From positions 1 to 40,432 of the forward strand of contig JAHBTC010000012.1 in the NCBI GenBank assembly GCA_019638835.1: a stretch of DNA of 40,432 bases, in the 5' to 3' direction. Shown piece after piece: positions 1 to 40,432 of this stretch. Each line of letters opens with the position of its first letter. The stretch's first letter is position 1. Source of the DNA: Fimbriimonadaceae bacterium. Its GTDB lineage: Bacteria; Armatimonadota; Fimbriimonadia; Fimbriimonadales; Fimbriimonadaceae. A model generated the notes under the pieces. It was not told the origin of the DNA and searched no databases. It was given only the letters and a program-made list of their open reading frames with translations. A program made the position numbers and the translations under genes.

Positions 1-2
1 AA

Positions 3-980
3 ATTGCTCGCAATCCTGATCGAGCCGAGCAAACGCGAAGGCGGTATCAAATCAGCCGGCCCGTTATGATGCGGGTGGCTGAGGCAAAGTTGCTGATAGC
101 GGAAGGAAAGGAATCGGAGGGTCTCGAACTCTTGAAGCAAGTTGCGGAGAGAGAAGCCACGGCCCGCGAGAACAACCAGATCGCGAACGACCCGCCGAAC
201 GATCCTTGGCCGACGATGCGCTTGGTGGCGGACGAGTTCTTGCGAACCGGTGATACGGCAGCGGCAATCACATCCTACGAAAAGGCTCTGTCGCAAGAGC
301 CCAACGACGCATGGTGCCTCGCAGGACTAGCCAAGGCGCACGTTGCCGCCGGCAACACGGACCGAGCCCGAGAGTTTGCGGGCCGTTTCCTCGCGGTTTG
401 GAGCGGAGCGGATCGAAGCCTGCCCTTGGTCAGAGAAGTTCTTGCTCTGCGGTTGAATGCGACACCCCGTGCCGTGACTCCGCGGCCCGAAAGAGTGTAT
501 GTGCCGTCCGATTTGGATGAGATTGGGCCAAGCAACTGGCGTCCGTTCCAAGCGCCAATATTGGATTGCGTGGACACCGAGGGGCGCCGGGTGCAATTGA
601 CGGACTTCCGAGGCAAGAACGTGTTGCTCGTCTTCTATCTTTCAGACCGGTGCGTTCACTGCATGGAGCAGTTGGGGGCAATCAACGATCGGCTAGACGA
701 GTTTGGTGATGAGAACACGGTGGTTCTTGGCGTGAGTGCAACGGCTCCGGAGAAAAACCGAGAATCACTTGTCTTGGCGCCCTTTGATGTCACTTTGCTC
801 TCAGACGTCAACCATGAAAATGCGCGGCGTTTTGCGAGTTACGATGACTTCGAGGAGATGGAGCTCCACGCGACGATCCTGATTGATTCGGAGGGGCGGG
901 TGCGGTGGAAGCGCTCCGGCGGCGACCCGTTCGGCGATGTTGACTTCTTACTTCGAGAGATTCGTCGTTGGGGCCGGTGA
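3..980 (+). CDS. TPR and thioredoxin-fold (AhpC/TSA-like) protein, 5' end cut off by window
   Basis: The frame is open to the first base of the window, so the true start lies upstream; the first ATG in frame is at 66. The N-terminal half is helical and carries TPR-like repeats (a clear one near bases 230-370 with the pattern GDTAAAITSYEKALSQEPND). The C-terminal half, from about base 540, is a peroxiredoxin/TlpA-like thioredoxin fold: a 'FRGKNVLLVFY' strand followed by Cys-Val-His-Cys at bases 651-662, where a redox-active CxxC is expected. Family knowledge suggests a thiol-disulfide or peroxide-reducing role linked to protein-protein contacts by the TPRs. The substrate cannot be told, and no signal peptide is visible because the start is missing. 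The gene ends just before a tRNA-derived repeat and has no operon partner in the window. Confidence 0.8.
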   Translation: MARNPDRAEQTRRRYQISRPVMMRVAEAKLLIAEGKESEGLELLKQVAEREATARENNQIANDPPNDPWPTMRLVADEFLRTGDTAAAITSYEKALSQEPNDAWCLAGLAKAHVAAGNTDRAREFAGRFLAVWSGADRSLPLVREVLALRLNATPRAVTPRPERVYVPSDLDEIGPSNWRPFQAPILDCVDTEGRRVQLTDFRGKNVLLVFYLSDRCVHCMEQLGAINDRLDEFGDENTVVLGVSATAPEKNRESLVLAPFDVTLLSDVNHENARRFASYDDFEEMELHATILIDSEGRVRWKRSGGDPFGDVDFLLREIRRWGR

Positions 981-1031
981 GGTCTTCTTGAGGTTGCTTT
1001 ACTGAGGTCACGTTCAGAAGAACTAAAACTT

Positions 1032-1080
1032 TGGTGGAGATGATGAGATTCGAACTCACGACCTCTGCAGTGCGATTGCA
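1032..1080 (-). repeat. 49-bp duplicate of the 3' part of tRNA-Ala (att-like, attL/attR partner)
   Basis: These 49 bases are identical, base for base, to 3202-3250, the 3' portion of the intact tRNA-Ala gene (anticodon loop through CCA). Identity stops at 1081, where the rest of the tRNA (D arm, 5' acceptor) is absent, so this is a remnant and not a functional tRNA. An orphan tRNA 3' end in direct orientation at the far side of a small gene block is the classic footprint of tyrosine-recombinase integration into a tRNA gene. Confidence 0.85.
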
Positions 1081-1188
1081 AACTCGACAGGCTCAAAATG
1101 CCAAAATTAGGTTCATGAAGTGGGTCATTTCGGGCCAACCAGTGGCATCTCGTTTAGGAACCTGCGTAGGAACCTCAGGGAACTTTGC

Positions 1189-1311
1189 CTAAGAGCCGAC
1201 AATGTAGAGCTGGAGCAGCTTCTGCAAGTTGCAGGCCTCCTGCTGCATTGCCTTGAGATCAGCGTAAACAACCTTGCGAGTTTCATTTTGTCTCGCGCTT
1301 TGCGACCTCAT
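1189..1311 (-). pseudogene. Frameshifted C-terminal continuation of the upstream small peptidase-like gene
   Basis: In a different minus-strand frame from the gene at 1283-1594 there are 40 codons from an ATG at 1311 to a TAG at 1189. They encode a protein-like helical tail (ETRKVVYADLKAMQQEAC, then NLQKLLQLYIVGS). The upstream frame stops at 1283 within a helical, Lys/Glu-rich stretch (NVANEVAKRETK), so the two read naturally as one polypeptide broken by a +1 shift near 1283-1290. It could instead be a tiny separate cistron, but no ribosome binding site is obvious. The site (AAA TGA A) does not look like a known programmed frameshift, so mutation or assembly error is more likely. Confidence 0.4.
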
Positions 1312-1594
1312 TGGCCACGTTTTCAAGGTGTATGGCGACCTTGCTTGCCTCTGCTTTTGCCTCGTTGGCTGTCGGGTTCTTCGCTGCCCCGAAGTTCAAA
1401 CCTATACAGACAGCCCATGCTCTGGAACCAGGATGTGGATGTTCGTTGGGTTTCCAATCCGGTTTTCCAAGCTCAATCGCAAAAGGGACCAGGGGGAGGA
1501 AGTTAATGTCAGTAGTCTGGAGGCTGCGCCCGATGAAAGCTGCGGCGATGAAGTCAGCCTCCAACTCCATTAAGGTTTTCTTCGCCTGGTTCAA
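1283..1594 (-). CDS. Small protein resembling the C-terminal part of a zinc peptidase
   Basis: 103 codons whose ATG overlaps the stop of the QueD-like gene as ATGA (1591-1594), a typical translational-coupling arrangement that supports it being a real gene. Near its start it has E-L-E-A-D, and about 40 residues later H-P-H-P-x-x-R. This order (ExEAD then HPxxxxR) is seen after the HEXXH helix in M48-like and related zinc metallopeptidases, where the E contributes the third zinc ligand. No HEXXH is present here, so it cannot be a complete peptidase by itself. The frame ends abruptly in a helical segment and seems to continue in another frame (1189-1311). It may be a decayed fragment; function is not assigned. 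Confidence 0.45.
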   Translation of the reverse strand: MNQAKKTLMELEADFIAAAFIGRSLQTTDINFLPLVPFAIELGKPDWKPNEHPHPGSRAWAVCIGLNFGAAKNPTANEAKAEASKVAIHLENVANEVAKRETK

Positions 1595-2061
1595 GCGGAT
1601 CCGAATTCAGCCCAGGAGTCCGGCGTCTCCCACACGCGGATGCGCTCAAGCTCAACTGAACCGGCCGGAATGGAGTATGTACACCCTGAGCTGGATTGAC
1701 CGAGAAAGCCGTTCCTCAGCGTGGCAGCCACAAAGTCGAACAGGTCCTTGGCGATCACCTCGGTAGTCGGGTCCTGGTTCTGGAAGACAATGAGGCTCTC
1801 GGGATGCACGGCCTTTATCGACTCAAGCATTGGATCGTTTGAGTTCACTGCCATTGAATGATCCAGTCGGTCGATATACTCACAAACCGCTAGTTTCAGG
1901 ACCTTAAAGTCCAGAACCATGTCGTTAGAATCTAGTTCCTCACTGCTGACTACCACTTCGATCCTTCGCGTGTGACCGTGGGGGTAGCGGCAACTTTCCG
2001 AGTGCTTGCTGAGCAGGTGTCCGCTCTCCACCGTGAACATCTTACAGATCCTGTACTTCAT
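1591..2061 (-). CDS. 6-pyruvoyl/6-carboxytetrahydropterin synthase-like protein (QueD family)
   Basis: 156 aa from the ATG at 2061. Zinc ligands fit the family: His15 in a 'VESGH' motif and His28/His30 in 'PHGH'. Cys24 precedes the HxH as the catalytic Cys. Asp67-His68 in 'RLDHSM' complete the triad, and Glu145 in 'WETP' fits the pterin-binding Glu. PTTE-like 'DPTTEVIAKD' follows as usual. The family converts dihydroneopterin triphosphate to 6-carboxytetrahydropterin (queuosine pathway) or pyruvoyl-tetrahydropterin; the exact product here is unknown and no other que genes are near. The chosen start has GGGGAG three bases upstream and matches the usual family N-terminus (MKYRI...). However, the frame is open for 69 more codons up to an ATG at 2268, and this stretch looks protein-like, so an N-terminal extension or a fused upstream remnant is possible. 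The stop is overlapped by the next gene (ATGA). Confidence 0.8.
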   Translation of the reverse strand: MKYRICKMFTVESGHLLSKHSESCRYPHGHTRRIEVVVSSEELDSNDMVLDFKVLKLAVCEYIDRLDHSMAVNSNDPMLESIKAVHPESLIVFQNQDPTTEVIAKDLFDFVAATLRNGFLGQSSSGCTYSIPAGSVELERIRVWETPDSWAEFGSA

Positions 2062-2278
2062 TGAACTCCCCAAGTATCCCTGAAAAGCTCGCTTTTGAGT
2101 CTGGAGTCGCTCGACTTCGACGAACGTTGCCAGCGAGTCTCGCATACGTTGGGGAAACTGAACTGTCGGACCGTACTGACGGAACAACTCGTCTGCTCTG
2201 CGTTGATCATCGGTTCCCGATTGAGTTGCACGGAGCAAAGTGACGGCTAGCAGACCGGCACCTACCATAAAGAGATCA

Positions 2279-2312
2279 TATCCTGCTCACCCATTCAGAG
2301 TAGAGCAGGATA
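2279..2312 (-). terminator. Hairpin after the PEP-CTERM gene
   Basis: A perfect 10-bp inverted repeat (tatcctgctc at 2279-2288, gagcaggata at 2303-2312) with a 14-base loop lies 15 bases downstream of the PEP-CTERM stop on the minus strand. It is followed by a short T-containing stretch (TGATCTCTTT). It may work as a terminator separating the PEP-CTERM gene from the QueD-like gene; the T-run is weak. Confidence 0.45.
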
Positions 2313-2327
2313 GCGTCGAATGGTGAA

Positions 2328-3038
2328 TCAGAGAACAGTGCGTCGACGACGCAAGAGTGTGGCGAGACCGCCGAAGCCGAGCGCCAGTATTGTTGTGGGT
2401 TCGGGCACTGCGTTAAATGCCACATGATCAAACATGAGGCCATCGCTAAAGTTTCCGTTGTTGCCGTTGGCGATTGTAACTGTGTTGATCACGTCGTTCC
2501 CAGTTGCGTCAATCCGCACGTATCCCTGTCGGAGTCCGTTTGTCGTCCAGCCGGCCAAGACGTCTAACAGTCCAACCGGATTTCCGTTTATGAGGATCGT
2601 CGTTTGAAGATCCATCTGTTGGACACTGAATCCGATGCTCGTTGCGGGCGAACCGAACGTGAATGTGGTGAATCCCCAACTGCCAACTTCGCCATAAGGA
2701 AACTCGCGATTTGTCCTCGTGTTGATCAGCCCTCGAGTGCCGTCCCAAGCGCCACCTCCCCCGAGCTGAAACGCATTTCCATGGGTGCTGTCGGTGAATG
2801 GATCGAAGGTGTTTGGAATAGTAGAGGACGGACCGTAGCCACCATTCGGCGAGCTAATCGTCACCTGTAAACCATTGACTAGGTTGACGTCTTCAAAGTT
2901 CTCGATTGTGTATCCAGCTACACCGAGAGTTGTATCGGCGATTCCCCATTGCGTGGGGCCAAATCCAGTAAAGACATATGCGCCATGAGCAGCCGTGGAA
3001 ACGGCTACCGACGCGACGAAGAATAGTTGTACTCTCAC
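2328..3038 (-). CDS. PEP-CTERM sorting-domain exported protein
   Basis: 236 aa from a GTG at 3038. That start is preferred over the longer ATG at 3059 because AGGAG sits seven bases upstream of the GTG, inside the longer frame. The protein begins with a signal peptide (MRVQLFFVASVAVSTAAHG). A middle part rich in Gly, Asn and Thr looks beta-sandwich-like. It ends with a PEP-CTERM signal: VPEPTT, a hydrophobic helix (ILALGFGGLATLL) and four arginines. Such proteins are recognised by an exosortase, cleaved at the PEP motif and placed on the surface or in the extracellular matrix; no exosortase gene is in the window. The gene lies inside the tRNA-bounded island, and its function beyond sorting is unknown. 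Confidence 0.85.
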   Translation of the reverse strand: MRVQLFFVASVAVSTAAHGAYVFTGFGPTQWGIADTTLGVAGYTIENFEDVNLVNGLQVTISSPNGGYGPSSTIPNTFDPFTDSTHGNAFQLGGGGAWDGTRGLINTRTNREFPYGEVGSWGFTTFTFGSPATSIGFSVQQMDLQTTILINGNPVGLLDVLAGWTTNGLRQGYVRIDATGNDVINTVTIANGNNGNFSDGLMFDHVAFNAVPEPTTILALGFGGLATLLRRRRTVL

Positions 3039-3201
3039 TTCGTAACTCCTGTAGGGCACAGAGGGCCCGTCTCAAAATTTTGCTAACTCTGGATTAGACG
3101 AAGAGATGAAATTTCACGAAATGGCACCAATTTTTCACGTAATTTTGAGATACCTGTTAATAATACTGGGAACGAACAGTTAGGTGAGATGTTCCGAGTG
3201 A

Positions 3202-3277
3202 TGGTGGAGATGATGAGATTCGAACTCACGACCTCTGCAGTGCGATTGCAGCGCTCTCCCAGCTGAGCTACATCCCC
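3202..3277 (-). tRNA. tRNA-Ala (anticodon CGC)
   Basis: A 76-nt cloverleaf on the minus strand with encoded CCA. The acceptor stem GGGGATG pairs with CATCTCC and contains the G3:U70 wobble, the alanine identity element. The D arm is GCTC/GAGC, the anticodon stem is CTGCA/TGCAG with loop ATCGCAC (anticodon CGC), the T loop is TTCGAAT and the discriminator is A73. Its 3' 49 nt are duplicated at 1032-1080, so it is probably the integration site of the island on its 3' side. Confidence 0.95.
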
Positions 3278-3296
3278 ACGGGTGCTGGAACCGGGG

Positions 3297-3325
3297 ATTA
3301 TACATCCGCGCCGAACCCGCGCCAA
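3297..3325 (-). promoter_or_regulatory. Promoter of tRNA-Ala
   Basis: On the minus strand, TTGGCG (3325-3320) and a perfect TATAAT (3302-3297) are separated by 17 bases. The -10 box ends 20 bases before the tRNA 5' end at 3277, the spacing expected for a sigma-70-type promoter of a stable RNA gene. Confidence 0.7.
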
Positions 3326-3336
3326 GGTACCGCCCA

Positions 3337-6300
3337 GTGCCGTATCATGGTCAGGTGTTCGTTGCCGCCGCCATGCTGACACTTGCCGCCGATACGAGTC
3401 AAATCGTCCCCCAGCAACTTCGGTGCGAGAGCCTCGTGAACCCCGTGGTGATCGAAAGGCGAACGCCCGATTTCAGTTGGAAGTTACGTCCCGCCCAGCC
3501 AGGGTTGAGGAACTTGCGTCAGACGGCATACCAACTTATTGTCGCCAGCGACGCCAGCCGATTGGCGCGAGGCGTAGGCGATCTCTGGGATTCCGGGCAG
3601 GTGAATTCAAGCAACACTTATGCGGTCACCTATGGAGGTAAGCCCCTTGGTTCGCGTCTCAATTGTTGGTGGTCAGTGCGAGTTTGGGATCAAGAAGGCA
3701 GACCTTCAGGATGGAGTGCACCTGCATCATTTGGAACGGGACTTGACCGTAGCGACTGGAAAGCAAAATGGATCGGTGGGCACCGGGTTGAACCGGATTC
3801 GGCGTTCCACGAAGCAGGTTGGATGTGGGCCAATGATGGAGCGTTCGGACAAAGTCCCGCCGCAAAGCATACATTCGTCCGCAACTTCGAGATTGACCCC
3901 CTAGAGTTGAAATCGGCCGTGTTGCATATCACAGCCGATGATCAGTTTTCGGTTGAAGTGAACGGCAAGTGGGCGGGCGCAAGCGACGGAAGAACCGATG
4001 CTTGGAAGCGACCGCAAGCGATCGCGATTCTGGGATTTCTCAGGCCCGGATCGAACGTGATTCGCATCCATGCTGAGAACGGTAGCCTTGGATATGCGGG
4101 GGTGCTTGCGGCGCTCTTGGTGGAAGGTAAAGACGGAGGCTCCGGCACCTTTATCCAGACTCCAACCAACTGGCAGGTCGAGGGCGCAAACATCGTATCG
4201 CTCGGCGGATATACGATGGCCCCGTGGGGCACGCTCCGCCCGACCGATTCTCCTCGAGCGGAGTACTTCCGCCGCTCTTTCCAAGTCGACGGTGATATCC
4301 AGCGAGCCATCCTTTACGTAACCGCGAAAGGGCTCGTTGATCCTTATCTCAATGGAGAGCGAGTCAGTGACGAGTTGTTCACCCCCGGATGGACTGACTA
4401 CGAGCATCGCATAGAATACAAAGCCTTTGACCTGACTTCACGACTCCAGAATGGTGAGAACGTGCTCGGAGCAATTCTGGGTGATGGTTGGTACGCGGGC
4501 TCAATCGGCTGGCTCGCACAGCGCTATCACTACGGGTCGGACATTGGCATCTTGGCGCAACTAGAAGTCACTTACACCGACGGCCGACGGCAGACTGTTG
4601 CCTCCGACCATACGTGGCAAAACGGAGAAGGCGGAGTCCGCCAACAAGACTTCTTAATGGGAGAGGTTTTCGATGCTCGCCTCGAGCCTAAAGGCTGGTC
4701 TTCAGCCGGGTTCGCGGCGGATGATTGGCGGGTTCCTGTAGAGCAACCCGCATTTCCTCATGCCATCCAAGCATTTACGAGCAACCCAGTGCGAGAGTAC
4801 CGGGCGCTGTCACCGGTGCAGATCAAAGAAATTGCCTCAGGCGTATACGTTGCTGATTTCGGTCAGAACTTGGCGGGATTCTGCCACTTGCGTCTCGAAG
4901 AGCCAAGTGGTCAGTCGGTCACGATCCGTCACGGCGAAACGCTGAATCCGGATGGCACGCTTTACACCGCGAACCTGCGTCTCGCTCGTGCGACCGATGT
5001 CTACATCTCCGATGGTCAACGATCCGAATGGACGCCGCGGTTTACGTTCCATGGCTTCCGATACGTGGAAGTGACCGGCCTCTCTGCCGGGCTCAAACCG
5101 GAAATGATAGAGGCCGTTGCGATTAGCAGTGACACGCCCGAGGTGCGGCACTTCGCGACTTCAGATCCAATGATCAACCAACTAGCGAGTAACGCGTGGT
5201 GGACGCAGAAGATGAACTTCATCGATGTCCCCACGGACTGCCCGCAACGGGATGAACGTCTTGGCTGGACGGGGGACGCGCAGGCGTATATCCGAACGGC
5301 GGCACTGTACTCGGATGTCCAGCCATTCTTCAACCGTTGGCTAGTCGCACTCGACGATGGCCAAAGAGCCGACGGGAACTACCCGACGGTCGCTCCGCTC
5401 AAGGTTTCTGGCGACGATGGCGGACCCGCGTGGGCCGACGCCGGCGTCATTTGTCCGTGGCAGGTTTATGAAATCTACGGCGATAAACGTCAACTTGCCG
5501 CCTCGTATCCGGGAATGAAGCGATTCGTTGAGTTTTGCCGTGCACGGTCAGGTGATGACTACCTGCCTCCGGACGATTTCCACTGTTTTGGTGACTGGCT
5601 CAGCATCAACGCGAACACTCCGAAAGAAGTGATCTATCAAGCCTATTTCATTGGAAGTACACAAATCCTTGCGGATTCTGCGGAGTTGCTTGGGCGTAAC
5701 GACGAAGCCGCGAGTTACCGCGACCTCGCAGCAAAGTTGAAAAAGGCGTTCATCGACGCATACGTTTCATCCGACGGACGAGTGAAGGGAGATACGCAAT
5801 GCGGATATGTTTTGGCCCTCGGATTTGATATTCTCGATGAAGCCGGAGCGAAGAAGGCGGCTGACAATCTTGTGGCGGACATTGAAGGACGGGGGTGGCA
5901 CCTGTCCACGGGATTTGTCGGAACCCGTGACCTAATGTACGTCTTGTCAAAGATTGGTCGCAACGATGTCGCATTTCGGTTGCTCCACAACAAGACGTTC
6001 CCGTCGTGGGGGTTTGAAATTGAAAACGGAGCGACGACGATTTGGGAGCGATGGGACGGCTGGACGCCCGAGCGTGGGTTTCAAGACGTCGGCATGAATT
6101 CGTTTGCTCACTACGCTTATGGCGCCGTTATGGGTTGGGTGTTCGAGACTGTAGGGGGCATTACGCCGCTTGAACCGGGTTTCGGTCGCATTCGGATTGC
6201 CCCACAATTTGATCCTCACCTAACTTGGGCCGATACGAGTTACGACTCAATACGCGGTTCAATCCGTTGTCGTTGGGAGCGCATCGGGGACACAGTGAAT

Positions 6301-6420
6301 GTCGAAGTGGAGGTGCCGCCCAATGTGGAGGCCGTGATTGAAATCGGAGCCGAAAAACAGACTGTTGGCTCGGGGCATCATACGTTTACGGCAATGGTGC
6401 CGAAGATGAGGTTGCCCTAG
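3337..6420 (+). CDS. Alpha-L-rhamnosidase, glycoside hydrolase family 78
   Basis: 1,027 aa, full length for the family. It begins with a short hydrophobic segment (QVFVAAAMLTLAA) that may be a signal peptide. Fibronectin-like and beta-sandwich domains (Bac_rhamnosid_N type) fill the first half. The (alpha/alpha)6 catalytic domain follows, with the hallmark CPQRDERLGWTGD at residues 635-647 (Glu640 is the likely general acid) and TTIWERWDGW at 900-909 (Glu904 the likely base). The C-terminus is a beta-sandwich. The family cuts terminal alpha-L-rhamnose from plant or bacterial polysaccharides and glycosides by an inverting mechanism. The annotated start is a GTG at 3337 with only a weak upstream AAGG, so another nearby start is possible. 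It stands alone between the tRNA-Ala promoter and a convergent gene cluster three bases away. Confidence 0.93.
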   Translation: MPYHGQVFVAAAMLTLAADTSQIVPQQLRCESLVNPVVIERRTPDFSWKLRPAQPGLRNLRQTAYQLIVASDASRLARGVGDLWDSGQVNSSNTYAVTYGGKPLGSRLNCWWSVRVWDQEGRPSGWSAPASFGTGLDRSDWKAKWIGGHRVEPDSAFHEAGWMWANDGAFGQSPAAKHTFVRNFEIDPLELKSAVLHITADDQFSVEVNGKWAGASDGRTDAWKRPQAIAILGFLRPGSNVIRIHAENGSLGYAGVLAALLVEGKDGGSGTFIQTPTNWQVEGANIVSLGGYTMAPWGTLRPTDSPRAEYFRRSFQVDGDIQRAILYVTAKGLVDPYLNGERVSDELFTPGWTDYEHRIEYKAFDLTSRLQNGENVLGAILGDGWYAGSIGWLAQRYHYGSDIGILAQLEVTYTDGRRQTVASDHTWQNGEGGVRQQDFLMGEVFDARLEPKGWSSAGFAADDWRVPVEQPAFPHAIQAFTSNPVREYRALSPVQIKEIASGVYVADFGQNLAGFCHLRLEEPSGQSVTIRHGETLNPDGTLYTANLRLARATDVYISDGQRSEWTPRFTFHGFRYVEVTGLSAGLKPEMIEAVAISSDTPEVRHFATSDPMINQLASNAWWTQKMNFIDVPTDCPQRDERLGWTGDAQAYIRTAALYSDVQPFFNRWLVALDDGQRADGNYPTVAPLKVSGDDGGPAWADAGVICPWQVYEIYGDKRQLAASYPGMKRFVEFCRARSGDDYLPPDDFHCFGDWLSINANTPKEVIYQAYFIGSTQILADSAELLGRNDEAASYRDLAAKLKKAFIDAYVSSDGRVKGDTQCGYVLALGFDILDEAGAKKAADNLVADIEGRGWHLSTGFVGTRDLMYVLSKIGRNDVAFRLLHNKTFPSWGFEIENGATTIWERWDGWTPERGFQDVGMNSFAHYAYGAVMGWVFETVGGITPLEPGFGRIRIAPQFDPHLTWADTSYDSIRGSIRCRWERIGDTVNVEVEVPPNVEAVIEIGAEKQTVGSGHHTFTAMVPKMRLP

Positions 6421-6423
6421 CGG

Positions 6424-7146
6424 TTACCGCGGCTTTCGGGCCACCGCCACCACGCTGCTCCCCCAGGGCCAGCCGGGGCGTGCGGTGCCGCGCGCCTCAA
6501 GCGACATCAATCGAATCAGAGTCCGATTGGTCCAAGAGGAAACCGGGGGTAGGGATGCCTTCGCAGGGCCGCGACGAAACTTACCAAACAGCCGTTCAAG
6601 GATCACGAACGGAAAAAGCCAAAATACCGAGTACGAAACGGTGACCGGTTCAAATCCAGCATCCCGTACGCAAGAGCGCACCCAGGATCGTGTGTAGCGC
6701 CGGAAGTGATGGAGGGCGACATCATGGGGTCCCCAAAGCCACTTATAAGCGGGTACAGACAACACCAAAACACCTCCGGGGGCCAGAACACGGTACGCCT
6801 CGCGAAACGCGGAAGCGTGATCCTCAATATGCTCAAAGATGTCAAGCGCGACGACAGCCGAGAAAGAATCTTCGGCTAGCGGGAGTCTCGCGCCATCTCC
6901 TCGGACAAGTTGTCTGAGACCTCTTTCTTGAGCGTGCCGGAGCGCAAGGTGAGTGAAGTCGAGCCCAACAACCGGGGCCGTACGAGCGACTTCGGCGGCT
7001 ACTGCTCCTGTCCCGCACCCTAAGTCAAGTACAGGGCCAGTGGGAGCGTACTTCCGCCACAAATCGAGTGCAAGTTGTCTGCGAGCGACGAACCACCAAT
7101 AGTGGTCCTCTAGGCGGCGCATTTTCTCGTACTCTTCGGGGTTCAT
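6424..7146 (-). CDS. SAM-dependent methyltransferase (class I, Methyltransf_11/25 type)
   Basis: 240 aa. Motif I for SAM binding is VLDLGCGTG at residues 39-47. The acidic 'VGLDFT' follows, then 'FSAVVALDIFEHIED' as motif II and 'LAPGGVLVLSVPAY' as motif III. The N-terminal HYWWFVARRQ stretch is typical of methyltransferases found beside dolichol-phosphate-type glycosyltransferases. The substrate is unknown, but its position as last gene of a glycan-related operon, 21 bases after the glycosyltransferase, suggests modification of a sugar or polyprenyl-linked glycan. Its stop lies three bases from the convergent rhamnosidase stop. Confidence 0.85.
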   Translation of the reverse strand: MNPEEYEKMRRLEDHYWWFVARRQLALDLWRKYAPTGPVLDLGCGTGAVAAEVARTAPVVGLDFTHLALRHAQERGLRQLVRGDGARLPLAEDSFSAVVALDIFEHIEDHASAFREAYRVLAPGGVLVLSVPAYKWLWGPHDVALHHFRRYTRSWVRSCVRDAGFEPVTVSYSVFWLFPFVILERLFGKFRRGPAKASLPPVSSWTNRTLIRLMSLEARGTARPGWPWGSSVVAVARKPR

Positions 7147-7167
7147 GGTGCGAACGACCGACGGAGT

Positions 7168-7911
7168 TTAGTCAGGATCGTGGAGCGCAAGGCGGCGCGA
7201 CTTACCCATCATGCGCAATCGAACAAGGTCGCGGAGCATTCGGATGCCGTCGCGAACCAGCGATACCTTCGATCCATCTTTGTGCTGCCAACGTATTGGC
7301 ACTTCGGCGATTTTGAGACCGAGGTCGTGCGCGATCATGAGCGCTTCAAAGTCAAAGCCGAATCCGTCTACTTTCACCCGACGGAAAACTTCTTGGCATG
7401 CGTCGTGTCGAAAAAGCTTGAATCCGCACTGAGTGTCGGCAATCCCTCGAATTCCGAGGGTTTGGACCGCCATGTTGAATGCTCTTCCCATGAATTCGCG
7501 ATACCAAGGCTGACGGATCTCTAGTTGGCTTTCTCGCAAAGGACGGCTACCGATAGCAATGGGCGTTCCATCCTCTACCGCGGGCCAGAGTTTCTCCAAC
7601 TCCTCCATAGGAGTTGCGAGATCGGCGTCGCAGAAGAGCAGCCAATCTGCCTCGGCGGAGAGCATTCCCTTGCGCACGGCATAGCCTTTGCCTCGATTGG
7701 GCTTATAAGCTATCAATTGGACTTCGGGAACCTCGGCGGCCACCTGTTCCACGAGAGCTTCCGTGTCGTCGGTGCTACCATCGCTTACGACGATTAGCCT
7801 CCAAGTAAATTCCTGCCCTCGGAGGTATTCGGTCATCCGGGCGAGACTCGGCCCAATACGGTCCTGTTCATCATATGCCGGAACAATCACGGCCAGGTGC
7901 GGGCGGCTCAA
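7168..7911 (-). CDS. Family 2 glycosyltransferase, dolichyl-phosphate beta-glucosyltransferase-like
   Basis: 247 aa with a GT-A fold. VIVPAYDEQDRI lies at residues 9-20, SDGSTDDT at 43-50, the DxD motif is Asp95/Asp97 in 'CDADLATP', and an RGKGYAVRKGM segment at 73-83 is characteristic of the ALG5/GtrB-like branch. Enzymes of this branch transfer glucose or a related sugar from a nucleotide sugar to a polyprenyl phosphate on the cytoplasmic face. A late 'DTQCGFKLF' motif, also typical, is present. No transmembrane helices are obvious, unlike longer GtrB proteins. It starts 11 bases after the NAGPA gene and precedes a methyltransferase, forming a small operon. Confidence 0.88.
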   Translation of the reverse strand: MSRPHLAVIVPAYDEQDRIGPSLARMTEYLRGQEFTWRLIVVSDGSTDDTEALVEQVAAEVPEVQLIAYKPNRGKGYAVRKGMLSAEADWLLFCDADLATPMEELEKLWPAVEDGTPIAIGSRPLRESQLEIRQPWYREFMGRAFNMAVQTLGIRGIADTQCGFKLFRHDACQEVFRRVKVDGFGFDFEALMIAHDLGLKIAEVPIRWQHKDGSKVSLVRDGIRMLRDLVRLRMMGKSRRLALHDPD

Positions 7912-7922
7912 GCCCGGCGATG

Positions 7923-8729
7923 TTACCTGGAGGAACCCAATCGGCCCGACGCGCCCGACGCGACTCCATCCGTTTGATTTCGTGCCAAGCGAGCAAGGTG
8001 GGCCCGGTATTCGTCGTCGAGAGGTGACCGGTCATAAACGACAAAAAGGTTGTTCAGGGGCCTCATCGTGCCGATAAGAGACCGGCCATTTGCGAACAGC
8101 ATGGTCGAGCCGCCACCGTCGAGCGCAACGAGATTGTTCACTCCTTGAGAAGCCATTGCCCTCCCTAGCCCACTTAGTGTTACCGAGTTGCGGGTCGCCG
8201 CCATGACAAGTTTGCCGCCGGGGGTGGTTCCTACGCAGGTTCGGGCGGCTGATCCCCAAAGACTTCGGTCTCGGAATCCCTGATCCCAAGGGCGGGGGTC
8301 AATCACTCCATCGCGAGTGACGCGAATGGTTGCGCGCAGAGCAAAACGGTACGGAAAGTAGTCCGTCCATCCGCGCACTGGGGCATCAAAGATGGAAACC
8401 CTACCTAGCCAATCCACGGCGAGCACCGAGCCTCGAGCTCCGGCAGTCTGCGTGTCGCCGTTGATCACGACCTCGCCAACGGGCTGACCATTCTCCCATG
8501 CAAAGAACGTGCCTGTGATCGCGGCTACTGGCTTCTCTTCGCCCAAGAGCGTGCGGACCGGAACAAGTCTTGGCGACAAAATGACTTGCGGAGAAAACTC
8601 ACCGCGGGCAGGATCAAACACAACCATGCGGTAGGTTGCACCTTCAAACATGAAGTCGCGCTGATCCGGAGCAATTGCCGAAGCAACTGCCCCCATCAAG
8701 GCTGTCAACGTGACCGCGATCCACTTCAT
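7923..8729 (-). CDS. Secreted phosphodiester glycosidase (NAGPA domain)
   Basis: 268 aa from the ATG at 8729, which has GAGG four bases upstream and begins a clear signal peptide (MKWIAVTLTALMGAVASA). A longer in-frame ATG at 8837 would bury this signal, so it is rejected. The NAGPA (DUF2233-like) core includes 'AAITGTFFAWENGQPVGEVV' in the first third and the family signature VALDGGGSTMLF (Asp204, Gly205-207) near the C-terminus. The family cleaves phosphodiester-linked sugars; bacterial members act on cell-surface or exopolymer phosphodiesters. The last 35 residues are Arg/Ser-rich and unstructured. It is the first gene of the operon with the glycosyltransferase and methyltransferase. Confidence 0.85.
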   Translation of the reverse strand: MKWIAVTLTALMGAVASAIAPDQRDFMFEGATYRMVVFDPARGEFSPQVILSPRLVPVRTLLGEEKPVAAITGTFFAWENGQPVGEVVINGDTQTAGARGSVLAVDWLGRVSIFDAPVRGWTDYFPYRFALRATIRVTRDGVIDPRPWDQGFRDRSLWGSAARTCVGTTPGGKLVMAATRNSVTLSGLGRAMASQGVNNLVALDGGGSTMLFANGRSLIGTMRPLNNLFVVYDRSPLDDEYRAHLARLARNQTDGVASGASGRLGSSR

Positions 8730-8940
8730 GAGTCCTCTATTGTGAATGAATCCGGCGAGGAATTGAAACTGCACGATTTTGGGCAGTTTTAGATTCAAAA
8801 CCGATTCCGGACGATTTGGTTTGCCGAAGGGTTGCATCGCCGGGACCGATAGACCCCTTTTTCCTCACTTTCACCTTGACGTGGAAGGCCCAAGTCGTTC
8901 ATCCTGACTCCAAGGACACGCGCAAGCGTGACGTTTCGGC

Positions 8941-10782
8941 ATGACGCAGACCCGTTGGACGAACTGGACGATCGCAGCGATTCTTTTCACTGCCTTCGTC
9001 ATTCTCTTCGGCGCGTTCGTCCGAGCGTCCCTAAGCGGCGATGGTTGTGGCGTCAGTTGGCCCCTTTGTGGTGGCACGTTAGATGGCGTCAACACAAGCA
9101 CCAAAACCGTGATTGAGTTGACTCACAGGGTCACTTCAAGCATGCTCGGAGCGTTCCTACTAGGGTTCTGGCTTCTGCTCCGTAAACACGAGCCCAAAGG
9201 CAGCCTGCTTCGAAAATCTGTGGGGTGGGCGTTTGTTGGAACGATGATCTCCGCCCTGATCGGCGCGGTGTTGGTTCGGTACGGGTGGGTCACAGAAGAT
9301 AAGTCGCTCATGCGGATGATCGCGATGCCCGCTCACTTGCTCAACAACTACTTTACGTTGGGAGCACTTGGAGTTGGCTATTGGGCATCGAGGGGCGGCA
9401 GGGCCCTCAAGTGGCGATGGAGCCCGGCGTCTTCCATGCTCTTCGCAATCGGCGTCGCCTCCCTTCTATTTGGTCTTTCCGGCGCGATATCGGCGATGGG
9501 AAGTACCGCTTACAGTAAGGAAGTTGATTCGGCGAAAGGGATCGCGGAGCGACTCAACTTACACCTTGGCGAGTCGGCAAGCCCGATTCTAAAAGGGGGC
9601 GTGGCGCATCCCTTGCTGGCCGTGTCTCTCTTTGCCCTCGTCATTTGGGCGGCAGGATTCATCTCGCGTAACTGTCCCACAGAAGGAGTGCGCCGCAACG
9701 CCCGACTCCTCTCCATCGGTTACATCTCACAGATGGTGATTGGGGTGGTCAACCTCGCGATTAGTGCACCCGCTTGGATGCAGATCGTCCATCTGGCGGC
9801 CGCCCTCATCGTGTGGCAAATCTATGTTGAGTTAGGCGCCCACACCTTGTCCGAGCATGAGGTGAGCCCGGCGGCCGAAGAGCCAAGCGAGCCTGATACG
9901 CGTCCACTTGCCGAGCAAGTTCGTGCGCAGGTGAAGGCGTACATTGCGCTCACCAAGCCGAGAGTCATCAGCCTTCTGATTTTCACGACAACCACGGCTC
10001 AGATCATGGCCGCGAAGGGGTGGCCCCACTGGTCTCTGGTCGTATGGGTTGGTCTTGGCGGCTACATGATGGCGGGGGCTGCGAACGCGATCAACATGAT
10101 CCTTGAAAAGGACCTTGACCTCGCGATGGGGCGGACTGCCAGCCGTCCAACGGTGAGCAATGCGATTAGCACTCCTCATGCCGCGCTCTTCGCCGCGAGT
10201 TTGGCGATCGGTTCGTTTGCGTTGCTTACCTTCTCGGCTAACTTGCTTACCGCAATCCTTGCATTCGCCGGGCTGCTGTTCTACGTGATCGTTTATACGC
10301 TCATCCTGAAGCGTCGAACCTGGCAAAACATCGTGATCGGTGGCGCCGCCGGTGCGTTCCCTCCGCTTGTAGGTTGGGCTTCAGTAACCGGCGATCTGGG
10401 AGTTCTCGCGTGGGTTCTCTTCGCGGTGGTCTTCCTTTGGACACCTGTTCATTTTTGGGCGCTAGCCATTCTTATCAAAGATGACTATGCAAAGGCTGGC
10501 GTGCCCATGCTCCCGGTGGTCCGTGGCGAGCACATCACCGCTCTCCAAATTTCTTTCTACGCCGTACTAACGGCCCTGGTTTCGCTTGTTCCCCTCGTCA
10601 CAAACCGGCTCAGTTATGCCACGATAGCCATCGTGGTTGGGTTGAATCTCGGTTTGCTTGTGCAGAGCATGGGATTGTTACGCACAACGACTCGACCAAA
10701 AGCTAAGGCTTTGTTTAAATATTCAATGGTTTATTTGGCCGTATTCTTCTTGGTGATGGCCATCGACATGACGGCAAGATGA
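8941..10782 (+). CDS. ctaA-ctaB: Fused heme A synthase (CtaA) and heme O synthase (CtaB)
   Basis: 613 aa joining two membrane enzymes of heme A synthesis. Residues 1-300 are CtaA (Cox15): four conserved His at 62 (ELTHR), 132, 223 and 284 for the two hemes, and the extracytoplasmic Cys36/Cys43 pair seen in Bacillus-type CtaA. After an acidic linker (about 305-325) residues 330-613 are CtaB, a UbiA-type prenyltransferase: LTKPRV at 337-342, NMILEKDLDLAMGRT at 385-399 followed by SRP, and DDY at 514-516 in the second Asp motif. CtaB farnesylates heme B to heme O and CtaA oxidises heme O to heme A, so the fusion could channel the intermediate. A CtaA-CtaB fusion is known in Thermus. No strong ribosome binding site is seen before the ATG. 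It is the first gene of the respiratory cluster. Confidence 0.93.
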   Translation: MTQTRWTNWTIAAILFTAFVILFGAFVRASLSGDGCGVSWPLCGGTLDGVNTSTKTVIELTHRVTSSMLGAFLLGFWLLLRKHEPKGSLLRKSVGWAFVGTMISALIGAVLVRYGWVTEDKSLMRMIAMPAHLLNNYFTLGALGVGYWASRGGRALKWRWSPASSMLFAIGVASLLFGLSGAISAMGSTAYSKEVDSAKGIAERLNLHLGESASPILKGGVAHPLLAVSLFALVIWAAGFISRNCPTEGVRRNARLLSIGYISQMVIGVVNLAISAPAWMQIVHLAAALIVWQIYVELGAHTLSEHEVSPAAEEPSEPDTRPLAEQVRAQVKAYIALTKPRVISLLIFTTTTAQIMAAKGWPHWSLVVWVGLGGYMMAGAANAINMILEKDLDLAMGRTASRPTVSNAISTPHAALFAASLAIGSFALLTFSANLLTAILAFAGLLFYVIVYTLILKRRTWQNIVIGGAAGAFPPLVGWASVTGDLGVLAWVLFAVVFLWTPVHFWALAILIKDDYAKAGVPMLPVVRGEHITALQISFYAVLTALVSLVPLVTNRLSYATIAIVVGLNLGLLVQSMGLLRTTTRPKAKALFKYSMVYLAVFFLVMAIDMTAR

Positions 10783-10805
10783 AGGATCTCGACTAAGGAA
10801 TCGCA

Positions 10806-11549
10806 ATGGCACAGTTATTCGCTCCCGCAGCAAACACGATCGCGACGGCAAGTTTATTTGCGCTCGCGGGTTTGCCGTTCGTTCTTGTCGCTGGCTCGGC
10901 CATTACTCGCGGATCCTTCAATACCAAGGTTGGAGTTCCGCTCAACCAGCCCGCCCCATTCAGTCACAAGCACCACGTGAAGGAACTCGGAATTGACTGT
11001 CGCTTCTGTCATGTTAGCGTTGAGACTTCCGCGAATGCTGGTGCGCCTCCGACTGAGGTCTGTATGACTTGTCACAGTCAAATCTGGACAAACAGCCCGC
11101 TCCTTCAGCCTATTCGGCAGAGTTGGGAGACGAACACTCCGGTCAAGTGGAACTTGGTGAACCGTGCGCCAGACTTCGTTTACTTCAATCACGCGGTTCA
11201 TATCGCGAAAGGGGTGAACTGCAACACTTGCCACGGCAAGATTCAGGAGATGGAGATCACGTGGAAGGGGCAAGCTTTCCACATGGGTTGGTGTCTAGAC
11301 TGCCACGAAGATCCTTCCAAGTATATGGTTGAGATTTCCCCAGAGAAAAGCTTGACGCCTCGGCAACAGGTGTTTGAGGTTTACCGAAAGATCTCGGCGG
11401 GCGTACCGCTCAGTGCGGTTGAGATGAAATTGATGGAGGGGTTACCGCAACGAGCCCCCAACGACAAGGTTCATGAAGGGGTGAAGTTGATGGCGGATCG
11501 CGGCATCAATAAGTCTGCATTGACCGATTGCTACATTTGTCACCGCTAA
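10806..11549 (+). CDS. actA: ActA: pentaheme cytochrome c subunit of alternative complex III
   Basis: 247 aa with one N-terminal membrane anchor (residues about 10-33) and five CxxCH heme sites at Cys65, 86, 139, 163 and 242 (the last near the C-terminus, CYICHR). His-rich spacers (SHKHH at 53-57, NHAVH at 128-132) supply distal ligands. It belongs to the cytochrome c3/c7-like family that forms the electron-exit wire of alternative complex III (menaquinol:acceptor oxidoreductase) on the periplasmic side. AAGG lies upstream of the ATG. It is followed by actB 23 bases later, the usual order. Confidence 0.93.
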   Translation: MAQLFAPAANTIATASLFALAGLPFVLVAGSAITRGSFNTKVGVPLNQPAPFSHKHHVKELGIDCRFCHVSVETSANAGAPPTEVCMTCHSQIWTNSPLLQPIRQSWETNTPVKWNLVNRAPDFVYFNHAVHIAKGVNCNTCHGKIQEMEITWKGQAFHMGWCLDCHEDPSKYMVEISPEKSLTPRQQVFEVYRKISAGVPLSAVEMKLMEGLPQRAPNDKVHEGVKLMADRGINKSALTDCYICHR

Positions 11550-11572
11550 ACAGAGGAGCCAAGAAGAAAACG

Positions 11573-14500
11573 ATGTACGACCCCAAGAACGAGAAATCGG
11601 CTCCAAACGCATTCTTCCGCGGCCTTGACGAGGCTCAAGGCGGAGAAGAGGCAAAGATTTGGCGAGAAGATGAGTTCCCGCATCGCCGTTCTATTCCAGA
11701 AATGGATCGGCGCGACGTCCTGAAGTTGATGGGTGGAACGATGGCAATCGCGGGCCTTGCGGGTAGCGGATGCCGATCGCTGATCATGCCTCAGGAGAAA
11801 CTGGTTAGCTTCGTTCAGGCCCCAGAAGAACGAGTCAATGGCGTAAGCAAGCACTTCGCGACGGTCACCGCAGATGGCGGCGATGTCATGGGCATCCTTG
11901 TTCGCCAATACGAAGGACGCCCCGTCAAGATCGAAGGTAATCCTAATCATCCGGCGAGCCTCGGGGCCTGCGACGCGCGTACGCTTGCCACGATCTACGA
12001 TCTCTATGATCCTGACAGGCTCAACTCGGTCACGTACTCGGGTTCGGTTGATAGTTGGTCTGGATACTTCAAATCCGCTCGGCAGAACCTCAATAAAGGT
12101 GGCGTTGCGATTCTCACGGGTCGGGTTACTTCGCCGAGTCTTGCCGCCGCGATCCAGCGTTTTATCCGCTCTACAAATGGTCGCTGGTATCAGTGGGAGC
12201 CGGTCAACAACGACAATGAGCGGGAAGGCCAGGCGTTGGCTTTCAACGCCAGCGTCAGCCCGGTCTACGATTTCAGCCGCGCCGACGTGGTGGTGAGCCT
12301 TGACTGCGACGTTTTTGATGAACTTGCGGGCGCCACTCGCCACATGGGCGACATCATGGGGCGCCGTAACCCCGAGTCAGGTTCGATGAGCCGCCTGTAC
12401 GCTTTTGAATCGTCGCCAACGACTTTCGGTGCAATAGCGGATCACCGAGTTCCCGTGCGCGCATCCCAAATGCTCGCAGTGGTGAAGTCGCTTGCGAGCC
12501 AGCTTGGAATCGCAGGGGCAACCTCATCAAATTCGACTGTAGTGGCGCAGTCGATGATTTCTGCCCTGGCTGCAGAGCTGCGATCTGCTTCCGGACGGAG
12601 CATTTTGGTCGCGGGGCGACACTTGCCTGCCGCCGTCCACGCGGCGGTTATTGCAATCAATGAATTCCTAAGCGCGCCCGTTACATACTTACCGTCACCA
12701 CGTCCGTGGGGGCAACACAAGGGGAACGACATCAAGGCCCTTGCCGACGAAATCAGGGCCAACCGAGTGAAGTCGCTCCTGATTATCGGAGGCAATCCGG
12801 CGTACGACGCACCCGCTGATCTTGATTTCAAGAGTCTGATTGGTCAGGTGCCGTGGTCCGCTCACCTCTCACTGCACGATAATGAGACTGCGTATGCCGC
12901 AAAGTGGCAATTGCCCATGTCTCATTACCTTGAGTGCTGGGGTGATCACACCGCTTACGATGGAACGGTTTCTCTTCAGCAACCGCTAGTGCAACCGCTG
13001 TTCGATTCACGTTCGGCTCTCCAAATGGTTGACGCCCTCGCTGGTCCCCCGACAGAGCAAGAAATCAATCTCGTTCGGGCCAACTACCCTGCACTGTCGA
13101 CCGAAGATGCTTGGAACGGTGCCCTCGCGAAGGGTGTGGTGCCCCGCGCAACCGCGCCCCAGGCCAACGCAATTGGATCCGTTCAGCCGAACCTTATGGC
13201 TGCGCTTTCGGATAGCCCCGCAATCTCTGGGCTCGAAGTTCGATTCGCCCATGATTCAGGGGTTCTTGATGGGCGGTTTACGAACAATCCGTGGCTGATG
13301 GAGATGCCTCGGCCCCTAACCAACCTGACGTGGGATAACGCGATTGAGGTTGGCTTTAAGACGGCGAAAGATCTCGGACTACCGGATGGCTATGTGGACA
13401 AGCAGAAGTTGTTCGGCTTGATCCCGTTCCATGGCGATGCGCCACTTGTGAGGCTAACCGTTGGCGGGCAATCCATCGTAATGCCCGTGTACGTCAACCT
13501 TGGAGTTGCCGAAGGCACGTTGATCGTTCGTCTTGGTTACGGCCGAGAGCGGGCCGGACAGGTTGGTACGAAGGGCGACGAAAAGAAGCAGGGCGGCGGA
13601 TTCAACACCTATGCGATTCGATCCACGAAGGGAATGTGGTTGGCGGGTGCGCAGGTTGAGAAGACATCTGGCGATTACCCGCTTGCGAACTCGCAGTTCC
13701 ACAATACACTTGATGTCGAAGTAATAGACCGAAATCGAGACGTCATTCGCCACGCTACATTTGCCGACTATCAATCGAATCCGGCGATCTTTGCCGGAAT
13801 GGGTGCCGCGCACCACGGCAGCGAGGGTGACCATGGTGAATCCGGTGATCACGGTGCAGACTTAGAGCATGCCGGAGGGCAAGCGACGGATGCGGCCCAA
13901 CCAGAAGGTGGGCACGTTGAAGGAGGTCACGGCGAGGGGTCGCAGAGCAGCGGTACCGAGGGCTCCGTCGCTCCGGGGCTTGAGCCGAATCCGCTCAATC
14001 TTTATCCTGGAGATGACTATAAGGAGATCTATGATCAGAACCCGCAATGGGCCATGACCGTAGACCTTTCGCTTTGTACGGGTTGTAATGCATGCGTAAT
14101 TGCGTGCCAGAGCGAAAACAATATCCCGACTGTTGGCAAGTATCAGGTGATGCGCGGACGCGAAATGCACTGGATTCGCATTGACCGCTACTACAAGGGT
14201 ACCGGCGAAACGTTGGATTACGACAATCCGCCGATCTACTTCCAGCCACTTGCCTGCGTGCACTGCGAACAAGCGCCCTGTGAGCCGGTCTGCCCGGTGG
14301 CAGCGACCACGCATAGTGGCGAGGGAATCAACCAAATGGTTTATAACCGATGCGTTGGCACCCGCTACTGCAGCAACAACTGCCCCTATAAAGTGCGTCG
14401 GTTCAACTTCCTGCACTACACAGGCAAGGTGCATGACACCCCCGTACTCCGACTCTTGCAAAACCCTGACGTAACGGTTCGCACTCGCGGCGTGATGGAG

Positions 14501-14773
14501 AAATGTACGTACTGTGTTCAGCGCATCAGTGCGGCCCGGATTCACGCGAAAGTCGAGAATCGAAAGATTGAGGATGGGGAAGTCGTTACGGCTTGCCAGC
14601 AGGCTTGTCCGGCGAAGGCGATTGTCTTCGGAAACAAGAGCGACACGAAATCGAAAATCGCGGAGAGTCGTCGCAACCAACGCAACTATGTGCTTCTTGA
14701 GAGCACCAACACACGACCACGCACGACTTATCTCGGCCGGGTCGAAAACCCGAACCCTGAGGTGAACGCCTGA
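11573..14773 (+). CDS. actB: ActB: molybdopterin-oxidoreductase-like and 4Fe-4S ferredoxin fusion, alternative complex III
   Basis: 1,066 aa from the ATG at 11573. GAGGAG stands about 15 bases upstream; a longer reading from 11528 would run into the actA end and lacks a site. The N-terminus holds a Tat-like signal with lipobox (RRDVLKLMGG at 46-55, LAGSGC ending at Cys67), as in 'TAT-variant' ActB. Residues 70-735 form the MopB-like B1 domain, which in this family lacks the Mo cofactor. A His/Gly/Glu-rich linker (about 747-798, seven His) leads to the B2 iron-sulfur domain. Its clusters begin at Cys835/838/841/845, then CVHCEQAPCEPVCP, CVGTRYCSNNC, CTYC and CQQACP. It passes electrons within the complex. 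Its TGA overlaps the actC ATG by one base. Confidence 0.94.
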   Translation: MYDPKNEKSAPNAFFRGLDEAQGGEEAKIWREDEFPHRRSIPEMDRRDVLKLMGGTMAIAGLAGSGCRSLIMPQEKLVSFVQAPEERVNGVSKHFATVTADGGDVMGILVRQYEGRPVKIEGNPNHPASLGACDARTLATIYDLYDPDRLNSVTYSGSVDSWSGYFKSARQNLNKGGVAILTGRVTSPSLAAAIQRFIRSTNGRWYQWEPVNNDNEREGQALAFNASVSPVYDFSRADVVVSLDCDVFDELAGATRHMGDIMGRRNPESGSMSRLYAFESSPTTFGAIADHRVPVRASQMLAVVKSLASQLGIAGATSSNSTVVAQSMISALAAELRSASGRSILVAGRHLPAAVHAAVIAINEFLSAPVTYLPSPRPWGQHKGNDIKALADEIRANRVKSLLIIGGNPAYDAPADLDFKSLIGQVPWSAHLSLHDNETAYAAKWQLPMSHYLECWGDHTAYDGTVSLQQPLVQPLFDSRSALQMVDALAGPPTEQEINLVRANYPALSTEDAWNGALAKGVVPRATAPQANAIGSVQPNLMAALSDSPAISGLEVRFAHDSGVLDGRFTNNPWLMEMPRPLTNLTWDNAIEVGFKTAKDLGLPDGYVDKQKLFGLIPFHGDAPLVRLTVGGQSIVMPVYVNLGVAEGTLIVRLGYGRERAGQVGTKGDEKKQGGGFNTYAIRSTKGMWLAGAQVEKTSGDYPLANSQFHNTLDVEVIDRNRDVIRHATFADYQSNPAIFAGMGAAHHGSEGDHGESGDHGADLEHAGGQATDAAQPEGGHVEGGHGEGSQSSGTEGSVAPGLEPNPLNLYPGDDYKEIYDQNPQWAMTVDLSLCTGCNACVIACQSENNIPTVGKYQVMRGREMHWIRIDRYYKGTGETLDYDNPPIYFQPLACVHCEQAPCEPVCPVAATTHSGEGINQMVYNRCVGTRYCSNNCPYKVRRFNFLHYTGKVHDTPVLRLLQNPDVTVRTRGVMEKCTYCVQRISAARIHAKVENRKIEDGEVVTACQQACPAKAIVFGNKSDTKSKIAESRRNQRNYVLLESTNTRPRTTYLGRVENPNPEVNA

Positions 14774-16266
14774 TGTCCCAAACGCACGATCCAGAAAGCC
14801 TGTTAACCGGGACGCATACAGAAGCCACAATTGACACCGCGATCGCGGATGTCGTGCTGGATTCCTCGCGTCACAAGCCGGTCAAACCCATCCGGATCGC
14901 CGGTCGCGAGATCAATATTCCTGCGCCCCCCGGATTGAACAGCCCCCTCTATTTGATGATCGGGTTTGGCTTCCTGTTCACCAATCTGATGCTCGTGGCG
15001 ATCACCACGCTCATCTTCACGGGAATTGGAATTTGGGGCAACAACCAGCCAACGGGTTGGGGATTTGACATTGTCAATTTTGTTTGGTGGATTGGTATTG
15101 GCCACGCGGGAACGCTCATTTCGGCCATCTTGCTCCTACTCAGACAGAAGTGGCGCAACTCGATCAACCGTTTCGCGGAGGCGATGACGATTTTCGCCGT
15201 TATGTGCGCTGGTCTGTATCCGCTCCTTCACACCGGGCGACCGTGGGTCGCGTACTGGCTATTCCCTTACCCCAACACCTTAGGGATGTGGCCGAACTTC
15301 CGATCACCGCTTGTTTGGGACGTGTTTGCGGTCAGCACTTATATGACCGTTTCAATCCTATTCTGGTTTGTCGGTTTGATTCCGGACTTCGCAACCCTGC
15401 GTGACCGCGCGAAACTCCGGGCGACCCAGATGGTGTTCGGCGTGCTCTCCATGGGCTGGAAAGGTTCGGCGAAGGATTGGGTTCGGTATGAACACGCCTC
15501 GTTGATTCTCGCGGGGATCTCAACTCCTCTGGTTCTCTCCGTTCACACCATCGTTTCCTTCGACTTTGCGATGGGCATCGTGCCCGGATGGAACGTCACG
15601 ATTTTCCCGCCTTACTTCGTTGCCGGTGCCGTCTTTGCCGGTTTTGCGATGGTGATTACTTTGGCGATTCCACTTCGGAAATGGTACGGCCTCGAAGATT
15701 TCATCACGATGAAGCACTTCGACTGGATGGCCAAGATCATGCTAGCTACGGGCCTGATCGTGCTCTACGGTTACGTTTGCGAAGTCTTTTACGCTTGGTA
15801 TAGCGGCACGCCATGGGAGGTCGGTTTGCTGTGGAATCGATGGGAGATTGACAAGGCGCCTTACTCGTGGGCTTTCTGGATGTTGATCCTCACGAATGGA
15901 GTTATCCCGCAGCTGATGTGGTTCCCGAAGTTGCGGCGAAACTTGCCTGTCTTGCTCGCGGTGAGTACAAGCGTGAGTATTGGGATGTGGTTCGAGCGGT
16001 ACGTCATCATTCCGATTGGGCTTACGCGCGATTACTTACCGTCCAGCTACGGTTACTACACTCCAACCTTCTGGGATTTCGCGATGTTCTTCGGCACAAT
16101 CGGGTTCTTCCTCTTCCTTATCGGAATGTTTATCCGGTTCCTGCCAAGCATCAACATGTTCGAAATGAAGGAGTTGCTTCACCAGTTGAAGCACGGAAAC
16201 GGTCACGTGCACACGACGCATGAACCCGTCACCACTGCGGAAACGGAGGCCGCACCCAACGCCTAA
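14773..16266 (+). CDS. actC: ActC: NrfD/PsrC-like quinol-binding membrane subunit, alternative complex III
   Basis: 497 aa. The first 60 residues are a soluble Pro-rich cytoplasmic region (EINIPAPPGLNS); the rest has about ten hydrophobic helices. It is of the polysulfide reductase NrfD/PsrC type: 'WWIGIGHAGTLISAILLLLR' in the early helices and 'SLILAGISTPLVLSVH' in the middle are typical of ActC. The subunit binds menaquinol at the interface with ActB. The C-terminus ends in a His-containing tail (HGNGHVHTTHEP). The start overlaps the actB stop (TGATG), indicating coupled translation. Confidence 0.93.
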   Translation: MSQTHDPESLLTGTHTEATIDTAIADVVLDSSRHKPVKPIRIAGREINIPAPPGLNSPLYLMIGFGFLFTNLMLVAITTLIFTGIGIWGNNQPTGWGFDIVNFVWWIGIGHAGTLISAILLLLRQKWRNSINRFAEAMTIFAVMCAGLYPLLHTGRPWVAYWLFPYPNTLGMWPNFRSPLVWDVFAVSTYMTVSILFWFVGLIPDFATLRDRAKLRATQMVFGVLSMGWKGSAKDWVRYEHASLILAGISTPLVLSVHTIVSFDFAMGIVPGWNVTIFPPYFVAGAVFAGFAMVITLAIPLRKWYGLEDFITMKHFDWMAKIMLATGLIVLYGYVCEVFYAWYSGTPWEVGLLWNRWEIDKAPYSWAFWMLILTNGVIPQLMWFPKLRRNLPVLLAVSTSVSIGMWFERYVIIPIGLTRDYLPSSYGYYTPTFWDFAMFFGTIGFFLFLIGMFIRFLPSINMFEMKELLHQLKHGNGHVHTTHEPVTTAETEAAPNA

Positions 16267-16269
16267 GCC

Positions 16270-16857
16270 ATGAGCCACGGTCGAGATACATCCCCTAAAC
16301 CGTACGGAACGGTCGCGTGCTTCGCCACACCTGAGGAACTGATCGAGGCAACTCAGGCCGCGCGCAACGCCGGTTACAAAGAAATGGATGCCTACACGCC
16401 CGTTCCGGTTCACGGATTAACGGACGTGATGGGATTCAAAGATAATCGACTTCACTACGGGGCACTTGCAGGTGGTACCGCTGGATTTGCCGTCGGCGTA
16501 ATCCTCGAGTGCTTCACTTCGGGCGTGTTTACGGGCACTTTACAGCCTTGGGCGTATGCACATAACGTCGGTGGCAAACCGCTGCTCAGTTGGCCGATGT
16601 TTATTCCCGTCACGTTCGAGTGCATTATTCTCCTCACCGCATTTTCGGTCGTTGGCGGACTGTTCGCGCTGAGCGGGATGCCCAAGCCTCACCATCCGGT
16701 GTTCAACGCCGAGCAATTCTTCAGGGCAAGCCAAGACCGCTATTTGCTTTGCATCGAGGCGAAGGATCCGCGATACGCAAAGGATCAGGTGCAACGCCTG
16801 ATGGAAGAGTACGGCGCCGAATCGGTGGAGCACGGGATGACCTCGGAGGGATATTAA
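16270..16857 (+). CDS. actD: ActD: DUF3341 membrane subunit, alternative complex III
   Basis: 195 aa. It begins with a soluble, ferredoxin-like domain (YGTVACFATPEELIEATQAA, residues 12-31) followed by two transmembrane helices (about 60-80 and 115-140) and a C-terminal soluble part with 'PRYAKDQVQRLMEEYGAESVE'. This is the DUF3341 family, whose members are the ActD subunit of alternative complex III; its role is structural or regulatory and poorly known. It starts three bases after actC and overlaps actE by one base (TAATG). Confidence 0.92.
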   Translation: MSHGRDTSPKPYGTVACFATPEELIEATQAARNAGYKEMDAYTPVPVHGLTDVMGFKDNRLHYGALAGGTAGFAVGVILECFTSGVFTGTLQPWAYAHNVGGKPLLSWPMFIPVTFECIILLTAFSVVGGLFALSGMPKPHHPVFNAEQFFRASQDRYLLCIEAKDPRYAKDQVQRLMEEYGAESVEHGMTSEGY

Positions 16858-17540
16858 TGAAACTCACCCACATTTTGTGGATTGGTGCAGTCGCGGTTCT
16901 TGCGGCGGGTTGTCACCGCGATATGTGGCTCCAAGCGAAGGAGAAAGGCGGCCGGGAGAGCGCATTTTTTACCGATGGGAACACGAGCCAGCCGCGGGTG
17001 CCCGGAACCGTCGCCGTTGACGAAGCTGACCAGACTTCGGCTTACATGACAGGCTACGAAAATGGCAAGTTGGTAACCCGAATCCCGGTTCAAATCACCC
17101 CGGAACTAGTGGCCCGAGGCAAGGATCGGTTCGAGATTTTTTGTACGCATTGCCACGGTGCGATTGGCGACGGTGAAGGGATGATCGCTCAGCGAGGAAT
17201 GAAACTCGCTCAGCCCCCGGCGACATACCATAGCGATCGACTCCGGCAAATGGCAGACGGTCACTTCTTCGATGTCATCACGAATGGTTACGGCGTTATG
17301 TATCCGTTCTCGGATCGCCTTCCCGACGAACGAGATCGCTGGGCAATCGTGGCGTATATCCGTGCGCTTCAACTGAGTCAAATGTATCCGGCAGAGAGGT
17401 TGACCGCAGATCAGCGACAGAAGGCCAACAACCCGCCGGCATTTGTCAGTCCGCGGAATCCTGAAGCCCATAGTGACGCTGGATCGCACGCCGAGAGTGG
17501 CGATGACCACGGCGGAGAAGCCTCGGGAGGAGGTCACTAA
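16857..17540 (+). CDS. actE: ActE: monoheme cytochrome c lipoprotein, alternative complex III
   Basis: 227 aa from the ATG at 16857, chosen because GGAGG precedes it and a lipoprotein signal follows (VLAAGC, lipid-modified Cys19). A longer frame open back to 16590 overlaps actD and is not a real extension. One CxxCH heme site at Cys96-Cys99-His100 (CTHCHG) with 'GDGEGM' after it; a later Met in 'GYGVMYPF' is the likely sixth ligand. The C-terminal 25 residues are His/Ser/Gly-rich. It is a class I cytochrome c anchored at the periplasmic face next to ActA. It overlaps actF by one base (TAATG). Confidence 0.92.
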   Translation: MKLTHILWIGAVAVLAAGCHRDMWLQAKEKGGRESAFFTDGNTSQPRVPGTVAVDEADQTSAYMTGYENGKLVTRIPVQITPELVARGKDRFEIFCTHCHGAIGDGEGMIAQRGMKLAQPPATYHSDRLRQMADGHFFDVITNGYGVMYPFSDRLPDERDRWAIVAYIRALQLSQMYPAERLTADQRQKANNPPAFVSPRNPEAHSDAGSHAESGDDHGGEASGGGH

Positions 17541-18712
17541 TGAGCGAGATCACGGCACGAAAGACATCGATCAGTAGCACGATGATGGGCATCGGTGCCC
17601 TGCTGCTGCTTGCAGGCGGCGGGCTGGCGGCAATGACTTTCGGGGCGGCGGGTAACGCGTTCATCAAGGCGTTCATGTTCGGCTATTCGTTCTTCCTTGC
17701 GCTAACACTGGGTTTCCAAGGGCTGGTGTTCTTGCACCATTGCACGAGGTTGAAATGGAGCCGCCCGGTACTACGACTTTGGGAATCCGCGACAAGTCCG
17801 GCAGTCTATGTGGCGCTAATCCTCGGGATGATTCCGATCTACTTGAATCTCAACGTGATATACGAATGGGCAGACCCGGCGATCATGGCGGCTGATCCAA
17901 TCTTGCAGCACAAGTCCAAATTCCTGAACCCAACGATGTTCTTGCTCTGCACGTTTGGCTACTTTGCGTTGCTCCTTGTCGTGAGCGGCGCGTTAGCGGC
18001 ATGGCAGAGGAACGAAGATAAGGATGGAGACCTGAAATGGGAAGCAAAGCGCGCAAACCTCGCGTCGCCTATGATTCTTTTCTTCGTGATTGGGAATACC
18101 TTCCTATACACGATCTTCCTGATGTCTCTTGACCCTCACTGGTTCAGTACGATCTATCCAGCGTGGATCACGGTGGGAGGTGCACTCGGTGCGCTCGGCT
18201 TCACTTCAATGATGGTCGGCACACAAAGCAAGCGGGAGCCATTCATCGGGGTTATCAACGAGAAGTTCGCCTACGATATCGGCACGCTTTCGTTGGCGTT
18301 CACTTTGCTCTGGACATACTTCACATTCAGTCAGTTCTTGATTACGTGGAGCGGAAACCTTCCCGAGTTTACGGTGTGGTTTATCAATCGAAGCGCCGCC
18401 CCATTTGGATTCCTTAGCGGCGTTCTCATCTTTGGTCAGTTCCTGCTGCCGTTCCTGCTATTCCTCCATCCACCCACTCGGCGAAACCCGATGTTGCTTG
18501 CCGCACTTGGTGGCTGGGTGTTTACGATCCGCTTTGTGGACTTGTTCTACATCGTCGTTCCGAGTTTGCACTTACCGACGGTGCCTTATCTGCCCGCGCT
18601 TGCCGGGTTTGGTTTGATGGGTGGCATTTGGTTCTTGCTTGCGGGATGGCAATACACAACCAAACCGCTCCTTGTCACCGGCATTGCCCAGGAGGCCGCA
18701 CATCATGCATGA
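17540..18712 (+). CDS. actF: ActF: second quinol-binding-type membrane subunit, alternative complex III
   Basis: 390 aa with about ten hydrophobic helices spread over the whole length. It is an ActC-related membrane subunit, with 'SLALTLGFQGLVFLHHCTRLKW' type helix ends and 'IRFVDLFYIVVPSLH' near the C-terminus, a stretch characteristic of ActF. In alternative complex III it pairs with ActC but is not thought to bind quinol. GGAGGAGG precedes the ATG inside the actE end. Its last codons overlap the next small gene by eight bases. Confidence 0.9.
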   Translation: MSEITARKTSISSTMMGIGALLLLAGGGLAAMTFGAAGNAFIKAFMFGYSFFLALTLGFQGLVFLHHCTRLKWSRPVLRLWESATSPAVYVALILGMIPIYLNLNVIYEWADPAIMAADPILQHKSKFLNPTMFLLCTFGYFALLLVVSGALAAWQRNEDKDGDLKWEAKRANLASPMILFFVIGNTFLYTIFLMSLDPHWFSTIYPAWITVGGALGALGFTSMMVGTQSKREPFIGVINEKFAYDIGTLSLAFTLLWTYFTFSQFLITWSGNLPEFTVWFINRSAAPFGFLSGVLIFGQFLLPFLLFLHPPTRRNPMLLAALGGWVFTIRFVDLFYIVVPSLHLPTVPYLPALAGFGLMGGIWFLLAGWQYTTKPLLVTGIAQEAAHHA

Positions 18713-19229
18713 AGAACACCATGAACTGAGCGAGCAGGATCTGAACTTGCTCGAAGAGATGGGTTACGAGCACAGCGACATTGACCCTGCGGCGAAGCAC
18801 AGCGGTCGATGGTCCGCTTGGGGCATCCTCATCTTCTTCAACTTCTTTGTGGTCGTTTCATTGGCGACGATCTACTTCGTCGCTCCCGACCTGGTTGGCG
18901 TCCCTTCCGCAGAGAAGTTGGAACGGCGACGAATGCCTGAGGCCCCGGCTCCGTTGCTGCAAAGCAATACCACAGCTCACACGGACACTTGGACGTTGCG
19001 GGAAGAAGAGGCGAAGAAACTCGGTCGATATGGTTGGGCAACCAAAGACCAGCGAGCAGCGATCGTTCCGGTCGAGGAAGCGATGAGGTCGGTCGGCGAG
19101 CAAGGAATCCCGCGTTGGACTCAGAACTATGACGAGAATCCGGCCGTCGGTACTGCTCCTGTAGCGACGTCGTCAGAATCCAATCCCAATCCTCGCATTC
19201 GACAAACCATCACGGCAGGTGAGCGCTAG
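18705..19229 (+). CDS. Single-TM protein of oxidase clusters, unknown function
   Basis: 174 aa from the ATG at 18705, preferred because AGGAGG lies nine bases upstream and the longer frame (from 18621) sits inside actF. It has an acidic, His-containing N-terminus (MHEEHHELSEQDLNLLEEMG), one transmembrane helix at about residues 47-66 and a periplasmic part. That part holds a short conserved-looking block, 'RYGWATKDQRAAIVPVEEAM', of the YGWxD/K...IPIxxAM type I know from small proteins next to sco and cytochrome oxidase genes in other phyla. It probably helps oxidase assembly, but this is inference from context. It overlaps actF by eight bases and is followed by sco six bases later. Confidence 0.75.
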   Translation: MHEEHHELSEQDLNLLEEMGYEHSDIDPAAKHSGRWSAWGILIFFNFFVVVSLATIYFVAPDLVGVPSAEKLERRRMPEAPAPLLQSNTTAHTDTWTLREEEAKKLGRYGWATKDQRAAIVPVEEAMRSVGEQGIPRWTQNYDENPAVGTAPVATSSESNPNPRIRQTITAGER

Positions 19230-19235
19230 GCAATT

Positions 19236-20102
19236 ATGAATCGCGTCACCTCTACTTCCGTCTTGTTCCTCGCGGCCGCTATGGCCAGCGCGCAACTGTA
19301 TAGTGCCCCACCCATGACGGTACCGGGTCAGTCGCGCGTTCCTGTGGATCAGGCCGGCACAGAGGTGCGAGTTGAACAGAAGTTAGGCGCGTTCGTCCCC
19401 AAGGATGTGCAACTCACGGACGAGCAGGGTCGAACCGTTCGTCTGGAGGAGTATCTCGGTTCGAAGCCGTTGATCGTCTCGTTCATTTTCTACGATTGCC
19501 AAAGCGTCTGCCTGGACATCACCCGGAAGTTAGCGACGACCCTGGGTGGATTCCGGCGACATTACGTTGGAAAGGACTTCAACGTTCTGACGGTCTCGAT
19601 TGACCCAACCGAAACGCCTGTACACGCTCGGTCGGCAAAACTTCGTACTCTGGACTTGTACTCTCATAGAGGTCCGGATGCGGAAGCCGGTTGGCACTTC
19701 ACGGTTGGGACAGAAGCCGAGGTGCGGCGACTTGCGGATGCCGTCGGCTTCAAGTACACATACGATCCGGCAAGCGGAAACATCGTTCACCCAACAGGAA
19801 TCATTGTTTTGAGCCCTGGGGGACAAGTCAGCAAGTATTACTTGAGCAATGAGTATGCGCAGCAGATTCTGCTGGACAGTATCCTGCTCGCCCAAAAGGG
19901 AGAAGTCGGCGTTCGAGACGATCGCCCGTTCTATCTCGCCTGCATTGATATCAACCCGATGACCGGGCAACGGTCTCTCAACGTCATGAACGCGCTTCGC
20001 GTTCTCGGAATCATTACCATCGTAAGCCTGGCTACATTCATCGTCATGTCTAGCATCAAGAGTCGTAAGTTGTCCCGTTCAACGGAAGGAGAGCTATTGT
20101 GA
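19236..20102 (+). CDS. sco: SCO1/SenC-type copper chaperone for CuA assembly
   Basis: 288 aa with an N-terminal signal peptide (to about residue 19), a thioredoxin fold and a C-terminal transmembrane helix (about 252-270). The copper site is complete: Cys88 and Cys92 in 'YDCQSVC' and His185 in 'IVHPTG'. Sco proteins deliver copper to, or reduce the thiols of, the CuA centre in cytochrome oxidase subunit II, which is the very next gene. Most Sco proteins have the membrane anchor at the N-terminus; here it is C-terminal, a form also seen in oxidase clusters of other phyla. The TGA overlaps the coxB GTG as GTGA. Confidence 0.92.
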   Translation: MNRVTSTSVLFLAAAMASAQLYSAPPMTVPGQSRVPVDQAGTEVRVEQKLGAFVPKDVQLTDEQGRTVRLEEYLGSKPLIVSFIFYDCQSVCLDITRKLATTLGGFRRHYVGKDFNVLTVSIDPTETPVHARSAKLRTLDLYSHRGPDAEAGWHFTVGTEAEVRRLADAVGFKYTYDPASGNIVHPTGIIVLSPGGQVSKYYLSNEYAQQILLDSILLAQKGEVGVRDDRPFYLACIDINPMTGQRSLNVMNALRVLGIITIVSLATFIVMSSIKSRKLSRSTEGELL

Positions 20103-21175
20103 ATTTTCCGTTGATGCCCCCGCAGGCTAGCGAGCATGCGGTCGCCTATGATGCTTTGTTCTGGACGATCACGGCGTTGACGGTGATCTTTACGCTCATT
20201 GTTGGCGTGATGATTTACGGCTTTGCCGTCAAGTACAAGAGAGGCAGTAGTGCCGACCGGCGGAATGCGCAGAGCCATAACGAGAAACTGGAAGTACTCC
20301 TCCTCGTGGTGCCGACCGTTCTCGGTCTTGCGATTTTTGCCTGGAGTGCCGTGAACTTTACTTCCGTTCGCACTCCCAAGAAAGACGAAATGGAATTGTT
20401 CGTCATCGGTAAGCGATGGATGTGGCACGTGCAACACATGAATGGAATTCGAGAAAACAACGAAATGCACGTACCTGTGGGGCAGCCCATCCGGCTCACG
20501 ATGATTAGCCAGGACGTCATTCACGCGATGTATCTCCCGGCGTTTCGTGCGCAGTACCACGTGGTGCCCGGGCGATATACGAGTTTGCACTTTACGCCGA
20601 CCAAGCCCGGCACTTACAAACTTCTTTGTGGCATCCATTGCGGTACCCAGCACAGCGAGATGGTGGGATTTGTTCATGTGCTGAGCCAACAAGATTTCGA
20701 TGAGTGGCTGGAATCTGGTGGAAATCGATATACCAAGGCGGATCGTTCCATGGAGCAAGTCGGCGCCGACCTCTGGAAAGAGAAAGGATGCGGAAACTGC
20801 CACCAAGGGACAGACAACAACCGTGCTCCAAGCCTAAACGGCATCTTCAACACGCAACGTACGATGACGGATGGCAGCACGGTACTCGCAAACGAAGATT
20901 ATTTGCGAGAATCAATCCTCCGTCCTTGGGATCGAATTTCTGCGGGATACGAAAACACCATGCAGGCATACGCGAACTCGCTCAGCGAGGAGCAAGTGCT
21001 GAGTCTGATCGCTTACATCAAGTCGACTGGGTCAGGCGCAACACCGGGCCAGGGCGAATATGAGCAACCCGTCCGCGACGGTCGAGCCTTAGATTCATCA
21101 AGTAAGAGCACCATTGATATCGCGAATGACCGAGCAAGCGCGGGCGCGAGCCAAGCGAAGGAGTTGACGAACTAA
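20099..21175 (+). CDS. coxB: Cytochrome c oxidase subunit II with fused cytochrome c domain (caa3 type)
   Basis: 358 aa from a GTG at 20099 preceded by GGAG. Two transmembrane helices (about 20-45, 65-85) are followed by a cupredoxin domain: His142 (DVIH), Cys177, Cys181, His185 and Met188 form the CuA site. The usual CxExC is here C-G-I-H-C, with Ile at the position of the backbone-ligating Glu and a His after it. A C-terminal class I cytochrome c domain follows (Cys231, Cys234, His235; Met in 'ENTMQAY' as sixth ligand). The fusion makes this a caa3-type oxidase that can accept electrons directly from the preceding complex. The last 40 residues are a polar tail. Confidence 0.94.
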
Positions 21176-21176
21176 C

Positions 21177-22886
21177 ATGAGCGCAACTGTAGTTGACAAG
21201 ACTCAAGAGGAAGGGCTTCATGAGCCACATCCAAAGAAGAACTACCTGACGGCAGATCATACGATTAAATCGTGGCTGCTTACGGTGGATCACAAAAGGA
21301 TTGCGGTTCTGTATCTCATCTCAACCACTTTCTTCTTCTTCTTGGGATCGATCGCGGCGGCGTTTATTCGGGCCGAGTTGACGAATCCGATGGGCACGCT
21401 ACTTACCAGCGAAACCTATAACAAGATGTTTAGTGCCCACGGCATCATCATGGTTTTCTTTTTCTTGGTGGCCGTGATTCCCGGTGTCTTAGGCAACTTC
21501 CTGCTTCCGATTATGGTGGGAGCAAGAGATCTCGCATTTCCACGCCTGAACCTCCTCTCGTGGTACGTTTTCATGGCTGGCGGTACCTGCTTTGTCATCG
21601 CATTGATGATGGGCGGCGTTGATGCCGGTTGGACGTTCTACACACCGCTAAGTTCGTTGTATTCAAATACCCCGATCACTCTTGCTCTAGTCGGTGTTTT
21701 CTTCGCGGGGTTTGCCTCAATCTTCACCGGATTGAACTTCATCGCCACCGTACACAAAATGCGTGCCCCGGGCATGACGTGGTTCCGTATGCCTCTGTTC
21801 GTTTGGGGCCAATACGCGACTGGCGTCATCATGATTCTCGGTACTCCGGTCATTGCCATCACTCTGCTGATGGTTGCGATTGAGCGCATGTTCAAGATCG
21901 GAATCTTCAGCCCCGAACTCGGCGGCGACCCGGTGCTTTTCCAGCATCTGTTCTGGTTCTATAGCCACCCGGCCGTTTACATCATGTTGTTGCCCGGCAT
22001 GGCGGTCATCAGTGAGTTGATGGCTTGCTTTAGCCGCCGCCCGGTCTTCGGCTACAAGTTCGTTGCATTCTCATCCATCGGCATCGCGGCCCTAAGCTTC
22101 CTCGTTTGGGGCCACCACATGTTCGTGAGTAGCCAGTCGGTTCTCCAAGGGATCGTGTTCTCACTCATCTCGTTCCTCGTTGCGGTGCCAAGCGCGATCA
22201 AAGTTTTCAACTGGGCGCTGACAATGTGGAAGGGCTCGGTGCACTTCACAACGCCGATGATCTATGCCCTCGGCTTCCTTGGCTTGTTTGTCGTTGGAGG
22301 TCTCACCGGTCTCTATCTAGCGGCGATTGACACAGATGTCCACCTCACAGGTACCTATTTCGTTGTTGCCCACTTCCACTACGTAATGGTCGGCGGAACG
22401 ATCATGGCGTTCCTGGGCGGGCTTCACTTCTGGTGGCCCAAGATGTTTGGGCGGATGTACAGCGAGTTCTGGGGCAAACTCAGCGCGATCATCGTGTTTG
22501 TCGGGTTCAACTTCACCTTCTTCCCGCAGTTCATCCTCGGCTACCTCGGTATGCCGCGCCGATACCACTACTACTACTTTGCTCCGGAATGGCAGGTGTA
22601 TCACGTTTTGTCCTCTGCAGGAAGCACGGTCCTCGGGATTGGATTCTTGATGCCTGCGTTCTATCTCACCGCATCGTTGATCAATGGCAAGCGGGCCGGA
22701 CGCAACCCCTGGGGCGCAAAGGGATTGGAATGGGAACATGCCGACTCACCGCCCGTTACGCTCAACTTCGATAAGCCCGTTGTCGTAACCGGACCCGTAT
22801 ACGACTACGACGCTGAGAAGGATAGCGAGATGATCCGAGCAGGTCAACGACTTGTTGACATGGTCAAGGGCGAGGAGGAGAAGTAA
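21177..22886 (+). CDS. coxA: Cytochrome c oxidase subunit I, heme-copper oxidase type A2
   Basis: 569 aa, twelve transmembrane helices. Ligands: His88 and His401 for heme a, His399 for heme a3, His264/313/314 for CuB, with Tyr268 as the crosslinked Tyr. Helix VI reads YSHPAVY (262-268) rather than GHPEVY. This YSHPxV motif defines the A2 subtype, where Tyr and Ser replace the D-channel Glu. '[20 protein letters not shown]' carries the D-channel entrance Asp and Asn residues. It reduces oxygen to water while pumping protons. It starts one base after coxB and overlaps coxC by one base (TAATG). Confidence 0.96.
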
Positions 22887-23584
22887 TGTCGTCGCACGAA
22901 TCTACACATCCCGACGCTCCGGTCGTATACGAGCAATTCGAAGACATCGGGCAACAACAAGAGACATACGTTCTTGGCATGTGGTCGTTCCTCGTGAACG
23001 AGACGATGTTCTTTGCGCCGTTGTTCTTCGTGTACGGTCTGTACACTTGGAAGCACCACGCCGACTTCTATCTGGCGCATGCGCTCTTGGACTGGAGGAT
23101 TGGCGGTATCAACACCTTCATCCTGTTGATGAGTTCATTTGCGGTTGCTCTTTCGGTGCACTATGCGCAGAAGGGTCGCACGCGGGCCCAGTTGAACTGC
23201 CTTTGGTTCACCATTGCCTGCGCTGCTGCTTTCATCTGGATCAAGTTACAGTTCGAGTGGATCCCGAAGATTTCACACGGCGTATTTCCGAATCCCGAGT
23301 TCATCCAAAACTACCCGCACTACGCGATGGAACACGGTGTTCCGGCCGCCGATCCGTATAAGGCGCGACTGTACTACAGTCTCTACTTTGCGATCACTGG
23401 GCTCCACGCCCTGCACGTTGCTATAGGCATCATCGTATTCCTCGCTCTGATCTATCTGATCAAGAAGAAATCGTCGCTGATCACCGACTACATCCCGACC
23501 GAAATGGTGGGGCTGTACTGGCACTTCGTTGACTTGGTCTGGATTTTCCTGTACCCACTGTTCTATCTCATGCCCCGACCGTAA
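22886..23584 (+). CDS. coxC: Cytochrome c oxidase subunit III
   Basis: 232 aa with about five helices, matching the shorter bacterial subunit III without the first two helices. Signatures are '[20 protein letters not shown]' in the first helix, '[13 protein letters not shown]' with the paired His of the family, and '[19 protein letters not shown]' at the C-terminus. It stabilises subunit I and its proton uptake. GAGGAGG precedes the ATG, and it overlaps coxA by one base. Confidence 0.93.
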
Positions 23585-23586
23585 CC

Positions 23587-24012
23587 ATGGCTACTACTCA
23601 CCACGAACATCACGACGACCACGGACACGATCACGCACACCACGTGATTCCCATTTCCTTGCTGATGAAGGTATTTGGTGGTCTGATTATCGGTATGGCG
23701 CTTACGGTTTACGCCGCGATATTTGGGCCAAAGATGCCAGTGCAATTTATGTGGCTGATCGCAATGTTGATCGCCTATGCGAAGGCGTTCCTTGTCGTGC
23801 AGTACTTTATGGGAGTCAAATACACGACGAAGCTTGTGAAAGCGTTTGCGTACGGAGGCTTTTTCTGGGCAACTCTTCTCCTTATCATGCTGACCGACTA
23901 CGGAACGCGCCAATGGGAGCCCGTCCCTGGTTGGACCCCCGGAGAAGAGTCCGCGCTTTCGCGCGATCTTGAGATTGATCGAGTCCCGGAAGACGTCCAG
24001 ATTCACCACTAG
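23587..24012 (+). CDS. coxD: Cytochrome c oxidase subunit IV
   Basis: 141 aa. The first 20 residues are strikingly His/Asp-rich (ten His in 'HHEHHDDHGHDHAHH' plus neighbours). Three transmembrane helices follow, with 'MLIAYAKAFLVVQYFMGVKY' being typical of prokaryotic subunit IV (COX4_pro). It is the last gene of the respiratory cluster, two bases after coxC. Its TAG stop overlaps, in a CTAG palindrome, the stop of the convergent acyltransferase gene. Role: small structural subunit of the oxidase; the His stretch might bind metal. Confidence 0.88.
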   Translation: MATTHHEHHDDHGHDHAHHVIPISLLMKVFGGLIIGMALTVYAAIFGPKMPVQFMWLIAMLIAYAKAFLVVQYFMGVKYTTKLVKAFAYGGFFWATLLLIMLTDYGTRQWEPVPGWTPGEESALSRDLEIDRVPEDVQIHH

Positions 24013-24635
24013 TTGCTCAGCATTTCCGTCGCCCATTTCACGACTTCCTCTTCGGATTCGTGGGGTGGGCGCCTTGCTTCTTTCCAAGTGCCCGTGATGG
24101 GGACTGGAGAGCGATGGGTACGGTCCGCGTCCGAAGTACGAATTCGATTTGTGTTCGTGATCCGCATCGGGAGGATCATCGCGTTGCCGTCGCGCGCGAC
24201 TCGAACGAAACCAGACTTCAGGGGAAGCACTGGATCGGCAGTGACGTTGATGCCGCCTTCCGGGAACATGCACACCACTTCTCCTGCCTGCAAGAGTGCG
24301 ATTGCTCGTTCTAGTGCTCCACGGTCTGCGGAGCCCGGTTTCACCGGAAACGCACCGAACCACTTCATGAATTTTCCGATCCGCTTCATGCGGAAGAGGG
24401 AGTTCTTCGCCATGAAGTGAATGGGGCGGGGGCATGCAAGTTGAATCAGAATCGGATCAACATCGCTGAGGTGGTTTGCGATAATAAGGACGCCACCACG
24501 TGGCGGAATTAGATGCTTACCGGAGATCCGCGGTCTCCCGAGCCAGTAAAGAAGTGCCCCCACGGTCAATCGCAAGAAAGGGATTGCGAGCCGGACCGTC
24601 CAGTGGTGACGAAGCGGATAGGTTGTTTCGCTCAC
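24009..24635 (-). CDS. plsC: 1-acylglycerol-3-phosphate acyltransferase (PlsC)
   Basis: 208 aa from a GTG at 24635, just after the purN stop; GGAG stands eleven bases upstream. A longer frame runs back into purN and has an Arg/Ser-rich shadow composition, so it is not used. HX4D catalytic motif: His55 and Asp60 in 'NHLSDVDP'. The glycerophosphate-binding FPEG is at 124-127, followed by 'LPLKSGFVRVA'. An N-terminal hydrophobic helix may tether it to the inner leaflet. It acylates lysophosphatidic acid to phosphatidic acid in phospholipid synthesis. It is the second gene of a two-gene unit with purN and converges on coxD. Confidence 0.88.
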   Translation of the reverse strand: MSETTYPLRHHWTVRLAIPFLRLTVGALLYWLGRPRISGKHLIPPRGGVLIIANHLSDVDPILIQLACPRPIHFMAKNSLFRMKRIGKFMKWFGAFPVKPGSADRGALERAIALLQAGEVVCMFPEGGINVTADPVLPLKSGFVRVARDGNAMILPMRITNTNRIRTSDADRTHRSPVPITGTWKEARRPPHESEEEVVKWATEMLSN

Positions 24636-24637
24636 GG

Positions 24638-25207
24638 TTACTGATTCTCCGCGAGGATTGCCGCCACCGTCCGCGGAAACAAGGCGTGTTCGCAGGCCAG
24701 AACTCGGGCTGCTAATTCTTCTGGGGTGTCGTCGGGAAGAACAGGACATCGCTCCTGGGCTATCACCGCACCCTCATCGTATTGTTCAGTAACAAAGTGG
24801 ACGCTTGCTCCGGACTCAGCTTCGCCCGCTTCCAACACCGCTTCGTGTACATGCATCCCGTACATCCCCTTTCCGCCGAACTTGGGCAGGAGGGCAGGAT
24901 GCACATTGAGTACCCGGCGGGGCAGGATCTCTAACACCGAAATGGGGACAAGCCGCATGAATCCTGCGAGGCAGAGAACATCAAGACCAGCGCCTTCGAT
25001 CACTTTGGTTAGACTCTCGGGTTCCCGGGGGGCTTCATGGACCTCGACATGAAGTTCTTGTGCCAAGCGTGCGGCTGGTGCATTGAGATCTGGGGCAAAG
25101 ACAACCGGGGTCGCATTCGGTATCACGCCGGAGCGGCAGGCGTCAATCAGGGCGCGCATGTTGCTTCCCCGACCTTTCGTGCCAACCAGGATCCCTACCC
25201 GAGCCAC
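24638..25207 (-). CDS. purN: Phosphoribosylglycinamide formyltransferase
   Basis: 189 aa, the normal length. Motifs: 'GRGSNM' at 12-17 (phosphate loop) and 'NVHPALLPKFGGKGMYG' with catalytic Asn101 and His103. Asp144 in 'EQYDEGAVI' matches the third catalytic residue of E. coli PurN. It transfers a formyl group from 10-formyl-THF to GAR in purine synthesis. The next gene, plsC, begins two bases after its stop, an unusual pair in function but clearly co-transcribed. Confidence 0.95.
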   Translation of the reverse strand: MARVGILVGTKGRGSNMRALIDACRSGVIPNATPVVFAPDLNAPAARLAQELHVEVHEAPREPESLTKVIEGAGLDVLCLAGFMRLVPISVLEILPRRVLNVHPALLPKFGGKGMYGMHVHEAVLEAGEAESGASVHFVTEQYDEGAVIAQERCPVLPDDTPEELAARVLACEHALFPRTVAAILAENQ

Positions 25208-25235
25208 GACTTATTTTGGCGCGAGGATCGGTAGT

Positions 25236-26075
25236 ATGCGGTTACTAATGGGCTCGTCGCACGCCACTTCGTTCCGCGCTGACGGTTGGTGCCTCGTGCC
25301 CGAACTCTACTCTCCAGATGAAGTCGCCTCCATGCGCGATCACTTCATGACGGTCCGCAAGAAACCGCAGCCGGGCGACGACGCTCCGATCGACCCGCAT
25401 CATGTTGATCCGCTACGCCGCTATCCCAGGCTCATGCATCCGCACCGATTCGATGAGGTGGCGCGTGGATTCTTGACTGATTCTCGCATCGCGGCCGTTT
25501 TTGACGAAATTCTTGACGAGTGGCCCCTCGGCGTACAGACGATGCTCTATTTCAAGCCCCCCGGGGCAAGGGGACAGGCGTTACATCAGGATCAGTACTA
25601 CTTACACGCGGAACCCGGCACGTGTGTCGCAGCGTGGCTTGCCCTAGACGACTGCGATGACGAGAACGGGGCGATGCTGATCGTGCCCGGGAGCCATGAT
25701 TTACCCGTCCTATGCACCATGCCCGCCGATGCGAGTACGTCGTTTACCGATGTAACGGTGCCGATACCGGAAGGTTCTGAGCCAGAACTCGTCGAGATGC
25801 GTGCCGGCGACGTGTTATTCTTCAATGGTTCGGTCATCCACGGCAGCGGACCGAATCGCTCAAACACTCGCTTCCGACGCGCACTCATTGGTCATTACGC
25901 CACCGCAGATGTGCGCCAGATCGGTAGGTTTTATGCCGAGGCGTATACGTTCGACGGCCGCATCGTAACGCTGGACGAAAACGGGCCGGGAGCAACCTGC
26001 GGTGAGTTTGTGCCGGGCGGTGCAGTGGTGCAACGCCCGGTAACTACGTCAACGAACCCGAGCGAAGCGCATTGA
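25236..26075 (+). CDS. Phytanoyl-CoA dioxygenase (PhyH) family protein
   Basis: 279 aa from the ATG at 25236 (GAGG nine bases upstream); the longer frame overlaps purN and is not supported. Double-stranded beta-helix Fe(II)/2-oxoglutarate oxygenase: the iron triad is His117-x-Asp119 ('HQDQYY') and His202 ('VIHGSG'), and Arg212 or Arg214 should bind 2-oxoglutarate. 'LALDDCDDENGAMLIVPGSH' is the typical core strand. The family hydroxylates varied small molecules, so the substrate cannot be named. It is divergent from purN, with a 28-base gap in between, and converges with the aldehyde dehydrogenase one base away. Confidence 0.85.
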   Translation: MRLLMGSSHATSFRADGWCLVPELYSPDEVASMRDHFMTVRKKPQPGDDAPIDPHHVDPLRRYPRLMHPHRFDEVARGFLTDSRIAAVFDEILDEWPLGVQTMLYFKPPGARGQALHQDQYYLHAEPGTCVAAWLALDDCDDENGAMLIVPGSHDLPVLCTMPADASTSFTDVTVPIPEGSEPELVEMRAGDVLFFNGSVIHGSGPNRSNTRFRRALIGHYATADVRQIGRFYAEAYTFDGRIVTLDENGPGATCGEFVPGGAVVQRPVTTSTNPSEAH

Positions 26076-26076
26076 C

Positions 26077-27585
26077 TTACAGGTCGAACTTGACTCCCTG
26101 TGCAAGGGCGGGTCGCTCTCGGCCGAAGTAAGTTGTGCTCGTTTGCCGGCGCATGTATGCCTTCCACGAATCCGACCCGCTTTCGCGTCCGCCGCCCGTT
26201 TCTTTCTCGCCGCCAAACGCGCCTCCGATTTCCGCGCCGCTTGTTCCGATGTTGACGTTGGCAATGCCGCAGTCACTGTGCCGCTTGAAGTACTCCGCAT
26301 CCCGAACGTCGGTCGTCATGATCGCCGAACTCAACCCTTGCGGCACCGAATTATGAATATCCATCGCCTCTTCAAGCGTGTCGTAAGGGATCACGTAAGT
26401 TAACGGGGCAAACGTTTCATCGTCAAGCAACGATGTCGATCCGCTCAACTTCACGAGCGCAGGCTTCACGTAATAGGCGCTTTCTCCGAGATCAGTGCGG
26501 GCTCGCTCTCCACCGATGACCACTTCGGCGACCGGGCGGATGCGCTCAATGGCGGCCTGCATGCACTCATAAGCGTCTCGGTCGATGAGTGGACCAACGA
26601 GTGTGTCGTCGCTCAGTGGATTACCGACCTTCGCTGAGCTCACTTGCTCGTACGCTGACTTGAGTGTTTCGAATACCTTGTCGTGAAGCGACCGATGAAC
26701 GATCACCCGCCGAGTGGAAGTGCATCGTTGCCCGGCCGTACCGACCGCTCCAAAGACGATTGAAGGAATTGCAACCTCTAGGTCAGCCGACGGAGTCACG
26801 ATGATTGCGTTGTTGCCGCCGAGTTCGAGCAGGGACCGTCCGAACCGTGCGGCTACTCGTGGCCCAACCGCTCGTCCCATACGCGTTGATCCAGTGGCGC
26901 TGATAAGTGGCACCCTCGGATCGTCAACCAGCAGTTCACCTTGCGGGGCCATGCCCAAGATCACTTGTGACAGCCCTTCCGGGGCCTCGGGGAAGTCCGC
27001 ACAGACCTGGTCAAGAATGGCCTGACAGGCAAGGGCAGTAAGTGGCGTCTTCTCACTTGGCTTCCAGAGGCAGGAATCTCCACAGACGAGGGCAAGGGCT
27101 GCATTCCAACTCCAAACGGCCACCGGAAAATTGAATGCCGAAATAATGCCGACTGGACCCAGCGGAAGCCAATTCTCTTGCATCACGTGGTTGGGTCGCT
27201 CGCTCGCGATGGTCAATCCGTACAGTTGGCGGCTGAGACCGACTGCGAAATCACAGATGTCAATCATCTCCTGGACCTCGCCGCGTCCTTCTGTCAGGAG
27301 TTTCCCGCACTCCATCGTTACGAGCCGGGCCAGATCTTCCTTGTTCGCCCGCAATGCTTCACCGAGAAGCCGAACCAGTTCTCCGCGTCGTGGGCCGGGC
27401 ACCTCTCTCCAGATACGGAACGCTTGAACTGATTTCGCGATCTTCGCGTCTACTTCCTCGGAGGTATCGGCCCGGAGTCTTGCCATTTCGGACCCATCAA
27501 CTGGGGAATGAACGACCAAATCACTCCCTTTGTGCCGATGTAGGTCCGGGATCAGACGTTCTTCAATGTTGAGGGCGATACTCAT
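26077..27585 (-). CDS. Aldehyde dehydrogenase, ALDH7/antiquitin-like
   Basis: 502 aa from the ATG at 27585. This start fits the usual ALDH7 N-terminus; a longer frame from 27726 is shadow of the divergent gene. Catalytic Glu254 lies in 'LLELGGNNAI' and nucleophile Cys288 in 'VGTAGQRCTSTRR'. The block 'VNIGTSGAEIGGAFGGEK', followed by a GGGRESGSDSWK stretch, is characteristic of ALDH7 (alpha-aminoadipic semialdehyde dehydrogenase). The likely reaction is NAD-dependent oxidation of a semialdehyde, possibly L-aminoadipate semialdehyde in lysine breakdown, but no other lysine-degradation gene is near. It is divergent from the lipid kinase with only 17 bases between starts, and I see no strong ribosome binding site. 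Confidence 0.9.
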   Translation of the reverse strand: MSIALNIEERLIPDLHRHKGSDLVVHSPVDGSEMARLRADTSEEVDAKIAKSVQAFRIWREVPGPRRGELVRLLGEALRANKEDLARLVTMECGKLLTEGRGEVQEMIDICDFAVGLSRQLYGLTIASERPNHVMQENWLPLGPVGIISAFNFPVAVWSWNAALALVCGDSCLWKPSEKTPLTALACQAILDQVCADFPEAPEGLSQVILGMAPQGELLVDDPRVPLISATGSTRMGRAVGPRVAARFGRSLLELGGNNAIIVTPSADLEVAIPSIVFGAVGTAGQRCTSTRRVIVHRSLHDKVFETLKSAYEQVSSAKVGNPLSDDTLVGPLIDRDAYECMQAAIERIRPVAEVVIGGERARTDLGESAYYVKPALVKLSGSTSLLDDETFAPLTYVIPYDTLEEAMDIHNSVPQGLSSAIMTTDVRDAEYFKRHSDCGIANVNIGTSGAEIGGAFGGEKETGGGRESGSDSWKAYMRRQTSTTYFGRERPALAQGVKFDL

Positions 27586-27602
27586 TGAGAGAAGGTTTAC
27601 CT

Positions 27603-28538
27603 GTGAAAGCGCAACCCGGCGAGGATTCTGAAGCCATAGGAACCGCGCCGTCCCAACCGGCCACGCGGAAGGTTGCCTTTCTAGCGTCAAGAGGTTCTCG
27701 CCGGGGGCGTGCCTTGTTTGATTCACTCAAGAGCACTCTCGGTGATCGCTTGGTCTACTCACAATTGGTGGGAAAGAGTAACGAGTGGTCAAAAGCCATC
27801 AAGCGGTGCGTGGAAGCGGGTGCTGAAGTGATCGCTGTTGGGGGAGGAGATGGCACGGTTCACTATGCCGCACCGCTCATTGCGAAGGCCGGAGCCGTTC
27901 TCTCCATCATCCCGCTTGGCACCGGGAACGCGTTGGCACGTGAACTCAATGTCCCATTGGCACCGAAGGATGCCCTTCTCCTCGCGATTGAGTCGGGCGA
28001 AGTGCGCGAGATTGACGGTGGGGTCTTCAACCAACAGCCGTTCCTCACCGTTGCAACCACTGGTCTCACCGCTCGCATTGCGAATGCGGTCTCCACTTCA
28101 CCAAAAAAGTTGTTTGGACGATTTGTTTACATACCGGCGGTACTCAAAGCCGCTTTTCTTGCCCGTTCATTCCCCATTTCGGTCAAAGCCGACGAGCATG
28201 AGTTTTCTGGCAAGGCATGGCTTGTCGTTGTTGCGAACAGCCGTACCCACGGAGGTCCGTTTATCGCGACCCCCGAAGCTTCACTGACGAATGGCAAGCT
28301 AGGAGTTTATGTCGTTGCCCATGAGCGCAAAGGAGTTCTATTGACTTACTTCTGGAACCTGTTGCGCGGGCGGCACACCGAACTGGAGGAAGTTTGGGCT
28401 CAGGATGCGGAAACGGTCGTCATCAAGGCAAAGCGTGCCCGAACCTTTATCGTTGACGGAGAGAAAGTGAAGTGCCGAATCGCCGAGATGAAGTGCGACC
28501 AAAAGGCATTTCGGATTGTCGTGCCCCTCGAAGATTGA
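27603..28538 (+). CDS. Diacylglycerol/lipid kinase, YegS/DgkB family
   Basis: 311 aa from a GTG at 27603 (AAGG seven bases upstream); a TTG at 27585 is a weaker alternative. ATP-binding GGGDGT is at 80-85 followed by 'GTGNALAREL' from 106, both signatures of the DAGK catalytic domain; the C-terminal beta-domain contains 'VVVANSRTHGGPF' and 'DGEKVKC'. Soluble members phosphorylate diacylglycerol, sphingosine or other lipid alcohols; the exact lipid is unknown. The first 20 residues are a polar extension. It is followed after 49 bases by the small cytochrome. Confidence 0.88.
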   Translation: MKAQPGEDSEAIGTAPSQPATRKVAFLASRGSRRGRALFDSLKSTLGDRLVYSQLVGKSNEWSKAIKRCVEAGAEVIAVGGGDGTVHYAAPLIAKAGAVLSIIPLGTGNALARELNVPLAPKDALLLAIESGEVREIDGGVFNQQPFLTVATTGLTARIANAVSTSPKKLFGRFVYIPAVLKAAFLARSFPISVKADEHEFSGKAWLVVVANSRTHGGPFIATPEASLTNGKLGVYVVAHERKGVLLTYFWNLLRGRHTELEEVWAQDAETVVIKAKRARTFIVDGEKVKCRIAEMKCDQKAFRIVVPLED

Positions 28539-28587
28539 AGGGAACTATTCGCCCAACGGATCGGATATTCTCGCAGGGAAGGTTCCG

Positions 28588-29010
28588 ATGAAGAACTCGC
28601 ATATTCGCTTCGCCATTTGCGTGGCAACCCTCGCCATTCTGTGTACGATTACTTCGGCGAAACCTGAGTTTTGGCGACAGTATCAGCAAGTGCAAACCAT
28701 GCAGCCCCGAACTCACATGTTGGAAGCGCAGTGTTTGAATTGTCATATCCAACCTCCCCGACGAAACCCGTTTGGCAACGCAATTAGCCAAGCGATGCGG
28801 GAATTGAGAGTTGGAAGCGTCACGAAAGAAGTGCTGGCCAAGGTTGCCGCCAAGGATTCGGACGGAGACGGATTCACGAATGAGCAAGAATGGAAAGCCG
28901 ATACTCTTCCAGGTAACCCCAACAGCAAGCCGACCTCGCAGACGAACTCCAGTCCAAGCGGATGGCTGAGCCACTTCTACCTTGACTTAACGTCTGCGTT
29001 GCACGGTTAA
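28588..29010 (+). CDS. Small secreted monoheme c-type cytochrome with Ca-binding-like motif
   Basis: 140 aa from the ATG at 28588, which has GGAAGG upstream. Signal peptide to about residue 24 (ending ITSA). One heme site CLNCH (Cys49, Cys52, His53) is followed by 'PPRRNPFG'. A DSDGDGFTNEQE loop at 90-101 looks like a dockerin/thrombospondin-type calcium loop, then 'EWKADTLPGN'. The protein has no recognised family name to me. It is paralogous to the N-terminal part of the next gene (KPEFW..YQ.VQTM.PRT and the same heme, PPRRNPFG and calcium blocks). The function is likely electron transfer outside the cytoplasm, but this is inference. Confidence 0.8.
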   Translation: MKNSHIRFAICVATLAILCTITSAKPEFWRQYQQVQTMQPRTHMLEAQCLNCHIQPPRRNPFGNAISQAMRELRVGSVTKEVLAKVAAKDSDGDGFTNEQEWKADTLPGNPNSKPTSQTNSSPSGWLSHFYLDLTSALHG

Positions 29011-29078
29011 CTACACGCAATTCAAAGATTCATGCTACTCGAGGGGCAATTCGGCTATAACCGGAGCACGGCGGAGCA

Positions 29079-30113
29079 ATGAAGACTTCGGTGCATTTAT
29101 GGGTGAGAACGGCTACGGTCGCTCTCACCGCAATCGTTCTAACAGGGTTGGCTCACGCCAAACCCGAATTTTGGAAAGAGTATCAGGAGGTCCAAACAAT
29201 GGAACCCCGGACTCGCATGGTCGCGGCAGAGTGCCGTAACTGTCATACCTCACCCCCTCGTCGCAACCCATTTGGTCAGCAAGTTGACCGAGCGATGCGC
29301 GCGGCCGGAGAAGAAAAGGTCACCGCTGCGTTACTCGCAAGCATTGCGAAAGAGGATGCAGACGGGGACGGGGCGACGAATGAAGAAGAGTGGAAAGCGG
29401 ACACCCTTCCCGGAGACCCAGAGAGCAAGCCGGGTAGCGCAGGTACCGGGCCAGTGGATGCAAATCCCGAGTTCAAGCCGGCTGATCCGGTCGAGAACTT
29501 AGATGTGCCCGATCGGCCGACTCCCGGCGCGGCGGGTCCAGGAACACCGTCATCACAAAGCTCTGCCGGCGGACAAGGTGCGAGCGAGCCGGATGACGGC
29601 GGGTTTGGCCAGAATGGTGGCCCAGGTGTTGCGGCCGCCCCGGCTCGGGAATCGGGCCGAGGAAACCAAGGAGGCGGTGGAATGTCTGCGGTGGCGGCAG
29701 ACCCGGCGGAACCTGATCGGTTAGTGCCGGATCACGCATTCCATCCCGCGTTCGTTCACTTCCCAATCGCGCTGTTTATGGTGGGAGTTGTCGTCGATGT
29801 GATCGGTCGGTTCAAACGGAACGAAATCATGCGCGAGGTCGGATGGTGGAATATGGTGATCGGAACGATCGCCGGCTTATTGGCGATCATCAGTGGCCTC
29901 GTCGCGCGGACCTTTATCGGATACGATTGGGGAGAGCCAACATTCTTCCTCCACTTCGTTCTTGCGGTTGCATCCATGCTCTTGATGTTGGTGAGCGTAG
30001 GTCTTCGCAAGTCGGCGCATAAGGACAGCCTCGTGTATGTGCTCACGGCAGTTGTCGGCGCAATCTTGGTTGGTGCGGCGGGCCACTTCGGTTCGGTGCT
30101 CGTCTACGGCTAG
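29079..30113 (+). CDS. Secreted/anchored monoheme cytochrome fused to DUF2231 membrane domain
   Basis: 344 aa. Signal peptide to about residue 27 (ending AHA). The heme site is CRNCH (Cys52, Cys55, His56), then PPRRNPFG and a DADGDGATNEEE calcium-like loop from 93, matching the preceding gene block for block. Residues 115-215 are a Pro/Gly/Asp-rich linker. From about 220 a DUF2231 domain follows: 'FHPAFVHFPIALF' and four hydrophobic helices, with 'HFVLA' and 'GHFGSVLV' holding further His. DUF2231 is a putative heme-binding membrane domain in some annotations. Together it suggests an electron path between the membrane and a periplasmic cytochrome. The gene ends just before a strong hairpin. 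Confidence 0.82.
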   Translation: MKTSVHLWVRTATVALTAIVLTGLAHAKPEFWKEYQEVQTMEPRTRMVAAECRNCHTSPPRRNPFGQQVDRAMRAAGEEKVTAALLASIAKEDADGDGATNEEEWKADTLPGDPESKPGSAGTGPVDANPEFKPADPVENLDVPDRPTPGAAGPGTPSSQSSAGGQGASEPDDGGFGQNGGPGVAAAPARESGRGNQGGGGMSAVAADPAEPDRLVPDHAFHPAFVHFPIALFMVGVVVDVIGRFKRNEIMREVGWWNMVIGTIAGLLAIISGLVARTFIGYDWGEPTFFLHFVLAVASMLLMLVSVGLRKSAHKDSLVYVLTAVVGAILVGAAGHFGSVLVYG

Positions 30114-30122
30114 ATTGTCAAA

Positions 30123-30162
30123 CAAGTACGGGTTAGGAGTGAATTCTCCTGACCCCTACTTG
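30123..30162. terminator. Convergent (bidirectional) terminator hairpin
   Basis: A long imperfect hairpin: caagta, gggt and aggag on the left pair with ctcct, accc and tacttg on the right, with single-base mismatches between blocks. It lies between the stop of the cytochrome-DUF2231 gene (30113, plus strand) and the 3' end of tRNA-Sec (30173, minus strand). On the minus strand it is followed by TTTGAC. It likely ends transcription from both sides. Confidence 0.6.
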
Positions 30163-30172
30163 CTTAATGGAA

Positions 30173-30267
30173 TGGCGGGAGCGTGTAGGAATCGAACCCA
30201 CCCGACGCCGCAAAGCGCCACACACGGTTTTGAAGACCGGGAGAGACACCAGCCCCCATCCGCCCCC
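30173..30267 (-). tRNA. selC: tRNA-Sec (selenocysteine, anticodon TCA)
   Basis: A 95-nt gene, the length of E. coli tRNA-Sec, with encoded CCA and discriminator G73. The anticodon loop is CTTCAAA (anticodon TCA), a very long variable arm lies between the anticodon and T arms, and the T arm holds GGTTCGATTCC. The acceptor GGGGGCGG pairs with ACGCTCCC over seven bases (one G-T), and the eighth position is a G-A mismatch. The T stem has five pairs (GTGGG/CCTAC), giving a length close to the 8/5 bacterial form. It reads UGA as selenocysteine when SelB and a SECIS are present. No sel genes or selenoprotein are visible in this window. Confidence 0.88.
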
Positions 30268-30286
30268 GTTGGATTGCCAGACTACG

Positions 30287-30307
30287 AGTCTAACCGATTG
30301 TTAGACT
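30287..30307. promoter_or_regulatory. Perfect inverted repeat upstream of tRNA-Sec
   Basis: agtctaac-N5-gttagact, an 8-bp perfect dyad with a 5-base spacer, lies 20 bases upstream of the tRNA-Sec 5' end (minus direction) and downstream of the export-protein terminator. It could be an operator, or part of the tRNA-Sec promoter (TAGACT may serve as a -10), or a second hairpin terminator. Nothing else decides this. Confidence 0.35.
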
Positions 30308-30334
30308 GAAAGGCGAGCGTTGCCCAAACGATAA

Positions 30335-30364
30335 GACCCGGAGAACCGAATGGTCCTCCGAGTC
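30335..30364 (-). terminator. Terminator after the polysaccharide export gene
   Basis: On the minus strand a hairpin (GACTCGGAGGACC pairing with GGTTCTCCGGGTC with two mismatches) begins 18 bases after the stop of the export-protein gene and is followed by TTATCGTTT. It fits a Rho-independent terminator. Confidence 0.6.
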
Positions 30365-30381
30365 AATCTGCTTCAGTTCGA

Positions 30382-31317
30382 TTAGAACCGGAAGAGCCGA
30401 ATCCCCGCGCGATCCAAGATGAACAGGGCGTTTGCGATCTGATTCACGAATGCCGGATCAAGGTAGCGCGTCGAGCCAACATTTACGATGTCGCCCGGTA
30501 ACAGGGCAATGTTCTGGGAGTAGTCGCCCTTATTCAAGAACTTGATCAAGTCCACTTTGATGGTGACGTAGCCGCCAGGTGCAAATGGGGAGGGACGAAT
30601 AATCTTGATATCGCTGATCTTCGACTGTCCCGGGATTTCGGAGCCTGCCGTGATGAACGCATCCAAAACGGTCAGCGGCTCACGGTACGGGTACGCACCG
30701 GGGCGTTGCACCTTTCCAAATACAAAGATGACATTGCGTGAGTCGGCCGGAACCGTAAGCACGTCACCGTCCATCAGCGAGTAGTTCTGCGACATATCGC
30801 CTTGAATCAGCAGCGCGTATAAGTCGATCGGAATCACTTCTTCGGTTTGTCGCCGTCGGAAGGTTACGCGGCGCAGGTCGGCTCGATCTTGAACGACGCC
30901 GCCTCCCTGAGCGAGAAGTTCCATTAACCGATCTCCGGGTCGCATCTGGTATTGACCAGGTCGCAGAACAGCACCATCAATGGCGGCTTGAATTCGGCGG
31001 TATTGCAAGATCGTGATACCAATCTGCGGCTCACGGACCTTTAGATTCTCGATGTATTTGACTCGAAGATTCTCGGCAAGCTCACTAACCGTAAGGCCCT
31101 GCGCGCGAACCGAGCCCACGAACGGGGCGGTGATGTTTCCGTCCGGACCGACAGGGACGTCAACGGCTAGCTGAATCTCCGTACCCGAAGCAAAAATCTG
31201 TAAGCGAAGGAGGTCTTCCTGTTGCAGCCGATAGGTATCCGGCAACGTTCCGCTTGGCTGTGCCCATGCCACGAAGGTCATGAGGAAGGCCGCTACCGCA
31301 ACAACAAACTTTTGCAT
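30382..31317 (-). CDS. Polysaccharide export protein (Wza family, Poly_export and SLBB domains)
   Basis: 311 aa from the ATG at 31317, which starts a signal peptide (MQKFVVAVAAFLMTFVAWAQ); a longer GTG start at 31344 is rejected because it would precede this signal. The Poly_export domain covers roughly 25-110 ('DTYRLQQEDLLRLQIFASG', 'VGPDGNITAPFVGSVRAQGL'). SLBB-type repeats follow ('GAVLRPGQYQMRPGDRLMELLAQGGG', 'GKVQRPGAYPYREPLTVLDAFITAG'). There is no lipobox Cys, unlike E. coli Wza. It would form part of an outer-membrane channel for exopolysaccharide. No chain-length Wzc or transferase genes are beside it. Confidence 0.88.
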   Translation of the reverse strand: MQKFVVAVAAFLMTFVAWAQPSGTLPDTYRLQQEDLLRLQIFASGTEIQLAVDVPVGPDGNITAPFVGSVRAQGLTVSELAENLRVKYIENLKVREPQIGITILQYRRIQAAIDGAVLRPGQYQMRPGDRLMELLAQGGGVVQDRADLRRVTFRRRQTEEVIPIDLYALLIQGDMSQNYSLMDGDVLTVPADSRNVIFVFGKVQRPGAYPYREPLTVLDAFITAGSEIPGQSKISDIKIIRPSPFAPGGYVTIKVDLIKFLNKGDYSQNIALLPGDIVNVGSTRYLDPAFVNQIANALFILDRAGIRLFRF

Positions 31318-31384
31318 GCCAAAACACCCGAACTGCAGAGACACTCCTGCTGTCCTAGATAGTCGGCATAGGGTACCCCGTATT

Positions 31385-32065
31385 TTAGGGTTGCTTCAAC
31401 CTTCGGTGACCTTCGATGACGAGTGTGATCTCACCTCTCCAGACACGGTCGTCCCCTGACAATTCTACGAGGGTGCTTCGCACGTACTCTTGATGCGCTT
31501 TTGTTAACTCTCTCGCCACTACTGCACGCCGGTCTCCGATTGCGTTTAAGGCCGCCTCGGCGAACTTAGAAACACGGTGAGGGCTTTCAAACAAGACTAG
31601 CGTCATCGTTGAGTCGGCAAAGGGCGCGAGTAGGCTCCGGATATCTCCCGGCTTCCGGGGAGCAAAGCCGAGAAAAGCGAATCTTTGGGCAAAAAAACCG
31701 CTTCCGGCAAGGGCGGTTACGACGGCACTTGGTCCCGGTATGACGTCAATATCCACTTCCTCCTCGGCACATGCAAGCACAAGTTCGGCGCCGGGATCGC
31801 TAATCCCCGGCATTCCTGCGTCCGTGAGGAGTGCTGTATCCTCGGCATCGCAAACGGACTGGACGACTTTCGCCAGACCCGCAGAAGAAGTGTGATCGTT
31901 CAAGACGAGATATCTGGGCTTGACGCCGAGATGGTGCGCGAGACGACTACTAACGCGCGTATCTTCAACCACCCAGGTCGGGCAACTGCGTAGCGCATCG
32001 GCGGCCCGATCCGACAGGTCGCCGAGGTTTCCAATCGGACCTGCGACGACCCAAAGCCTTGACAT
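31385..32065 (-). CDS. rsmI: 16S rRNA (cytidine(1402)-2'-O)-methyltransferase
   Basis: 226 aa of the tetrapyrrole-methylase fold. 'LWVVAGPIGNLGDLS' at the start, 'VEDTRVSSRL', 'LLTDAGMPGISDPG' and 'VIPGPSAVVTALAGSG' are the RsmI signatures. 'FLGFAPRK' and 'VLFESPHRV' follow. It 2'-O-methylates C1402 in the ribosomal P site. It is two bases downstream of the foldase gene on the same strand. It is somewhat shorter than E. coli RsmI because it lacks the C-terminal extension. Confidence 0.93.
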   Translation of the reverse strand: MSRLWVVAGPIGNLGDLSDRAADALRSCPTWVVEDTRVSSRLAHHLGVKPRYLVLNDHTSSAGLAKVVQSVCDAEDTALLTDAGMPGISDPGAELVLACAEEEVDIDVIPGPSAVVTALAGSGFFAQRFAFLGFAPRKPGDIRSLLAPFADSTMTLVLFESPHRVSKFAEAALNAIGDRRAVVARELTKAHQEYVRSTLVELSGDDRVWRGEITLVIEGHRRLKQP

Positions 32066-32067
32066 CG

Positions 32068-33825
32068 CTACGGACCGCTATTGGGGGCAGGAGCGTTTGT
32101 GGCCGGCGAGTTGCTCTGTGCGCTCTCTTGCTGGCGCATCTCTTCCTCCAGAGCCTTGCGCTCTGCCTCAAGTTCGGCATCAGCCTTCTGTTGTTCTTCC
32201 TTCAACTTGGCTTCTTCGGCAAGGAACTCTGCTTTTTCTTTCGTCCAGTTGGTCAACGCATCCTTGACCGGCTTCAACGTTTCAGCGTCTACGGTCTTGT
32301 CCGCTTCAGCCTTAGCAATCGTTTCGCGGATGCGAGAGATGTTTTGATCGGCAACAAGGTCAAAGTTTCGGCTCACGTCTACGGCTTGCACGAGTTGGTC
32401 AACTGCCATCTCCTTGTCACCGTCAGCAAGCAACAGAGAATAGAGTTCGATTCGCATTCCTGCGTCATCGGTCGTCTCCAGTACAGCCTGGATGGTTTCG
32501 ATTCTCTCAGGTCGCATTGCTGACTTTTCTTGCTCGCTGAGCATCGCGTAATAAGCGTCTTGCGCAGCAAATCGAAGCAACGGGGCGAGGTGATCTCCGG
32601 GTTTTAAGTCGTTGGGATTCTCGATGGAGGTACGAGTGAGGGCAAGATCTTCGATCTCTTCCATCTTGGTGCGCATCTCGCCCATGTTGAACATAAGGGC
32701 CGGATCGCTTCGCAATTCAGCGTACTGATAGAAGCCCTTGTATATGTCGCTTCCCCATTGCGTCCGGTCTCCGTTGATGTATGCCTTTATGTCTTCTTGC
32801 AACTTGAGAGCAGCACGCTGGGCGATCACCTCCTTCCGGTAATCCTCTTTCTTTTTCTCGAAGTCCTCGGGGATCTTCTGCGTGATATCAGAAACGAAGA
32901 AGATCGTTGGCATTCCGAACTGGGCGGATACATCGCTCACCTCGCCCTTCTTCAAATTGGCAATCGGCTCCATTCCCGGTGTCGTTTCCAACCGGTTGCG
33001 ACCGAATTCAATGGGTTCGGCAGACGCTTCCGGATTGTGTTTCTTCATCACATCGTCAAACTTTGCCCCCGCTTTGATCTCGGCAAGAGCCGCTTCTGCT
33101 TCCTTCTGCCGATCTTCCAGAGGCTTATCGAAATCACCGAATGTGATCTGCTTGAGCATGAAAGTGTCGTACGTCGCCTTGAGGTCTTCATCCGATACTT
33201 CCATCGTGGATTTGTAGTTCTCAAAGACGAGGTTCGGCATGAGATTCTCCAGAACCATCTTTTCTTGGTCTGGATTCTTGAGAGCTTCGTCTAACTGCTT
33301 CTCGTTGTCCGCAAGATAGGCTGCGGGGTCACTCCCGCGATCCTTCTTAAAAAGTTCATTGAACTGGGCGTCGGTCGCGTCTGCCTTCAACTTGCCTTCA
33401 GTGATGTATGTCTTGCGTTGCGTCTCGATTTCTTCTGCGATCGCCTTCTTGAAGTACTGCCGCACTGTGTCCGGCGTTACTTCAACCTTTCGATCATTCG
33501 CAATCACGAGCATCGCGTTTTTTTGAACGACTTGATAAAGGGCACCTGCGGTGCGCTGAATTTGACCTTGAACGCTTGGATCGGGTTCGCTTTGCTGCGA
33601 CAATTGCCGAATCGAGTCGTCAAGGTCGGCACCTGTCACCGTCGCGGAGCCAACTTTGACCACAAACTCGGAGCCGGGGGCCGGGCGACCACCGCCGAGA
33701 AGTCCGTTCATGCCCGGAAAGGCACTGGGCAAGACCATAACGATCAGGATGATAATGGCAACGACACCAAGCAAAACTTGGCATCCTTTCGACTGGAACA
33801 ACTCTTGAAGACGACCGATGGACAC
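32068..33825 (-). CDS. SurA/PpiD-like periplasmic foldase with N-terminal membrane anchor
   Basis: 585 aa. One transmembrane anchor at about 17-36 (VLLGVVAIIILIVMVLPSAF) places the rest outside the cytoplasm. A SurA-N-like chaperone region follows (about 55-215), then a parvulin-like PPIase domain at about 225-345 ('ALAEIKAGAKFDDVMKKHNP', 'LKKGEVSDVSAQFGMPTIFFV'). After that comes a TPR/helical region and a C-terminal coiled coil very rich in Glu/Lys/Gln (about 510-565), ending in a polar Pro/Asn tail. The role is folding of exported proteins. The C-terminal third is longer than in typical PpiD. It precedes rsmI by two bases. Confidence 0.8.
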   Translation of the reverse strand: MSIGRLQELFQSKGCQVLLGVVAIIILIVMVLPSAFPGMNGLLGGGRPAPGSEFVVKVGSATVTGADLDDSIRQLSQQSEPDPSVQGQIQRTAGALYQVVQKNAMLVIANDRKVEVTPDTVRQYFKKAIAEEIETQRKTYITEGKLKADATDAQFNELFKKDRGSDPAAYLADNEKQLDEALKNPDQEKMVLENLMPNLVFENYKSTMEVSDEDLKATYDTFMLKQITFGDFDKPLEDRQKEAEAALAEIKAGAKFDDVMKKHNPEASAEPIEFGRNRLETTPGMEPIANLKKGEVSDVSAQFGMPTIFFVSDITQKIPEDFEKKKEDYRKEVIAQRAALKLQEDIKAYINGDRTQWGSDIYKGFYQYAELRSDPALMFNMGEMRTKMEEIEDLALTRTSIENPNDLKPGDHLAPLLRFAAQDAYYAMLSEQEKSAMRPERIETIQAVLETTDDAGMRIELYSLLLADGDKEMAVDQLVQAVDVSRNFDLVADQNISRIRETIAKAEADKTVDAETLKPVKDALTNWTKEKAEFLAEEAKLKEEQQKADAELEAERKALEEEMRQQESAQSNSPATNAPAPNSGP

Positions 33826-33893
33826 GACTTAGCACCCTCTGAAGGCAACCGCGAGTCTAGCACGGTGAGTTCCCGTAGTCCCGCCTAACGGTA

Positions 33894-33923
33894 TTGACAT
33901 GTAGACAAAATATGCGCTATATT
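33894..33923 (+). promoter_or_regulatory. Promoter of lexA
   Basis: TTGACA (33894-33899) and TATATT (33918-33923) separated by 18 bases give a near-consensus sigma-70 promoter 36 bases before the GTG start. GACA occurs twice eight bases apart within it (33896 and 33904), in TTGAC-N5-GACAA, and an inverted repeat cagacc-N6-ggtctg (33929-33934, 33941-33946) lies just downstream. Either could be a self-regulation operator. Confidence 0.6.
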
Positions 33924-33958
33924 TGATGCAGACCAGTAGAGGTCTGAGGAGTATCGGG

Positions 33959-34588
33959 GTGGCAAAAGGACTGACGAAGCGGCAAGAAGAAGTGCTGGAC
34001 TACATTCTTCATTACATCGACATGAACGGGTTTCCCCCAACGATTCGGGAGATCGGCGACAAATGCGTGATTTCTTCCCTTCGAGGAGTCACCGTTCATT
34101 TGGATGCATTGCAACGCAAGGGCTACATTGAGCGAGGCAAGCAACCGCGAACGATTAAGGTGGTCCACGAGGACTATCAAGTCAACAAGGACGTCAAGTT
34201 CATCCCGCTTCTTGGTCAGATCGCGGCGGGTGCGCCAATTCTCGCGGACGACAACGTCGAGTCAATGGTGCCGGTGCCGCTTCATATGGTTCGGAATATC
34301 AAAGACCCGTTTTGCCTTCGGATCAAGGGTGAATCCATGGTCGGTGAGGGTATCCGGCCCCGCGATTTAGTCGTCATCCGTCCTCAGCCGACCGCCAATC
34401 ACAATGACCTCGTCGCCGTACGATGGGATGACGAAGCTACGGTCAAGCGTATTCACTTCGACAAGGAGTTAGTCAAACTCATGCCGAGCAATCCGGCGTA
34501 CGAACCAATCGTCGCTCCTCGCAATGAAATCGCGATCATCGGCCGCGTGATCGGTTTATGGCGCGACTACGAGGGCCAGGCTTTTTAG
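33959..34588 (+). CDS. lexA: LexA-type SOS repressor
   Basis: 209 aa from a GTG at 33959, which has GAGGAG seven bases upstream; longer starts at 33923 or 33926 are not supported by a site. The winged-helix DNA-binding domain (1-70) has 'PPTIREIGDKCVISS' with recognition segment 'SSLRGVTVHLDALQRKG', unlike the common SSPSTV form. The self-cleavage site Ala90-Gly91, Ser126 (GESM) and Lys163 (ATVKRI) are all in place, with the same Ser-Lys spacing as E. coli. On RecA-ssDNA stimulation it would cut itself and release SOS genes. The divergent neighbour is the foldase and the convergent one a small lipoprotein. Confidence 0.93.
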   Translation: MAKGLTKRQEEVLDYILHYIDMNGFPPTIREIGDKCVISSLRGVTVHLDALQRKGYIERGKQPRTIKVVHEDYQVNKDVKFIPLLGQIAAGAPILADDNVESMVPVPLHMVRNIKDPFCLRIKGESMVGEGIRPRDLVVIRPQPTANHNDLVAVRWDDEATVKRIHFDKELVKLMPSNPAYEPIVAPRNEIAIIGRVIGLWRDYEGQAF

Positions 34589-34591
34589 TTT

Positions 34592-35161
34592 CTAGCGAGA
34601 TAAAAGTGTGATCCGCCGCAGCATGCGACCATCCTGGAGCAAGTCTTGGCGGATCAATCCTGACCCAGGGACGTAACGACTTTCTAAGATGAGTTCGCGG
34701 GTCGCTTCCCCTTCACCCAAGACGAGTTGATGAGTCACAAGGGTGATGCGCCGCTTTTGCCCGAGGTGCATCTCTTCCACGGTCTCCCGAGAAACCGTGG
34801 CTTGCGCATCGCTTGACTTGCCCGCCCAGATGCATCGACCGTTCCACGCGGTTCCATCCTGAGAGATCAAGGGTAGCGGCGGATCGAAACGTATTCCTGA
34901 CATCTCGGCGGCAAAAAGTTGGTCACCATGCCACGCGAGACGAGCCGGTCCCGCAGATCCGCTCAGTTCAAATCCCTGATAAGGGCCGACCGGTGCGGGG
35001 CCACCAACTTTGAGATCGCTTACATTCCGCTGCAACCCATCGGTAACTTCATAGGTCCAAGAGGCACCCGTCTCAAGGGGAAACAAGGGCACGGCATTGC
35101 TACGACGGCAACCGTTGGTGGCCACCAGAACAAGAATAACGCCGACCCATGCCCACTTCAT
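34592..35161 (-). CDS. Small lipoprotein of unknown function
   Basis: 189 aa beginning with a lipoprotein signal (MKWAWVGVILVLVATNGC, lipid-modified Cys18). The mature part is beta-rich with 'FPLETGASWTYEVTDG' (a start often seen in bacterial secreted beta proteins), two possible strand-pair segments and few charged helices. I do not recognise a family. The ATG overlaps the uvrD stop by four bases (ATGA), so it is probably translated with the helicase despite the different location of the products. It converges with lexA three bases away. Confidence 0.72.
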   Translation of the reverse strand: MKWAWVGVILVLVATNGCRRSNAVPLFPLETGASWTYEVTDGLQRNVSDLKVGGPAPVGPYQGFELSGSAGPARLAWHGDQLFAAEMSGIRFDPPLPLISQDGTAWNGRCIWAGKSSDAQATVSRETVEEMHLGQKRRITLVTHQLVLGEGEATRELILESRYVPGSGLIRQDLLQDGRMLRRITLLSR

Positions 35162-37359
35162 ACGGCTTCTAGTTTGGCGAAACTCTGGATCATCTTTTTG
35201 ACTCCCGTCGCGCCGGGGAAAGCCACGGTTACTTCGGCATCATCTTTTACCGGGTTGCAGGCGATGACGACCCCCACGCCGAACTTTCGATGGGAAACTT
35301 TCTGACCCACATTGAAGATCGGTTTCCAAGCCGTAGCCACCGGTGCCGATTCTTCTTGCTCTATGGTTCGATATGCACCAGTTCGGTCACTCATTACGTA
35401 TCGCGAAGGGGCCTCGTCGGCCGCCACGCCACTCTCGTCGTCGATCAGGTCAGGTGGAAGTTCGTCGAGGAATCGGGATCGCCGGTTGAAGTTTGCCTGA
35501 CCGAACGTCGCGCGTCGGCGCGCATAAGTGAGGGAAAGTTCCTCGCGTGCCCGTGTCATGCCTACATAGCAAAGTCGGCGCTCTTCTTCCAACTCACGGT
35601 CTTCGCCAAGAGAACGGCTATGGGGGAACACGCCTTCTTCCATGCCGGAGAGGTAAACGACGGGGAATTCCAACCCTTTGGATGAATGAAGGGTCATCAT
35701 AGTCACCGCTTCGCCGTTATCCTTCAGTTGGTCTACGTCGGCGATCAGCGCAACATTCTCCAAGAAGCCTTCGAGTGTTGGTGGTTCGGCTTCTGCATCG
35801 TAAGTTGTCGTGACAACGAGCAGTTCTTGGAGGTTTTCCAGTCGAGAAATCGAGTCGTCGCTGTGTTCGCGCCTGAGTTCGGTGAGGTAACCGCTTGCAT
35901 CCATAAGGTGCTGCAACACAGGAGTCACAAACCCACCTTCTGCGATTTTCCGCGCCTCGTTGAGGAGTCGAAGGAAGTCAACCATTTGGGTGGATGCTCT
36001 ATTGGGAATGAGCGAGAGCGCACTAGGGTCAGTGGCGGTTTCGGCTAGCGACAAATTCCGTGTAGAGGCGTATTCCTCGATTCTAGCGATGCTACTGTTG
36101 CCAATCCCGCGGGTCGGTACGTTGATCACACGCCGAAAGGACGCGTCGTCGGCCCGGTTCAAAGTCAACCGAAGGTAGGCGAGCATGTCGCGAATTTCTT
36201 TCCGGTCATAGAATCGCTGGCCCCCCACCAAGACATGGGGAATTCGCATGGTCAAGAACGCTTCTTCCAGCGCGCGGCTTTGGGCGTTTGTGCGATAGAG
36301 GATTCCGAATTCACCGAACTTTCGGCGTCCGCGTCGCACGTCGTTGGCGATGAGATTCGCGATTCGATGTGCTTCGTCGTTTTCGGTTCCGTTCTCAAGC
36401 ACTTGTACGCGGGGCCCCTCGTCGTTCTGTGTCCAGAGTTGTTTTTCGGCACGGCCTCGGTTATGCCGGATAACCGCGTGCGCGGCCTTGAGAATTCGCT
36501 GTGTGGACCGATAGTTCTGGTCGAGAGTGATGACCGTTGAGTCCGGGTGATCGCTGCTAAACCGCATCATAAGCGACACGTCTGCTCCGCGCCACGCATA
36601 GATGGATTGGTCGTCATCACCTACGATCGTGATGTTCTTATGCTTGCCGCTTATCGTGTCAGCGATGCGGTATTGGGCGAAGTTGACATCTTGATACTCG
36701 TCCACGAGCACATGCAAAAATCGCTCCTGTAACTGCTCCCGAACCCCGTCCGCCTGTTCAAGAAGCCGGACTGAGTAGTACAGGATGTCGTCAAAGTCAA
36801 GGGCGTTTGCTCGCCGAAGAGCCTCGTTGTACTCCTTGTAGACGCCAGCTACGATCCGCTCAAAATAACCCGACGCTTGCTCGGCGTACTTCTCCGGACC
36901 CTGCAATTTTTCTTTCGCACGGCTTATCTCGCTCAAAACATTTCGCGGCGGCGTCGCCTTTGGGTCAATATGCATCCGCTTCAAGATCTCTTTGATCGAA
37001 CTCAACTGATCGCCGTCGTCATAGATCACGAAGTTGCGGTCAATGCCGATCGCGTTCCCGTGGATGCGGAGAATTCGGGCGCACATGGAGTGAAACGTGC
37101 CCATCCATAGGTGCTTGGCCTCTTCCCCCACCATTTCTTCGATGCGCTCGCGCATCTCTCGCGATGCCTTGTTGGTGAATGTAACCGCGAGGATTCGGGA
37201 TGCCGGAACTCCCTCGCTGATGAGCCTGGCAATCCGGCAGGTGACAACTCGTGTCTTGCCCGAACCCGCCCCGGCGAACACCATGAGCGCCCCCCCCGGA
37301 TGCATGACCGCACGCCTTTGTTCTGGATTGAGGGTGTCGGCATCAAACGGTAGAGGCAT
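35158..37359 (-). CDS. UvrD/PcrA-type superfamily 1A DNA helicase
   Basis: 733 aa. Walker A is AGAGSGKT at 29-36, DEYQD at 220-224 (motif II), QNYRST at 281-286 (motif IV) and 'TLHSSKGLEFPVVYLSGMEE' in the C-terminal half (motif V). The C-terminus carries 'FNVGQKVSHRKFGVGVVI', the PcrA/UvrD tail that contacts RNA polymerase. It unwinds 3'-5' in nucleotide excision and mismatch repair and removes recombinase. A perfect palindrome lies over its start codon (37358-37376), which suggests control, perhaps by the nearby LexA. It overlaps the lipoprotein gene downstream. Confidence 0.94.
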   Translation of the reverse strand: MPLPFDADTLNPEQRRAVMHPGGALMVFAGAGSGKTRVVTCRIARLISEGVPASRILAVTFTNKASREMRERIEEMVGEEAKHLWMGTFHSMCARILRIHGNAIGIDRNFVIYDDGDQLSSIKEILKRMHIDPKATPPRNVLSEISRAKEKLQGPEKYAEQASGYFERIVAGVYKEYNEALRRANALDFDDILYYSVRLLEQADGVREQLQERFLHVLVDEYQDVNFAQYRIADTISGKHKNITIVGDDDQSIYAWRGADVSLMMRFSSDHPDSTVITLDQNYRSTQRILKAAHAVIRHNRGRAEKQLWTQNDEGPRVQVLENGTENDEAHRIANLIANDVRRGRRKFGEFGILYRTNAQSRALEEAFLTMRIPHVLVGGQRFYDRKEIRDMLAYLRLTLNRADDASFRRVINVPTRGIGNSSIARIEEYASTRNLSLAETATDPSALSLIPNRASTQMVDFLRLLNEARKIAEGGFVTPVLQHLMDASGYLTELRREHSDDSISRLENLQELLVVTTTYDAEAEPPTLEGFLENVALIADVDQLKDNGEAVTMMTLHSSKGLEFPVVYLSGMEEGVFPHSRSLGEDRELEEERRLCYVGMTRAREELSLTYARRRATFGQANFNRRSRFLDELPPDLIDDESGVAADEAPSRYVMSDRTGAYRTIEQEESAPVATAWKPIFNVGQKVSHRKFGVGVVIACNPVKDDAEVTVAFPGATGVKKMIQSFAKLEAV

Positions 37360-37376
37360 GTCTATATATTAGACAT
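37358..37376. promoter_or_regulatory. Palindromic operator candidate at the uvrD start
   Basis: ATGTCTATATATTAGACAT: 7-bp perfect arms (ATGTCTA/TAGACAT) around five A/T bases. It includes the helicase start codon region on the minus strand. The arm TAGACA also occurs in the lexA promoter (TGTAGACAAA). It is a good candidate operator, but its regulator is unproven. Confidence 0.5.
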
Positions 37377-37490
37377 TCTCAACAATTTTCGGTGTACCCC
37401 TTGGCCCGCAAGCGTGCTAGGGTGTAACATAGCGCAAAGGAATCGCGTCTGAAAAGGGCGTTGCGTTCCTGTGCGCACGGAGTTTAGTAG

Positions 37491-39098
37491 ATGAAACGGT
37501 TGACCGGTACCCTCATCGTAATGGCTTTGGCGGCCCTCACGTTGGCCCAAGGTACGTTTACGATTCGTTCCCCGAGGAACAACGAAACTGTTCGCGAGAC
37601 AGTCACGGTTCGCGTCCCTCAGGGCAGCATTCCCGAAGGCGGTTACCTGGGAATCGTGATCAATGGCAAGTTCATGGAAGCGGTAATCCCCGAAGCCGAT
37701 GGCACGGATTACATCTACCGCCTTGACACGGTTGCCAATCGAATCCCTGACGGGCCCCTGACGATTGAAATCGTGCTTTATCGCGAAGCAAGTGCGGAAG
37801 CGGCACCGGTCGTATTGAACCGCAGTTCCGTTCGCGTGAACGTTGACAACACCACATCTCTCACGAACGTCTACAGCGAGCGATTGCTCCGTTACGGATT
37901 CCGCAAGAACTCGGAGGACATCTACAAGATGAAACTCGGTTCGCGCACGAGCACGATCTCTCAGGCGCAGGCAGCATTGAACGCCCAACGAGGCAATACC
38001 GCCGACCGTTCGATCCAACTCAGTGAAGGTTATGAGTCGGTCCGACTTGTCTATGCGACGCACAACGTGTTGCGCACAGCCAATGGATACGAAGCCGTCA
38101 TTAGCGTGCAACCTCGCCCAGAACCGGGCCGAAGTTACGCATGGCTGACCGTAACCGGGGACTCGGAGCCGAAAAAGTATTACGACCACGAAATGGCGCC
38201 TTGGTACATGCGAATGACCGACACCGGTCGCGAAGTGTTCTCGGGTATGCCTTTCTATCTGCCGATGCAAGGAACCGGGGCGAGTTTCTCGTTCTTGAAC
38301 CTCTACGCGTTCCTGCCGTTACCGGTCTTGCCTTCCGAGCCACAAGCACCGGGTGATCAATGGCAAACCGCTATTCTCCAGTCAGCACGTTCGATTGAGG
38401 AGTTCGGTAAGGAAGAATCTGGCTTCGCTCCCATCCCGGCTCAGGCAACTCTTAAGGAGTACGTCTATTACCGAGGTTACAAGTGCGCGCACATCGTTGC
38501 CGAAGCTGGTCAAACCAACGCCCGTGTGGGTCAGTTGCTGACTGGTCAAGGTGCGGAAGCCGATGGACCGACGCAGTCGTTCCAAGCGATTCTCGACTTC
38601 TACTTGGATCTAGAGTCCGGACGAATGATCTCCCAAACTCGCCGTTACATCACCCAGGTTGAAATCACAAACCAACCTGCTGGCGGTGCTGGTGGCGGAC
38701 AAGGAAGTGGACCTGCTCGACCCGGAATGTCGGGCGCAGGCGGCGGAGGCGGAAGCGCATCCTCAGGTGTTGCGGGCGAGTGGATATTCCCGAACCGAGT
38801 GCCGAACTCACTTAACATGACCTACGGGGATCAGCTTTGGATTTTCGATCCAGTGTTTGATCAAAACGGTCAGTTGATCCAGACTTTCCGGGTTCAACAG
38901 CGACCGGGCGGCGGACCCGGTAACAACGAACCTCGTGGAGGCCGTGGCGGACAAACGGGCCGTGGCGGTCAAGACGATATGGACCGAGGAATGGGCTTTG
39001 GCAATAACCAGCCGCGACAAGGCGGAGGGTCTGCGGGTCGACGCATCATCCGAATCGAAACCTACATCACGATGGACCTCGACGACGGCCGCTCTTAA
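37491..39098 (+). CDS. Secreted Gly-rich protein of unknown function
   Basis: 535 aa with a clear signal peptide (MKRLTGTLIVMALAALTLAQ). Next is an Ig-like or carbohydrate-module-like beta region starting 'FTIRSPRNNETVRETVTVRVP' (residues 22-120). A middle region, about 130-395, has no recognised fold. The last 130 residues are strongly Gly/Arg/Gln-rich ('GGGPGNNEPRGGRGGQTGRG') and probably disordered, ending in 'RRIIRIETYITMDLDDG'. GGAG precedes the ATG by nine bases. The family name is unknown to me. It is followed by tatC after 19 bases; that neighbour says nothing specific about its export route because the signal is Sec-type. Confidence 0.75.
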   Translation: MKRLTGTLIVMALAALTLAQGTFTIRSPRNNETVRETVTVRVPQGSIPEGGYLGIVINGKFMEAVIPEADGTDYIYRLDTVANRIPDGPLTIEIVLYREASAEAAPVVLNRSSVRVNVDNTTSLTNVYSERLLRYGFRKNSEDIYKMKLGSRTSTISQAQAALNAQRGNTADRSIQLSEGYESVRLVYATHNVLRTANGYEAVISVQPRPEPGRSYAWLTVTGDSEPKKYYDHEMAPWYMRMTDTGREVFSGMPFYLPMQGTGASFSFLNLYAFLPLPVLPSEPQAPGDQWQTAILQSARSIEEFGKEESGFAPIPAQATLKEYVYYRGYKCAHIVAEAGQTNARVGQLLTGQGAEADGPTQSFQAILDFYLDLESGRMISQTRRYITQVEITNQPAGGAGGGQGSGPARPGMSGAGGGGGSASSGVAGEWIFPNRVPNSLNMTYGDQLWIFDPVFDQNGQLIQTFRVQQRPGGGPGNNEPRGGRGGQTGRGGQDDMDRGMGFGNNQPRQGGGSAGRRIIRIETYITMDLDDGRS

Positions 39099-39117
39099 AT
39101 AAGCGCCGTAGCCGCTC

Positions 39118-39927
39118 ATGGCATGGTTCAAAAATTTAGTAGCGCCCAACTCGTCTTCTGATGACGAGTTGCGCGCTACTTTAGCCGAGCACCTCGATGA
39201 ACTTAGGACCCGCATCATGCGGGTCGTTTATTCTTTGTCGCTTGGCATGGTCGCAGGCTGGTTTCTTCACCCCGTCTTCTATGGCGCAATGGATGAAATG
39301 GTGCGGAAGTACATTCCCCCGAATGCGCCGTACAAAGAAGCTTACAGACACCTAACCGACCCTTTCATGCTCCAATTGAAGGTTGCCTTTTATATTGGAC
39401 TGGTTCTGACATTGCCAGTTCTAATGTGGCAGCTATGGGCGTTTGTCGCCCCTGGATTACGTCCGCAAGAGCGACGGCCGATCAAGATTGTTTTCCCGAT
39501 CTGTATGGTCCTCTTTGTCGCGGGCATCTACGTTGGTTGGCTCACGATTCCCGCCCTCGTGAGCTATTTCATGAGCTTTGTAGTCAACAGCAAGATTGAG
39601 ATCATCCAAGAACCTGGCTCTCTGGTGTTGCTGGTCGTGTACACCTTGCTGGGATTTGGCATTTCATTTCAGATGCCCGTGGTCGTTTACTTCCTAACAA
39701 GGATTGGGTTGATTACGGCCGACACCGTTCGCGTTTATTGGCGACATGTTGTGGTGGCGAATGTTGTCGCCGCAGCCGCCATCACCCCAAGCGCAGACCC
39801 GGTCTCTATGTTTGCGCTGGCCGTACCTCTCAACGTGTTCTTCTTCGGTGCGGTGGCAATTGCGAAACTAACGGATCGATCAAGTCGTGATCCCGCGCTT
39901 GATAACCTCGATGGCGCACCGTGCTAG
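39118..39927 (+). CDS. tatC: Twin-arginine translocase subunit TatC
   Basis: 269 aa with six transmembrane helices. '[15 protein letters not shown]' (residues 22-36, Glu24 and Glu28) is the N-terminal twin-arginine recognition site, '[28 protein letters not shown]' is the family core and 'PRWYHHVV'-like '[22 protein letters not shown]' the C-terminal block. At the second conserved acidic position (E170 of E. coli) it has Gln185 in '[11 protein letters not shown]'. TatC with TatA forms the pore receptor for folded proteins such as ActB, whose signal is Tat-like. No tatA is in the window. Confidence 0.93.
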
Positions 39928-40432
39928 ACGGGCTACTCCCTCCTGATCGCCTCACCCACATCATAGAGCGACCGGCAACGTCCGGTTCATTTGGGCCTGA
40001 TTTGCCTTTGGATCCAAGAATCGTGACGGCGCTCTCGGGCCGTGGTATCTCGAGTCTCTTCACCCACCAAGCAGAGGCCATCGAGGCTGTGAGGAGCGGT
40101 CAAGATGTTTTGATTACAACTGGCACCGGGAGTGGAAAGAGCCTTTGCTATCAGATCCCTATCCTGGAGATGGCACTGAGAGAACCTCGTGGACGTGCCC
40201 TCCTACTTTTCCCCACGAAGGCTTTGGCGCAAGATCAGTTTCAGTCTCTTGACCAGTTCCTGCCTGGCGAGGGGGTCGGTGTCGCCACTTACGATGGCGA
40301 TACTCCGGCAAGCGCAAGGGCGCGAGTCAGGAAAGGCGCGCAAATCATTCTCACAAACCCGGATATGCTCCATGTCGGCATTCTCCCGAATCATGAGCCG
40401 TGGCAGTCCTTTCTCCGGCACCTTCGTTACGT
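39921..40432 (+). CDS. DEAD/DEAH-box helicase, YprA/MrfA-like, 3' end cut off by window
   Basis: A 170-codon frame open to the window end, from a GTG at 39921 that overlaps the tatC end by seven bases. It has a Q-motif-like Gln50 ('[11 protein letters not shown]'), Walker A '[15 protein letters not shown]' (66-80), motif Ia '[13 protein letters not shown]' and motif '[14 protein letters not shown]'. This combination, with '[10 protein letters not shown]' and 'TNPDMLH.GILP', is that of the YprA/MrfA branch (mitomycin repair helicase with C-terminal DUF1998). The distal domains are not in the window, so the full domain makeup is unseen. A start somewhat downstream is possible. Confidence 0.82.

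Follow-up and report, generated by a model that had tools for sequence, protein, structure and literature searches.

The segment beside the tRNA-Ala(CGC) gene in the analysed window (the whole stretch of DNA under study, 40,432 nt), called here the focal island, is a genuine integration scar at the 3' end of that gene. With a probability of about 0.7, it represents a decayed integrative element that is no longer able to excise, rather than an intact satellite. The focal genome, which contains this stretch, is a draft of 2.74 Mb in 207 contigs with 97.8% completeness. The locus has the following features.

1032-1080, minus strand: distal att copy, the displaced tRNA 3' end, matching the gene at 49/49 positions
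1081-1175 (~95 bp), minus strand: distal attachment arm, type B; arm plus fragment 75-79% identical to six other genomes
1107-1114, minus strand: inner arm motif GAACCTAA, with AACCT invariant in 7/7 type B arms
1153-1174, minus strand: arm-type repeat GGTTCCTA-CGCA-GGTTCCTAAA, presumed arm-binding site of the integrase, single copy in the focal genome
1283-1594, minus strand: 103-aa ORF, overlapping the stop of the PTPS gene by 4 nt; no family match
1591-2268, minus strand: PTPS/QueD-like (6-pyruvoyl-tetrahydropterin synthase) gene (PF01242, E 2e-26; PHROG 2389)
2328-3059, minus strand: gene for a PEP-CTERM exported protein (PF07589)
3060-3201, minus strand: tRNA-proximal end of the island, the expected place of the proximal arm; no recognisable arm
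3202-3277, minus strand: intact tRNA-Ala(CGC), the integration target (ARAGORN); its last 49 nt (3202-3250) form the proximal repeat copy
3236-3250, minus strand: predicted core TGCA-ATCGCAC-TGCA, a 7-nt anticodon loop inside the anticodon-stem inverted repeat

An earlier note on this DNA had described an exact 49-base repeat of tRNA-Ala in the same orientation with three minus-strand genes between the copies, and this is confirmed by ARAGORN, a repeat search and the ORFs. The copies at 1032-1080 and 3202-3250 are 100% identical over 49 nt, comprise the 3' part of the tRNA including CCA, and begin within the anticodon stem. The second-best direct repeat within positions 1-6000 has just 24 nt at 79% identity, which excludes a chance origin of the 49-nt repeat. 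The 2.2-kb repeat-bounded region stands as described, with the refinement that the inserted unit itself measures 2,121 bp (1081-3201), 3202-3277 being the tRNA gene proper. The GC content of the island is 52%, compared with mostly 55-60% on both sides. On the element strand the order is tRNA, PEP-CTERM gene, PTPS gene, 103-aa ORF, distal arm and tRNA fragment. ORF and family searches detected no recombinase among the three ORFs between the att copies, as the earlier note had said, and no other integration or transfer genes in the island. The core is most simply read from the sequence as the anticodon stem-loop CTGCA-ATCGCAC-TGCAG with a 7-nt overlap between inverted repeats, where the crossover would take place; such an overlap at the anticodon stem-loop is usual for tyrosine integrases at tRNA genes. 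Elsewhere in the window, a tRNA-SeC gene (anticodon TCA) lies at 30173-30267 on the minus strand.

The same tRNA site was compared across the order, with 41 genomes searched for the tRNA and 113 for the distal end (144 bp). Fragments of 44-50 nt from the 3' end of tRNA-Ala(CGC) were found in the focal genome and in 11 others (G008, G011, G019, G026, G038, G044, G046, G050, G064, G067 and G077). On contigs that hold both the gene and fragments, the latter are downstream and in the same orientation; this recurrence identifies the tRNA as an integration hotspot with tandem arrays, several of which sit in single-contig genomes (G008, G011, G019, G067). A large serine recombinase gene directly follows the distal fragment, its 3' end running into the fragment, at L083:10562-12115 (G011) and L212:2007-3566 (G077). 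In two other arrays tagcaacctgttgtccatt, perhaps part of a site-targeting IS, starts directly after the CCA of the last fragment (L089 after 10574 in G019; L213 after 8214 in G067), and downstream in G067 1.2 kb of DNA match part of the first G019 unit at 98.8% identity.

In two genomes of the same genus, G001 and G002, the tRNA is present and its 5' neighbour gene is conserved, but neither the island nor a comparable displaced fragment is found; G001 has a partial tRNA repeat of 30 nt. The empty tRNA-Ala site that the earlier note proposed to look for in relatives is therefore only partly borne out: the island is absent and the 5' neighbour kept, but the 3' flank in both genomes differs from the focal one, and the focal 3' flanking gene is absent from them, so that a strict empty site is not shown. 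A collinear empty site was considered and rejected, since the one 3'-side gene of G001 that was tested has no ortholog in the focal genome (best 37%). The 5' side of the focal locus has changed too, as an alpha-L-rhamnosidase gene (3337-6420) separates the focal tRNA from the methyltransferase gene that directly adjoins the tRNA in G001 and G002.

It is the distal arm that makes an element end recognisable in what would otherwise be a mere repeat. Islands at this tRNA in six further genomes of the order have the conserved motif GGTTCCTA-N4-GGTTCCTAAA at their distal ends, and the focal distal end (144-145 bp) aligns with those of G011, G008, G067, G038, G046 and G077; both GGTTCCTA boxes and AACCT are unchanged throughout. 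Together with the 49/49 repeat, this arm supports the proposed integration at the tRNA 3' end with a displaced fragment. Type B distal arms consist of GGTTCCTA-N4-GGTTCCTAAAC, about 40 nt, AACCTAA, about 28 nt, and TGCAATCGCAC of the anticodon region; type A arms consist of an inverted repeat GACCTCTGCA/TGCAGAGGTC, sometimes varied, followed by TTAGGTTCAAAA; the proximal consensus is CCA-gattcaaatgaacctaaatGGTTCCTA-N5-GGTTCCTAAAC. Homology of the displaced fragments begins at tRNA position 28 for type B and 32 for type A. The TGCAGAGGTC inverted repeat of type A arms (e.g. L082 before 376-420) equals the tRNA segment near the crossover and possibly provides extra core-like sites.

A search of 121 genomes with the pattern GGTTCCTAN{4,5}GGTTYCTAAA returned 28 matches, spread over 11 genomes; the reversed control had none. 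The focal genome has exactly one match, at 1153-1174, at the distal end of the island. Placed matches adjoin tRNA-Ala(CGC) or its fragments, except for two at tRNA-Val(GAC); G011:C1:866952 was left unplaced. The two exceptions are in G019 (C1:342927; L138, L113) and G066 (L110), and this arm motif beside tRNA-Val(GAC), accompanied in G019 by a 75% identical integrase, means that the family also uses a second tRNA with a similar anticodon stem layout. Viral contigs contain one match, and further matches exist outside Armatimonadota (Vibrio, a Betaproteobacteria MAG and others), some being expected by chance in a large collection.

The two ends of the focal island differ in preservation. The distal arm is as similar to the other type B arms as those are among themselves, with no decay at that end. 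The proximal arm motif, which nearly all other units have beside the tRNA, is not recognisable, the best fit having 7/17 mismatches, no better than shuffled sequence; when the region was aligned to 19 proximal arms, p was about 0.06 (mean score) and 0.09 (best score). On these values a decayed but recognisable proximal arm is not claimed, and the faint resemblance (p about 0.06) may reflect a diverged arm.

Comparison of the units at this tRNA revealed two classes. Integrase-bearing units of about 28-29 kb open with the gene for a 405-aa tyrosine integrase (PF00589), which lies no more than about 70 bp from the proximal fragment, and terminate in type B arms (G011, G008, G067 and G038; in G046 inferred across two contigs). 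The unit in G011 also encodes a small HTH protein (possible Xis), a replication-relaxation protein, a TraD/TrwB-like ATPase, ArdC, a serine recombinase, DNA methylase/restriction genes and helicases. Among G011, G038 and G046, members of three different families, the integrase is 99% identical, and it has 75-80% identical relatives in G067, G008 and G019. It is absent beside the focal tRNA, and the best matches in the focal genome (21-27%) identify no cognate integrase, an absence that is not absolute because this genome is a 97.8% complete draft.

Integrase-less units (n=13) span 1.58 to 10.2 kb, have canonical proximal and type A distal arms, and form tandem stacks; absence of the integrase was established by PF00589 search (G008, G011, G019, G038, G044, G046) or integrase search (G067, G026). 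The cargo of those examined is mostly metal-resistance genes, including copper-type YHS/P-type ATPase genes, a heavy-metal P-type ATPase with an RND efflux system, and MerT/ArsR genes. The smallest complete unit, of 1.58 kb with both arms (G008 C1:2321524-2323103; L085:17525-19104), encodes a MerR regulator and a thioredoxin-like protein. Tandem units of this class lie between tRNA-Ala(CGC) and the integrase element at L081:1412-20366 (G011), L221 (G067) and L084-L085 (G008). G067 and G008, which are of different genera, share 99.87% identity over the 19.4 kb that run from the tRNA through the second integrase-less unit, whereas their upstream flanks do not match and their integrase elements match piecewise at about 91-93%. 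This argues for recent movement of the integrase-less units, in cis or in trans, although for this pair an assembly exchange between co-occurring populations is a residual possibility. The closest parallel to the focal island is a 6.0-kb unit in G077 whose distal arm is of type B and whose proximal arm is divergent; it lacks a cognate integrase, and its five genes in a row include two metallophosphoesterases and a YHYH protein. The element family was seen here only in Armatimonadota, with metal-resistance cassettes stacked at one tRNA.

Since integrase-bearing units end in type B arms and the 13 integrase-less ones in type A arms, the type B arm of the focal island points to descent from type B elements. 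The ancestor entered tRNA-Ala(CGC), presumably through a tyrosine-recombinase crossover in the anticodon loop; as the anatomy and the comparison show, integration re-made the 3' half of the tRNA and displaced the old one to 1032-1080. Like other type B elements, this ancestor would have encoded the 405-aa integrase and a possible Xis as well as transfer-related functions, and its distal arm would have been retained, while the proximal arm, the integrase and most of the body were presumably lost by deletion or replacement. The remainder would comprise a small ORF, two genes of host type and a distal att site that looks intact; in a remnant predicted to be unable to excise, this site could serve at most as a landing place for another element. 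Excision by tyrosine recombinases of this class normally needs arm sites on both sides; with one recognisable arm, the focal island is predicted to be stuck and its mobilisation in trans is unlikely. Thus, of the two possibilities raised initially, a remnant or an island mobilised in trans, the former is retained and the latter disfavoured by the unrecognisable proximal arm and the missing cognate integrase. The same observations (7/17 mismatches, p about 0.06, no cognate integrase) fail to support the suggestion of an intact, very small satellite, an idea that holds elsewhere in the family for the 1.58-kb unit of G008. Several observations count against a decayed remnant, namely the 49/49 identity of the fragment, the undecayed distal end, and the 2 kb of contents that match no type B element body seen here. 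In addition, the G077 unit, with its type B distal arm, coherent operon and no integrase, suggests that type B units lacking an integrase may form a genuine class of their own and not be wreckage.

The contents bear on how the remnant arose. The PTPS/QueD-like protein scores below the QueD equivalog cut-off, and its start is probably an internal Met at about 2061, because similarity to relatives begins there. Its relatives (51-66%) occur in 13 family members at unrelated loci, and those of the PEP-CTERM protein (50-75%) occur in eight genomes, also at unrelated loci; no linkage of the two to each other was seen in the clade. PTPS of the focal type is absent from G001 and G002, and G002 has a PEP-CTERM gene, but at another locus. 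Both had been put forward as unusual element cargo (a pterin synthase-like gene, a PEP-CTERM protein); their relatives at unrelated clade loci mark them instead as ordinary host-type genes, and the contents look, by similarity, like genes of the host clade that were carried as cargo or acquired later. Cargo common to related elements was rejected, as tblastn of the focal island proteins against the island loci gave no match. A PEP-CTERM gene adjoining tRNA-Trp in G073 was also considered as tRNA-targeted cargo and set aside as coincidence, with no tRNA-Trp fragment within the 15 kb read.

One alternative, which we regard as unlikely, assumes two successive events: most of an integrated type B element disappeared, and an unrelated recombination then brought the PEP-CTERM and PTPS genes into the space between the tRNA and the old distal arm. 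It would account for contents that are linked neither to element bodies nor, in relatives, to each other, and for an arm missing on exactly the side where new DNA would enter; however, neither insertion-sequence ends nor second repeats are seen in 1-6000, and the outcome is hard to distinguish from original cargo of the element. Improbable as well is a minimal integrase-less unit (CIME or satellite) of 2.1 kb with host-type cargo that becomes mobile once a cognate integrase arrives. The intact focal distal arm, the 1.58-kb G008 unit and the recent mobility of integrase-less units between genera speak for it, but the focal proximal arm and a cognate integrase are both missing from view, the distal arm differs from the type A of the other small units, and no second copy was found in the genomes searched with the PTPS and PEP-CTERM proteins. 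A chance or homologous part-duplication of the tRNA gene beside ordinary chromosomal genes fits the host-type genes and the partial repeat in G001, but is very improbable, as the fragment is joined to the arm found at element ends in six further genomes and a simple duplication would lack it.

For the family as a whole, in addition to the decayed remnant preferred for the focal island, we tentatively consider a two-tier system at tRNA-Ala(CGC) in Fimbriimonadales, which is possible but rather doubtful at present. An integrase element with type B distal arms would coexist with distinct integrase-less metal-resistance cassettes, down to 1.6 kb, whose type A arms (TGCAGAGGTC inverted repeat) would be adapted to its integrase acting in trans, and the focal island and the G077 unit would be integrase-less relatives with the helper's own arm type. 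The focal copy is an ordinary scar with little weight alone, and its value lies in leading to this more interesting family. Metal-resistance cassettes that have no recombinase, pass from genus to genus and accumulate in tandem at one tRNA next to an integrase element are the better subject of study, and they offer a natural test of the minimal DNA (1.6 kb plus two arms) for integration of a cassette by another element's recombinase. Narrow literature searches found no paper on mobile elements of Fimbriimonadales.

As a decayed tRNA island, the focal island is of a kind already known. For CIMEs, the described course is that an IME decays, is left with no integration genes and then accretes in tandem (PMC5704250), and the family resembles these in its att-bounded units without integration genes, in tandem at a tRNA with an integrase-bearing element. 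A CIME keeps attL and attR (PMC5704250), whereas the focal island keeps one recognisable arm; moreover, the host here belongs to Armatimonadota and the cargo of the relatives is mainly metal resistance. The focal island acts like a decayed CIME-type member, but falls outside the CIME definition at the proximal att arm. Phage satellites of the PICI type are likewise small, helper-dependent elements; in contrast, no phage genes were seen in the units examined here, the focal island has no phage-type regulator, packaging genes or integrase, and PTPS is its sole phage-shared family. At the ssrA gene of Dehalococcoides, tandem islands lie downstream of one RNA gene with 3' fragments between them, and many have no integration module and were proposed to be cis-mobilizable (PMC3146451). 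The family shares with that system the tandem islands, the 3' fragments as separators and the many units without an integration module, whereas the target there is a tmRNA and the enzyme a serine recombinase (PMC3146451), compared with tRNA-Ala(CGC), a putative anticodon-loop crossover and a tyrosine integrase here.
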